DNA of 64,000 bases from Protonemura montana (taxonomy: Eukaryota > Arthropoda > Insecta > Plecoptera > Nemouridae): assembly GCA_947568835.1 (NCBI GenBank), contig OX387610.1:7527501-7591500 (forward strand), in the 5' to 3' direction. The notes under the pieces are model-generated. The model was given only the letters and a program-made list of their open reading frames with translations. It did not search any database and had not been told where the DNA came from. The position numbers were made by a program, and so were the translations under genes. Positions within the stretch are counted from its first letter, which is position 1; each line of letters starts with the position of its first letter. Positions 1 to 64,000 of the stretch are shown here, in pieces.

Positions 1-116
1 ATCTCGATCAGAGTCGGAGGGAAACTGCGGTCTTGCATTATGGCGGTCTTCTCGCGCATCCAAAGGTGGAGGGCCGAGGCGAGTTCACGGTACTCGGAGA
101 CGCGTTGTTGCGATTC
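1..116 (-). CDS. shot: shot exon: start of plakin/spectrin-repeat region (partial, runs off window)
   Basis: This exon continues past the left edge. It starts after a GCCGCAG acceptor (AG at 118-117) and reads ESQQRVSEYREL, then WMREKTA, then DRSFPPTLIE. Such sequence follows the CH2 domain in spectraplakins and begins the first spectrin-type helix bundle of the plakin domain. The protein is a cytolinker that joins actin to microtubules at cell junctions, in axons and at muscle attachments. The wording fits insect Shot better than vertebrate dystonin or MACF1. The preceding exon ends in phase 0 (GAC TCG), so the joined reading is YDS-ESQQRV. Seen here: frame, splice site and residues. Known from the family: domain order and cytolinker role. 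Confidence 0.93.
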
Positions 117-512
117 CTGCGGCGGAGGACATTTGTTAGGAACGTTGAAAACTAGTCTTGGTTGACATCTTTGCCAAACTACGCCTGGTCTAGGTCAGCA
201 GGCAGAACTTATAGGAACCCAGTTACAAATCATTCTGTTTAATCACTGATTTTTAAGACTTGCAACTGTTCAATTTCAGATTTCAATTAGTGTTGCAACA
301 ATGAATATTAGTTCCGAACAGTTTTTAGAAGTTAATTTAATCATCCGCAATTTATAACAGAGAAACTGGAATCTTAAATGAAGCATTAACAGCATCAAAC
401 AGAGGAAGTAGTGAAGGCCACAATTAAATCAAAATTACAATTTAAACTCTAAGAATTGCCATCACAATTTATAAATAGACTCGAGGGAAGATTGGTCGTG
501 AAGATTACTCAC
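117..512 (-). other. shot intron, 396 bp
   Basis: A short AT-rich intron with donor GTGAGT (512-507) and acceptor GCCGCAG (124-118). No repeat, gene or RNA is recognised in it. Confidence 0.85.
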
Positions 513-616
513 CGAGTCATAGAGAGGGTGCAATGGCGGTGGCTCGGGGAACACATCGTAGAGCGATGAGATGTACGTAATAAGAGACTTCTCGTCCGGT
601 TCAGGGGTATCAACGT
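513..616 (-). CDS. shot: shot exon: end of CH2 domain
   Basis: A 104 bp exon with acceptor TTTGTCTGCAG and donor TCG|GTGAGT. It reads VDTPEPDEKSLITYISSL, then YDVFPEPPPLHPLYDS. This is the last helix of the second calponin-homology domain and the proline-rich exit that links the actin-binding region to the plakin domain. It enters in phase 1 (GAA G|AC gives ED) and leaves in phase 0. The PEPDEKS and TYISSLYD motifs are shared by all spectraplakins and plectin; the PPPLHPLYD end resembles the insect branch. No change disrupts the domain. Confidence 0.95.
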
Positions 617-2729
617 CTGCAGACAAACAACAACAAAACCAGGGTTAAACTTCTGCTTCAAATCCTTGCAAGCAAAACCTTAATAGCAAATTGTAATTTT
701 CAAAATTGCATTTATGATTTTTTTTCATAGCAACTGAGGATTCAGCAGGCAAACAAGCAACATTGAAGCACTCTGTTTTAATCAATATGGACCTCTTTTG
801 TTGCAAAATAGGGAGTTTCTTCAATATGTTACTGTATTTTTGATGCCCTTGCAAAACTGCAACTAAGAAAGGCTCCAAACACATTTTAGGTGACTCATGA
901 ATAAACCCAGGCTGTCTTTGCCCAGACTCCACCTCAACACCCAACAACAATCACCCACACCTGTGACATAGCACCCATGACCTCCCATTCAATTGTCGGC
1001 ACGCCAACCCATCAAGTTTGCAATTGTCTTTCAGGCAGTTGACAGTTGACATGCAAGTTATGACAATTGACTTAACATCCTAATAGGTGGGAGTCGAGCA
1101 TTGGGTCACGCATCAGTGGGGAGGTAAGAAATGCAATTCGTCTGGCTCTAGTGATCATCAGCAGGTTGCTGGTACTTTGTTCTATTGAAACAAATCTACC
1201 AACACTGTTTTATTACCATGTCTGAGATTTAAATCTACAGTGTTAAGTGTTCGTTGTTGAATTAGATGACAGGAAAAGGTGTCGACTTCTAAAGATACTG
1301 ATTGAAAACAGACAATATCTTGGGTGTTCCATCTGTTAAAAGTAAAAGAGATATATTTTAATATTTGAGGTATTTTTTTAGTTGAATGACTTGTTATCAT
1401 GAAAAATAAACAATAAGGGGAAGCAAACAGGGACAGCAAAGTTAAAATAAACATTGATTTTTGGAAAATGGCATTTGGCCTGTGTTTTTGCCCACTATGA
1501 TCTTTATCGTTGCCGACTTTGACAACAAAAACTAAAATTAAGCTAACTAGATTGAATGGTAGATACAACGATTGGATAGCCTTAGAGACGCTGAGACCGC
1601 CTGACAGACAGACCTTTTCAAAACTGCTTTCTTATGTTACCGCGGGTATGGATCGCTTTCGCATCCAATAAAATTGAATCTAGAGTTTGTGTCATGTTCT
1701 CAAGCAGACAATTAAAGTGCATTTTTGAATTGAAAGTCATTCCAACAATTTCACACACCGACATAGAAACCGTTGGGCCGATTTACCACTCAACGAGACA
1801 GATGGCTCTCAGACCGAAGCAAAACAATCGCTTTACCATGACACAACGCGACAGGAAGAAGTCAAGATACATGATTTTAATTGTCTCGAGCAGTGACAGC
1901 ATTGTGCAGATTTGCATGAGCAACCACCTTGGTCATAACTTCTAGCCTCTCAAGAACACCGCTTGCAAACAGCGGAGACTTGAGAGGTGATAATGTATTG
2001 TTCTTGGTGGGAAAGGAAGCGATGTAATTGTGCGAGTGAAACGACACAACATTGCAGATAATTAACGAAATAATTGCTGGAAATATTTAAGTTAGGAGGA
2101 TAAATGTTTATTATTAGGTGTGTCACAAGGTCTAGACTAGACATGCTCACAGCTATCATTTAAACATAGTTTGAGATTCTGAGAATTGCATCGTTTGATC
2201 TTTTTATAAAGTAAAGGGGTGTCTGACTCGAGTCTGGCTCTAATCTACCATTTGGTGACATCTAAAGAGAGGACATCTTTTTTGATATATGAACACATAG
2301 AAAGGTAATTAATGCTGCTAATTTGTCTAACGCATAAAAGCATACTCGAATGAAAGTTTCAAAAATGATTTACCAATTTGAATACCTAAAGCTTGCTTAG
2401 GACAGTCCCCATACCTTAGAGAAGGGAACCATTTCCTTTCATCTAAGCCCATACCATTAGAAATCACCATAGTCCAAACGTACATCGCATCACAGAAGTA
2501 GAAATCAGTATTTACCTCTGAGACATGTAAGTTGTCTCCATTTTCAAATGATACTTTTACCGAGGGTAAACCTAGAGGTTTTCACAAAGATCACTGGAGG
2601 TATGAACGTAAAAAAGGTAACAACACGTAGTTGACAATTGACAAGATAAACACGAATAAATCAGTGCGCACACTTTTAAGGATACACCAAACTAAGCGCT
2701 ATTATCTATAAGAAGTGTGGGTGACTCAC
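617..2729 (-). other. shot intron, 2.1 kb
   Basis: Donor GTGAGT follows the exon at 2730, and the acceptor lies at 617-618. The intron is AT-rich and unstructured. Open frames in it (for example 1182-1568) have no protein-like composition or splice context. No mobile element is recognised. Confidence 0.75.
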
Positions 2730-2845
2730 CTTCAGGGTCAAGAAGTCTCGTCACTCCGTACTCGCGCTCTACCACGTGGAAGGCGATGTCTAGTCGCTCG
2801 CGGGCCACACGTGTGCGGATGGTGCGCCAATCGATCAGGTCGGGT
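2730..2845 (-). CDS. shot: shot exon: middle of CH2 domain
   Basis: A 116 bp exon with acceptor TTGATCTACAG and donor CCTGAAG|GTGAGT. It reads (R)PDLIDWRTIRTRVA, then ERLDIAFHVVERE, then YGVTRLLDPE. This is the core of the second calponin-homology domain. RPDLIDW and VTRLLDPEDVD are family hallmarks. It enters in phase 2, completing an arginine split as AG|A with the previous exon, and leaves in phase 1. The acceptor sits about 20 bp from a G-rich minisatellite that occupies the 3' end of the intron, so the pyrimidines before the acceptor partly come from the repeat. Confidence 0.95.
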
Positions 2846-2866
2846 CTGTAGATCAAGCATGAGACA

Positions 2867-3390
2867 GAAGGGGTATTAGACTGGGTATCAGAAGGGTATC
2901 AGAAGGGTATCAGAACGGGTATCAAAGGGGGTATCAAAGGGGGTATCAAAGGGGGTATCAAAGGGGGTATCAGAACGGGTATCAAAAGGGGTATCAGAAC
3001 GGGTATCAAAGGGGTATCAGAACGGGTATCAAAGGGGGTATCAAAGGGGGTATCAAAGGGGGTATCAAAGGGGGTATCAAAGGGGGTATCAAAAAGGGGT
3101 ATCAAAAAGGGGTATCAAAGGGGGTATCAAAAGGGGTATCAAAAGGGGTATCAAAAGGGGTATCAAAAGGGGTATCAGAAGGGGTATCAGAAGGGGTGTC
3201 AGAAGGGGTATCAGAACGGGTATCAGAACGGGTATCAAAAGGGGTATCAAAGGGGTATCAAAAGGGGTATCAGAACGGGTATCAAAAGGGGTATCAAAAG
3301 GGGTATCAGAAGGGGTATCAGAACGGGTATCAGAAGGGGTATCAAAAGGGGTATCAGAAGGGGTGTCAGAAGGGGTATCAAAAGGAATAT
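2867..3390. repeat. 12-bp G-rich minisatellite, about 40 units
   Basis: Units of 11-13 bp of the type GGGGTATCAAAA or CGGGTATCAGAA fill about 520 bp. Variants are interspersed (AAGGGGG, AACGGG, GGGTGTC), so the array is not freshly homogenised. It lies in the shot intron directly upstream, in transcription terms, of the acceptor at 2846. The G-runs lie on the plus strand, which is the template strand for shot. Open frames across it in several phases are artefacts of the repeat. Confidence 0.95.
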
Positions 3391-3729
3391 CTTCAGGACT
3401 GAAGATTGCTATCCCAGACGAAACATCGGCACCGGCCATGGTCGTTTTAAGGACCGAAATCATATCAATACAGAGCAAAACCGTCACCACAATCAACAAA
3501 TGAATTATTAACATTAAAAAAAGTTTCATAATAAGGTGTCATACCCAAAAGTCTACCGAATTTTCTCGTCTGTCCTTGTCCGAATTTTCATGTTCTTACA
3601 ATGCTTATCTAAGACCGCGTGAGACGTCGCGTGTTGTTTACAAAAAGGTAATTATTAACAAGCATGTCAAACAAGTCGGACGAGGTCTCCGCAGACAAGT
3701 AACAAACAGACCGCTCGAGTCTTTATCCC

Positions 3730-3840
3730 TGTTACCACTGTGTGGATCTTATCCACACACTTCATGGCTTCGCGGGTGTGATTTCCCAAAGTTAAGCAAC
3801 ACTGCACCAGTTCTGGATGGGTGACCAACGGACAGATCTT
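3730..3840 (+). repeat. 5S rRNA-like SINE head fragment
   Basis: It contains AAAGTTAAGCAACACTGC and GGATGGGTGACCA, the conserved internal-promoter part of 5S rRNA and its first downstream helix, followed by unrelated sequence. It is a truncated, diverged copy of the composite SINE seen at 4152. Confidence 0.7.
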
Positions 3841-4006
3841 CGACTTCTTACCGATCGGAACATGGACTGATTGGAAATGGAACGCGAATACAGGGAAGCA
3901 GCTTTAGAGAATGCAGAGTCATGAAATAAACGATAAGTTAACAGTGGATGCGATGCCAGGAACAAAAGAGCCTGCATGAAGTCATCCAGGAAATTACGTT
4001 AGGGGA

Positions 4007-4019
4007 GGGGGGGGGGGGG
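4007..4019 (+). repeat. G13 homopolymer
   Basis: A run of 13 G residues in intron sequence; its length may be uncertain in the assembly. Confidence 0.9.
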
Positions 4020-4151
4020 ACCATCTTCTTCCCTCCAGGGCCCGATTCTTGCGATTCTTAAAATGATTCCCAAAAATAAATTTATAGGAATTTTGACAAT
4101 GGTGCAGAACGACATGAAAAGTATTGATTTTTTCCCTTGTTTACATTAAAA

Positions 4152-4580
4152 AACCGAACGGTTTGGCGTGTTGGAAACACCGGTTCTCGTTAGATCACCG
4201 AAGTTAAGCAACACTGCGCTGAGTCAGGTATTGAATGGGTGACCATTATACACATGACCAGTTCTGTTCGGGAGAGAGGTTGGAGGGATGAAAGTTAGTA
4301 CAGCAACTTCATTCGCCTCGCTTATCAACCTCTCGACAGCATGGATTTGTGGAGGAATCCTGCTGTTTGAGTTTTACCGTCCTTCGGAAGGGACGCTAAG
4401 CCGGTAGTCCCCTTGGTGCTTTTCGACAAGAGTAGGCTACGTGCCGACACCGGGTTTCCCCTCCTCCCTTCTAGGCTAGGTTAGGTTCATCATCATCCAC
4501 TCATTCACCGACGCCATTAGACCAGTGCCGCAGGGCCAGTTGTCAAAACAGTGCGTCGTTAAACACCACAAATAATAATA
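4152..4580 (+). mobile_element. 5S-derived composite SINE, near full length
   Basis: The head (4152-4250) has TTGGAAACACCGGTTCTCG, TCACCGAAGTTAAGCAACAC and TGGGTGACCA, matching the 5' and internal-control regions of 5S rRNA. The body continues with TTCGGGAGAGAGGTTGG, CCTTCGGAAGGGACG and TTCATCATCATCC. The 3' end is GTCGTTAAACACCACAAA plus (ATA)n. The same order recurs in several copies on both strands. Known: SINE3-type elements carry 5S-derived promoters. Inferred: this is a SINE mobilised by an unidentified LINE. Confidence 0.85.
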
Positions 4581-4865
4581 ATTACATTAAAAAAAAAATT
4601 GCTATTTAATCTCAATTCACTCCAGTGGAAAAAAGTTGCAGAACAGGAGTTCAAGATCCCTATTCAAATCAAAAATGTCGCCCTTCACTTGACACCCGAC
4701 ATCCACCATACCGTAGATCCCGGACGTCACCAAGTAGCACTGACCCAGCCCAAAAAAACAAAGAGTTGCTCTCCCTGACCAAGCCGCCCTTATTGGAAGA
4801 ACTCAACCGTCGCGAAATCAGTGATTCATTATGGAATTAATTTTTCCCCCGCAGATACAACCGAA

Positions 4866-5216
4866 ACGCCAGACCGTTTCCGTGAGATACACTGTGCTGG
4901 GTCAGGTTTTAGATGGGTTACCATCATACACGTGATCCATTCTGTTCGGGAGAGAGGTTAGATGGACCAAAGATAGTACAGCAACTTCATTCGCCTTGTT
5001 GATCAACCTCTCGATAGCATGGATTTGTGGAGGAATCCTTAAGTTACGAGTAGTACAGTCCTTCGGAAGGGACGTTTACCTACCGGAACAGGGTTTCCTC
5101 TCCTACATTCTAGGCTAGGTTATGTTCCTCGTCATCAACTCATTCAACGAAGCCATTAGACCAGACCACTGGACCCGTTATCAAAACAATGTTTCGTTCA
5201 ACACATCAAATCAATC
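4866..5216 (+). mobile_element. 5S-derived composite SINE, diverged, 5' shortened
   Basis: It is colinear with the copy at 4152 but its head starts late, retaining GTGCTGGGTCAGG and ATGGGTTACCATC. The body motifs GGAGAGAGGTTAGATGG, CCTTCGGAAGGGACG and TAGGCTAGGTTATG are kept. The 3' end lies about 80 bp from the donor of the CH2 exon at 5297. Confidence 0.82.
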
Positions 5217-5296
5217 CCTCTATAACCACCCTCGTCATTCACTTGCAGTTCCTTCCAAAGTACCCCAACAATCTATCGCCTATATCTTTCGCTCAC

Positions 5297-5460
5297 CTGT
5301 TCCTATGTATGATGGCGGAGAACGCCATACCGTCCCTCCACGAGGACGTGAAGTCGGCGACGCGGACGCCAGGGTATTTGGCGGTCGAGCGTCGCGCCCA
5401 GCGCAAGAGGGCGTCGCGTGCAGAGATGTTGGGTTCGCCATGGACCACGATGTCGGAGAT
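5297..5460 (-). CDS. shot: shot exon: CH1-CH2 linker and start of CH2
   Basis: A 164 bp exon with acceptor GTTTTTGCGCAG and donor AACAG|GTGAGC. It reads ISDIVVHGEPNISARDALL, then RWARRSTAKYPGVRV, then DFTSSWRDGMAFSAIIHRN. It holds the third actin-binding segment and the WRDGMAF helix that defines a CH domain. It enters in phase 0 and leaves in phase 2. The phase-0 start lets it accept either the CH1 exon at 22177 or the alternative first exon at 12430, both of which end in phase 0. A plus-strand frame over this stretch is only its shadow. Confidence 0.96.
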
Positions 5461-6474
5461 CTGCGCAAAAACAAGGGCGTTAAGACGTCAGTGGACAGAG
5501 GGTAACATAGACAGAGCTTCCTTTTGGTATTTGATTTGCAATTTCACGCTAAGGATGAGAGTGGTTTGCATGCGTCTTCCAAGAGCATCTTCAAGACAAT
5601 CGCTAAGAGTTTCAAAGCTGTCATGCCTTGCGAGAGGCAAAAGATCCGAAGGGTAGCAACGAAAGTAGATTGGTTACAGAAACGGATTAAGTAAAGATAC
5701 AGGCACGATAAAATATCATGTTCATGTCTGTTCCGAATTTGAACAGGTATGTTTAGTGTAACCAGGGTTACTTCCGTGGCCACCACAGGAAAGATAGCGA
5801 AAAAATGAAGTGAAAAAATAAGAAAACGATGGTATTTTAGAAGCCACCGAAGAATATGGACGCACACTTCATCATTGCATCAGACAAGATGCAATATGAT
5901 TAAATTTTGACTTGGAGCTACATGTTTCTACCTCATTACTTATCGCCGAAAGAACATAAGTATAATGTTCACCCTTCTTAATATTATCGAAACCTAACGA
6001 GGGTCGAAGCAAGCACTTAATAGTTCATGTCGTTGTTTTTCACTGACGATTAGAAGTAAAAGGCCAATCAATCAGCCAAATGCACCGCAATCTATTTCCA
6101 TCTCGCTTTACATTCGAACTGCAAGGAACTCGACTTTATTTCGGGAGCTCTCGACGAGGCATTGAACTTGAGCATTGAATGCAGCGGCGCCGGAAAACAC
6201 TGTCCAGAACCGGCCCGTCTTCCGTGCCGTAATGGCCCGACAGACAAGCGGAATTTTAATACGTTGCCTCTTTTGCTGTGATGAGTTTAAACACCTCGTC
6301 TGATTACAAATGAGCGGCGTGGGTTTAGACTTTGAATGAGCGCCTTCAGAGATGAATCATCCGCCAATTGAAGCCTAATGGCATCAGCAATCAAATGTTA
6401 ATTGATTTCCGAGGGCCTTGTACGCTTCAAAGTTGAACCCATTGGAGTATCCAGTGCTTTTGAAGGTTTTCATA

Positions 6475-6690
6475 AAGAACAAACTGCGTTTTTTATGTGG
6501 TTCTTTTGTTATTGGAAAATTGTCGGGACTGCTCAAACCCTTGAAGAAGTAACTAGCATTTGTTGCGAAACGTCGGGAAATTTAGTAGTCCTTTACTTAG
6601 CATTCAAAACCCATTTCAAATAGTTTTTCTTAAAACTAGTGCTAAGGATAAATCAAGTAGACGTGAGTCTAAAAACCATCGTATTGTAAC
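6475..6690 (+). repeat. dispersed repeat family B copy
   Basis: It shares CGAAACGTCGGGAAATTTAGT, CTTAGCATTCAAAACC and GTGAGTCTAAAAACCAT with copies near 20855, 47310 and 52020. The CGAAACGT(C/T)GGGAAATTT core is typical of 3' parts of some invertebrate retroelements, but the parent element was not identified. Confidence 0.7.
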
Positions 6691-7071
6691 CGTATTTTTC
6701 TGGCATCTTACCTTTTTTCGGGTTAAAAATTAAAATGAAATAAAGTTGGGTGTGTAGTAGATCTGGATAAGTAAAAATTAAGTAATTTTTCCCAAGAGTC
6801 TTATAAAGATTTTCCAATAACTAATGAACTTGAACATACTAACTTGGGGTAGACAAAAAATAAAGAATTTGTATTTGATATGAAATAATTGACTTTATTT
6901 GTCTTCTTAAAAAAAAAATTTAAGACAAAACTCCGATTTCCATATCTCACCATCCGATTCTTCTACGAACCATGGCTTGCTACACAATATCCTTTTATTC
7001 CATCATTGCTTGCCAAGCTTTCTGCCCCGTCAAACTAAAAAAAGTTCTAATGCTTTAAAGATCAAAAAACT

Positions 7072-7094
7072 AAAAAAAAAAAAAAAAAAAAAAA
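7072..7094 (+). repeat. A23 homopolymer
   Basis: A run of about 23 A residues; possibly the tail of an old retrotransposed insert, though no body is recognised before it. Confidence 0.8.
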
Positions 7095-7274
7095 CTTGAA
7101 AGCGCAACAAATTTCAAAATATTCCTCAATAATCATGGGACATAAACGCTAAATTTCAATTTCACGTGGCAAACACCTCCCAGAGTGCAGTACCCGCCCG
7201 CCAAGGCGTGTAAGCGATAATTTCCCGACCAAATCGCGGTGCTCTTTCAAGCAGTGCCGACATAAATAAACAGA

Positions 7275-7505
7275 CCGCTTCCTGTCGGAAACACCGACCG
7301 TCGTGCAATCACCGAAGTTAAGCAACACTGCGCTGGGTCAGGTATTGGATTGGGCTACATACCGGCACCGCGTTTTACCTTCTCTTTTTTTGGTTAGGTT
7401 AGGTTAAGTTAGGTTAGGTTCATCTTCATCACTCACTCATTTGCAAACGCCATTAGAGCAGTTCTACGGGGCCTTTTGCCCAACCAGTACCATAAATCAT
7501 CATCA
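7275..7505 (+). mobile_element. 5S-derived composite SINE with internal deletion
   Basis: The head has GAAACACCGACCGTCGTGC, TCACCGAAGTTAAGCAACAC and GCTGGGTCAGGTATTGG. It jumps directly to the GTGCCGGCACC-GGTTTCC region and the 3' end (GGTTAGGTTAGGTTAAG, CATCTTCATCACTCACTC), so the middle of the element is missing. A TTAGG-like tract at 7389-7420 is part of this 3' region and is not telomeric. Confidence 0.8.
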
Positions 7506-8199
7506 TTCCTAGAGTAACTCGCGTTCTGGGTTTCCCCTTTCCGGGGAAATGGGGGGCAAAAAACTGGACCGGCGGGTAGGAAACATTGGACCACCATTGT
7601 GCAAACTGAGCCGTGACTTTCTGTATCGATCGCAGATTAGCGCAACTAGACAAAATGGTGGAAACGGAACTGCATTTTGTCGATAGAACAGATTGTGGGA
7701 TTGTATGCAAAATACTTTAAGTGATGCTTGGGCAAGTCTTTGTACTCAGTTAGAGCTATTATGTGTTTCTCGCGAGATAACAAAGATGCGGTAGTATGTT
7801 GAGAGAGGAAGTATTGCGGCCAGATGTATTTTAGTTGAACGGAAAATGTACATACACTTTACAAAAAAAAATATGTGCTCTACTTGGATAATTGAAGATA
7901 CTTCGCAGTAGTACCTACACCTGGTTGTTGAAACAACAGTGTTCTTTTTAGAAATATTTTCACATCTTGAATAAATTAAAATAAAAAACACATCACTTTT
8001 TCTTACGTTACGAATTAAGCAGAAGGCAAAGTACATTTATTTTAGAAAAAATACACCTGGTTTGCCACTTGGATTATTATCATTGTTACCTTAAAGGTAA
8101 ACACCCAAGTGATATGATACCAAAAGATAGATAGGTATAGATTTTGTCAACCTCATTCAATTGACGAACTTTTAATTTATCGCCACGTATTAAAATATT

Positions 8200-8970
8200 A
8201 TTTCTCTGATGAATTCAACAAGTTCGATACCCATTGTGCCGACACTCGTCTCCAACTAAACATGCGTTTTAAAACTCCCCTTTACATCAACAAATATGGG
8301 AAGAGAAAACTATCGTTTGCAATTCCTAGTGTATTTAATGCGCTACCAAATCAATTGGACAATTTGGAGAAATTTTCAGAAATAAAATCTTAACTCAAAG
8401 CATGGCTAGTGGCTACTTTCACGAAACAAATAAATATCTATTAAATAAATAAATATCGTTCAAAGAGGGAAAAAATATACTTGTAGCTGCTCCAAGGCGA
8501 CACAATATAAATATATTTTATTTTTTGCTTTGTTTTTGAGGCCATGTTTTAATACATCATAAAAGGTGTTGGCAGTTGTGACATGACTTGGACAACAAAA
8601 TTATCTAATTGTGATTTTTTGCCTTTTTTTAATCAATTATAATAATTATTATTTTTGTTATCTAGAATCAATATCATTGATATCATTGTAATATATAAAT
8701 TAATTTCTCACCATTATCTGAAACTGTGAGGTTGCTTGTATAATTTATTATTATTGTTGTGATTTATTGAGGCTAATTTATTGTTATGGATTATTTATTT
8801 TGAGGATCACTCCTGATTTACGCAATCAAACCATCCAAAATGACATGTATGTGTTTTTTTTTAATCTTGTTTTAATGTTAATACTACGAACAAGCCCGAT
8901 GGCCGTCGTAGAAGTAGGTACTTACTGAAAAGAGTTGTATTATAACTTATGTGTGAAGTAAATAAACATT
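8200..8970 (+). mobile_element. 3' end of a non-LTR retrotransposon (LINE)
   Basis: The frame ending at the TAA 8391-8393 reads RFKTPLYINKYGKRKLSFA, then IPSVFNALPNQL, then NLEKFSEIKS. The pattern of basic residues, 'P..FN.LP..L', then a short hydrophilic tail is the usual C-terminus of LINE ORF2 proteins. About 580 bp of AT-rich 3' UTR follows, ending near AAATAAACATTAAAC. The reverse transcriptase and endonuclease parts are absent, as expected for a 5'-truncated insertion. The clade is not determined. Confidence 0.7.
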
Positions 8971-11469
8971 AAACATAATATTTATGGAAAGTTCGTTTTA
9001 TTCCCCGACTTTTTCACTCTCATTTTGGGACTTTGGTCACCCTGAGAATCTCATCGTTGGTAAGCATGAGCCAATGGCCCAAGTGAGCCGAGGCAAGTCG
9101 ATCAAACAATTTAACTAAGACAATCCATTGTTGATTCGAAGGCTGGCCAAATTTCACATAAAAAAAAATAAAAAAAAAAATCAATGGTACTTCCCCTTAA
9201 ATTCCGGAAATGCAATTAAAATGGATCCCCCATCCAATAAATCCATCCAAATGAAACCGAATACGAATTAGCTTTGCAGAAACGGACACTAATTATTATG
9301 CAGATTTATTTTCCTGGTATCTGCATGGGTCTTTGAACCTGAGTTAGTTTATAATCCTTTCCCGTGTCGGATTTCGGCCGGAGAGATTCCGATACGTTAC
9401 AGACTTGAAGACGAAGACAACCGTAATAAACAGTAATTAACGGTGAACTCGCAGCTCTAATAATTAATTTAATAAAGGTAATTAATTTTGATTAAAATTT
9501 GTGTTTGACGGTGTTTATTTACCTAACACACACACAGATATTTCATAAAAATGTTGATTAAAGCTAAGAGCGATTTCAGTCGGTAGCAACAGAGCGTTGC
9601 ATTCCGAGAGAGGAAGTTTTTTAACAATTGTATATATTTGTTGTCTCCCTCGCGAGTGCATTCCATGAAAACAAGAACCAGAATCGCTAGATTTTGAGGT
9701 GATATTGAACTGTAGGTAAGACAGTCAAAAAAAATACATATATTTATATATATAGCTGGTATTTTGAACGCTAAATAGGATAAACTAACTTTTAATTCGA
9801 TTTCTTGAAAACAAGTGCTTTTAATAAGGTAAACATAAGTCTAAAAATCATCAGTCAAAGAGAAATCAATTTCAGTATTGCTTCATTTGATTGTTACTAA
9901 AACAGATGTGAATTCCGACCCCACACAGTACAAAAATAAGCCTAGCTGACCTCACATTCACTTCCACATACAAATTTCGTCAAAATTAACCAACTTCTTC
10001 CTTTCAAGAAAGCCCCATTTACTTACGATGACACTCAATAAGTACGATCAAATGATAATTACGTTGTTACAGCCATGATAGAAATCAAGTGCATGATAGA
10101 GTCAAGATTATTTACATAGGGATCGTCGAGCATAACTCAATTATGTACCAGGGGGCAAGCCGTTATTGCCTACAACACATAAAGACGCACACTTTTAATT
10201 GTACGGGAAAGGTGCATACGACGACCAAGAAACAATTACGCAACGATTAATTAGTGCTATCTGGATTGTTATTGTGCCCCGGTGTCAGAGTAATTGGACA
10301 AAGTAGCAGGTACCGGTAAGAAGGTGCTATCGTCCCAGAAGATAAAAAAACAATTAATTTCGGAGTTTTGTACTATAGGAAGGTACAATTAGAGATAACT
10401 TTAATTGCTTGACATAAGTCAAGAATGCAGAAAAGGCGCCGGTAAAACAGGTCAAGATCAGTGGTGCAGTCGTTATATTTTACAATTAAGCGTATGCCCA
10501 CTTTTATATCGAAGTGAAAAGCTGATAAACGCAAACTTTGACATTTTTTAAAATAACCAGTATTTTGTTGATTCTCGCTGTACTTTATTGTCGTATCAGA
10601 ATACCTATTGTGGTTTCGTTCGTGATATTAGTGTACGATTTTCGCTTTTTAGATGTTAAATTACAACAAGTTTTGACTCCCTCGATTAATAAATCAACCG
10701 TGATTAAATAGTTCGTAATGCGTTTAAAGAGTGGGAGTACTGCAAGAACCAACGAAATCAAACAAAAATGAGATAAATCCCCTTCCCCATCACCCTCCCG
10801 AGAGTGGTGTAAAATCACTATTTTTTTTCGGCACTACCCCACTGGGCCAAGATGCTGGAGTTATGGAACAAGGTCACTTTCGCAGTGCCCGTATAGTTCA
10901 TTTTGATTTAATTTAAAATTTTGTTCCAAGCTTATTCAACCAAAAAAGGTAAAAACTAATAAGGCTTTTTCTTTCTGAAAGTAAAAGGCTAAGCCCAAGT
11001 AAGGCACTAAACATGTTAAAAATGTTCCTTAAAAATCCGATCTTTAGAAATGGACCCAGAATTCCAGTCTCCTCTTAAATCCTCATGACCCAGTTCCACA
11101 GTGTAGATCAAGGTGGCATCGGCTGCAGCGCGCGCGCGACTTGATTCCAAATTTGGAGAAATCCTTAGAAAAGATCCACAATACCGTGCATTGCTAACTA
11201 ATACTAAGAAAAAAAAACGCATTTTTCTACGGGCTTGCCATAAAAATATTCAAATTAGTATTGAAATTAAAAAAGAAGCAAAATCTAATTGAATCGAGCT
11301 GCAGTCAAAACATACCTAAACAAACTCGTTTATCTAACCGATATAACGACGTGGGCAGATGTTTTACGACGTGACGTATCACCTCATTTGCAAGCAAGGT
11401 AAGAAAGATCCGCGATTACGCTAGGGCAGGAACGGCAAGGCAATATAGGTGTGGGCAGCGCGCTATGTA

Positions 11470-12005
11470 TTGTAAGTCATGTCAGAGATTCAAAGAAAAG
11501 CTAGCGGAGGTTGCTCTCTTGGTACATGCCTTGCCATATCGGGACATACGATGTCGTATGGCGAAACGCCGTGCGCATATATACGCCTATTCGGCCGAAA
11601 CCACGAGCCCAGAAGAATTATCGTAGTGGCTACTGGAAACAATGGTCGTTCTGTGCGAAATATTTGGCATTCGAATATGTATGTTAAGTGATTTGTTATG
11701 TAGACGTAAAACAAAAATGGCATGGTTATTGGCATTGCCGAACTGTGTTTGTGTTTCATGAGAGTTTGGCATGTCGCAGAGAAATCGAAACCGATTGCGA
11801 CTGGTAATGAAAGTGACGTAAAGGTCAGGTCGCGGAGGAAATCGGACGGAAATATGGTGGGAAATTGGCGAATTTCCACGAAAACAAGCATTAAGGCAGC
11901 GTCGATTAAGTGCGTACACATTGGGGACGGTATAAACATGATTTTTCCTAGGCTGAAATACTACCCTCAAGTCTAGAAATAGTTTTGAAACCCGCCCCGT
12001 CATCC
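11470..12005. other. unassigned stretch open in several frames
   Basis: Two overlapping minus frames (149 and 138 codons) and two plus frames are open through this 530 bp stretch, which is slightly richer in GC than its surroundings. None has a recognised motif or clear splice sites. It lies just downstream, in shot orientation, of the alternative first exon. I do not call a gene. Confidence 0.35.
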
Positions 12006-12429
12006 CTAGGGTATGAAACCGTGGCTAGATGACTTCCATTTCACCCCATCAAAAATTCCATCACCAACGCAGCTGGTTTACCGGAGTCAATTAACGCTCA
12101 ACTACCCCTAGAGAGAAACGGTTCAAAACATATCTACAACGCCGTGCAATTCAGTATTATATGTAGACAACAGTGTTAACTGTTTTTATTAAATATTCAT
12201 GAAATCAACACAGAAATCCGAGCGTCTTTTACATTTTAAACGGCTTTAACCATTTCAGCTCTAGTTTTCTTTGGCGTTCATCAATCTTCGATGAGTACCG
12301 TCCATAGCTATATGCTTATGCAATATCTATCTTTGAACTTAAATATCGTAATCACTACATACCGAAGAAAACATACAGATAACCTCAATTCGATTTCTTC
12401 CATCAAAATCGACAAGTCATTTGACATAC

Positions 12430-12792
12430 CTTCGCCCGCTTCGTCGTCTTATACTCATTGTAAGGCACTTGATAGGTTCTCTCCACCACCCTATCGTCGC
12501 TCGCCCGCCGCACCAAGCTCTCTGTCACCCTCCTCTCTTCGCCGCGCGTCAATGTCGTCGTCTTCCTAACCACCCTAGTGGTCACAGACTTTGTGCCGGT
12601 AGTCGGACGTCGCGACGTTTTGCTCGTCTCTAGATTCGAACTGTGCACTTCGGTGTTCAGGTGGCGTCGCGTGTAGACGGCTTGCAGGTCGTTGATGCCG
12701 CTGTTGACGTCGTCGCGGTCGCCACCCTCTCTAGTTCCTCGCACGAACAATCGGTCACCGTTTTGCCCCTTCACGAAGCGGTACATCGACAT
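12430..12792 (-). CDS. shot: candidate alternative first coding exon of shot (CH1-less isoform)
   Basis: From ATG 12792 (context GCGACATGT) an open frame of 121 codons runs to a good donor, AAG|GTATGT, at 12430/12429, and ends in phase 0. The next acceptable exon is CH2 at 5460, which also starts in phase 0, so the product would begin MSMYRFVKGQNGDRL... and continue ...TTKRAK-ISDIVV. The segment is rich in Arg, Thr and Val with acidic patches (GEERRVTESLVRR) and has no recognised domain. In Drosophila one Shot isoform class starts downstream of CH1 and has only CH2; the position here matches that design. The codon usage is GC-rich, like the other shot exons and unlike the flanking intron. The transcription start and 5' UTR are not visible to me. 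The alternative is a chance ORF, but length, donor, phase and location argue against it. Confidence 0.75.
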
Positions 12793-13901
12793 GGTCGCTA
12801 CTCTTTAGAGATTTGGCATCGGTCGTACTGTTTTTGTTAAATAGTTCACTGTTTTCAAATGTCGAAATTGTCCTGGTGGTCGTGGAGTTGGTTGGATTTC
12901 TAGGTAAAAATTAACGCACAACTGTCAGAAAAGGTATACAAGCGTTGACGTTTAAAATTTACAGACAGTAAATTTGAATCACTTTGTCATCACCATCGGG
13001 GCCGTGACAGCGGGAATTGTCTAAATTTTTAACCGATAAAACTAAACCACATGGTAATTTTGATTGATGTTTACGCGACAGGCAACTGCTCTCTATGGCT
13101 TCGAATAGCCGACTGTCATGTCTGTGCTGTACCGAACAAAGTATTTAAATTTTTGTAGGAGGGAGGGAGCGATCGGTATGGGGAAGCAGCACACGTTCCG
13201 GCATGACAGGAAGCACTTCATTTCCGCCAGAAGCCCGTAAAAACGATACCGAAATCCAGCCGCTCTCATGCACGTTACGGGTTTTCTATAATCAACTCTT
13301 TTCACTAGGTTAATTTGTAATTTATTTAACACTTAAAAAACAGAGCTTCGAGCTTGTAGACGAGATAAGGGTAACGACTTTGACACGAATGTCTGTAGTG
13401 TTTCGCGACTCGGTAATTGAAAGACGGCCAAAAAAAATGTGTTAGTCCTAGACATGTGTTCGTGGTTTGAATCGCGGTGAATGTGATGTGGTCTAGCATC
13501 TAAAATTTTTGATTCGAGTTTCTCAATCGAGTGATGCGAAATCGAATTGTGTCATCGGTGCGACCACATGGTGAAGAAAAAGCCGAACGATCGCCAAAAT
13601 AACGGTGAAAACGAAAGGTCAGTCGTAGACGTCAAAAAAGTAGTAAAAATAAATTTGAATCGACGAAAAAAAAACGGTCATTAACGTTCAAAAAATAATC
13701 GAATTTTCGTCGCGCATAACTTAGGTGACAGTTGTGCCAACTTATGAATCGCTATCCTCAACCACATAAAGTAGAAACCAGTTTCACTAACGAAAAAGCA
13801 ACGACACTGTCCTCTGGCACAAGACAAAAAATCCACTAAATCTAGTGCTAAATCGTATAGCTAGCCGCCTCCTCGCGTGAATTTACCGTGGCTTGTCTAC
13901 C

Positions 13902-13918
13902 GTGTGTGTGTGTGTGTG
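13902..13918 (+). repeat. (GT)n microsatellite
   Basis: Eight GT dinucleotide steps, at the edge of the GC-rich patch at 13930-14110. Confidence 0.9.
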
Positions 13919-13924
13919 CTTGTT

Positions 13925-14110
13925 TTCCACCTGATGCACTGGTCGGAGTACACCGGGCAACTGACAGCTAGCGATGTAACACCCATCACGGCGGCGATGG
14001 CGGAGAGCAGGCTGTGGAGGCCCCCGAAGCCAAGGTCACCTACCTCTGGCTCGGCTCGGCAGACACGCAGAGTGAAAACATTGGGCCAGGTGGGAGAGGA
14101 ATTCTTGGTG
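13925..14110. other. GC-rich patch, possible 5' UTR exon or regulatory DNA
   Basis: A local GC-rich stretch about 1.1 kb upstream (in shot orientation) of the alternative first exon. On the minus strand CCAGAG|GTAGGT resembles a donor, so a noncoding first exon is possible. No protein similarity is recognised in either strand. The function is unproven. Confidence 0.3.
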
Positions 14111-14879
14111 GTGCTTGTGAGGATTACGAATTGGATCCATTTGTAGTGGTTTTCACGGTTCATTTGAGATAACTTTGAATATGCTGTTAACTCAGAGCAA
14201 ATGTCTCTACTAACTTTTACATTGTACCGTGTTTCAGATGAATTTCTGCGACGTATAAAGAAATAGCGACTAGGAATATAAGATATGTAGACCAAATATA
14301 GGGGTGTAAATTATCACAACTACAGATTCCATAAAATTGCTTTGAAAACCGACCAGCTTAACAATCCTTTAGCTATGGTATGGACACTTTTTTGAAGTTC
14401 TATGCGAAGGAATTACCTGCTTCGTTTGATATTACAAGTAAAAATTTGTTTCAATTCTCATCAATTTCCTCTGTGTACAGGAAATATCCAGAAAATATCC
14501 AGAATTCAAACTCCTGAACCAGGTAAGTTTGTAATTTTGATGTGTACAAGCTTAACACTAACTTGGTCAACGAGGATTGGTCAACGAGGTGGTAAAACAG
14601 TGAGACAGCTCCTTCTTTGCTACAGTTCATGTCGAGGTAAGCCGTGCATGAGACGTAAAGAATATCTCGGAATTTATTGGCATTCCCCTGTCCATTCCAC
14701 ATAGGGCGATAAGAGAATCAGCCTCTAAATCAGATTTAAATGCCTTTTAAATGCAGACACATGGTCCAATGTCACACAGAAAGCGACGGCTACACACTAC
14801 CCCTAAATTTAAGACGGCTAGACCCCAAGATAGGGGTCGTGTAAAAGTAAAATCCCTGCCGAAAATGAAAAGCTTTATT

Positions 14880-15085
14880 TTATTTTTAGAAACAGTAATA
14901 TCCTCTTCAAAATTGGTGTTCAACTGGGGACTTGAACCTCGATCTCCATCTGTCGCGGGTGTTGCTCTAACCATTTGAGTTTTTGAGTTTTTGAAGGATT
15001 TTAGTGCATTTGATTAGAACGACGGATCCCAAAAGGAGTAGAACCGCGAGACTGTGAATACTCACAGTCACTCTGATTCTAGTGA
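14880..15085 (-). mobile_element. tRNA-derived SINE (family 2), minus
   Basis: The complement holds a tRNA-like B box (GATCGAGGTTCAAGTCCCC) and CAACACCCGCGACAG. The downstream tail has GTGAATACTCACAGTCACTC and TTCTAGTGACG, shared with 26930-27025. Copies also lie at 16640 and 26828/27058. Confidence 0.7.
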
Positions 15086-16639
15086 CGTGACGTCACATTC
15101 CTTTTAACTCGAGTAACTCTGAGCGTTGGATAAATTCTATAATGTGAAATCTAATTTAAATTGAAATGGGCGAGTTTTTGATTATAAAAACAAATTGGTA
15201 CCCAGCACTTGATATTTAAACAAAAATTGAGGAAACTTTAAAATATTTTTAATTGAAAGTTTTGACTTCTCCCACCCTTTAAATTGAACATACATCACGT
15301 AGAATACGCCACTTTTAAACCAATTATCAATTGCTAACCATGTTGCACATGTTAAAAACCGCAACAACAATTCGCAAAATTCGCGTTTTCACTTTCATCG
15401 GCGATTCCATCTCTACGAATCGCCCGAAGCGATCGACCAAAACAACACACCTTCGTGTTTGGACGCGTAGGTTAAAATCGTCGTGCTCACTTGATGAGAT
15501 GCAAAAACCGTCTGGCGATGACCGTGGCCTTAATAACAATCCACCCACTGACAGAGATGCTAAGATTGCGTTCTCCTTAGAGGCTTAATCGGCTGCAGAT
15601 TCGAGTAGGTGGGCAGTATGACAGCCATCGGGCATCGAACTCACCTACTCCTGGCGCCGCCTACTTCTGGCGTTTTAGTAAATCGCCTTCTTTTAATATA
15701 TGTAGACAATTTCGGTGTTGGTTGAGGGGGGGAAATTTTATTTGTGTTGGGATGGCCTTGTGAGATTTTTGTTACGTTTGTTTTTTGGTGTTTATTGCTA
15801 TGGTCTTCATGGGTCGATTGGTTGCAAAATATTAAACGCGTTTTTTGTGAAGGTGTTATAAATAGGGGAAAATGATTCTGTGGGCAACATGCCATGCAAC
15901 ATAGTTTGATTTTCTATACCTTTTCGGTAGTTTTTAATTTTTTTATATCATTTTAGAAGTTACAAAAAGGTATAAGTGGAAGACCTGTGCTTTGAAATAC
16001 AGAAGTTGTATGGAAAGGTGGTGAGAACGAAAGGATACAGGTTACCAAAGAAAATGCTTGAAATATAATATGACAAGAGGGGAGCAGGAAAACCACAGGA
16101 AAGATAGACGGACCAAAAAAGAAAACAAATAATAGGCAGGAAAGAACTGGAACTAATCAAATGAAGAAGAAATGTGGTTGAATAACGAGAAATGGATTGA
16201 GATAGCGATTACGATAAAAAAATATTATAATATTGTATTTTTCTGGATTGTAAAATTTAGAAAATATGCGCAAACTGGTCTTAACCTATTTTATTTTGCA
16301 AACATTTTAAATAAAATAGAGCTATTAAAAAAAAAAAAAAATGAAAATGTTAGCCAGAACTAATTTGCTCCTAATGATGATGATTTAGACCGGCACATCA
16401 TCATGGAACAATATTTTTAAAAAGCCTGTCAAATTTTAACTGGACTTCAAGGGTCAGATAACATCCATTAATCGTACGATGAGCACATGATTTCCATCAC
16501 AAATCGAGCCCATGTGGCTACAACACCAAATAATTAACAGATGAGCACAAAACTATTTATACATCACATGAGCTCATGGCGTTACTTTAAACCAAGAGCG
16601 AATAACGATGCACATTTTTTTTTAGGAACACTTCTACCC

Positions 16640-16950
16640 TTTCAAAAATGGATGCCCAAACGGGGACTCAAACCCCGATCTACACCTATCGCAAAAGTTG
16701 CTCTAACCCACTGAGCTACTTGGAAACACCATTTTTTTGAGAGGATTTTAATGAATTAGATGAGACTGACGTATCTCTAAGGAATATAACCAAGAAGATG
16801 GGAATAGTCCCCGTTTGGACATCAATTTTTTAGAGGATGCAGTGTTCCTAATAATAAAATACTCCGCGCATTGCAAGCGTTTACAACTCAAATCAGATTT
16901 CACGGCTATGCATAATGTGAAACAGGGGCATGCACTTATCCTGTAATGTA
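16640..16950 (-). mobile_element. tRNA-derived SINE (family 2), minus, with tail
   Basis: The complement reads AAGTAGCTCAGTGGGTTAGA (A-box region) and then GATCGGGGTTTGAGTCCCC (B box), spaced as in tRNA. The tail includes ATACTCCGCGCATTGCAAG, also seen near 26790 on the other strand. The sequence cannot form a complete tRNA and is embedded in SINE body. Confidence 0.72.
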
Positions 16951-17370
16951 ATGGAAGCCGCAAAGAAAATCAATCATAGTGAAGTATTCTAAGGTCGGCA
17001 AACTGCAGTTATCACAAATCGCTTGCATAAATTGTATCCACTTCGTAGCGCGTGCCGAGTGCATCGGCCAAGCTCAGCCAGTTGCCAGTATCGGGGAAAA
17101 AATTTGAATCTTATTACTGTGTAATTGTTCGGAATTATCATAACTATACCTACACGTGACATTTTTGTAGTTATGTTAGTTACAGAGACAAGGTTACCCT
17201 CTATAAGATCTCGACTATGGGAATTGGTTAACTTATCAAAACAAAAAACAACAACAAAAAAGAGTCCAAGACCTTTGATATTAGAGCAAATATTACTCCT
17301 ACCAAAAATATTTAATTCTAGTAAATATCGGTTCAGCGATGATCGGCAGCGCTTGTAACATCAACCTACA

Positions 17371-17665
17371 CGCCAAACCATTCGGTGGTCACCCATCCAA
17401 TATCTGACCCTGCGCAGTGTTGCTTAACAGCGATGATCTCACACGATTCCGTGTTTCCATTGCGCCAAACCGTTCGGTGGTCACCCATCCAATACCTGAC
17501 CCAACATAGTGTTGCTCAACTCTGGTGATCTCACTAGAACCAGTGTTTCCATTGCGCCAAACCGTTCGGTGGTCACCCATCCAATACCTGACCCAACATG
17601 GTGTTGCTTAACTCCGGTGATCTCAGTAGAACCAGTGCTTCCATCGCGCCAAACCGTCTCGGTCA
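17371..17665 (-). repeat. tandem array of 5S-like SINE heads, 92-bp period
   Basis: Three consecutive units begin with CGCCAAACC at 17371, 17463 and 17555, and a fourth start is at 17647, so the period is exactly 92 bp. Each unit has TCGGTGGTCACCCATCCAAT, then TGTTGCTTAAC or TGTTGCTCAAC, then TGATCTCA, then GTGTTTCC, the reverse complement of the 5S-derived head. The SINE body is absent. The units are shorter than 5S rRNA and lack its 3' half, so they are not 5S genes. Confidence 0.85.
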
Positions 17666-18004
17666 AACCTCGAATAAGACATTTTGCCGAGGAGCACCGC
17701 GGGCACACATATTTGCGGCGTGTACTCACGAATCTTTGTCGGTACCGTCGGTCGATATCTACGGTAATGACGTAGTGCGGTGTGTTTACCGAATTTCATC
17801 ATCGTACGTGATGTCATTACTGCGAGCCTCGGTTAGTGAGCATGTGAACAGGCAAAGAGTGGCCGTTGGAAAGAGATGAGTTAACTATGTACAAGCTTTT
17901 TAGCGAAAGCTTCATGCTCATATGGATCATAGAAAAATAACCGTCTCAAATTGTCTGCTATGTCTACCAAGATGGTAAGTACCATAGCTCATTGAAATAA
18001 TTCC

Positions 18005-18420
18005 TGGTAACCTGCTATCCTGGTAGTGAGAGCGCCATCTCTGCCTTAAATTCGGTAAGATTCAGATTATATTCATGTGGCCGGCTATCCTGGTAGTTAG
18101 AGCGTCATGTCTGCCTTGCATTCGGGAGGTCCCAGGTTCGATCCTGGTGACCACGGTCAAGTCCTAGGTCCGGTCCGGGTTATCGGTAATGAAATGCCCA
18201 CATCTGCCTTGTACTGAAGCTGTGGTCTTTGGCGAAATCATGGCGTCTATTGCAAAGAGATAGCCACTCTTATGATGTACGACCTCTACATGTCTGTACG
18301 TGAGGTCTTACAAGTTGCAGTACGCTCTGCAGCATGATGTCATTCACAGGTCAAATAACTTGACTGACCTCTGGCGGCTGCATCCTCGGACAGATCGATG
18401 TTTGTTTAGAAGGTTTCGGC
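18005..18420 (+). mobile_element. tRNA-Ala-like SINE with two heads and a body
   Basis: A degenerate unit (18009-18060) is followed by a good one (18093-18160): GGCCGGCTATCCTGGTAG, GAGCGTCATGTCTGCC, TTGCATTCGGGAGGTCCC, GGTTCGATCC. The spacing of the A-box-like and B-box sequences, and the GCATTCGGGAGGTCCCAGG stretch, resemble tRNA-Ala(TGC). Non-tRNA sequence to about 18420 (GTGGTCTTTGGCGAAATC, TGCAGCATGATGTCATTC) looks like the SINE body. This is the best candidate for the founder of the 70-bp arrays. Confidence 0.65.
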
Positions 18421-20849
18421 CGAAGTGACAGTATAACTTTTTATTTTAGTATATGTCGATTTTTCACTCAGGTGTTCTTGTTGTTTGCTGTCAAAGTCGT
18501 GTTGTTTCAATTTAAGAAAGTGTCCACATCAACGGAGCATGGTTTAGGTTTTAACGAATCGCTAGTTCATTTCACAGAGGAGAGAATAATATCTTTCATG
18601 ACCTAAAACACTACTAATGTGCATATAAATAATAGATTAAGTATGCAATTTACGACAACGAGGTCGTCGGTTAGATTCTGGTACCGTGAATTATTTTTAA
18701 AGTTACTAAAACTGGAGAAAAGTCCGGTTGTGATCCAAAAAAAAAATCACCCCGACGCCGGTTCCTAAAGCTCCACGGTTGCAGCAAGAGGGATAGTTAC
18801 GTTTCCCCAAAAAACGTCAAATATTTTCATCAAAACCTTAGGATTAATACAGTTTTAGACGTTACAATTATAACCAAACCTAAATTAGCGTCTTTGGGGC
18901 GGTTCTACAATTATAGCATTTCCTAGGAAATAGGCCATCAGTAATAATAATGGATTTAATAATATGGATTAATAATGGATAATGGTCAATGTTGATCGAC
19001 GACTGTGAGAATTTGATACTTTTTTCTGGCGAATCCTTACCTTAAAATACTATTAATATTACTAAATCATTTGGGTGTGTAGTTTGTGAACGCATTGACC
19101 AAATTAAAAACGCAAGACTCTGGGCAGAAACTCTCGGTTACCGACCGAAAATACAGCCTCGTCGACGCCCCTCTCTGTCCAGATATGGCAATGACGGTTG
19201 ACAACAACAACGCGACGTCACGTATCGCCGTCGACCAATTGAGTGGGCGCCGGATCGCACGTGGGACGCGTAATTAAATTAATTATTCACAAAATCGACA
19301 GCACGGAATCCACTGCCATTTCTTTGCAACATCTGGTAGCGCTAATGGCCTGGCAGCCTTTTAGGGATGTGGGAAAAATTAGTGTTTGTATTGTTAAGGG
19401 AAATTTATGGGTGTGAACGGGATAGAAGGGGAATTAATGGAGCGGAAACGATTTGTAGTAGAGAGGCGATAAGTGGTTGATGATAAATTGAATTATTGAT
19501 GCTGCAAAGGGGTATAGCGCCTGAACCTGTATAATCTATTAAGAATACCTCGGTTGAAAGCAAGAATTTTAAAATGTGTAGCATATCGGAGCAAATATGC
19601 AGGCTAAATGGGAATCTCAGTGGAGAACGCGACGGGGGCTGACGAAGATGCAAGAGGGAAAGTTACTTCATTTTCTTTTTAGCTAAGAACGATAGGATTT
19701 TACTTGCAAACTTTAGATGGAACTGACCTACCTGAACTGAAATAGGTACGCAAATTTTGAGTAACAAATATCTTTCATGTGACCAAATAATTTACACATT
19801 TACATGGCATAAGCAATGAAGTTGGTTTTACATTAACAAAATCACTGAAAAACTGCTACGAAATTGAACGATTGCAAGTTCAAACACGGCGCCTCCACCG
19901 CGCCTATAAAGCAGATGCAAGCGCCCTCCAGCAGCTAACCTCGAAAGCTCGTCGACTTTCTCAGAAGCACGGCGCATAAGAAATGCAACAAAAGCGAAGC
20001 AGAGTTTTGCGTGGCTCGACATTGACAACAGATATAGATGTTTGTTGAGATCTCGCACGTTTTTTTTGTTTTTGTTTTTGACACGAGGTACATGACATTT
20101 GCGCGATGATTTTTGATTGATGACTCTTACCTTTCTGATTCCCTGATGATAGGCGTTAGATTTTTTTTTTAAAGGCCGCAAATAAGAAAAAAAGAGAGAA
20201 ATCAGAAAAACAGGTACAATTTTAAGATTATAGCGATTTTGTCAATTTCCGAATCATTTTGGATTTTAAAACTTGAAGTGAGAATAGAGAGAACATATAT
20301 CATTTTATCAATAAGTAACCACACAAAAAACCGTTCCGAAAAGTGATTCCGAGAGAGAAAAAAAAAGAAACTTAGCGGGACTGTAAAATTGACGTTACTG
20401 AAATAGGCGCTTGGAAAATAATTCAACCGCATGACATGTTGAATTATCGGCGGTAAAACTCATTACCACATCAATTACTTCGTAAACAATCGCCGTTCAG
20501 CGTGAGCATATGTATCGCGAAAAATTACTTGGTTGTGAACCGTATATAAAAAATTTAACCCAACACAGTTTTTTAACCGCAAAAAATATGTGTGAGCGGC
20601 CGCAGTTTTTTTTTATTTCGAAGCGACTAATTTCCGGGGCTGTTTTTCATGTAGTTACGTGGACGATGCCAAGGCGGACACGAATGTTCATCTGTGTGAG
20701 TAGCACTCGAAAAATAAACAAAACTAGATTGAAAAGTCGTGGGATTACAATCCACAGCACCGCAATGCGAAAAAATTGCAAAATTGACCACTGATTAAGT
20801 AAACTTATGGGATATGAGAATTTAATAAACATCTATGTTTTACTAAAAA

Positions 20850-21065
20850 ACCAATTAAACTGGGTTTTGAATGCTAAGTGAAGACCAACTAAATTTCCCA
20901 GCGTTTCGTTACTTGTACCTGTTACTTTAGCAAAGGGGGAAAGCGGGTGAAACATTAGGAAATTTAGTTGTTCTCCACTTAGCATTCAAAACCTAGTTAT
21001 ATAGTTTTTACCGAAACTCGTGCTAAGGTCAGATAAAATAGTCGTGAGTCTAAAAACCATAATAC
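20850..21065. repeat. dispersed repeat family B, inverted pair
   Basis: GGGTTTTGAATGCTAAGTG and ACTAAATTTCCCAGCGTTTC (20861-20910) are repeated in inverse as GGAAATTTAGTTGTTC and CTTAGCATTCAAAACC (20955-20995), about 60 bp apart. The right arm continues into the usual family end GTGAGTCTAAAAACCAT. Confidence 0.75.
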
Positions 21066-21885
21066 ATTTCGAGTTTTTCTTGTATTACAAACAACCTCAA
21101 ACTTCAGATCGATTTACTACATCGATTTCTGTCTAATCCATCAAGCAAACAGGTGTCAAAATGCATCTGAGACTATCCGGCATGCACAAATCTTTGGACT
21201 ATGCGAAAAACCGAATCGATAGATATGAAATGACTTTCACCTAGACGGCCGTGATGATGAAAATGTCAAACAACAAGCGTCAAAGATCAATTTCGGTTAA
21301 TGTTTTGAACCGCCTTAGCAAAAACCTCACTAACGCGACAGAAAAAAATTCTCATATTGCCCATCCACATTCCTTTATATAGCTAATGATGCAATCATCA
21401 ATCTATCATTCTATTTTTTTTTTTTAAACATGAATTAAAGTGGAGAAGATCATGTTTTGTTTCATTACACTTTTGCACATGCTGTGAACACCAGTTATAG
21501 TCCATCCCCCAATATGAAGTGCAGATATTTTAAAACCCTTCTGACAACGAATTAGTGTTCAAACATGTGTAGGATTCAAAGGTTACTTCTTAAACATCAC
21601 TGTCTGAATTGAGTGTGGCCGAATGTACCCCCTAACCTAAATAGCACGCTTTTGCAATTTTATTTCTATTACAAACCTGACGGGACATCTTAAACTTGAA
21701 CATCTTACATATTGATAACTTACAAGATGGGAACAATTCGTAGAAATACCCTCCTAATTAACCTTTAATAATTGCAACTTTAAAACTCAACATTTGGCAT
21801 TTACCATACAACAACGTTATCATTTAAAGACCCTTTAATTGCAATTGCCTCTGGGAACTCTTCGAAATCCCTATAACTCTTTCCA

Positions 21886-21899
21886 GGGGGGGGGGGGGG
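21886..21899 (+). repeat. G14 homopolymer
   Basis: A run of 14 G residues in intron sequence. Confidence 0.9.
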
Positions 21900-22176
21900 A
21901 TACGGCTCTCAAGTCGCCCGGTAAGTTGAGGGTTGCTTAAACTTGCACTCCATGGCCGAACCGAAATTAAAATTATTTCTCGTTACAGGGATGGACTATA
22001 CCGTTCACAATTTAAAATCCGATTACAAAAATCTAGGTATAGTGCATCACAGATGAACAAACGCGTGTGGCGAAAGATGAGTGATAGGTGCTCGAAAATC
22101 ACGCGTAGCAAGCGATTGGTGAGCGTAGAGCGAGGTGCGATACAAAACGATGGACCGAATCGTGTGGTTCTCTTAC

Positions 22177-22269
22177 CTGGAAGTGGAGGATGATCGTCCA
22201 GATGAGACCCAGTATCAACTTTGGGTTCCCGTCGACGATGTCCTCCGCTCGGATGTTCACCAACTTGAT
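22177..22269 (-). CDS. shot: shot exon: end of CH1 domain
   Basis: A 93 bp exon, 31 codons, phase 0 at both ends, with acceptor CCCGATCCAG and donor TTCCAG|GTAAGA. It reads [17 protein letters not shown], then [14 protein letters not shown]. This is the second actin-binding segment and the last helix of the first calponin-homology domain. [12 protein letters not shown] is nearly invariant in spectraplakins and plectin. Most relatives have KLTLGLIW; here threonine is replaced by isoleucine (KLILGLIW), a mild change. It is followed in the full-length form by the exon at 5460. Confidence 0.96.
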
Positions 22270-22619
22270 CTGGATCGGGCAGAGAAGAAAGAATGTTCAT
22301 TTCATTGATAACATTACAATTTTTTTAGGCTACACTTTGTTACTTTTTGTATTGGTTTTCAAAAATACTATTTCCAAAATGAGTTACAAATTCAGAAAAT
22401 ACCTAAAGCTGGCTTAGCAACCAATAAGACTTTTCTTTAAAACCAGTTTTTGATTTAGAACTATTTTTGTTATTTAAGATAATTTTTTTCACAAGTTTCT
22501 GTAAGTCGGCATGCGATGTTTACAATAATAAAACTAAAATTTCTCCGTCTCTGATTTCTATTTCTGTACAAACCTCTTCAACTAAATTATTACGAATCAA
22601 AATATCGATACACGTTTCT

Positions 22620-22765
22620 CAACCGTTAACTTAAGAATAAATAAAGAGACTTTGAGAGTAATCTGCGAGAAATAACGAAATAAAATTTCATGACACTGGA
22701 AACGACGGTGACTACACCTAGAAACGCCATCCATACTTGTATGTAAGTTCCAATTTACGACCATC
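22620..22765 (-). repeat. dispersed repeat family A fragment, minus
   Basis: CTGCGAGAAATAACGAAAT and GACGGTGACT here are matched in inverse by the copy starting at 23940, and the same family forms the foldback at 44357. Confidence 0.6.
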
Positions 22766-23924
22766 TACGTAAAACCGGGGGTAGAACTATTAAAACCCGA
22801 TAGCTGTGTTTAACGACGCATGAATTATCAAATTATTAAAACCTGACTCAGACGACGTTGGCCAACGAATCACCACGATGACAGTCAACTGTAGGCAAAG
22901 TGTCCTTCCCATCTCCTAGCTATCTCCCACGACCTTCCTGTGCTAATGCTGGGAGTTCCTTAGCAGCAATTATAACCGCAAAGTATTCATATCATGGCAA
23001 TTCTATTCTTGGCTGAAACTGGAAACTGACAATCTGCAATTCAAGACCTCGACCGACAATCGGTAATGGACGTCATCCGATTACTAGCAACTTGCAATTC
23101 TACGATGTGTACCGGACAGCTATGTGGGTAGTGAGTGACATAAAAAAAAAGTACGAATTACATCGTTTCTAAATGGTCGTACAGAGTTCCGATCAACATA
23201 GTTGAGTGCTCAGATTGTCTTTAAGAGCAAATAAGTGTAAATCGTTACCGTATTCGGTATAGTTTGTAAACTAAGCAAACCTACACAATTTTCAGTCAGC
23301 AAATTCCAATTGTTGTTGATAACACAAAAATCTTCGCATAAAATTTTTTTTTATATTCGTAAAATTCGTAAACACCCCTCCCGAATAACCGTTGGCGAAA
23401 TGGTCCTATATGTTACACATTACACCACTGATTGTTACACCATAGCCAGCATAAGCACGATGACTCCTTAGGTTCCCTGAAAGCCATCTGCTGCAATATC
23501 AGCACATGGTGAACCAAATTTAGTCACATCTCTAAGCCATCTTCTGATCTGACTCATAGCCTTGCCACCACCGGTAGTGAATAACACGCCCAAACTAGGT
23601 ATCCGTCTTAACATAGTTAGGACACACATTCTTGTAATCCTGGACGAGTGATGCTGGCGATCATCTCGCTGTGCCGTCGATGATCTATCTGCCTATTTCG
23701 GTGACGTGACTCTCGAGGGATTAGTCAGTTGATTCTAGGTAGCGGCATGGGCGAGTGTCAACTTTCATATCTTGAAACTCGAGTGCAAAGACATGTCAGT
23801 GGTCGGTAAGGAACTCGTCTTGAAATAGGAAATTCAAGCAACTTCAATGCTAGTTGCACTTGGTATATTGTCATTTTAGGTTTGGATTTGCGAAAATAAC
23901 CGACCGATGGCTACTAATCGACAA

Positions 23925-24240
23925 AAACTGTGGTCGCTCAGAGATGGAGTCACCATCGTTTAGACTTTAGAATGTTAAGAAATTTCATTTCGTTATTTCT
24001 CGTAGATTACTCGCATTTGAGACTGGTTCTTGCTCAATTTTACATTTTAAGTGCTAATTTCAACGATTGGTACCTACCGATATTCGGAGTCATAGTTATT
24101 TAATTGTAAAGGTTTGTTAAAAAGGACGGTTGCAAGCGCCACTAGTGGCCACCACCGCTACAAAGTGTAGGAGGTTCGTTTGCTCAGCAGAACGTTTCAA
24201 ATTAGCCGATGGAACTTTGGACAAAGTTGAAGAAAAACTT
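23925..24240 (+). repeat. dispersed repeat family A copy, plus
   Basis: GGAGTCACCATCG, CGTAGATTACTCGCATTTGA, CAAGCGCCACTAGTGG and TCGTTTGCTCAGCAGAA are shared in the same order with 50830-51110. Confidence 0.7.
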
Positions 24241-24612
24241 AACTATGGAAAAGAGGTGCAACTAACGTGGTGATAGTAAATTACAGTATCTTAAGATTTC
24301 AAAATCATTCGATGTAAGTAATCAAAAAAGTCGCGTCCATTATTTATGAAAGTTGAAATGAAAAAAATCCCACCCCTGCGATGTGTACCATAAGCTTCAC
24401 TGAAATCTAATCGCCTACGCTCTTTAGAGAATAAGCGGAAGCCAAACTGATTGATTGATTGATTGATCGATTGATCCAGCTAATTAATTGCCTATCTGAC
24501 CAATTAGTTTTTATTAACACGCGTGGGTCGAACCGATGTAGGTACTACAAATTGATTACTAAAATCAAGGTAAATCTGTGGGAAGAAGTACGGTACACGA
24601 GGTGGTGTTTAC

Positions 24613-24690
24613 CTTTCTATATCGCAGGAAGTCGAGGGCGATCTGCACGTTCTGCAGCATGTGGAAACGCATCCGACCTCGTTCTCTGGG
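24613..24690 (-). CDS. shot: shot exon: CH1 actin-binding helix
   Basis: A 78 bp exon, 26 codons, phase 0 at both ends, with acceptor TTTTCTTTGTTCCACAG and donor AGAAAG|GTAAAC. It reads [12 protein letters not shown], then [24 protein letters not shown] is the start of the second actin-binding segment of spectrin-superfamily CH1 domains. An alternative acceptor AG five bases downstream would break frame; the chosen site has the better pyrimidine tract and gives the conserved LPRERGRM across the junction. Confidence 0.96.
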
Positions 24691-25959
24691 CTGTGGAACA
24701 AAGAAAATGCTTTCGTTAGAGCGTGGAAATTACTCGAGAAAACAATTTGAAACATCCTGAAATTGTATCATACATTTTAAAACATTCCAAAGAGTAATGC
24801 TTTTCTTTAAGGTAATGGCTTCTGATAACATGGGCAATATGGTTTGTACGGCAGTTCAATTTGTCAGGTCGATTTCATTAACATCAGCAAAAAAATGATT
24901 TTTTTGACGTGACAGAACAGTTCCCTCTTATATTAATACCACATTTGAATACAAATTTCCTTATTTTTTTTTAGTATTTGTGTAATTATAAAAAACGAGT
25001 AAATTTATGTCCCAGCATACAAAGGTTTCACTTGATAGCGAAAATAATAATTATATGTTTTATTATCAATGTTGAACTATAAATATAGTTATTTTGACAG
25101 TCAATTGGTACCTACATACAATAACATATAATTGAAATGATCTTTACTCGCCAAAAAAGGTCTTTTCCAATTCTTTCTAGTTCTCAATACTTCTGTAACC
25201 AATGAATGCTGCAATCCCGGGACTTTTTGAGAACAACAAACTTTGTCAAAAGCAACTAACAAATCAAAAACAACTAAATTATCCATTTGACACCACCAAT
25301 TCTCATCCAATCTCCAAAAACTGCCTCTGGGACCTCCCAAGAAACAATCGCTAGACCTCCCGTAACGAGATAATCACAGTACTATTAGTTAATCACTCGA
25401 ATGGTACCTTACACGTTAACAACGTCTGACTTCAGCGTGCTAATTAGCATCATGTTGTAGCTATATAATCTCTTCGCGAGGCGATTACCATAAGGGAGAG
25501 TAGCACAGCTGACAATGACAGGCCTTGGGACCCGGTGACAGCATCAAAAGGACGAATTGACACGGTGATTACATCTAATGTCACTAATTCACTAGTCGCG
25601 ACTAGGACGGACATAAACAAGACGGTCGTGAGCGCTATTTTTTTTTTCGCTCGTTTGCTAGCGAAATCACAGGAAAATTGGAAGAAACAAGAGGCAACTT
25701 CATGGTTTGAATTAATAAGATTTAATGGGTGACCATGGTTTGGTAACGATAGACTGCGGAAGTCTGCTATGTCTTGCTGAATTCAACTTTATTGTGAAAG
25801 CCTAGAATAGGTGAAATTGAGAAAAGCGGGAATCATCCTCATTTCAACAACACTCAGCAGCTTAACCCAAATTGTCTTTTACAATATCGTTCATAAAGTT
25901 GACCTTCTTTGCTATTGCATAGCTGTTTATTTGAGAGCACTTCTGCTTTTCCAGGTTCC

Positions 25960-26315
25960 TGGTGGCCAGATATCTTGGTAATAAGAGCGCAAAATCTGCC
26001 CTAGCATTCGGAAGGTCCAAAGTTTGATTCTGGTAGCCGACTGGTAAGACCGCCATGTATGCCTTGCATTCGGGAGGTACCCAGTTCGATCCTGGTGGCC
26101 GGCTATCCTGGTGGCCGGCTATCCTGGTAGTGAGAGCGCTATGTCTGCCTAGCATTCGGCAGGTTCCCAGTTCGATCCTGGTAGCCGCCTATCCAGGTAG
26201 TGAGATCGCAATGTTTGCCTTGCTTTCGGGAGGTCCCAGGTTTGATTCTGGTGACCGGCTATCCTGGTAGTGAGAGCGCCATGTATGCCTTGCTTTCGGG
26301 AGGTCTGCAGAATAA
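25960..26315 (+). repeat. tRNA-Ala-like tandem cluster, about five units
   Basis: Units of about 70 bp of the type CCGGCTATCCTGGTAGTGAG, GCGCCATGTATGCC, TTGCATTCGGGAGGT, TTCGATCCTGG follow one another with small deletions. The second is shortened and a 17-bp duplicated fragment lies at 26101. The units are more diverged than those at 48834. Confidence 0.85.
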
Positions 26316-26827
26316 CACAGACGCCTCTCAGCAGGCAATAAAAATGCACATGTGCAAAGCGTGACTTGCTTATTAGAGAAATTTGTGATTGTGTTTTTTC
26401 CGAGCAATGATCTAAGACTTACTTTATGCCATCATCGAAAAATTGACAGTTATTTTTTAATTAATCGGTACCAGAGACTTTCTAGTCGCCGGCCTCTGGG
26501 TGGCATTTCCACAGACTTGTCCACTGTAATTAAACTGCGAATTTAGGAGTGTAAAAATCTGTAACGGTCTCTAATATATTTAGTACCCAATCGAGTTTTA
26601 TCGCAGATAAAAATCACGTTTTGATACTGGTGAGGTGCAAAAGTAATATAGCGATCAAGGTGTGAGCTTGAAATAACAGTAGTGAAACAGAGTGTGACAC
26701 ATCATGGGCCTCGACACCATGACAGCCACCAATACCTTGAGATAAATCGTATTAACCCTATTAGGATGAAATCTGGTTAAAATTGCAAACGCTTGCAATG
26801 CGCGGGTTATTTTATTATTATCAACAC

Positions 26828-27146
26828 AATAACCGTCTCAAAAATTGACGCCCAAACGTGGATTCGAACCTCGATCCCCACCTATCGCGGGTGTTGCTCT
26901 GAACCATTGAGCTATTGGCTTTTAGAGACGATTTTAGTGTTTTTTATGAGAATTACAGTTCTCCAAGGGGTAGAACCATTTTGCTGTGAATACTCACAGT
27001 CACTCTCATTCTAGTGACGCTATTTCACGTCACAACCTGTCAAAAAGCCAGTGTCCAAATAGCTCAATGGTTCAGAGCAACACCCGCGATAGGTGGAGAT
27101 CGGGGTTCGAGTCCGCGTTTGGGCGTCAATTTTTGAGACGGTTATT
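26828..27146. mobile_element. two tRNA-derived SINEs (family 2) in inverted orientation
   Basis: The 89-bp arms 26828-26916 (minus) and 27058-27146 (plus) are complementary except for about four positions and are separated by 141 bp. Each arm carries CTCAATGGTTCAGAGC (A-box region), AACACCCGCGATAGGTGG and a TTCGA-centred B box, then GTCAATTTTTGAGACGG. The pair could form a strong hairpin in the shot pre-mRNA. Confidence 0.85.
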
Positions 27147-27672
27147 GTATGATCCCTATTCTCTAAACTCTAAAGCATCAAATTCGGGAAAAACCAATGC
27201 CCGGGTTAACTTTCTTATCTCCTAGCTAAAGAGGGAGTTGAAAGAAATTGCCATGGCGACTTTTGAATCTTATGCAGTGAAATACATAAGAATATATCTG
27301 ATATTTTAGAATTCAGTTTTTTTGTTGTTGTTAGAACCGAATGGTCTGTTTATTTGTTATTTGCATGGCAAAAGCCAATCAGAATATTTTTTTGTTTTCT
27401 AACGATCCGTTAATTACTCATCGTGCTACTAACAAAAATCGGTGAAAACAATCCAGTGCCATAACGCTAGGATAAAAAGTTAACTAGAAGTTTAGATGGA
27501 AATAGAAGTATCTGATTGGCTGCTGCCATGGAGATGAGTCTTTAACTGGCAGTTTTAATTTTTACCGGGGTTTTTCATTTATAAAACTGGTACTTTTTCT
27601 GAAATCAAGTCTGAATGCATAGCCTTAGCAATCTGAATTGGGTTTTTCTGATAAATGCGCAGCGCAGCGCAG

Positions 27673-27684
27673 CCCCCCCCCCCC
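27673..27684 (+). repeat. C12 homopolymer
   Basis: A run of 12 C residues after a GCGCAGCGCAGC tract. Confidence 0.9.
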
Positions 27685-30034
27685 TCACCCGTTACACAAG
27701 CTAAAACTAAGTCTTGCCACACCTGATTATTAATAAACTATAAATAATTACAAATATTTAAATAACGACGCGTCAAATCCAAGAAAAATATAATTTCCAA
27801 GTTCTGGCAAACAGTCGAAGAGCGAACGTAAGAGGCCAAGCGCCAGAAGGCGGGTTTTGAAACTCCACGACACCCCGAACCTGCGAGCACCTTCAAGTGT
27901 TCACCTCGTGATCGGCAAAGTGGAGTTAAGCATAAGCAGCCAGTAATTACGCGCACGGTTGATTTGCCACGGGTAGGGAAAAAAAAGAGAGCATAGAGTG
28001 AGGAGCGAGATTTTCGGTATGCAGCGGCTATATCGTGCTGTGCGTGGAAATGCCCCACTGACATCCGAGTTAGAGAGGCAGTGGTGCACGGGCGGTGCAG
28101 GCAGAGTAGTCTCGGTCGCTTGGTGTTTTCACTCAAGCATTGGGATGAGATCTAAAATCCTTTTCGTTGATCAACGGACTCAATTCGAAATAAGAGTGAT
28201 AATTGGCTGATTTCAAACGATAAGTGAAATCGACTAAATTCAAAATAAAATGTTTGATATGATATTGAATTCGTTTTTTGTGCAATTTTTTTATAGCCAC
28301 TGCAAACCTTAAAATTTCAACGACCTTGAATTTAAATACACAATTAGAGAGATATTCAATGGGGCACCGGAAACTAGTACACGCTTAACCTGCGGTTCAC
28401 TTCCGGTACTACTTAACTGATTATTATTGCTATATTCTTGTCTTTGATTGATTGGTGGGACTTAACGAAGAACTATTTTGACGACCCAACATTGCATTCA
28501 GAACTCAAAATTTCTTGAGCGATGAGTTAACCAAGGGGGTTTCTGTAGATACCTTTCCCTGGCGGCTTTTTAAAAGCACTATCCATTCCTCCAGCACGCA
28601 GGTCTCCTAGCAACAGCACGCCGCCACTGCACACAAAATCATTCCTCATGGATTCGTGCTCATACCCCTCGGTGTTTCTACTGTTTCGAACCCACACCTT
28701 AATTGCTAATTGCTTCAATAGGCTCGTATCGAATTACACAAATGTCTTCGGCCATCTCGCTCAGACACGAGGTGCAGATATGTGATCCGGATCCGCACAT
28801 CTCACACGCACACTCACACATGCTACAAGAAAATCTCATTAAAAACATCTGTCAGATCACAAGCTGCTTAATTAATTGGCAAAAAAAAAACAGCGCGACT
28901 ATTTTGCTGTTAATTACCCCGAAGTTACTAAACGCAGTGTTAGACCTTCATCGCGGTGTGAAAGTCAGTGATCGATTAATAAATAGAATTGTTAAATTGA
29001 TATCGTATCTTGCAATTTTTTGTGATTAATCTGTGTTAATGTGCTTGTGGTGTTCGGCCATTGGTTGGCGAATATTCGTTCGGTTGTGGTGAAATTAGGG
29101 TGCAGATGTGGATGGATTGCCCGCGGCGGTTACAAGTGAAGATATCCTTGTATGGTCGGGGGAGGGCCGGGTTGGTGAAAAAAATGCTTAAGAGTCTGGC
29201 TCCATTAATGGGAATATATGGTCACATTGTGCTTTGCTAGAGCTATTTTTAGGTACTGGTCAGTATGTCGCTGTGATGGTGATTCTAAGCGATTTGCACG
29301 GCAGTTGGTTTCATTTGAAAAAACATAAAATACTCTTACGATATTTACAAAATTTTCTAACGGAAGCAAAGTTGAAATATATGAAACTGGTTAATATAAT
29401 TATGATTTACATCCGTAACATTTTCGATTCGATATTTCAGAAGTGATCAAGTGGCATCGAAATATTAAATTTAACTGAAATTGGCTTGAATTGGGCACCC
29501 ACGCATCGAACTCTCCGCCGCCCAAGATTTCTCATACTCTGAAAGCCACTATTTGAACCCTCGATGAAGTCATCGAAGATTTAACCAACCATCGTACTTT
29601 CAGACTCTAAACATACCCGTGTAGCTAAGTTTCCAATGATCATGACCACGAATCAGTTGTTAACCTTTTTAGCCTACAATAGACGAAATTTGTATGAAGC
29701 TAAATTGTTCAGGATATGTTCAGGATACCCCCTGAACATAGCCCAAACACATTCCTGACAAGTCAATGCATAACCATGTCTTGCTCCTGAAAAGAAGCGG
29801 CTTTTACACAAAAACATGATTGCCGATGAAGATGAAAAAAGTTAAAAAAAAAAGCATCGGCTGTTTTAACTTTTTGTGTTAACTAATTTGAAAATTAATG
29901 ATAGCAATACGTTTCTAATCTATTCCCCCGAATGACCATGTGTGACCAGGTTATAGCAACCGTGAGATGTTGAATTTTATACGTTTTTTCACTAGCAATG
30001 TTTATGTTCATCAAAAAAGTTAACGGTTACTTAC

Positions 30035-30124
30035 CAAGTGTTCTCCAGAGAGCACCTCCAGCAACGAGATAAGATTGTGTCCATCTTCCAGGTCCACGAA
30101 GAGGTCGTTCACGTGACGGCTTGC
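30035..30124 (-). CDS. shot: shot exon: CH1 domain, DGHNL segment
   Basis: A 90 bp exon, 30 codons, phase 0 at both ends, with acceptor GATTGGTTGCAG and donor CACTTG|GTAAGT. It reads [14 protein letters not shown], then [35 protein letters not shown] is the most recognisable stretch of spectraplakin CH1 domains. The joined reading is HLKK-ASRHV upstream and GEHL-PRERG downstream, both matching the family. Confidence 0.97.
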
Positions 30125-31894
30125 CTGCAACCAATCGACAAGCGCGGTTAGAAGTGAGCTTTTGTCCTGATGGCGACTTCCAAGGAAGAGGCAGGTACCA
30201 TTACGGTTTTGTGAAGGGTGGGTGGGTCATAGTGGAGCGGTGGCTGAACACAACCAAGAATGGAAATGGATGGTGAATTCAAGTTCCTACAGGAATATGC
30301 ATTATTATCAATATTTCTCAAACATATCTCCAAGTTGGAAGGGATACATTTTGGTCTTTCTGGATCGGATTACATTGGATGACGTTGGATGGCGTTGAAT
30401 AACATTGGGTTAACATTGGGTGTATTGGACTATTGATTGGATAACATTGGGGATTCTGACTAAACCTGGCAACTAAAGATACCAACATGGATAAAATTGA
30501 ACTATTTAACTAATATATTGATAAATAAGTTCAAATTTTGACAAAGGACAGGTTGTATCATTTCAAGCAGATTACCAACGAGAGATCTTCTAAAAATATC
30601 ATGATTTTAACACAGTTTCTATCAGGAGACAACCATTTAATGGTAAATACTCAAAAATATCTAATCTAAATAGACACCAACAAGGCCTAATTACATACTC
30701 GACAAATTGATAACAAAATAGAACAACAAAAAGCAACAAGACACGTATCTAAATTCAATCAACATAAGTACATGCTGTCAAGTTGAAGAAATCACTGGCG
30801 ACATTCCTGAATCAATCAAAACCATGCAGATCAACGAGGGCGTAACGAGTACTGACACCAAACTGATATGAAATCAGACTCATTACGATGTCAATTGTGT
30901 CCCATCTCGAGATAAATGACCTCAGTCTGACCTGTCACTTGGTTCTCAGCTTCGGGTCGGGAATCTGGGGCGAAAATAGTTTCCCTAGCCGTGTACAACG
31001 TCGAATTAAAACCATTTAAATTGGTTATGAGCCAAATTTCTATTGTTTGGGACCTGTTTTTTATAGAGATTACAAAAAAAAATGCGGTTACACATGAACC
31101 TTACCTAGTCATTTCCAAATTTTGGTATTGGTGTGATAAACCATTCAAGAGGTAGTTGAAAGTGTACGAAATTTTAAAAGAAAATAACGGCTTTTGCTCG
31201 GAATTACAATCTGAACGGAGAGGAGACCGCGGTTCAATTACAATTGTATGAATGTATTGTTCAGATTCATAAAAAAAAAATCGTACCCATCTTTCTTTCT
31301 GTCTAGATGACAAATTCAAGATGGATTGACCTGTCAGTTGGCTCAAAGCGTCAGGTCAAGTATCCTGATTTGACTTATAAGGCTATTGACATATGCAAAT
31401 GCAAGACAAATGCTGTCTTGACAGGCGCCACCGAACCAAGACAGTAGGTATCCAGGTGTCAAGATTATTCCTGATGACGATTTAGGTGTGGTGAACTCGG
31501 GCGAGCGAAACGGTATACGGTAAGCTTAGATTTATGGTAATAAGAGTATGGTTGTAATGGACGGTAGCCGGATAGGGAACATCGCTTGAAGCTAATGCAA
31601 CCCACTTGCCGCTTGCTTACCTATATGGTACAAAATGTATTCAGATCCGCATTTGTATACTAGATTCAAATTTGAAATTACAAAGAATGTGCTACGACAA
31701 AAAATGTACCATACATGTTAAAACGTGTTTTTTTTTCTCTCTGTAAGCCACATTCTAAAAATGTACGATTTGAAACGGTGTACCTACATATCACATGTGG
31801 CGACGAGAGAAAAAAAACCGTAGATCTAAATTTTTACATTTTTCCCTGAATTCAAAATTCCTGGTATTTTGTCTGAATTTATCGGTGTACCATA

Positions 31895-31929
31895 CACGCT
31901 AAAAAATTTGGAGTGAAAATTTCACTCCT
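31895..31929 (+). repeat. left terminal inverted repeat
   Basis: CACGCTAAAA followed by TTTGGAGTG and TTTCACTCC. It pairs with 36974-37008 with a few mismatches; the inner GAGTG/CACTC is itself a small palindrome. Confidence 0.8.
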
Positions 31930-32283
31930 TGAATGAGTGGCGTCTAATTTGACACTTGAAAGAGTGGTTTTCTGTAATATTGACTCCCAAATGTGTTGTT
32001 TTCCCACTCTTTGACAAGGAGTGCACAGAATTAGCTCTTTGGAATGAGTGCAGGGTATCGGGTACTTATTAAAGGAAGCGGTTAACTCCGGATTGAGGCT
32101 GGAGCAGTGGCTGGAGCTTACGTGAGAAATGCTGAATCTACATTTCGACAGTCATTCAACTATTATGAGAGTGTGACTCATATCTTACTACCCAGCGAAC
32201 TGTCGATTCGGAGCATTTTTAACTTTCATTCAGTAGCTACCTCGGTCTTGAAGTGAAGTGATCAGTGCGTGTCGCAACTCGCC

Positions 32284-32380
32284 ATGGAGGAAGAATGTGT
32301 TATGAATTTGGACTTGGAAGGTCTTCGACTTTTTCTAATCAAAAAAGGAATTCCGGAAGAATTGGCAAATGCTTTCAAAG
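32284..32380 (+). pseudogene. transposon-borne gene, first exon (SAM-like N-terminus)
   Basis: ATG 32284 (context CTCGCCATGG) opens MEEECVMNLDLEGLRLFL, then KKGIPEELANAFK, to donor AAAG|GTAATA, phase 1. The pattern 'V..FL...G.PEE....F' resembles the first helices of SAM-type domains that open many invertebrate and fish proteins of a multicopy family. That resemblance is from memory of the family and is not proven. About 390 bp of element precede it, which could hold its promoter. The next recognisable exon is not in a compatible phase, so a middle SAM exon is missing or decayed. Confidence 0.55.
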
Positions 32381-32463
32381 GTAATAGAACATTATGATCA
32401 AACTTTGAATTGCACACGAGGTACTTGGATTTTTATAGGTAAATTTCAACGCTTGCTTTACAG

Positions 32464-32631
32464 GTAACTCTGATGCAGTTTACTAAACCAGATGAATCGA
32501 CAAAAGGTGAAATCCAAGATCTTATGGACGATACATTTGAAATGAGGAGGAAAGAAATAAACGAGAATTCGCCTTCCATAACTGACATCATTGGGAAGTA
32601 CCCTAGGCTGATCGACTTTGATGGTAACCAG
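32464..32631 (+). pseudogene. transposon-borne gene, second recognisable exon
   Basis: It runs from acceptor GCTTTACAG to donor AACCAG|GTACGC, 56 codons, phase 0. It reads VTLMQFTKPDESTKGEIQ, then MRRKEINENSPSITDII, then KYPRLIDFDGNQ. 'RR..I....PSI.DI...YPRL.D' is the best conserved signature of SAM-headed multicopy invertebrate proteins of unknown function. Its phase does not match the upstream exon as it stands. Confidence 0.6.
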
Positions 32632-32723
32632 GTACGCTGCACGCATTATACTTTTAAACAGCAAACTCTTTGATAAAACGTTCTTATAATCCTTGCAGTC
32701 CAATCATTTCCTACTTGTTTCAG

Positions 32724-32869
32724 GTAAATCGCGAATTCAACCGAATGGAAGAGAGCAAGTCAACAAACTTTTTATCGAAGTTCCGAAAAAGCTGTACTTC
32801 TCGGATACTGAAGTATTGCGAACAATTCAAACCCAAGTCCTTCAATATGTCAAAAAAAAATAGCAAATG
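32724..32869 (+). pseudogene. transposon-borne gene, third recognisable exon
   Basis: It runs from acceptor TTGTTTCAG to donor AAATG|GTAAGC. It reads VNREFNRMEESKSTNFLSKF, then SRILKYCEQF. It joins the preceding exon in frame (GNQ-VNREFNR), which supports both exons being real. It ends in phase 2 after an A9 run, whereas the next exon expects phase 1, so one base gained or lost in the A-run may have broken the frame. Confidence 0.6.
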
Positions 32870-32981
32870 GTAAGCATAACACCACATGTTTTATGATTTC
32901 GATTATTATTAATCGATTATTATTATAATCGATTATTAATAAGAATATTAATAATTTCCACTGGTAATTTGACATTTGCAG

Positions 32982-33170
32982 ATGATCTTCGAGCAATTTT
33001 GCTTCTGGCGACTCTGCTGCCAGCATGCAACGCCAGCAAGAAAAAACTTCTGGCGACGCAGTACTTGAAAAGGGAACGGCGATCCCCAACGACTCTCTTT
33101 TGCGGTTTGTTAAGAACCCGCCATAGCTTTGAATATTTAGTTCATTACTTGTATAGAGGGCAGTGTTAAA
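32982..33170 (+). pseudogene. transposon-borne gene, fourth recognisable exon (degraded)
   Basis: After acceptor GACATTTGCAG the frame reads DDLRAILLLATLLPACNA and then seems to shift: a neighbouring frame continues QRQQEKTSGDAVLEKGTA, then IPNDSLLRFVKN, before a stop. 'DLRALLLL..LLP' followed by a polar loop is expected in this family. The shift makes this copy unlikely to encode a full protein. Confidence 0.5.
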
Positions 33171-35438
33171 CGCATCCGGGGGAGTAATACGGGACGCGGT
33201 GTGCATTTTCCCTTTCCACACATTTTCTACCGTGGCACAAGGGGAGTGTATCACGTGGGTGTCTCGCTTTGCGTCTGGAGATTTGATTGGGAACCATATG
33301 ATACTGAATGTATAAGCCGATTTGCGATAAAAATGTTCCGAGAATCGCTAATACCAGAGCCATTTAACTCAAAAATCCATCTGATGCTAATAATTGAATT
33401 TTGAAATTTTTTAAAGCACCATAACATTCGGCTCTGAGACCTGATTTCAAATCAGTTTAAATGTTTGTTCTAATGTTGAAACTACCCTCTCTAGCATCAA
33501 TTTACCGTGATCAACCAGCAAGGTTACTGGGCTGCTCGTGCTCCATCTCGCCAAACCATCGTAATCGCCTGGCGATATTATTATAAAACCTAGTAATGCG
33601 GGAATTCCAAGAAAATCAACATTGAGATAAGCACCCGCCAAGTCACAGTACCTATCATTTGATCGATTTCCGAAATTTGAAACAATCCACATTACTTTCC
33701 GAAGTTTTCTATGCGGAAATCTTTTTTGATCGACATCCTAGCCCCAGATTTAGCGATTTGACATAATTTCTCACCCAACAATTTCAATGTGACATGGTCA
33801 TGATCGTGAATTTATGCAATGAGAGGCTGCCAGCGACTTCCAAACGTGTTTTTATAAGCGATATCCACCGAGTTTATCGGGCTGCAATATGGTATTACAA
33901 TTTAGTTCAGTAGCAAGCATTTTACTTACCGAAATAAGCAGCCGACTAGATTGGACAAATCGCGTGTACGATTTATAGCTAAGAAAACTCCTTCATGACA
34001 TCGCTCTGAGGTGCATTGTGACAATATTCTTTCTGTACCAAACTGAACTTCTCGGTGCAAGAAATTGAACTAATTAACCGTGTAACTAATAATGAAAATA
34101 TACAACAAAGCAGGGAACAAGAAATCACCCTTTCTATACTTATTACTATTTTTTATTGATTTCTTATTGAACCACGCAGCACCAAAACTGTATGCACATG
34201 GCGCTAATGAAAGACCGGCAATTTGAATAGTCTAACAGGCCGAAAGTCCAAACGTTTTCATTGGATTTTACGTATCATGACGACATTAGGCAAAAAGTTA
34301 GTAATTGAACAGACCACTGCCATCCCATTATGCCGCACAAGTTGACGCTAAATTTTGCCGATGATATTTCTCAAGACTCGGGCAGCCTCTGAATCTGGAA
34401 GGATTGAATGTGTTGCTCGCTCAGTCACTGCAGTCGCTCGGCAATTATTATAATCCCGAGCTATTTCCGTCGTGCGCTAGGAATTCGAATGCGATAACGC
34501 TGCTTCGACAGCCGCGAGAGGGGAAAAACTAGCAGTTTTTGGACAGAGAATTGCATCGATTCACCTCTATGTTTACAATTAGGTAATGCTCGTGTACCGC
34601 CTAGCTCATTAAAGATAGAGCGTTCGTGATTTTTTTCAAAACAAATATTTACATAATCTAGTGTTCGGTCTTCGTTTTTATACGAAGTTTGCACTCCGAA
34701 AAAAGATATCAGCAATTTTGATAAAAAAATATAAAATGCATTTATGTGTGAACCAAATCGAATTTCGAAAAAGTCGTGGGCACAAAACATGGTTTCTGTG
34801 TCAACAACATAAGTGTTTAATTTCAAGTTTGTAGCTCAAGTCGTTTCGTGGCAATCTTGGCATTAGCTGAAAAACAGTCCCTTCTTCTTCGGTCAATTGC
34901 ATAAAGAATATTGATTGGAACCGATTGAAACGTACAGGGCGGTAGGAGAACACATGCACCTATCCAAAGAATTTTGAATCATATTTTTAGGCTAAACGAT
35001 ACGGCAGCTGTGAACAAAAGATGTGAAATTGTAGCGAAATGTTGCATTGTGAATCGACGGAGAGGATTAGATGATTATAATAAAAAATAATCGCTGTAGC
35101 ATATCCTTAAGGTACGTTTAGTTTGACTGTTTCTACTTTCGCTATAAAATGATGCTCTTCAAAATTTTGGCTTCATAAATTGTAATAGATAATGGCGTGT
35201 CTACACTGTATGATTTTGTAAAAATCCTGACAATTTTCCCAAACCCATCAGTTTATTAAATTAAAGTCATCACTAAATAGGATATTGTGAAAAAAATTAA
35301 ATAAGTCACTGTAAATAAAGCTTGAAGTATCTTCTCCATGATAAGATATATCATGCACCTCACACCTGTCCAGCAACGTCACACTGATTACAAGATTGAC
35401 TATTAAAACAAGCTCTAATTTAATGTCGATACTTTCAG

Positions 35439-35770
35439 GCAGGGGCAGACATTATCGCCTTCGTCAAGGCGAGCACGCAAGGGGGGGGGGAGAGGTCCAA
35501 CCGTTCCTCCTGTGTGTTGGCAGCCAGGAGGAGGGAGGCGATTACTTTATCGTCGCGGATAGATTTCATGTCGCAGTCGGCAAGTGCCCAGTAAGGGCTT
35601 TTGACTTGTTGTTTAAAACGTTCTATGTTTTTAATGTAGCATACCCATCGAACTTGATACGTTTCTACAATTTTGTCGAAACTCGCCTGTATGTAATGAA
35701 TGTTAAGTCAAGCAACCTTGCGGCTACAGCAGGGCTAGACGCGTCCCTGTTGAACGTTCAAATTGATTAA
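35439..35770 (+). pseudogene. transposon-borne gene, terminal exon with frame break at a G run
   Basis: After acceptor TACTTTCAG one frame reads ADIIAFVKASTQ. After a run of ten G (35480-35489) another frame continues EVQPFLLCVGSQEEGGDYF, then RAFDLLFKTFYVFNV, then YPSNLIRFYNFVET, and stops at TAA 35768-35770. 'AFDLLFK..YVFN..YP..L..F..F.E' is the usual C-terminal motif of the same family, so this is the end of the gene begun at 32284. The two frames differ at the G run, which points to a one-base length error or a true frameshift. The exons between 33170 and 35439 were not recognised. Confidence 0.6.
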
Positions 35771-35993
35771 AATTTATGACAATATGACAATATAAAATTT
35801 ATGAGAACATTAGTATTGCTACCCAGATCGCTTGGAATTTGAAATATGCTAGGAGTTATGACTAAAGTATTAAACTATTTAAGATAAGTATATCACACAA
35901 AAAGAGTTTAAATAAATTCAATAAATTTGTTTACTTAAATGAGAATTTCTCTGACCTTGAGAACATTCAAAGAATTGTTTAATTTGTGTTAAA

Positions 35994-36220
35994 ATTGTAA
36001 TTTAATCGATGGCGATCTGTTCTCTCTGATTTTTGTCTCTTCACTTCTAATTTCATTATAGAGAGTTGGTTTTATGTCTGCATTTTGAACTCTACTTCCA
36101 GTTGTACTTGCTATACTTAATGATGAATCGGTTAATTTCTCTTGAAATTGCAATTTAATCGTGGCGATCTGCATTCTCTAATTTTTGTCTCTTGACCTCT
36201 AATTTCAGTTATAGAGAGTT
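35994..36220 (+). repeat. 74-bp direct duplication inside the transposon
   Basis: Copies at 35994-36067 and 36147-36220 share TGGCGATCTG, TTTTTGTCTCTT and TATAGAGAGTT with about 85-90% identity. They lie in the 3' non-coding part of the element. Confidence 0.8.
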
Positions 36221-36535
36221 CATTGTGGAATTTAAAAAATTCAATACATCATTTCACCCATTTTTTCTGCTTAAAATTCAATTTTTATTTCTGTTTTCAA
36301 TAAAATATTTTTATGATCCGAAATTAATTCGTTGTAATATTTCCACCTTCAAAAAGTACAGCTTGATAGACCTTGCCCATGACTACAATAAAAATGTCAC
36401 GTAAGGAGTAAAATGTACGATCATGCGATGCACTTGCAATGCAGCAATGCATGCACACGAGCATCTAGCGAAAAATAATAAACAACTTCAGGTGACAGGT
36501 CTATCAAGGCGTACGAAATTATCCTTTTTACAGGA

Positions 36536-36973
36536 TTCCAATGAATTCTTTCACTCACTCGTTTTGGAGCATTGCAATCCCAGGAAATTTTCGAATATTT
36601 CGAAACTAGAGTCGAAATTTTTGACTCGTTAAAGGAGTGAAATAAAATGTCTCTTTCGAGAGAATGACTTCCACTCATTATGGAGAGGGCACATTTTGTC
36701 GTTTTAAAAGAGTGAGAATGATCCTTTCATTGAGTCAAAATATTTCACTCAATGAAAGAGTGAAATGAGATGACTCATTCGAAAGAGCGAGTTCCACTCC
36801 CAAGGGAGAGGGCACATTTTGTCGTTTTAAAAGAGTGAGAATGATCCTTTCATGGAGTCCAAATATTTCACTCAATGAAAGAGTGAAATGAGATGACTCA
36901 TTCGAAAGAGCGAGTTCCACTCCCAAAGGAGAGGGCACATTTTGTCGTATTAGAAGAGTGAGAATTGACTCTT
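36536..36973 (+). repeat. right subterminal GAGTG/CACTC repeats with 123-bp tandem duplication
   Basis: Two units, 36710-36832 and 36833-36955, differ at only a few bases. Each includes GAGTGAGAATGATCC, ATTTCACTCAATGAAAGAG and GAGAGGGCACATTTTGTCG, and a partial unit precedes them. Such repeats near the ends are where CMC-type transposases bind; the same role here is inferred. Confidence 0.85.
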
Positions 36974-37008
36974 TTGGAGTGGTTTTTGACTCCAATTTTT
37001 TTAGCGTG
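36974..37008 (-). repeat. right terminal inverted repeat
   Basis: It ends in TTTTTTTAGCGTG, the inverse of the left end; TA follows immediately. Confidence 0.8.
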
Positions 37009-37789
37009 TAGGCAATAGTGTTTAAGCTTGCACGGTTTTATGTTCTTTTAAGACTTAAGTTTGGGATGTCGTTTATAGGTAAACGCCACAAACATGACAG
37101 GTTTGACCGTACAAATCCACCCATCAATACCAAAATGAATTCAGAGCATTATTAGACATTGCCATTCAAACAGATGTTTACTAAACCTACAAAAACCAAT
37201 CATGCAAAACGTGGGTGCACATTACATTTAAAATGTGCTTCGATAAGAAAAACGAACGCCAAAACATATCAGCATGCAGCATAAAAAACGCATCGGCAAG
37301 TCAAAGAAAGAACATCATCCAGTCAAACTGGATCGCACATGAGATCATTTGCATGAACTACGGAGTGCAACAAAACTGCGGATGCTGCGCTCGAGTGCAA
37401 GCAAACTCCGAGTGCATTCCTGCGTCGGCGGCGGCCTGACCACTTACGTTGGGTGGACAACAGGGCACGTTGTTGGTCAGTGAACACACGTGCAGGCACG
37501 TGTAAGTCTGAGAAAGATGAGAGCAGAGATGACGACGAGACGTGAGGAGAGATAAGACACTCGGTGGTGAGTTTTGTGGCCAGTGGCGGCTTGTGGGGTA
37601 GTGCAGGGGAGGCTATGCCCTGATCTGGTCAATGCACGCGGGTGTGCACCTATTATTCTGATTGTGACCGTATCTTAACTTCTATAATTTTAAGGAACTG
37701 AGGGAAATTTTTAACGATTTAAGCAATTTGACTACCTCTGTTGAAGGAATCCGTATTATTGGTAATTTGGCCCTGATTTCTTTTCTTAT

Positions 37790-37960
37790 CCACAAAACAG
37801 TGCTCAAGCTAGCCCCTGCAGTTTAACATGATCAGCCAATCACATACTCGAAGATTTTTACAGGTTTTTGCCACGGTGGCAACAACTGTACGACAAAATG
37901 TGTAGGGGTTGAGCTTTAACTCTGCTTTGTGGATATGGCCCTGATGCTTCTTTCCAAAAC
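37790..37960 (-). repeat. dispersed repeat family C copy
   Basis: ATCAGCCAATCACAT, TTTTTGCCACGGTGGCAACA and AACTCTGCTTTGTGGATA match, in mixed orientation, copies at 38900-39040 and 57640-57780. Confidence 0.65.
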
Positions 37961-38372
37961 TAGCTCGCAAAAGGTTATATGGTCTCTCCTCTCTAAACTC
38001 GAGTTAATAAATATTACCTTAATTTTGTATTGCAAGATCAACAAATTAGCTTTTAGTGAAACAAATTGATATTTATAAGAGGACCCACCTCCGGAAAGCG
38101 TACTTAAATATATTGAAAAAGCAAGCCTCGCCTCCTTACTTGGGTGCACAAGGATGCAGCACAGTATTGGACATAACCTTTCTACGGTAATCTTCGTAGC
38201 TTTGTGACCAGAACGAAATGAAACATTTCGAATAAGTGCGCCACCGGTAGAGCGCACAAACCGCCACTGTACACGGGAGTTTGATAACGACAGCTAACGA
38301 GCCGGCTAATTCGCCGGTCTACATCGACGATGCCGAAAGACAGTCGCGTCTTTGTCTCAGCAAAACAGCAGA

Positions 38373-38396
38373 CAGTCTTCGCCGCGGCGAAGACTG
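38373..38396. repeat. 24-bp perfect palindrome
   Basis: CAGTCTTCGCCG is followed immediately by its own reverse complement, with no spacer. It lies in a small GC-rich patch (38270-38480) that has no recognised gene. Confidence 0.95.
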
Positions 38397-38899
38397 CGAA
38401 TGCTGCTTCTTCCGGATGTCGTATTCTTAGATTGGCACGTGCTCACTTACGAGTTACGACCGGCCAGATGGATTGGCAAAAAGTTTGATGACACAGCCTC
38501 ACGTGGGGTGTGCAGATGGACGTGCATTTTGCCTTTGTGGCTTAGTACGCAGTAAAAATACCGTAACGTGCGAATAGGGTGATTATTTTTAAAATGGCAC
38601 CCGATTTTGTACCTTAAAATTAAGCGGGGAAATTATTTTTCATTAGAAGGAAACACTAACAAAAAGTCGAACAAAGAGGTGAAGTTAAGGTATGGCACGT
38701 CAACGAAAGTTGCCGGTTACACAAGGTATTTAGAATTTGAGTATTGCTTAGTTAAATCGATTATTAGATGTGTTTTATTAGAAGCATCAATTTCAAAGCC
38801 ATCTAGATCCATTTTTGCCACAAATTCATATTCAAATTCATATATCAATAGTTAAAATTAAGCATATGAATATAAAATATTATTTTAAAAGTTAAATCA

Positions 38900-39040
38900 G
38901 TTTTTGAACTACTGAGCCCCCATACATTTGGGGGGTTCAGTTGTTATCACCATGGCAAAAACACCGAAAAATCTGAAAACACTATCTGTGATTGGCTGAT
39001 CGTCTTTAAACTCGGCTTTGTGGATACGGCCTCTGGATTT
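38900..39040 (+). repeat. dispersed repeat family C copy
   Basis: It shares TTATCACCATGGCAAAAACA, GTGATTGGCTGAT and GGCTTTGTGGATACGGCCTC with the other family C copies. Confidence 0.65.
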
Positions 39041-40544
39041 TCAATGGGGATTTGCTACTTTTCCTAAAACACAAATAACGCAACCTCTTTAGAGCCAATT
39101 TCTCTACAATTTCTGTGACATTGCATATCTGTGCATCCATTCTGTGTACATGGACAGAAAGTAAATGCACATTGCATGTTACACTATGCTAGACAACATG
39201 ATTGCTAAGTGACACTGACTTGTCAATCAATAACAAGTCACATAAATATGACACCAAAACACACACAAACACCACATGCAAATTATTTAATTACCTGACT
39301 GTAATTCCAGTGCTGACCATTTCATGAAAGCGTGAAAATGAAACGAGACAAACATTATAATCACATATGTAATTCCATCACCAGTGCCAATCATATATAG
39401 GTACATTCACAAATCACCCAATCACACATATATATATTTAGTGAAAGCACATAATCACCGAATAATATAGATCGGCGTTACGTGCCAAGGTTTCTGGCGC
39501 GCACAATAATTATTATGTCATTATCAAAAACTGTATAATTATGTCTAATAAGTTCAAGCCCAGCGTGAAGAGGTGATTGCATCATGGCGTACTTCCTGTA
39601 ATTTCCTAGATGCGTCGCTTGGAAATAATTGAAAATGATTAGGACCCGTTTCTCCTTCTCGATTTATAAAGACGAGTTGTGAATAAGCGTATTGTAAATA
39701 TCTATACGATTAAAGATGATTGGAAATTCGGAACGATGATTATGAAGTAGTGGGTTTTGTGATGTGATATGGCAGCTTTACTAGGTGCACGGAGGACATA
39801 ATTTCCCGGCAAAGGCGCCACTGGTTGCTTTAGGGTGACATGCAGGCCAACTGCCATTAAAAAAAAATAATAATAAAAATCTGTAATTCCTTTTGCTTAA
39901 ACAATTTTGTAGCAATGATAATATCAATACTGGGAATTATTTTGCGGACATATTTTGAAATCCCGCAACTTAAATCATACCTAAAATTTCAATTATGAGT
40001 TGGTAACAATATACGGGGACAGTCCTTGGTGTGCAACGTTCATGTTATGTCAACCTATTTATTTTAAATTCCTATGTTACTGCAAATATGTAATAAATCA
40101 GCATTGAAGTTATCTGATGCTACTGTCTCGTTATCTGCGGAATGCAATGATAGACTAACTTTCATTGTCATCTTTAGTTATAGATCGATAAAAACAAATC
40201 AGCTATTTTACAGGACAGAATCATAAATAAACTGCGAAGTATCGATCAAGAATGCAAAACCACTTCAAATTAGAGTAGAAAACTGCATTATCACAAGGTA
40301 ACCAAAGATGAACGATACAATCTTAGACAATGCATAGTTTATAATATTTTTCAGCAAGATCTTCAATGTTGCTGCTTCGATAATCTTGTGGCATTCGAAG
40401 GAACTATTTTTTCAGAACAAGTTAAAAATGTGATTTAAAATGGGTGTCCAAAATTACAAAATTGTTCCTCGTTTTGTCATTCCTGATCAATCACAAATCC
40501 AAAACATATTTTCAACCTTCACCAAGTCATAAGCTCCGACCAGA

Positions 40545-40800
40545 AAAGATCGGATAAGAACGGAAAAGAACGGAAAAGAGCGGAAAAGAACGGCAAAGAA
40601 CGGCAAAGAACGGCAAAGAACGGCAAAGGACGGCAAAGAACGGAAAAGAACGGCAAAGAACGGCAAAGAACGGAAAAGACCAGAAAAGAACACAAGAGAA
40701 CAACAAGAGAAGGGACGAGAAGGGACAAGAAGGGACAAGAAGGGACAAGAAGGGACAAGAAGGGACCAGAAAAGAACCATAAAAAGCCGAAAAGAACCAA
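40545..40800 (+). repeat. 10-bp polypurine minisatellite
   Basis: About 14 units of AAGAACGGCA or AAGAACGGAA are followed by about 7 of AAGAAGGGAC, with an exact 10-bp period. The plus strand is almost all purine apart from one C per unit. Minus frames give a repeating Leu/Pro/Phe/Ser peptide, an artefact of the repeat. Confidence 0.95.
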
Positions 40801-41721
40801 AAATTTCCATAATATGCATCGACAGTGCATCGTCAACCAAAAAAATAAACATGTGCATACCCATGCAATAAGATTAGTTCCAGTTTCATTCACAAACAAT
40901 CACCCAACCACCTCCCATGCCTTACATCAGCCATTTCATAATCTAATTAACGACAACGTGTGGGTCTTGCCAGCATAATGTTGCATTCTGCCTCAGCTTC
41001 CTACGCGAGATCTTACAATGACCCAGTATAGAGATTTAACAGCGGACGCGCCAAGGTGTGTCACAGCAAGTCGGTCCCTTCACGCGATGGTTTTAAGAGA
41101 TTTACAGCAGAGCGGAGGCTGGAAGATTACCTATGTGGCCGACCGGTGATCCAACAAATTTCGCGCGCCCGAAGCTACCATATGGGCCGCTGATATTTGG
41201 CAGGTTTCCGGGAATTTAGTTTCTATACGCAATGCACCATCTGTGAGATTTTGTGGAAGATGAGAAGGACAATTATCGACTTGGAGAGATCACTTTTATA
41301 TTATTAGTGTTCTTAATAATAAGATACTCTGCTATTGAAAGCATTTTATATTTAAATAATATTTCGCAAGAGAGCTCACGATAGCCAGAAATTGGAATAG
41401 AAAAAAAAATCTAGTATCGGGCAAAAAGGACCCAAAATTTGGCAAAAAAAAACTATTACGGACCCATGAAAGAAGCCAAAATTGGCCCGAAAGCGTCAAG
41501 ACCTTGACTAAAACGTTTGTACCAACATCATCTCAAAAACTGTGAAAAAGTATCAATGCATTCGCGAATTTGCGGAAAGCATATTTACTATACAGTATGA
41601 AGAGAGAAAAAAATACGATTTCTGTGACACAATAATTGCATTTCGGTACGAACTGGTCATCTCTCAGCAATGAGCGTCAAGTTTTTTCATCTGTTATTAC
41701 AGAAGGTGGGATTGATTAGAG

Positions 41722-42125
41722 GGGTCTCGCGACGCACTGCTTTGACTACGGGCCATGTGGCACAGGTCTGTTGGCGTCCGTGAATCAGTGGATTTGATGA
41801 GGATGATGATGTACCTAATCTAGCTTAGGAGGAGGAAAGGGACGCCTGGTACCGACGCATAGCCTACTCCAGTAGAAGAGCACCAAGGGGACCACCGGTT
41901 TAACGTCCCTTCCGAATGACTGTACAGGTCTAACTATAGGATGTCTCCACAAATCCATGCTGTCGAGAGGTTGATAAGCAAGGCGAATGAAGTTGCTTTA
42001 CTAACTTTCACCCCTTCAACCTCTCTCCCGAACAGAACTGATTATGTGTACGATGGTCATCCATCCAATACCGGACTCGGCGCAAGTGTTGCTCAACTTG
42101 ATTATCTCACGAGAACCGTTTGGTA
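41722..42125 (-). mobile_element. 5S-derived composite SINE, near full length, minus
   Basis: It begins (3' end) with CGACGCACTGCTTTGAC, continues through GGTTTAACGTCCCTTCCG and TGCTGTCGAGAGGTTGATAA, and ends with the head CATCCAATACCGG, TGTTGCTCAAC, CACGAGAACCG. It is colinear with the copy at 4152. Confidence 0.85.
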
Positions 42126-42602
42126 AATACAAAAAAGGTCGAGAACCATAAGCAATAACAATCTTGGTGGAAGTTTTACGTTGGTGGGCACAATAGCTTA
42201 TGCCCACTACTTTTCCACGTAGTCATATGGAACCAAGATTTGCAAACCCGTGGGAAATTTTGATTGTTAGCTCCGTCTTGCTATACGAAAAGTTAAGCAG
42301 TAAATTTCAATGAAATTTGACACCGTAAGTGTGATAACGTATGGCGAGTTTGGGTGTATAGCAAAATTTATTTTTGCGATTAGGTGTCCATGATGAAAGT
42401 GTGGGTGAGTTTGATTTGTGACCAACTGCTTTTCGCAGCAGGATTCGTAGTAAATGAACGTGATTAGAGATATCGAAAAGTGTCATATTACAAAGTGGAA
42501 GTTATACACTTCATGCAAGATTTGTTATCCGTTGCTCGCCACAATTCTATCATAAATATCAAATGTCGATAACAAAAATCGAATTTGAGTATAGAAAAAA
42601 AA

Positions 42603-43015
42603 GACCGAACGATTTGGCGAGTTGAAACACCGGTTCTCGTAAGACTTCCGAAGTTAAGCAACACTGCGATTGGTCAAGTAATGGATGGGTGACAATCATA
42701 CACATGGCCAGTTCTGTTCGGGAGAGAGATTGGAAGGATGAAAGTTAGTATACAGCTACTTCATTCACTTTGCTTATCATCATCCTCTTCACAGCATGGA
42801 TGTGTAAGAATCCAGTAATTTGAGATGTACCGTCCTTCGGAAGGGACGATAAGCTGGTGTCCACTTGGTACTTATCGACAGAGGTAGGCTAAGTGTCAGC
42901 ACCTAATTTCCTTTTCTCTTTTCTAGACCAGCTTAGTTTCATCATCATCCTCATCATCATCCACTTGCCAAAGTTGTCAAAACAGTGAGTCGTTAGACCC
43001 CACAAATTAATCCAC
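42603..43015 (+). mobile_element. 5S-derived composite SINE, near full length, plus
   Basis: Its head has GACCGAACGATTTGGCGAGT, ACACCGGTTCTCG, GAAGTTAAGCAACACTGCG and GGATGGGTGACA; its body has CCTTCGGAAGGGACG; its 3' end is GTCGTTAGACCCCACAAA. It faces away from the minus copy 480 bp to the left. Confidence 0.87.
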
Positions 43016-44356
43016 ATAAAAACCACCCCAAATCACATTAAAACCAAACAGATGTCCACTAATCTGGCAAAATAATCGGCTTTCACAATTACCTAAGAAC
43101 TAAAAGACCGATTACCATTCAACAGTTGTCAACAAACTCCTGAAGCCACATTAGCCATTATGTAGACATTATAGCCATCATGCATTATTATGCATTAGTA
43201 GACATTATAGCCAAGAAAAACCTACAACAATTTCCGCTCGACTCAATAACTCCAACGACCATATCTAGAAACATTCACCACCGCCAACATCGTCATAAAT
43301 CAGCTGTTTTCCACCATAAATCGACTTCCATAATCAAATCCACCGCGCGTACCGCCAATGCGTTGGCGTTTCGGCTACGTCACGAGGGGTGTCGGCACAC
43401 GTATTAACCTCCAGAAAAGGAAACCAGTTCGTCTGTTTAGCTGGAAGAGATTCGTACACCTCTCGTCTGGCGACGAACTGTAGAGAGAATGGGCACGGTA
43501 GAGAATGGGAGTGGCCGTCAAGTGAGTTTGAAAACGCTAACTGAGCTGACATCTTTAACGGTTGCAAAAGAGGTTCTAAAATTCAAATCATTTTGTTGTT
43601 AGGAGCGATTGTAAAGATGCATAATGGCTGTGATGTCTGTCGTCAATGAAAGACAACTCATTTAACAGTTTAATGAAATCGGCAGCCAGAAAAAATGTGT
43701 AAACTAACTGGTAGAGTACGGTTGGGTCAAGATTGATTGGGTGGAGCAAGTTGATGGTTTGATAATTCGTCTCGAATTAGGCTACTAAAAAGGTTTAACT
43801 ATTCCTAGTCAAGCTCTCCACAAATAAAGTCACTGTAGCTTTGAAATTCAATGAAAAAAAAACTATTTTACTTGTTGCAATTGCAAGTCTAGCAGCAAGT
43901 CTTTGAAATGGAACCGTACGTTGGCGCGCATGAGAAAATTCCACTGTACAAGGGGTCGGCACTACCACAGTGATATCTGCCGCCAAGAACTTTATTACAA
44001 GGCCTTGACTTTTGATTGATCCACCAATTACATCTCGACCACGCTTTATTATCCAATTCATGGTGACCACAAAAAACTGAAAGCGTATTTAAAACGCAAA
44101 AAAATCTTAAACATAGCGTAAGTTTGACAAAGGTGCCGGCATCGGATTTCCCCTCCAGTCTTAAAGGCTAGACCGGACAAATTCACCAACCCCAACAAAT
44201 CAATCAACAAATTCGACCACCGATTGGAAACTAACCTAGAAAGATACCTACTAAAGAAAAGCCGATGGTAGAAAAGCCTGCAAAAATAACCGACCACGCA
44301 GCTGTTCAGCAAATTTGCGACCAGAATTTACTCACCCTAGCAACATTAATACCGTC

Positions 44357-44771
44357 GAGTGTAGGTTATAGGTAGAGAAACAACGTCAATCTTACAGTCT
44401 CTGCGTGAAATATGGCCGCCAAATGACTACCTTACCGACAAAAATGCTGAGTACCGGAACATCACGCTAAGTGGAGCCACTGTCGTATGAAATTTAATTT
44501 CGTAATTTCTTGTAGATTAACTCGCTTTTGAGACTTTTCATGCTCAAAAAATCTCCATCAATGTTTACCTCAACGATTGATATACACGTAATGATATTAA
44601 AAAGCGAGTAACCTACAAGAAAGATCGAAATTCAATTTTAAACGACAGTGGCTCCACTAAACGTGATGTTCCGGTACTCTGCATTTTTGTCGGTAAGGTA
44701 GTCATTTGGCGGCCATCTTTCACGCAGAGACTGTAACATTAACGTTGTTTCTCTACCTATAACCTACACTC
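44357..44771. mobile_element. foldback (MITE-like) element, long inverted repeat (family A)
   Basis: The two halves are inverted copies. GAGTGTAGGTTATAGGTAGA at the left end is matched by its complement at 44752-44771, and the pairing runs inward through CAGTCTCTGCGTGAAA, GGCCGCCAAATGACTACC and GTGGAGCCACTGTCG for about 170 bp at over 90% identity. No coding capacity and no obvious target duplication are seen. Related single-arm copies lie at 22620, 23925, 50830 and 61025. Confidence 0.85.
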
Positions 44772-45084
44772 AACGTTGACACATAAGAGGATTGGTAAAG
44801 TGAGTCATTTGTAGTAAAATTGTAGCTTTCTTCGCCTCTCCTCTCCCCACCACAGCTCTCTAGAGCTATCTTTTGATCGGTAGCAGCGATCTCTGGCCAG
44901 GACTTGGTACAGGGATTGCATGGTCACTTGCAAGTTGCCCTTCTAGGGCAGGGCCGACGATGTGTGGCCATCCCACGCACGATCACTCTATTATACCCAA
45001 CCAGGCAAGGACGATACGTCATAGTAGTGGAGGTGCCGGGTTAGGAGGAAAGTACCGCTAGGTTTTGTGATGTTGTTGATTTGG

Positions 45085-45320
45085 TGGTGTTTTACGACTT
45101 GCTGTTTTGATAGTGGGTAGTTTGTTACACGGAAAAAGGTTCTGTGGACACCCATCAAATACTGAATCCAACGAAGTGTGACTTAACTTCAACGAAAACC
45201 GGTGTTTCCTACACGCCAAACTGTTCGGTGGTCACCCATCCAATACCCGACCCAGCTCAGTGTCGCTTAACTTAGCAGATCGCATTAAAATCGTGTTTCC
45301 AGCACGCCAATCCATTCACG
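45085..45320 (-). mobile_element. 5S-derived SINE remnant: tail plus two heads
   Basis: GGTGGTGTTTTACGACTTGC with GCTGTTTTGATA matches the 3' tail. Then two head units, spaced about 94 bp, carry CACCCATC-AATAC, then TGTGACTTAAC or TGTCGCTTAAC, and CGTGTTTCC. The body is missing. Confidence 0.7.
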
Positions 45321-46489
45321 AAATCAACTTCTATTTCTAATATACTTCAGAACGACACAATGATATCAAAATATATTCTATTCCAAGGCATGCGTGCTCG
45401 AGGACCATTCTATTTGGTGTTTTTACCTCTTATCAACCCCCTCAAACGCTTGTCTGACTGAAATAAGATCGCTCACAAATCACACAAAAGTGTAGCCCGC
45501 CCTTGTCTTCTATCGTATTTTTCAAGAACATGCTGGGAACTTTCAACACCAAAATATCAGGTTACCTGATTTATTTGACTTTTATTACATGAAGAAATTG
45601 AGGTAAAGAAGAAGACCCACACTGTCTTCGATTTAGACGTATACGACAATCCTTTCTAAACGTCATCAAGGAGCCCGCTAATTAAATATTTGAGGGAGTA
45701 TGTTGTTTTAAGATTTTTTTATATAAAAATAAATAGTTCAGAACCAACTCTTAAATAACATCGCAGATAGTTTATGGTCATACATTCTGCATTAAACGGT
45801 TTTAATAAAAGCCACCATTGTTGCAAGACATTTTGCAAGAAATACACGGACATCTTTCATGAATGCAATACATTTTTCAGGGCTTGGCAACGATCGTGCT
45901 AATAACCACCATTCGCCACTGACGTTTCTTTAAGAAGTGCAACTAGATTCTCGGTAAATAACGGCGTAATCGTTTTTAGAAGGTACATTACGTTTTTACA
46001 TTCACAATAGGTCACTAAGGTGCACCATCCGGCTGACTATCCCATATATACAGACGGCATGGTTTTACTAAAGAGTAAATTTCATCTACTAGTAATACTT
46101 AATGTGCATGAGATGATGTGTTAACGTGGTTACGTCCAAGGCTTTAACACCAAATCGAGTGCAATTCATGTACTTTCAATTATCTGTCCTCCGATTCAAG
46201 TGACGCCTACGCGCTGTCAGTTTACTCTAGCCATTATCATCGTTACGGTATGAGCGATGAACGAATCTTTTGAGGTTCATTTTAGAAGATAGACAATGCG
46301 AAAATTGTTTGCCAATTATTTTAGACACAACAGCATCAGCAGAAATTTACCTGTTCAAAAATAGACATGCGTTTTAAACGGTTTTAAAACGGTTAGTCAG
46401 AAACAGTGTTTACGTTAAGACATACATGCCTAAATTTGACCTGTCGTCACCACAGGTTTAATCTAAACCCGAGTTTTGTGGCTACAGAA

Positions 46490-46730
46490 TTAAAAAGAAA
46501 CGGCCGATGATCGGCCCTTAGCCGTCCATACAAACGCCCCTCTGGCTTCGGGAGGGGAGGACGTTGATACGTAGGGACCCCGTTGAATGACGCGTATGGC
46601 GTCACGGCGTCGACGCGATACGTGTGCCGAGTCACTTTCGGCGCCCACTTGATTGGCTTGATTCAACTTCAGAGCGTGTTTACAAGTTGTATGAGGACAC
46701 GTAGGGCTTCGGTTGTCATCGGTAAGCACT
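46490..46730. other. GC-rich patch with short palindrome, unassigned
   Basis: A 240 bp GC-rich island in AT-rich intron contains GGCCGATGATCGGCC (46502-46516) and many CpG. Minus frames of 62-79 codons cross it but match nothing I know. A plus-strand TCG|GTAAGC at its right edge resembles a donor. It could be regulatory DNA or an unrecognised exon. Confidence 0.3.
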
Positions 46731-47139
46731 GAAATGAGACTTTTAACTTCGTTTTTTCCATGATGAGTCGTTTAGAGGCAAACGCAAGGATTTTTCCACA
46801 TTTTTATCTTATTTTTAGTTTTTGAGAAGGAAATTGAAATCGTTTTGTATGTGATTTTCTTTTATTGTGATGGCAGTAAAGCTGACGCCAAAGATTTATA
46901 TTAGTTTTCACTTTCCCTCGTTTTTCGTGACCTCTGTTCGAAAATAGACTTCCAAAAGGGGTTGAAATTGTTTTCGGCAATCATCGGAAGGATTTTTTTC
47001 TATTTTTCTCTAATCCACAACTAGATTGTTTCTTTTATTATCGTACCAGTTTTCGTATCATATCGGGTATTACGTGAAAGTGGAACTTCCACCAATTCTT
47101 TCAACTTACATTCTTTCGATGTCTTATTTTGGCGCAATC

Positions 47140-47245
47140 AAATGGTTTGGCGTGTTAAAAACACCGGTTCTCGTACTATTACCGAAGTTAAGCAACACTG
47201 CGTTGGGTCAGGTATTGAATGGACGACCACCGAACGGGTTGGCGT
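47140..47245 (+). mobile_element. 5S-derived SINE head only
   Basis: TTTGGCGTGTTAAAAACACC, TACCGAAGTTAAGCAACAC and GTTGGGTCAGGTATTGAATG, then CGACCACCGAACGGG, which looks like the start of a next head unit. No body follows. Confidence 0.8.
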
Positions 47246-47309
47246 TGGAAAAAAAGTCTATAATTCAAAGAACTACCATACTAAACATTGATGAAGTAAT
47301 AGGCATAAG

Positions 47310-47430
47310 ATGCAAAAAGTCGGAAAATTTAGTGGTTTTAGTTAACACTTTCAAAAATGTTTTCAAGCGTTTTTTTTTCATAACTAGTGTAATGATAAAA
47401 TTAAGTCGAGCTGAGTCTAAAAACAAAAAC
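47310..47430 (+). repeat. dispersed repeat family B fragment
   Basis: TCGGAAAATTTAGTGGTTT, AACTAGTGTAATGATAAAAT and AGCTGAGTCTAAAAAC align with the copy at 6475. Confidence 0.6.
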
Positions 47431-47773
47431 AAAAAAAAATAATCACGCATTAATAATTGCATTTCTTTGAACGATACATCTCACCGGACAGCAGTCACCA
47501 CCCTATATAGATCAAAACCCGTCACTGACCACTCCTCAAGATGCTTCCAAACACATTTCCCCGAACCCATCCCAGCAACCCGTTCGCTCGTCTTAGACTC
47601 AATAACCTTGACATTACCAACAGCACTCATCTGCATATTACGCCAGCAGAGTAACAATGCCATCTCGGTGGTCCTCATATTGAAGGATGCTGCAGGACAT
47701 CTTAGGTCCGCGTGGATTACATGCATCAGAGAGTACGAACAGCTGTAATTTACAGTCTCGAGACCGACTGGTA

Positions 47774-47797
47774 GGTGTGTGTATGTGTGTGTGTGTG
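47774..47797 (+). repeat. (GT)n microsatellite
   Basis: An interrupted GT tract (one TAT interruption). Confidence 0.9.
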
Positions 47798-48054
47798 GAT
47801 GTCTGCAATAATAACAGTGGTACGTGCGGAGTAACGTATTCAACGCCGTACATGGGATTGGATTTAGTTTTTGGTGTGGATTTTTTTTTTTTTCTTTTTA
47901 ATGGTTGAGGAGCGTTTTTGGGGGCGTGTGAGCGAGGTAGGGGAATGATTTGCGAGTGACTCTGGTTGTGATAACTGGATTAATGGGATGATTTTGGTAA
48001 GAGCGGTCTGCGTTTAATGGCGTGATCTTACGCGAGGGGCCGGTTGGTGGAAAA

Positions 48055-48098
48055 TTTGACACTCGCTTGTGTCTAGGAAGACACAAGCGAGTGTCAAA
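48055..48098. repeat. perfect hairpin, 20-bp arms, 4-nt loop
   Basis: TTTGACACTCGCTTGTGTCT at 48055-48074 is followed by AGGA and then its exact complement at 48079-48098. No gene end is nearby. The stem is shorter than typical animal microRNA precursors. Confidence 0.95.
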
Positions 48099-48785
48099 AT
48101 TGCTTTGGTCAAAGATGTTTTGGTTGCTTCGCTGCAGTAAAAAAAAAAAGAGAATTTTCAAAATGAGTTTTGAAAACCCATGCCAAGTAATGAGATACCA
48201 AAACGTTGATATAAACTTCTGAACTTCCAAAAATATTCCCTGAAGACTTTTTTTTTGTAACCCGTGTTTTTTGGTATTTTTTAGATGTAAACATATGTTT
48301 TTTTTTAATTAAGCATTCATTTTGAATCAATTAAAATCGCTTGCCCGAATTCCGTTCGCAGCAGGGTTTAAATTTTTAGGATTCATACATTTATCGTTTA
48401 CAATTTGTTCGTACACTCGCTTAGACTCTCAGCGTTTCTCAGGATCTCTAAGACATCATCCTCCAAACCAGTATTTGCAGCCTTGCAGGTGTTTTCTTAT
48501 CGCACAACGAAGATGGCCCAAAGTTGACAAGTGTTGTTATTTACTTCAGAAGTCGAAAGACGGGCGAAATAAAATGCGAACAACACAGAGACTTCACGCA
48601 AAACTGGTATTACTAAAGTATTAAAAACTTACTCAATCTTCCTTAGAAGGTCATTACTAAACTTGTTCCGAAGACGTTTGTAAATTCGCACGCCGTTTTT
48701 GACAAATTTCCCCTCAATTTGTAAAAGTTTTAGCTTTCAGACCTCGACCGCCGAAATTAATTATGTAACTGACCACATTCATGTG

Positions 48786-49362
48786 TTAAGCGCGCCCGCC
48801 TTGCATTCGAGAGGTCCCAGATTCGATCATGATGGCCGGCTATCCTGGTAGTGAGAGCGCTATGTCTGCCTTGCATTCGGTAAATCCCAGATTTGATCCT
48901 GGTGGCCGGCTATCCTGGTAGTGAGAGCGCCATGTCCGCCTTGCATTCGAGAGGTCCCAGATTCGATCATGATGGCCGGCTATCCTGGTAGTGAGAGCGC
49001 TATGTCTGCCTTGCATTCGGTAAATCCCAGATTTGATCCTGGTGGCCGGCTATCCTGGTAGTGAGAGCGCCATGTCCGCCTTGCATTCGAGAGGTCCCAG
49101 ATTCGATCATGATGGCCGGCTATCCTGGTAGTGAGAGCGCTATGTCTGCCTTGCATTCGGTAAGTCCCAGATTCGATCCTGGTGGCCGGCTATCCTGGTA
49201 GTGAGAGCGCAATGTCTGCCTTGCATTCTAGAGGTCCCAGATTCGATCCTGATGGCCGGCTATCCTGGTGGTAAGAGCGCCATGTCTGCCTTGCATTCAG
49301 GATTTTCCATGTACGATCCTGACGACCGGCTATCCTGGTAGTGAGAGCACCATGTATGCTAT
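48786..49362 (+). repeat. 70-bp tRNA-Ala-like tandem array with 140-bp dimer structure
   Basis: Units begin GGCCGGCTATCCTGGTAGTG at 48834, 48904, 48974, 49044, 49114, 49184 and 49254, an exact 70-bp period, with partial units at both ends. Each has an A-box-like GGTAGTGAGAGCG, an anticodon-arm-like CTGCCTTGCATTC and a B box of the type TTCGATCCTGG. Odd and even units differ consistently (GGTAAATCCCAGATTTGATC against GAGAGGTCCCAGATTCGATC), and the dimer 48834-48973 is repeated essentially unchanged at 48974-49113. The units abut with no spacer and share GGCCGGC at the joints, so they are not ordinary tRNA genes. Confidence 0.92.
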
Positions 49363-50099
49363 TCGACTATTAAGGCTGGTTTTCGTGATTTCTTACAACT
49401 ACTCTAGAGTCCAGACTAGACTAAGAGTTGGTATATTTCCTCACAACCCGCTCATAGTGAATACCGACCCCTCCAGGGCAGCCACAAGACTTTTATGGAC
49501 TAAGGCGACTTCCCAAAACAAATTAACATAAACCGAACATGAAATGGTCTTTGCTTTTTCTACAGAACATCGCTACAGAAGTGCACATCTTTTCTTAAAA
49601 CACATCTACAAAACTAACAAAATCATGAAACGATCCAAAATCATGAAAATCATGAAATTCATGAAATTCACTCATAAAACCAGACTCGGCAATAAACCAG
49701 AATAAAATCTGTCATTTCATCTCGTACAACAATGAGCTCGATTCAGACCGCCTTGCATTGTATTTGTATGGTGCTCTGACTACACTGCCAAGAAACGGCA
49801 ATGAGTTTTTACGATTGACACAGATACGCGCAGTTTCACGAATATCATTGTCAACCGGGCATGTATGTAGCAGGCAGCAACCTGAAATGACCTGAATACA
49901 TCTGTTTTCCACCAAACACGGCCAGACGGGCTACCTGAGGGCAGTACCTAATGTCAACCCACGTGATTTTCTATTTGTTTTGGACCGAATGTTATTGCGC
50001 TCTGTAAAGCATACAAAGGTAGAGGCATTTTTTTTTTAAATTCTCAAATAGAGTTAGGATAGTCAGGATCTCAGGATAGTTTTAACAAAGGGGTAAACA

Positions 50100-51110
50100 C
50101 TTTGATAAACGAGGAAATTTAGTATAGTAACTCGAAATGACGGTGACTCTATCTAGTAGCATCCTCCATTTTTGTCGGTAAAGTAGTAATTTGGTATCAT
50201 TTTTCAGGTTATCAGTTTCAACATTAGCGCTACGGTAGTTCGCAATTCAAAAAATACAATGTAAACATTTATTTTCAAATTCTTAGTCAAATTAATTATT
50301 TTATCGAAAACTACATCTAAGGTTAGACTTAAATTGGTATACCTATTAGAGTCTCAAAACCAAAATAACTGTTCCAATTTTTATATAATTAAAATTATGC
50401 ATATAAAGCTTGCTAAAAAAAACTGATTGATAGCCCGAGTTTTATCAAAAAAAGAACCAATGAATGAACCAATAAATATGACTTTTAAATTTCGTATATG
50501 GTCATGATAGCGAATATACCTGTTCCCATAACACTCCTAGCCTCCTTGTTTACGCACGAAAACTTAATTTCTAACCTACAATAATGAAGACGTGGTGGTC
50601 ACGACTGCTCACGTTTATTTTTCTTGAAGAAACCATTATTCACATGTCATTCCTTTCTGGGTATCCATGGAGAAGGTAGATTGACACTGATGTCATGAGA
50701 TAGGCCGCATTATCTATGCTACCATTGAGTTGAAATGGTTAGTCCAAGCTTTCTTCGCAAGAAAAAAATACCAACAAAAATAGAGGTTAAAGTAGACATG
50801 AGTCAAAGAAATATCAAAATGAAGGATACTTATAAGTGGAGCCATCGTATTTTTAATAAATTTGCCTTGTTTTTTTCTCGCAGATTACTTGCATTTGAGA
50901 CTGGTGTACACTCAATTAGTATTCATTTATGCTAACCTGAACGATATGTACACATGTAATTCGTTTTCGAGTCGCAACAAACTAATTGTGAAGGTTTATT
51001 TAAAAGTACGGTCGCAAGCGCCATCGGGTGGTCGCAAGCGCCATCGGGTGGTCACAGCCGTTGCCACATGTTGCCGGCTCGTTTGCTCAGCAGAAAGTTT
51101 AACATAAACG
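50100..51110 (+). repeat. dispersed repeat family A, two blocks
   Basis: 50130-50240 has GACGGTGACTCTATC, CCATTTTTGTCGGTAAAGTA and TTAGCGCTACGG. 50830-51110 has AAGTGGAGCCATCG, CGCAGATTACTTGCATTTGA and a duplicated GGTCGCAAGCGCCATCGG. Both belong to the family that makes the foldback at 44357; 50250-50820 between them is unrecognised. Confidence 0.65.
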
Positions 51111-52019
51111 CTGAGACTCTTGACTGTACCTATAAACCCGATGATAATGTACCGATAATTAAGATCTCGTGAACTGGTACGATAAAATCACGTTTCGGAG
51201 GGAATAATATCCTTTCGTTACCGATAAACAAATTAACTCAAGGTCACAGCTGGGTGCTGTTTAGAGCAATGCAATGCACGCCCAGTAGTTTTACGTCAAG
51301 ATAATTAAAAATAATTACCTGCGTTAACCAGTCTTTGCTCTAGCTGAGAAATATTTAAAAATGTTTCGGCATAGAAATTATATGCGTTTTTTTTCCCCGA
51401 AAGGAAGTACTAAGGTTAGATGGAGTCTGTAGACCAAAATTATTAAATGTATTATTTCACCTGAATTACCTAAAAAGAAATGCAATTCACTACATTTATT
51501 TTTGTTGACCGAAACGCCTGGATGTAATAAGTAGGTCAATCGATTAGGTTGCTACTTGTTCAGAGTATTTCAATTAAAAGGTCATAATTTCACTAATTGG
51601 TTGGTGTATAAACTTTAGCTAATTGAACACACTTCGGTGGCGGTGCCCAGGAAATGAAAGAATCAAAGCTCAATCATCATGAATGTTTGATAAGCAAATC
51701 AACAAGTACTTACTCTACGAACTTTGATTTCTACGATCAAAGATATTGCAAGACCTTTTCTTTCTATGCTAAGATAGTGATTTTTTTCTTTGTGTAGTCA
51801 AAGGTGTAGTAAATATCAACAAGAAATAATCAAAATTCAATGCATATACCACTTCAAATGCTTTTAAAATCGAGCAAATCTAGCGAAGATTTTCAGAAGA
51901 AAATTTTGGGAAAGTATATTAGTGCAGGGTTTTTTTTTGGTAATTCCACTATAGGGAGCTGAAACCGGCAAGCCTTAGGTTCCCCTTACAGGTATATTAT
52001 TGCTTATTTTATTTTGAGA

Positions 52020-52215
52020 AGACAAAAACACTTCCTCGCTTAGTATAAAGACACCTGCATTAGGTCTTCATCAGGATCTATCAAGGGTTAAAGCTTGTAC
52101 GAAACGTTGGGAAATTTAATTGTTCTTCACGTAACATTCAAAAGCAAGTTAAGTTTTTGTCAAAACTAGTTCTACGGTTAGATCAAGTAGACACGAGTCT
52201 AAAAACCATGAACAC
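52020..52215 (+). repeat. dispersed repeat family B copy
   Basis: ACGAAACGTTGGGAAATTTA, CGTAACATTCAAAAGC and CACGAGTCTAAAAACCATG match the copy at 6475 in the same order. Confidence 0.7.
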
Positions 52216-53011
52216 CGCACTTATTTGAGAATATAAACCTTAGCAAAGATCAAAAATCCTTGCAATTCTCCGGGAAAAATGCAGTATTTATGATATTGAT
52301 ATTTCTCGAGTTCAGGTCATCACAACACCGCTCAGGAATCTCGTGTTACTCACAGTCAATCACTTCTGCGAAGCAACAAATTAATATAATTACCCGGCAT
52401 AAATCACCAATAATCATATCTTATAACGACTAAGTACATAAGTACACCGCACCGTATAATTCGCTCATCGATATAAACGTCTCGCCAAATAAGGCGAAAC
52501 CAATGGTAACCAGATTGATATGCAACTGAATAACTAAATCAGAAAATGAGCTTCTGTATTTGGTAGAACTGCATCCGATTGATTATGCACTTGGTTAAGA
52601 GAGAGACAGAGAGACTATTAATTGGAGTGTTGACAGGTTTGGATATGTTGATCTAACTTGATCAATAACGCCTTCCATCATTTCACTTGTAAACTAGTAC
52701 AGCGGCAGGTATCAATCGCCTTGCAAATACCGCTAGCAAATCTTGTTCAATAAGTATGATTGACGACCGCACGAATGGACACCGTTCTGTATTCGCTCGG
52801 TCATACTTCGCGGAATTCGTCCTTGTCAAAAATTCCTTCTCAGCAATACCATCCTGATTTTTTTTTTTTAATTACTTGCTATTCAGAGATTAAGGAGTTC
52901 AAGGATCTTAAACGTGTCATTAATTTCCATAATGCAAGTTACTGATGACTAGGTTTCAATCGTGGCGATGTGATCATTGGATTTAAAACCGCGGTGAAAA
53001 TGCTTTGATAA

Positions 53012-53355
53012 TTGGTGTTTAACGACGCACTGTTTTGAAATCTGGCCATGTGGCACTTGTCTAATGGCGTCGGTGAACGGGTGAGTGATGATGAGGATGA
53101 TAAAAACCTAATCTAGCCCCAACCCTCCAACAGGGAGGAGGGGAAACCCGGTGCCGGCACGTAGCCTACTCCTGTCGAAAAGCACCAAGAGGACCGCCGG
53201 CTGAACGTCCCTTCCGAAGGACGGTACATCGCGAACAACAGGATTCCTCCACAAATCCATGCTGTCGAGAGGTTGATAACCAAGGCGAGTGAAGCTATTG
53301 TTCTAAATTTCATCCCTCCAACCTCGTTCCTGAATTGAGCTGGTCATGTGTATGA
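53012..53355 (-). mobile_element. 5S-derived composite SINE lacking the head, minus
   Basis: Starting with TTGGTGTTTAACGACGCACT, it contains GGAGGGGAAACCCGGTGCC, AACGTCCCTTCCGAAGGACG and CTGTCGAGAGGTTGATAACC, and stops at TGGTCATGTGTATGAT before the 5S-like part, as in a 5'-truncated insertion. Confidence 0.85.
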
Positions 53356-53894
53356 TTTGAAAAGTATTTAAAGAAAGGCGTTAAAGTCTATTAAATATTA
53401 TCATTATTTATACTAAAAGTAAATTTCCAATTAGGAATTTAATAGTCAGATTACGTAGTTAAGTCGAACTGAGAAGAAAAAATGCAAATAAGAAAAAGAA
53501 GTTGTGTAAATTTTGCATCATTTTTGCGTAATTTCTCTTCGGAATGTAAAACCAATCGACTACCTATCTAGTCATTACAAGGTAGGCATGACGTAATGAT
53601 CAAAAGTAATCACGATAAAGTATCCATAAGTTGATTTCAAACAATAATTGGATGGAAGCGCGTCATCACAATGGCTAGCAGGTAATTTGCATCAGGTCGT
53701 TAAATCTACCCAAACCCTTAATTAAAATAAATGCGGCAAGGGCGTGTAGTTTCGTGTTGTATACCTGTGCACGCCCGAACAATGCAAGCAGCGCCATTGC
53801 GAGTGCAGGTCTTAGACCATTCATAAAATGTCATCTGTTCATTAAACAGTGAAAGTGAAGAAATGAGATAATTTATTCATATTACTGCAATTGA

Positions 53895-54318
53895 TTTGTG
53901 GTGTTTAGCGACGCACTGTTTTGACAACGGGCCCTGTAGCACTGGACTTAAGGCGTCGGTGAATAAAAGTGATGATGAGATGATGAGAAAGATGATGAAC
54001 TTAACGTAGACTAGAAGGGAAGAGGAGAAACCTGGTGCCGGCACGTAGCCTACTCCTGTCGAAGAGCACCAAGGGGATCACCGGCTTAACATCCCTTCCG
54101 AAAGCCGGTACAAAGCGAACGACAGGATTCCTCCATAAATCCATGCTGTCGAGAGGTTGATAAGCAAAAAGAGTGAAGTTGCTGTACCTACTGCTATCCC
54201 TTCTATCTCTCTCCCGAACAGAACTGATCATGTGTGTGATGGTCACCCATCCAATACCTGACTCAGCGTAGTGTAGCATAACTTCGGTGTTGCTTTTCAA
54301 CAGGCCAAACCGTTTGTG
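53895..54318 (-). mobile_element. 5S-derived composite SINE, near full length, minus
   Basis: From TGGTGTTTAGCGACGCACTG through ACATCCCTTCCGAAAG and GCTGTCGAGAGGTTGATAAG to the head CACCCATCCAATACCTGAC, AACTTCGGTG, GGCCAAACCG. It lies 540 bp from the copy at 53012, in the same orientation. Confidence 0.85.
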
Positions 54319-55929
54319 CCCCAGAACCAATGGAGTATAGATACAAGTGGAAATGCATGATTTAATGCACCCGTGATCGGAACCCCTAGCCCAACACGCC
54401 ATACTCAAACGGATCAATTCTGATCATCAGCATCAAAAATACCTAAAAAAACCTACCGTAAAAATGAAGATATTTTATCGTCTTCGCCGTCGATATGCTG
54501 ATCAAGTGAACGCCCATATCCGGTAGTGAAAACAAACTGATGTTGCACGAGCTCGAAAGAAAATGCAGAGTTCATTAGCTAATGGCTAGTTATAATTATA
54601 AAAAAAAAATCGATGGAGAATATTGCCTGGCAAAGGACATGTGTTGTCAATATCGATGACTTTTATATCGGCATGTATTTTGATGCTACGAGAGTCAACT
54701 AGCCCAGAAAGCCTGTTCAATGGAATCAATAAATGGATTAAGAGATTATTTGATAGGAGATAAAGATACAAGGCAGGACAGTAATTGTCATTTTGGTTTC
54801 GTACGGGCGAATTTGTTTGAACATCTTTTAACTTTAGTGATGTTTAGTGATAAATTGAAAGTGTGAAATGTGAAAAAAAATCAGTTTTGAGTGGCGCGGA
54901 GTATTTTTAACACAATATTAATTTGAGTACCGATATCAAATCAGGAATGTTCACACATTTTTTTTGCATGCTCATTTTTCACAACACTATTTAAATTTTT
55001 CCTTTTCAAATTATCGAAACTGCAGAAGACTTTTCAAATCAGAAAACTAAAATTCAATCAGCAACGAATCGAAGAAGAATGTAACCGCATCAACAACCCC
55101 AAGTCTCGTTACCGCGGCATTTTCCTCGCATTTCCCTTGAAAAGAAAATCCATAACGAGTCTCGCAACGTGCTCGTACCCGCTTCACGCGCACGATCCGG
55201 GAAACCTACATTTCCACCGCTTTCCCAAGGTCGTCGCGTGGACTGTACATATTAGATTAATAAAAAGGGGCAATGCACAATTTATATCATAAATTTTACA
55301 GGCGTAGCCCTGTCCAACACCGCAAGCTTTATAAAATTGTAATAATAAACCAAAACGTTGACACCTCATTTGACAATCTCAAAAGTAAAGGAGGTTTGTT
55401 CGGATTCAAATGGATAATGGGCCCATTTTGGACGTTGATTTAGTCTTTCTTAGCGTGTTTTCAACCCACACAAACCCCTGCAAATCCCTCGACTCATTGA
55501 GCTTATTTGGTAACCCTATGTATGGTACTCTCAAAAGTTGAAAGGGGACATAAGCTTTGGATCTCCAAAATGGTGTCAAATTCGTAGACGATGACTAATA
55601 CCTACCATTAAAACGTCCAGGTGACTTATGTTTAATAAAAGGAGATCAAAATCTGTATCGTTTTTTTTTATCAAAGAAAGGGGTAAGACCGATTGCCACC
55701 TTACTTCCTCCAGGAGTAACTTACAAACCAATACATTCCTATATCAAATGAACGTCTCACTGTGTGTAGCTATCCGGCACCTAACCAAAGCCGTTGCAAT
55801 CTCATTGTTGCTTAACTACAACAAACTTGTGATAAATGATTCCAAGCATTAATTAAATCACCACACAAATCAATTCCCAGCTATTTTATCAATAATTATT
55901 TTGAGAAACCACTTCACTTGGGTATTTTA

Positions 55930-56430
55930 GTGAGATGGCCACCTATCCAACACCTATTCCGAGCGTGTGTTGCTTAACTTCAGTGCCTATCAGACCAAAG
56001 AATCGTACAAAGTATATGACACATAGCCACAAATCTAAGCCAGAAAATCCAAAGATAATTATAGACCGAAAACCACCAACTGTTGTTAGGGAGCCATTGG
56101 TCACCTTTCCCAAACCAATTCCACTTAAATGTTGCTTAACCTCAGTACCTGACCTCAAACAAGACCTCGAGTGCATACCGCATATAAGACGAAACCCCTG
56201 AAATCCACGACAAGAAGAAGCCATCACACCTGAATTTTCAAAGTTTGGATGCCAACGGCCATCCATCCTAAATCAATTCCACTTTGATGTTGCTGAACTT
56301 CTGTACTTGAACCTGACCAAGAAATCTTCTAGACATCAGACCACACGACCAATAGAAGACTAATTGAAGACCACAGAAGTCAGGAGCCAATGGCCATCCA
56401 TCCACATTAATGTTGCTCAACCGATCGAGA
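55930..56430 (-). repeat. diverged array of 5S-like SINE heads
   Basis: Four weak units each have a (G)GCCA-CC-ATCC or GGTCACC element followed by TGTTGCTTAAC, TGTTGCTGAAC or TGTTGCTCAAC (near 55965, 56130, 56290 and 56415). The spacing is 120-165 bp, longer than in the 17371 array, so more than the head may be in the unit. Confidence 0.55.
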
Positions 56431-57639
56431 ACCACAATGACATAAGTTAAAAAAAAAAAAAAACATAGCAATAATGATCTCAGAAGCAAAATGCACCTGA
56501 AGCATGATCGCAAATAGATAGCAACCACAAAATGCACCGATGCGTGTGGGTGTGATCTCGACAATGAGCATGGTAGACAATGATAGGTGGAGCTGTCACT
56601 GGTAGCTGAATTGGGTCGCGGGTCTCGGCGAGAGCGACGCGTTGCACCACCATAATGTGCATACAATTGCATTTCAATTGCTGGCAGGGTGGGGACCCAG
56701 AAGTCAAGACTAGATCATTTGGTTCGAAGAAAAGATTGCGCTGTTATTTACTAATTGGTCACAACGTATTGGTTCGTGATTGCTTTAGGTGCGGGGGAAT
56801 ATAGCAAATGTTCTTACTAATTATTTTAATTGTGATCTATTTACTTATAATGCATGTTATACCACTACCAGTGCACCTTCGATAGGAATTTCACAACAAG
56901 TCTTGCCGATGCACTGAGTCCAAGCTGTACTTTTAATTTTTAATAAATCTTCCGTAAACCGAATTGAAAAACCCTGCCCGGAAATTCCCACAACACTCGT
57001 TATAATCATCGTTCCAATTCAACCGGCATCGATAATTAAATCTGCATATTGGAGCTAAAATTCTAGTACATTAACGATCAATTATACATGTAAATGACGA
57101 TTAAATTAATTCTACTGCACATAAAATCCCATCAAGATGTGTGGGCAAGAAAATCCAACGAGTTGTCGTCCGCAATCCGAGAATGGACAGAAAGCAGCAA
57201 CTAACCTAGACCACTACAGACCGAACTACTGGATCACTGTTTCTTTTCCTGTTCTCAGCAGAGATTACGTATTTAAGAAGGGATGACTCGACCGTCGCTC
57301 GATTCACGTCTCGCAAACTTCAGAAAACCGACAGTTTTCTCAAGACCAGTTAGCGTAACGAACGTGGAACCATGGTGTCTTATTGGGATTCATTTTGATT
57401 GTGAAATAACAAACTATTGAAAAACTGAACCTAATTCACAAAAAGTGCTCGCTCATTTTACCACCAAAGAGAGACAAATGCCATAAAGTCACCATCAACT
57501 AATTAATCTCAACAAAGGCATGGAAGAGCAAATATGTCCAAAAGGGTTCCAGTGTTGCGAATATTTTCAGAAAAAAAAAATTGTTCTCAAAATTCAATAG
57601 AAAAACAAAGAAAGGGACGGATCCAGAAAGCAGAGTTTT

Positions 57640-57780
57640 AAAGTGCTCATAAGTTCGAGGGTTAAGTTTGTATCACCATGGTAACAAACCCAAATATTTT
57701 GGAAATACCGTCATGTGATTGGCTGATAATTCCGGGGGTTTAACTTAAACTCTGCCTAGTGGATCCCGCCTCTGGTTCTT
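57640..57780 (+). repeat. dispersed repeat family C copy
   Basis: TGTATCACCATGGTAACAAA, GTGATTGGCTGATAAT and AACTCTGCCTAGTGGAT are shared with 38900-39040. Confidence 0.65.
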
Positions 57781-58113
57781 TTAATGAATGAACTAAAATT
57801 AAAGCATCGTAAATATCATTGATTATTATTGATAGGACTCTTATCAGAAGCCTAAACCACCAAAGAGGGTCCTCGCGTCGTTTAAACTTGGTCAATGTCC
57901 TGCTAAAAGCTTGAACCGTGTAAGCGAGAAACGATCGACGGTTTAGGCAACCCAGTCCAGTCTTTGCCACGTCTTAGCATTACAAAAAGGCGATGAAAGT
58001 AAGAGTGCAAGTCGAGACGACATTCGATTCGCTATAAATTAATCCACCACGAAAGTGATGTCCGAGAGAGGGGGAAGGACGTTAAAAGGAAAAAAAAAAA
58101 AGTCGTTTGTTAC

Positions 58114-58175
58114 CTTTTTCAAATGCTTGTTGACCCACTTCGTAAAGGTTTTCTTCTGAATCGCATCTCTTTCAT
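58114..58175 (-). CDS. shot: shot exon: start of CH1 domain
   Basis: A 62 bp exon with acceptor CTCTTGTTTCAG and donor AAAAAG|GTAACA. After two bases completing a codon (most likely GAT, D) it reads ERDAIQKKTFTKWVNKHLKK. QKKTFTKWVN is the first actin-binding segment and the standard opening of spectraplakin CH1. It enters in phase 1 and leaves in phase 0. The upstream exon, which supplies the variable N-terminus, must lie at higher coordinates or beyond the window. Confidence 0.97.
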
Positions 58176-60030
58176 CTGAAACAAGAGAAAAATGCATCGT
58201 AAATCAATCGGTAAGCCAATGAAACAGATCATAATGGGCCATGGTAAATAGGCACACACAATGCTAATGCAGCGAAATCGATTTCGGTTTTTTGAAATGT
58301 GGACCTCGCCGGTTGTGACAAAAGGTTAATGGGCATGTTTGTGACCAAATATTATCGAGCGTCCTTTTTGTTTTTATGCAATCGCAGTGGCGATCGTTGA
58401 ATGCCCAAATCGAGATCATTTCGTAAACGAATTTTAGAGTATTTGGTGAAGACATCCGAAAAAGAAAGTCGAGGAGGTTTGACGTTTAGAAAATCAAGTG
58501 TCGCACACTTTTGAGAGAAGTTTGTCGTTCAGTTTTGTAGTATGTTGTGAAACGGTGGTCTTCAAAATAACAAGAGTAACAGAGCGACTTCGAAAAAAGG
58601 GTGAGAAAAAGACTAAAAAATGTGTGCCTTTGGGACGATGCATACAGTCTAGTCCGCGAGAGAAGATACCAGCGCAAGAACTACCCCAGCATTGCTACCA
58701 ATTAACGAATTAGATTTCAACTGTTTTTTGAGGCGGGATTTAAAACTACTTGTTTGGAAAATAATACCAAAGATTGTTTAAATTGTTAGAAAAATTCTTA
58801 TAACTCGAAAAACAACCAATCTTAGCACTACAAAAGCTATAATTCAAAAATAAAATAGCGGATGCAGCGGGGATTATTTGTAGTGTTTTTCTAAATAACA
58901 ATTGACCCTCCCTCATGTCACCCCAAAACGATCAGTGGCCCCTCTGCCGGAGTATAACCATACTAACACCGTGCCACATCAAATTATTACTTCCAGTTAT
59001 TCGCACAATCATAATTACAATCATTATTTCAAACGCAAATTCGCCATAAAACTGCAAAATTAATTTCTCGTTTCAGAAAACCCAGTCCACACCGACGATC
59101 CAAAAATAACATTCGCCGAGGTAATAATAAATATCTCAAAAAGCCGCATCATCTTGTTAATAAATTGAAGCGAAATAATTCGCCCGCAGTGCACTTAAAT
59201 TTCGCAGTTGAAACTGCAACGAACACTAGCGCATCACATTATTTCCTGTCCTGTCAGTTCTTATCTCGACTAGATTGCATCAAGAAATAATGAATGCCTC
59301 CGACCGGACTCGAATCCTGAATGAAAAACAACCAGTACATAATTAACAGTCTGTACATAGACTTACAGACCAGCTACTACCGACTTTAACAGCCATACTG
59401 CCGGCATCTTTTCTGAACCAAAAAAAAAAATACCGCGAGTTTTGTATTTATAATTGAAAACCTGCTAATAAGGGAGGCGAAAATTATCTAATATATTGCG
59501 TGACTGCATTCCGATGTCGCTTCTCAAAACGACTTAGGGTTTGGAATACGATTTAAGTATCGTGAAGCTTTTACAAGGACTCCGGTTCATTGCACTAGTT
59601 TTTCAGCATCAAACGTAATGTTCTCGGCCATCATTGAGATGTGGGTACCGACAGAGAGTAGCCATCTTGATACTCAACGTGGTTGTGCTGGTTTTCTTCA
59701 GCTTTGAGTTTCGCTGATAAAAATCAGATAAAAAAAATGTTTGTCACTTTTGCTGGCGGTTCTTATCCTAAATAAAGTGTACCTACAAGCAAGAAATGTA
59801 CAAAAATGTTATTTTGAGAAAACGTTGATTTTAGTTTTAAAAAAAATCTACTCGAATGAAAAAAATCGATAATTTGCGTGCGTTTGTCATCTAGAATCAG
59901 AGGAGAAAAATGTTTCATGCAAAGGTACACTGAATAACATGCTGTTAAGTAGGGATGGCAATAGGGATGTCCACCCCTACAGTACTCGGCTAGCTCAAGT
60001 CATAAATCTGCGCTTTACGAAACAGGAGTA
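58176..60030 (-). other. intron upstream of CH1, nothing recognised
   Basis: AT-rich sequence. No exon with phase-1 exit, repeat array or known element was found in this part. Confidence 0.6.
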
Positions 60031-60034
60031 ACAG

Positions 60035-60285
60035 GACTCAATTTTAACGGTATTCAATAAATTCTCTACCTGATGATCTCAGAAATGTTGAGAAATTTTT
60101 AGATTTTAAGACAAGGCTAAAACAGCTTTTAATAACCAAAGAATTGTATACCATTAGCGACTATGCCTAATGATTATATTATATTGCTTTATGATTATTT
60201 CGATGACTAATACGAACAATTGTATAATGTATCACATGCAACACATGTATATTACAGCTAAATAAAGTAACTTTGAAGAAAACAC
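60035..60285 (+). mobile_element. 3' end of a second non-LTR retrotransposon, degraded
   Basis: One frame reads NSLPDDL, then RNVEKFLDFKTRLKQLLI, then TKELYTISDYA and a stop, the usual LINE ORF2 end ('FNSLP..L......F...L...L'). A frameshift lies just before it. The 3' UTR ends with GCTAAATAAAGTAACTTTG and GAAGAAAAC. It is a different family from the copy at 8200. Confidence 0.65.
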
Positions 60286-60663
60286 GGTCCAAATTATAGG
60301 TATTCTCTAACCAACTCTTAAACGACTCTCACACACTGAACTCAATCAACATCTAACACAATCAAGTGAATTGTTCATGATACCCTCATAAGTGAAATCA
60401 TTCATCTTTGTCAATTATAAAAATAACCACACGAAGACAGCTCGTTAACCATTTAACAATCGTTTTAAACATGTTAGACGAACGCATTGAGGGCCAATCA
60501 TCAAAATCCAACTTATCACTTTGAAGTAACAACAATTTACAATCAACTTATAATAACTCAATTAAGAGGGTCATAAGTAACATTTCTTTGGCAAGCACAG
60601 CAATGATATGTCATGTAATTGAAAAAGGTATGTCAGTGTAAGTGTAAGACATATCCGTCTTAC

Positions 60664-60904
60664 AGTCTAAGAATGTGAAAGCCACGGTGTGAGACCGAAC
60701 TGAAGATATAGGTAACTCTGCTCGTAACTGGACGTAAATAGCATCTGAACGCGTCGCTGCAAGTCAGCTGAGCGGATGGTGTTTCTGGGACCTCCTCCAA
60801 TGCAAGCATCGACACTTTCGTACATTGTCGCATCTTGGTCATACCTTTCTATATTCGGTCTATAGGACTGGTACGAACTATGGATGTTGGAAAATATCTA
60901 GAAT
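60664..60904 (-). other. candidate exon, unassigned (80-codon open frame)
   Basis: After a possible acceptor GATTCTAG a frame runs 79 codons to a TAG at 60667-60665. It includes RPNIERYDQDATMYESVDAC, then RSADLQRRVQMLFTSSYEQ, then SYLYLQFGLTPWL. The composition is protein-like and richer in GC than the intron, and two other frames are also partly open. A good donor, ACT|GTAAGA, follows directly, but only after the stop and in the wrong phase for the CH1 exon at 58175. It could be an upstream shot exon with an unusual donor, the last exon of another gene, or an old repeat. I do not recognise the protein. Confidence 0.3.
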
Positions 60905-61024
60905 CATCTCGGATTGCCAGGCTAAAAGGTTATCGAAAATCTAATTTAATGTTTATTTTAAATAGTCAATGTTAAAAGTTGGTAATAACTTCAAGGTCCT
61001 GCAAGGTATCCTTGGTGGCATGAT

Positions 61025-61400
61025 GGTATCATACCCTAAAAACTAAAATATCTTAGAACTCGTCCGCTAGATGGAGTAGTTTACGATTTAGTCTTACGTT
61101 TCTCACAAAGCTGGGCCAGTGCCACCCGATGGAGCTTGCGACCTTCCTTTTAAAAACACTCTAAAATAAACTAAGTACGGCTCAAAGAATCGATGTGTGT
61201 ATATAAATCGTTGATGATAGCATAAATGAAGATTAATTCAGCGTAAATAAGTCTCAAATGCGAGTCATCTGCACGAAATCATGAAAATGAATTCTCTATT
61301 TTTGTAGGTAAAAATAGTCATTTTGGTGCCTTTAATTCGCGAAGACAGTTTGACATTAGCGCTATGGTAATACGGCTGAAAATCGTAACAGTTCTGTAAC
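61025..61400 (-). repeat. dispersed repeat family A copy, minus
   Basis: Read in reverse it has ATTTTTACCTACAAAAATAG at one end, ATGACTCGCATTTGAGACTT in the middle, and GGTCGCAAGCTCCATCGGGT at the other, in the order of the copy at 50830. Confidence 0.65.
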
Positions 61401-64000
61401 ATAATGTGTTAACCCTCAGGTACAATCGCGGTGCTAGCTCACTCCTGCGGTAGATTTCTGAACTAACAGCGATTTCTATAGCGTAGCCGTTCTCTATGAG
61501 GATAGTGTGTTTGAGCGAATTAATTATGTGTTAACACTACAACTGAAACGTCTTGATTCTTCTTTTCAGAAATCCTGAATGTAACTTAAGAATGGGAGGC
61601 CCGAGAAAATAACACAAAAGTTTCACGAGTAATTCCTTCAAAAGAATATTTTATAAAAGTTAAAGATCATCACACAGAATGTCAAACAGAATTTTTTGAT
61701 GTAGAATTTATGTTATTTTCATAACGATATTTTTTTTAGATTACTCGGGGAACTTCTATACAGATACTCAGAAGTAGCCAAAAAACCGCCTCCATTGGTC
61801 AAATAACGGAAACACGGTGTTAATAATAAACAAATTAGCATAACAAAATCACACGGGCTCGGTAAAAAATACAAATAAATGTAAGTACCAGATCCAGTAG
61901 AAGAAACAAGCTAAGTGCTAACTAATGTTGTGAATACCTGGGGAAAACTCAATGACACATAAAGCAGGAAAAAAAACAAGAAAATATAGTTTCTCATAAT
62001 TGTTTAAGAGGAGTTACGAGTCCCGAACTCCCAAGACAAATTATTTCAAAATCCTTACAATTTTTATCTGACTGAACAAACGTACTCAAATTTGACAATC
62101 GTAAAATATCGTAACAAAATTTTATTTTCAAACCGCCCTACCAAAATCCATGCCATTGCCGACGTTTAGCAAAGAATGGTTCTCGGCTAGTTTCCCATCC
62201 GAAACGCCCGTTGATAAAAGCTGTCTGCAAAATTATTAACAACCCAGCAGAGGTTAAACGCGATATTATTGTTTACCCAAGTGCTTATCACGGCACGCTA
62301 AGTACGGACGTTACGTCACCTGTTATTACTTCAAACAGGTAGTACCAGGGACGTGTCATCATCGCGTACGACGCATCTTGAGATTCAAGAAGCTGCCGTC
62401 GTTTTCTCACTACAACCGATCAAGTAGGTAAGATGTTCCTGAGATATCTCTGTAGATCTAAATCGCCTTTAGGTGCCAAAGAAAACCCTTAAGGTTTGAG
62501 AATTAAGCGGTATTTTCAATAAATAAAATATACAATCTTAATTAACAGTCATAACTTGTGTCTTATATTGAGTCACTTTTTGTCATTGTGTTTTAAATGA
62601 AAATTCCCACAGTTTACGAAACAATTAAGGTTTCCAGGGCAAGAAAAATAAGAACACTTCGAAAAAGCAATTTTAACGTTTATTTCGATGGATGAAATTA
62701 TCGCCATCTCAAGAAACTTCTTGCTTGAAAATATTGGGAGTCGGAAACAGGCCGATGTATTCAACCCGGATGCAGTAGCAGGAATTACAGAAAACCACAT
62801 TTAGGTCAGTCGGTCACCAGGATCAACCGTAAATTACACATCCAGCGGATCCAGCTACTGGAATCTGTACTGGAATTATTTCAGCCATAAAAAGCTCTCA
62901 TAAATTGTGTAAAACGTCACAAAATGAATCTCGGTATTTCAATCTTCGCAAGACCTATCTCTACCAAAGCCATCGACATTAAATTGGAGACATTTCTCCT
63001 TTGCTTCGGTCCACAATTCGCCAAAATCGGTCCACAATTTGTCGACCATCTTGTGGTTGGCATAAAAATACGCTCTCCAGAGTTTTTATGAGGGCGTCTA
63101 GACATAAAACGCAGTTCTAGCAAAACTGCCGAAATGTAGTAAATCCGAGCCTTATGAATAAATCGGTTACAGTCGATAAAGCAACGCTAAACAGCTCGTA
63201 ACAGACGGTGTAATTGAACGATAAAAATGTGGCCAACGGTCTTCTGCCTGCCGAGCTTGGCTTCATCAAAAGTGCTCCAATGCGGTTTCTGCCGACAGTA
63301 ATATAGTGCAACTTGATAAGGAGTGATAAGGGTGAATTGGTTTATCGCTAGATCAAAGACTATTAAAATATGCCGACGCACATTGATATGACGATTGAAA
63401 AAATTAATGATCACACAGAAAATCGAAATAAGTTTGCTAAAATGACAGTCAAACAAAAAAGAAATCCCCAAAATGCTTGTCAATTGACACATTTTTTTAT
63501 TGCAAAAAGCAAATAAGGTGAATTTGGTTTTCTGGTCCTTTTACTGAAACATCCATGCCCATAAAATTGGAATTAAAAACTATTGAAACAGGGTTTAATT
63601 ATAACGTGTGGTTCATATTGTAACCACATATAAAGTAGCCCGTGAGGGAAGATGCTATACCAAAGTCAAAGGATTTTGCCAAAGGATTTGTTTTCACTAG
63701 CTCTTATGGCAAAAACGGCTCGAGTGTCCTATGGCAACATCTCTCATAGGCCATAGGACAGACCGTACACATTTTCTTTATAACCAATCGAAACAATATC
63801 CAAAACTTTGTAAATTGCAACCGGCGCACTCAAAAGTAACCCTTTATACCAATTACCACACCGATACAAAGAAGTAGAAACCTTTTGTCGGCGCAGAAAG
63901 ACATTGATTGACGGTGTCCTGCCATTGGTACATGGGTTTCACCGGTCATGTGCCCAACCGAGAGAGGTTGATCCTATGGTGAGCATTATTGTTGTGCATG
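61401..64000. other. intron or upstream sequence, nothing recognised
   Basis: AT-rich. Short ORFs at 62573-63492 on the minus strand match nothing known. A small direct repeat (CGGTCCACAATT) occurs near 63010 and 63030. No exon of shot was identified here. Confidence 0.6.

What the first reader, a model, noticed from the sequence alone, without database searches (positions are those of the whole stretch)
31895..37008. A transposon carrying its own spliced non-transposase gene inside the largest shot intron
The element has matched CACGCTAAAA termini, a TA duplication and dense subterminal GAGTG/CACTC repeats. What it carries is at least five exon-like pieces, on the strand opposite to shot, of a SAM-headed protein family of unknown function, and no visible transposase. 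Either a CMC-like transposon captured a host gene with introns, or this family is a normal second gene of an undescribed transposon group. The second reading would explain why such proteins are so multicopy in some invertebrates.
Basis: partly seen in the sequence, partly recalled or inferred. Interest (0 to 1): 0.78.

Follow-up and report, generated by a model that had tools for sequence, protein, structure and literature searches.

The report
Transposon carrying its own SAM gene
The window holds a recently multiplied DNA transposon that cannot move by itself; its leftover gene looks like the second gene of a two-gene transposon, because in an older relative the transposase gene lies inside that gene's first intron, so the protein family is best read as transposon equipment and not as a captured host gene.

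Summary
The element is real and exactly bounded (31895-37008, TA flanks). Its genome holds 12 complete copies (family A), mostly about 3.1 kb; the window copy is longer because a separate 2-kb TTAA-flanked repeat sits in it. Family B (14 copies, about 2.17 kb) has related termini and pieces of the same gene. Of 29 terminus pairs 28 have equal 2-bp flanks (25 TA; TG, AA, CA once each). Of 41 loci matching the gene, 40 lie within 20 kb of such a terminus or of a close transposase relative. At one old relative (C2) a fuller gene has a zinc-finger/DDE transposase in its first intron, same strand; a second locus repeats that order. The transposase shows the motifs of CMC (EnSpm-Mirage-Chapaev) transposases. 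A and B are internal-deletion derivatives mobilised in trans. The layout is that of maize En/Spm, whose transposase ORFs lie in tnpA intron 1; a TnpA-like role for the SAM-headed protein is inferred. Limits: no complete two-gene copy between both termini was seen, and the SAM match is below Pfam's cut-off. Whether SAM-headed proteins of other animals are such genes could not be tested.

The parts
31893..31894 (.). left copy of the 2-bp target duplication (TA)
   Evidence: 28 of 29 terminus pairs in the genome have equal 2-bp flanks
31895..31919 (+). left terminal inverted repeat, CACGCTAAAAAATTTGGAGTG...
31911..32180 (.). left subterminal GAGTG/GAGTC-type sites
32284..32380 (+). exon 1 remnant: first half of the putative SAM domain (MEEECVMNLDLEGLRLFLIKKGIPEELANAFK), donor phase 1
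32464..32631 (+). exon piece e2 (VTLMQFTKPDES...PRLIDFDGNQ), phase 0; does not join exon 1 in frame
32724..32869 (+). exon piece e3 (VNREFNRMEESK...); A run of 9 here
32982..33114 (+). exon piece e4 (DLRAILLLATLLPACN...)
33115..35106 (.). nested TTAA-flanked repeat, about 2.0 kb, not part of the element
   Evidence: absent from the 11 other full copies; 41 matches in the genome, this one included
35439..35770 (+). last exon (AGADI...FIVADRFHVAV...AFDLLFKTFYVFNVAYPS...), frame broken at a G run of 10
36609..36977 (.). three 123-bp units of right subterminal repeats
36984..37008 (-). right terminal inverted repeat
37009..37010 (.). right copy of the target duplication (TA)

Best explanation
The window element is a young non-autonomous member of a two-gene, CMC-type cut-and-paste transposon group. 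The ancestral element carried (i) a zinc-finger plus DDE transposase and (ii) a spliced SAM-headed gene whose first intron holds the transposase gene on the same strand. Families A (window) and B each arose by an internal deletion that removed the transposase and middle exons but kept both ends and outer exons, and then multiplied by transposase supplied in trans. Shown: termini, the 2-bp TA-preferring duplication, copy numbers, the gene order at a relative, the deletion structure of B. Inferred: that A arose the same way, that copies moved in trans, and that the SAM protein binds the subterminal GAGTG repeats and, by SAM self-association, pairs the ends or helps the transposase, as TnpA does in maize En/Spm.
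For: Copies and termini. Flanks equal in 28 of 29 pairs, TG/TG, AA/AA and CA/CA among them. Constraint between A and B: last exon pS 0.87, pN 0.29 over 89 codons; exon 1 pS 0.745, pN 0.355 over 28 codons. 40 of 41 gene loci within 20 kb of a terminus or close-clade transposase; at most 1.3% of the genome is that near. C2, minus strand: 5' terminus 28214655, exon 1 28206745-28206653, zinc-finger and transposase ORFs about 28204.0-28201.0 kb, second SAM exon 28200942-28200787, then the rest to 28197998; exon 1 joins the second SAM exon in frame, and GT or AG stands at the exon borders inspected. C16, plus: exon 1 29337568, transposase 29347588-29349141, later exons 29350927-29351777. C5: second SAM exon 134 bp behind the transposase match. 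C11: last exon behind the transposase. B follows the C2 element to B 910 and again from B 924, skipping about 7.5 kb. Motifs YYDD, D(G/T)LAA, CR.C, H...H, (Y/F)E shared by two transposases 28-30% identical agree with the CMC set in PMC12730594 (passages). SAM: SAM_1 E 0.015, below cut-off; 5 PDB sequences at E 0.099-1.5, two named as SAM-domain proteins (ANKS4B, ANKS3); that the other three (2dkz, Polyhomeotic, PHC3) are SAM structures is recalled. En/Spm layout: PMC2613891 passages.
Against: No complete two-gene copy between both termini was seen. C2 is decayed (a stop in the zinc-finger ORF, a LINE-like insertion, nested elements) and its 3' terminus was not found. No matching terminus lies near the C5, C11 (79 kb or more away) or C16:29.3 Mb transposases; C16:23.7 Mb has a 3' terminus, but its transposase is 35 kb from the SAM piece. 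At C11 the other SAM exons lie beyond the last exon, so that locus is rearranged. No Transposase_21 match listed. The family A protein, joined, had 0 Pfam matches. The distant 7382-bp CMC family did not yield the SAM gene. The gene loci were found with queries from these same elements. No expression data.
Confidence: 0.8

Rival explanations
1. An ancestral CMC element captured a host SAM-headed gene once, and the gene has since been a passenger.
For: In A and B the gene is broken and not needed in cis. One gene fragment (C12:14738083) has no transposon part near it.
Against: Purifying selection between the A and B lineages; the transposase sits inside its intron 1 at two loci; no intact host copy found with these queries.
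Confidence: 0.1
2. Transposase and SAM gene are neighbours at C2, C5, C11 and C16 only because different mobile elements are nested in one another.
For: C2 holds several nested elements; C16:23.7 Mb has 35 kb between the two genes; C5, C11 and C16:29.3 Mb have no matching terminus near.
Against: Same strand and order at C2, C5 and C16:29.3 Mb; exon 1 before and later exons behind the transposase at two loci; exon phases fit across the transposase at C2.
Confidence: 0.07
3. The SAM-headed gene is itself a transposase of a new kind.
For: No other coding sequence was seen in A or B.
Against: A DDE-motif transposase lies in the C2 relative behind a matching 5' terminus; broken copies of A and B are nearly identical, so they need no product of their own.
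Confidence: 0.03

Closest known systems
Maize En/Spm (CACTA), genes tnpA and tnpD
   Same: CA...TG termini, subterminal repeats, two products, transposase ORF in intron 1 of the spliced second gene, deletion derivatives served in trans (PMC2613891, background passages)
   Different: Termini CACGC/CACTC, not CACTA; 2-bp duplication; second protein SAM-headed; no Transposase_21 match listed
SmTRC1 and other animal TRC elements of the CACTA superfamily
   Same: Animal elements, 2-bp direct repeats, spliced products with and without the transposase domain (PMC1636069 passages)
   Different: Termini begin CCC; [quoted passage not shown] the word SAM does not occur in that paper's main text
ESTA lineage of the CMCT group
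   Same: TA duplications, C(2)C and H(3-4)H motifs, an extra gene carried beside the transposase (PMC12730594 passages)
   Different: Fungal, and the extra gene there is a TET/JBP dioxygenase; no tree was built here

Membership tests
CMC/CMCT transposons | CA...TG termini and a 2-5 bp target duplication | tested here: met
   criterion from PMC12730594 passages
[quoted passage not shown]
   motifs read by eye in an alignment of the C2 and C12 transposases; no structure; family A itself has no transposase
CMC/CMCT transposons | place of the transposase in a tree of CMC lineages | not tested
   no reference CMC sequences at hand
CACTA/EnSpm in the strict sense | CACTA core and 3-bp duplication | tested here: not met
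   CACGC/CACTC and 2 bp
CACTA/EnSpm in the strict sense | Transposase_21 domain (PF02992) | tested here: not met
   not listed for the C2 ORF at E<=1 or the C12 protein at E<=10 (DUF4218 E 0.061); HMMER's filters drop most matches above 0.1. A genome search with PF02992 did not complete and not asked again
En/Spm-type two-gene layout | transposase ORFs within intron 1 of the spliced second gene | tested here: met
   genomic order at C2 and C16:29.3 Mb; no transcripts
En/Spm-type two-gene layout | second protein binds the subterminal repeats and is needed for transposition | not testable with these tools
   only the repeat arrays are shown
SAM domain | Pfam SAM_1 at its gathering score | tested here: inconclusive
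   C2 protein pieces: 16.1 bits against a cut-off of 23, E 0.015, second half only

The most novel reading that the evidence does not exclude
SAM-headed multicopy 'uncharacterised' proteins of invertebrates (and, from memory, fishes) are the TnpA counterpart of animal CMC transposons: a self-associating SAM head pairs the transposon ends through subterminal GAGTG repeats, and the nested layout keeps the two genes together while letting deletion derivatives arise with both ends intact.
Probability: 0.4. Interest if true: 0.85.

Novelty: new variant of a known kind. Interest (0 to 1): 0.7.

Why it matters
If right, a protein family that looks like host genes would be reassigned to transposons, and animal CMC elements would have a recognisable second protein in the place of maize TnpA, with a known kind of interaction domain. 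The nature of the second protein of animal CACTA relatives, left open for SmTRC1 (PMC1636069 passages), becomes testable.

Tried and rejected
Rejected: that the distant 7382-bp CMC family also carries the SAM gene. I first read SAM-like pieces on its opposite strand. Tests did not support it: the joined pieces match designed ankyrin repeats (best E 3.1e-6); their score against the C2 SAM pieces was reached by 273 of 5000 shuffles and that of the next exon by 2651 of 5000. Folding the last exon gave mean pLDDT 39.3, so no fold search was made. The 95-aa last exon found no relative in viral contigs or phages. Locus L040 is a 5' part of an element in a tandem duplication, not an autonomous copy.

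Literature: no listing linked a SAM-domain gene with EnSpm/CACTA in searches (9 of 9 listed; 0; 5 of 5; 20 of 45; 0; 0; 2 of 2; 3 of 3; 25 of 680) and 104 (15 of 304). Only the open library was searched. Of four papers I saw passages only; the 9 places where a word beginning with 'sam' occurs in PMC12730594 were not all seen.

Full report
Observation. The interval is exact: CACGCTAAAA at 31895, TTTTAGCGTG ending at 37008, TA on both sides. The arms are 93% complementary over 27 nt. The 5' end has 14 matches in the window's own genome at 98-100%; the 3' end has 12 at 96-100% and 17 at 69-84%. I fetched 12 loci: 11 hold a full element, L028 only a 5' fragment. With the window copy that makes 12 complete family A elements. 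The other 11 are 2976-3367 bp, save one of 5182 bp with its own insertion. The window copy has 5114 bp because 33115-35106 is an insertion absent from those 11; that piece is a TTAA-flanked repeat with 41 matches in the genome, itself included.

Target duplication. A pattern scan with up to 3 mismatches gave 79 places against 21 for the reversed control. From 58 of those 79 I formed 29 pairs; 28 have equal 2-bp flanks: TA 25, TG 1, AA 1, CA 1; the mismatch is TA/AT. The three non-TA pairs show that the 2 bp are a duplication and not part of the terminus.

Families. Family B has 14 copies of 2171 or 2173 bp, at least 99.7% identical among the 8 compared. A and B share the left 158 bp (73%) and part of the last exon (67% over 121 bp). 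Among 11 A copies 21 of 885 exon columns and 100 of 2230 others vary (Fisher p 0.005, or 0.024 without one clustered block). Between A and B the last exon has pS 0.87 and pN 0.29, exon 1 pS 0.745 and pN 0.355. The gene was thus kept by selection before these two families lost it.

The gene in the window is broken. Exon 1 ends in phase 1 and the next piece begins in phase 0. The A run in e3 has 9 letters in the window and in 9 of 11 other copies, 10 in L018 and 8 in L026; the G run in the last exon has 10 in the window and 5 to 13 in the others. L026, in frame at the A run, is itself shifted in e4. B has exon 1, a remnant of e4 and the last exon with one stop.

The relative with both genes. A protein scan with the A gene gave 93 exon matches, one with the C2 gene 96. 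The 96 fall into 41 loci by a distance rule of mine; 40 lie within 20 kb of a terminus or of a close-clade transposase, the exception being C12:14738083. At C2 (minus strand) the order is 5' terminus, exon 1, zinc-finger ORF, transposase, second SAM exon, five further pieces, last exon. Exon 1 (phase 1) joins the second SAM exon in frame and GT or AG stands at the borders inspected. This explains the phase break in the window copy: the second SAM exon is among the lost parts. B follows C2 up to B 910 and resumes at B 924, skipping about 7.5 kb. C16:29.34-29.35 Mb repeats the order exon 1, transposase, later exons on the plus strand. C5 has the second SAM exon right behind the transposase. C11, present twice, has transposase then last exon, with other SAM exons further on, so it is rearranged. 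At C16:23.7 Mb the two genes are 35 kb apart. Of these loci only C2 and C16:23.7 Mb have a matching terminus near.

The transposase. The C2 ORF (506 aa) has 39 matches in the genome, 18 at 63-100% identity and 21 at about 30-35%. With the distant family it shares YYDD.EIVNPLGS, D(G/T)LAA, CR.C, D.MH..EG, H...H and (Y/F)E, which agrees with the CMC motif set given in PMC12730594 (passages). Pfam gives only weak matches (DUF1258 E 0.01; DUF4218 E 0.061 for the distant one). Zinc-finger matches of the N-terminal parts are weak too.

The distant family. In 14 copies CACTGCAAAAAC ends lie exactly 7382 bp apart, in two more further (from 32 of the 98 places). Of 18 matches to its longer 3' end, 17 belong to copies; 13 have TA behind them and four have other pairs. 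Fourteen further copies match the fetched C12 copy at 100% over about 4860 bp, and most show a 706-aa open frame. It is probably a recently active autonomous CMC family. I could not show that it carries the SAM gene; a stretch on its other strand looks ankyrin-like. Its 5' 2.5 kb was not read in an intact copy, so it neither supports nor refutes generality.

Mechanism. Shown: the two-gene layout at a relative and the deletion structure of B. Inferred: movement in trans (nearly identical broken copies), and a SAM protein acting at the GAGTG arrays like TnpA. In maize the tnpD ORF lies in intron 1 of tnpA, and TnpA binds the subterminal repeats (PMC2613891 passages). An animal CACTA element with spliced second products is known (SmTRC1, PMC1636069 passages). 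The likeness is one of layout; no homology between the SAM protein and TnpA is claimed.

Limits. The SAM assignment is below Pfam's cut-off. The host gene (shot) and the organism were not tested.

Noticed in passing
window 33115-35106: Nested TTAA-flanked repeat of about 2.0 kb with 41 matches in the genome, most at 98-100%.
   Followed up: partly
L045 (C12:12821900-12829300); copies such as C4:4891559-4898940: Near-identical 7382-bp CMC family with CACTGCAAAAAC ends, TA preference, a transposase frame of 706 aa in most copies, and an ankyrin-like stretch on the other strand.
   Followed up: partly
L041, C2:28207105-28214575: An element with a Mutator-like transposase (E 9.9e-51) and a YqaJ domain (E 7.1e-13) is nested near the 5' end of the C2 element.
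   Followed up: partly
L042, C2:28195979-28196992: Open 338-aa frame of a DDE_Tnp_4 transposase (E 3.8e-31), Harbinger-like by recall.
   Followed up: no
L037:4100-5272: Chemosensory receptor frame (7tm_7 E 6.5e-22) in a tandem duplication; each unit holds a relic of the 3' end of this transposon group.
   Followed up: no
L024; L020, L022, L026: Copy L024 has an internal duplication of about 256 bp; three copies match the right end with one 123-bp unit fewer.
   Followed up: no
window 2852-3538: Long low-complexity reading frames of a GIKRGIRTG-type repeat.
   Followed up: no
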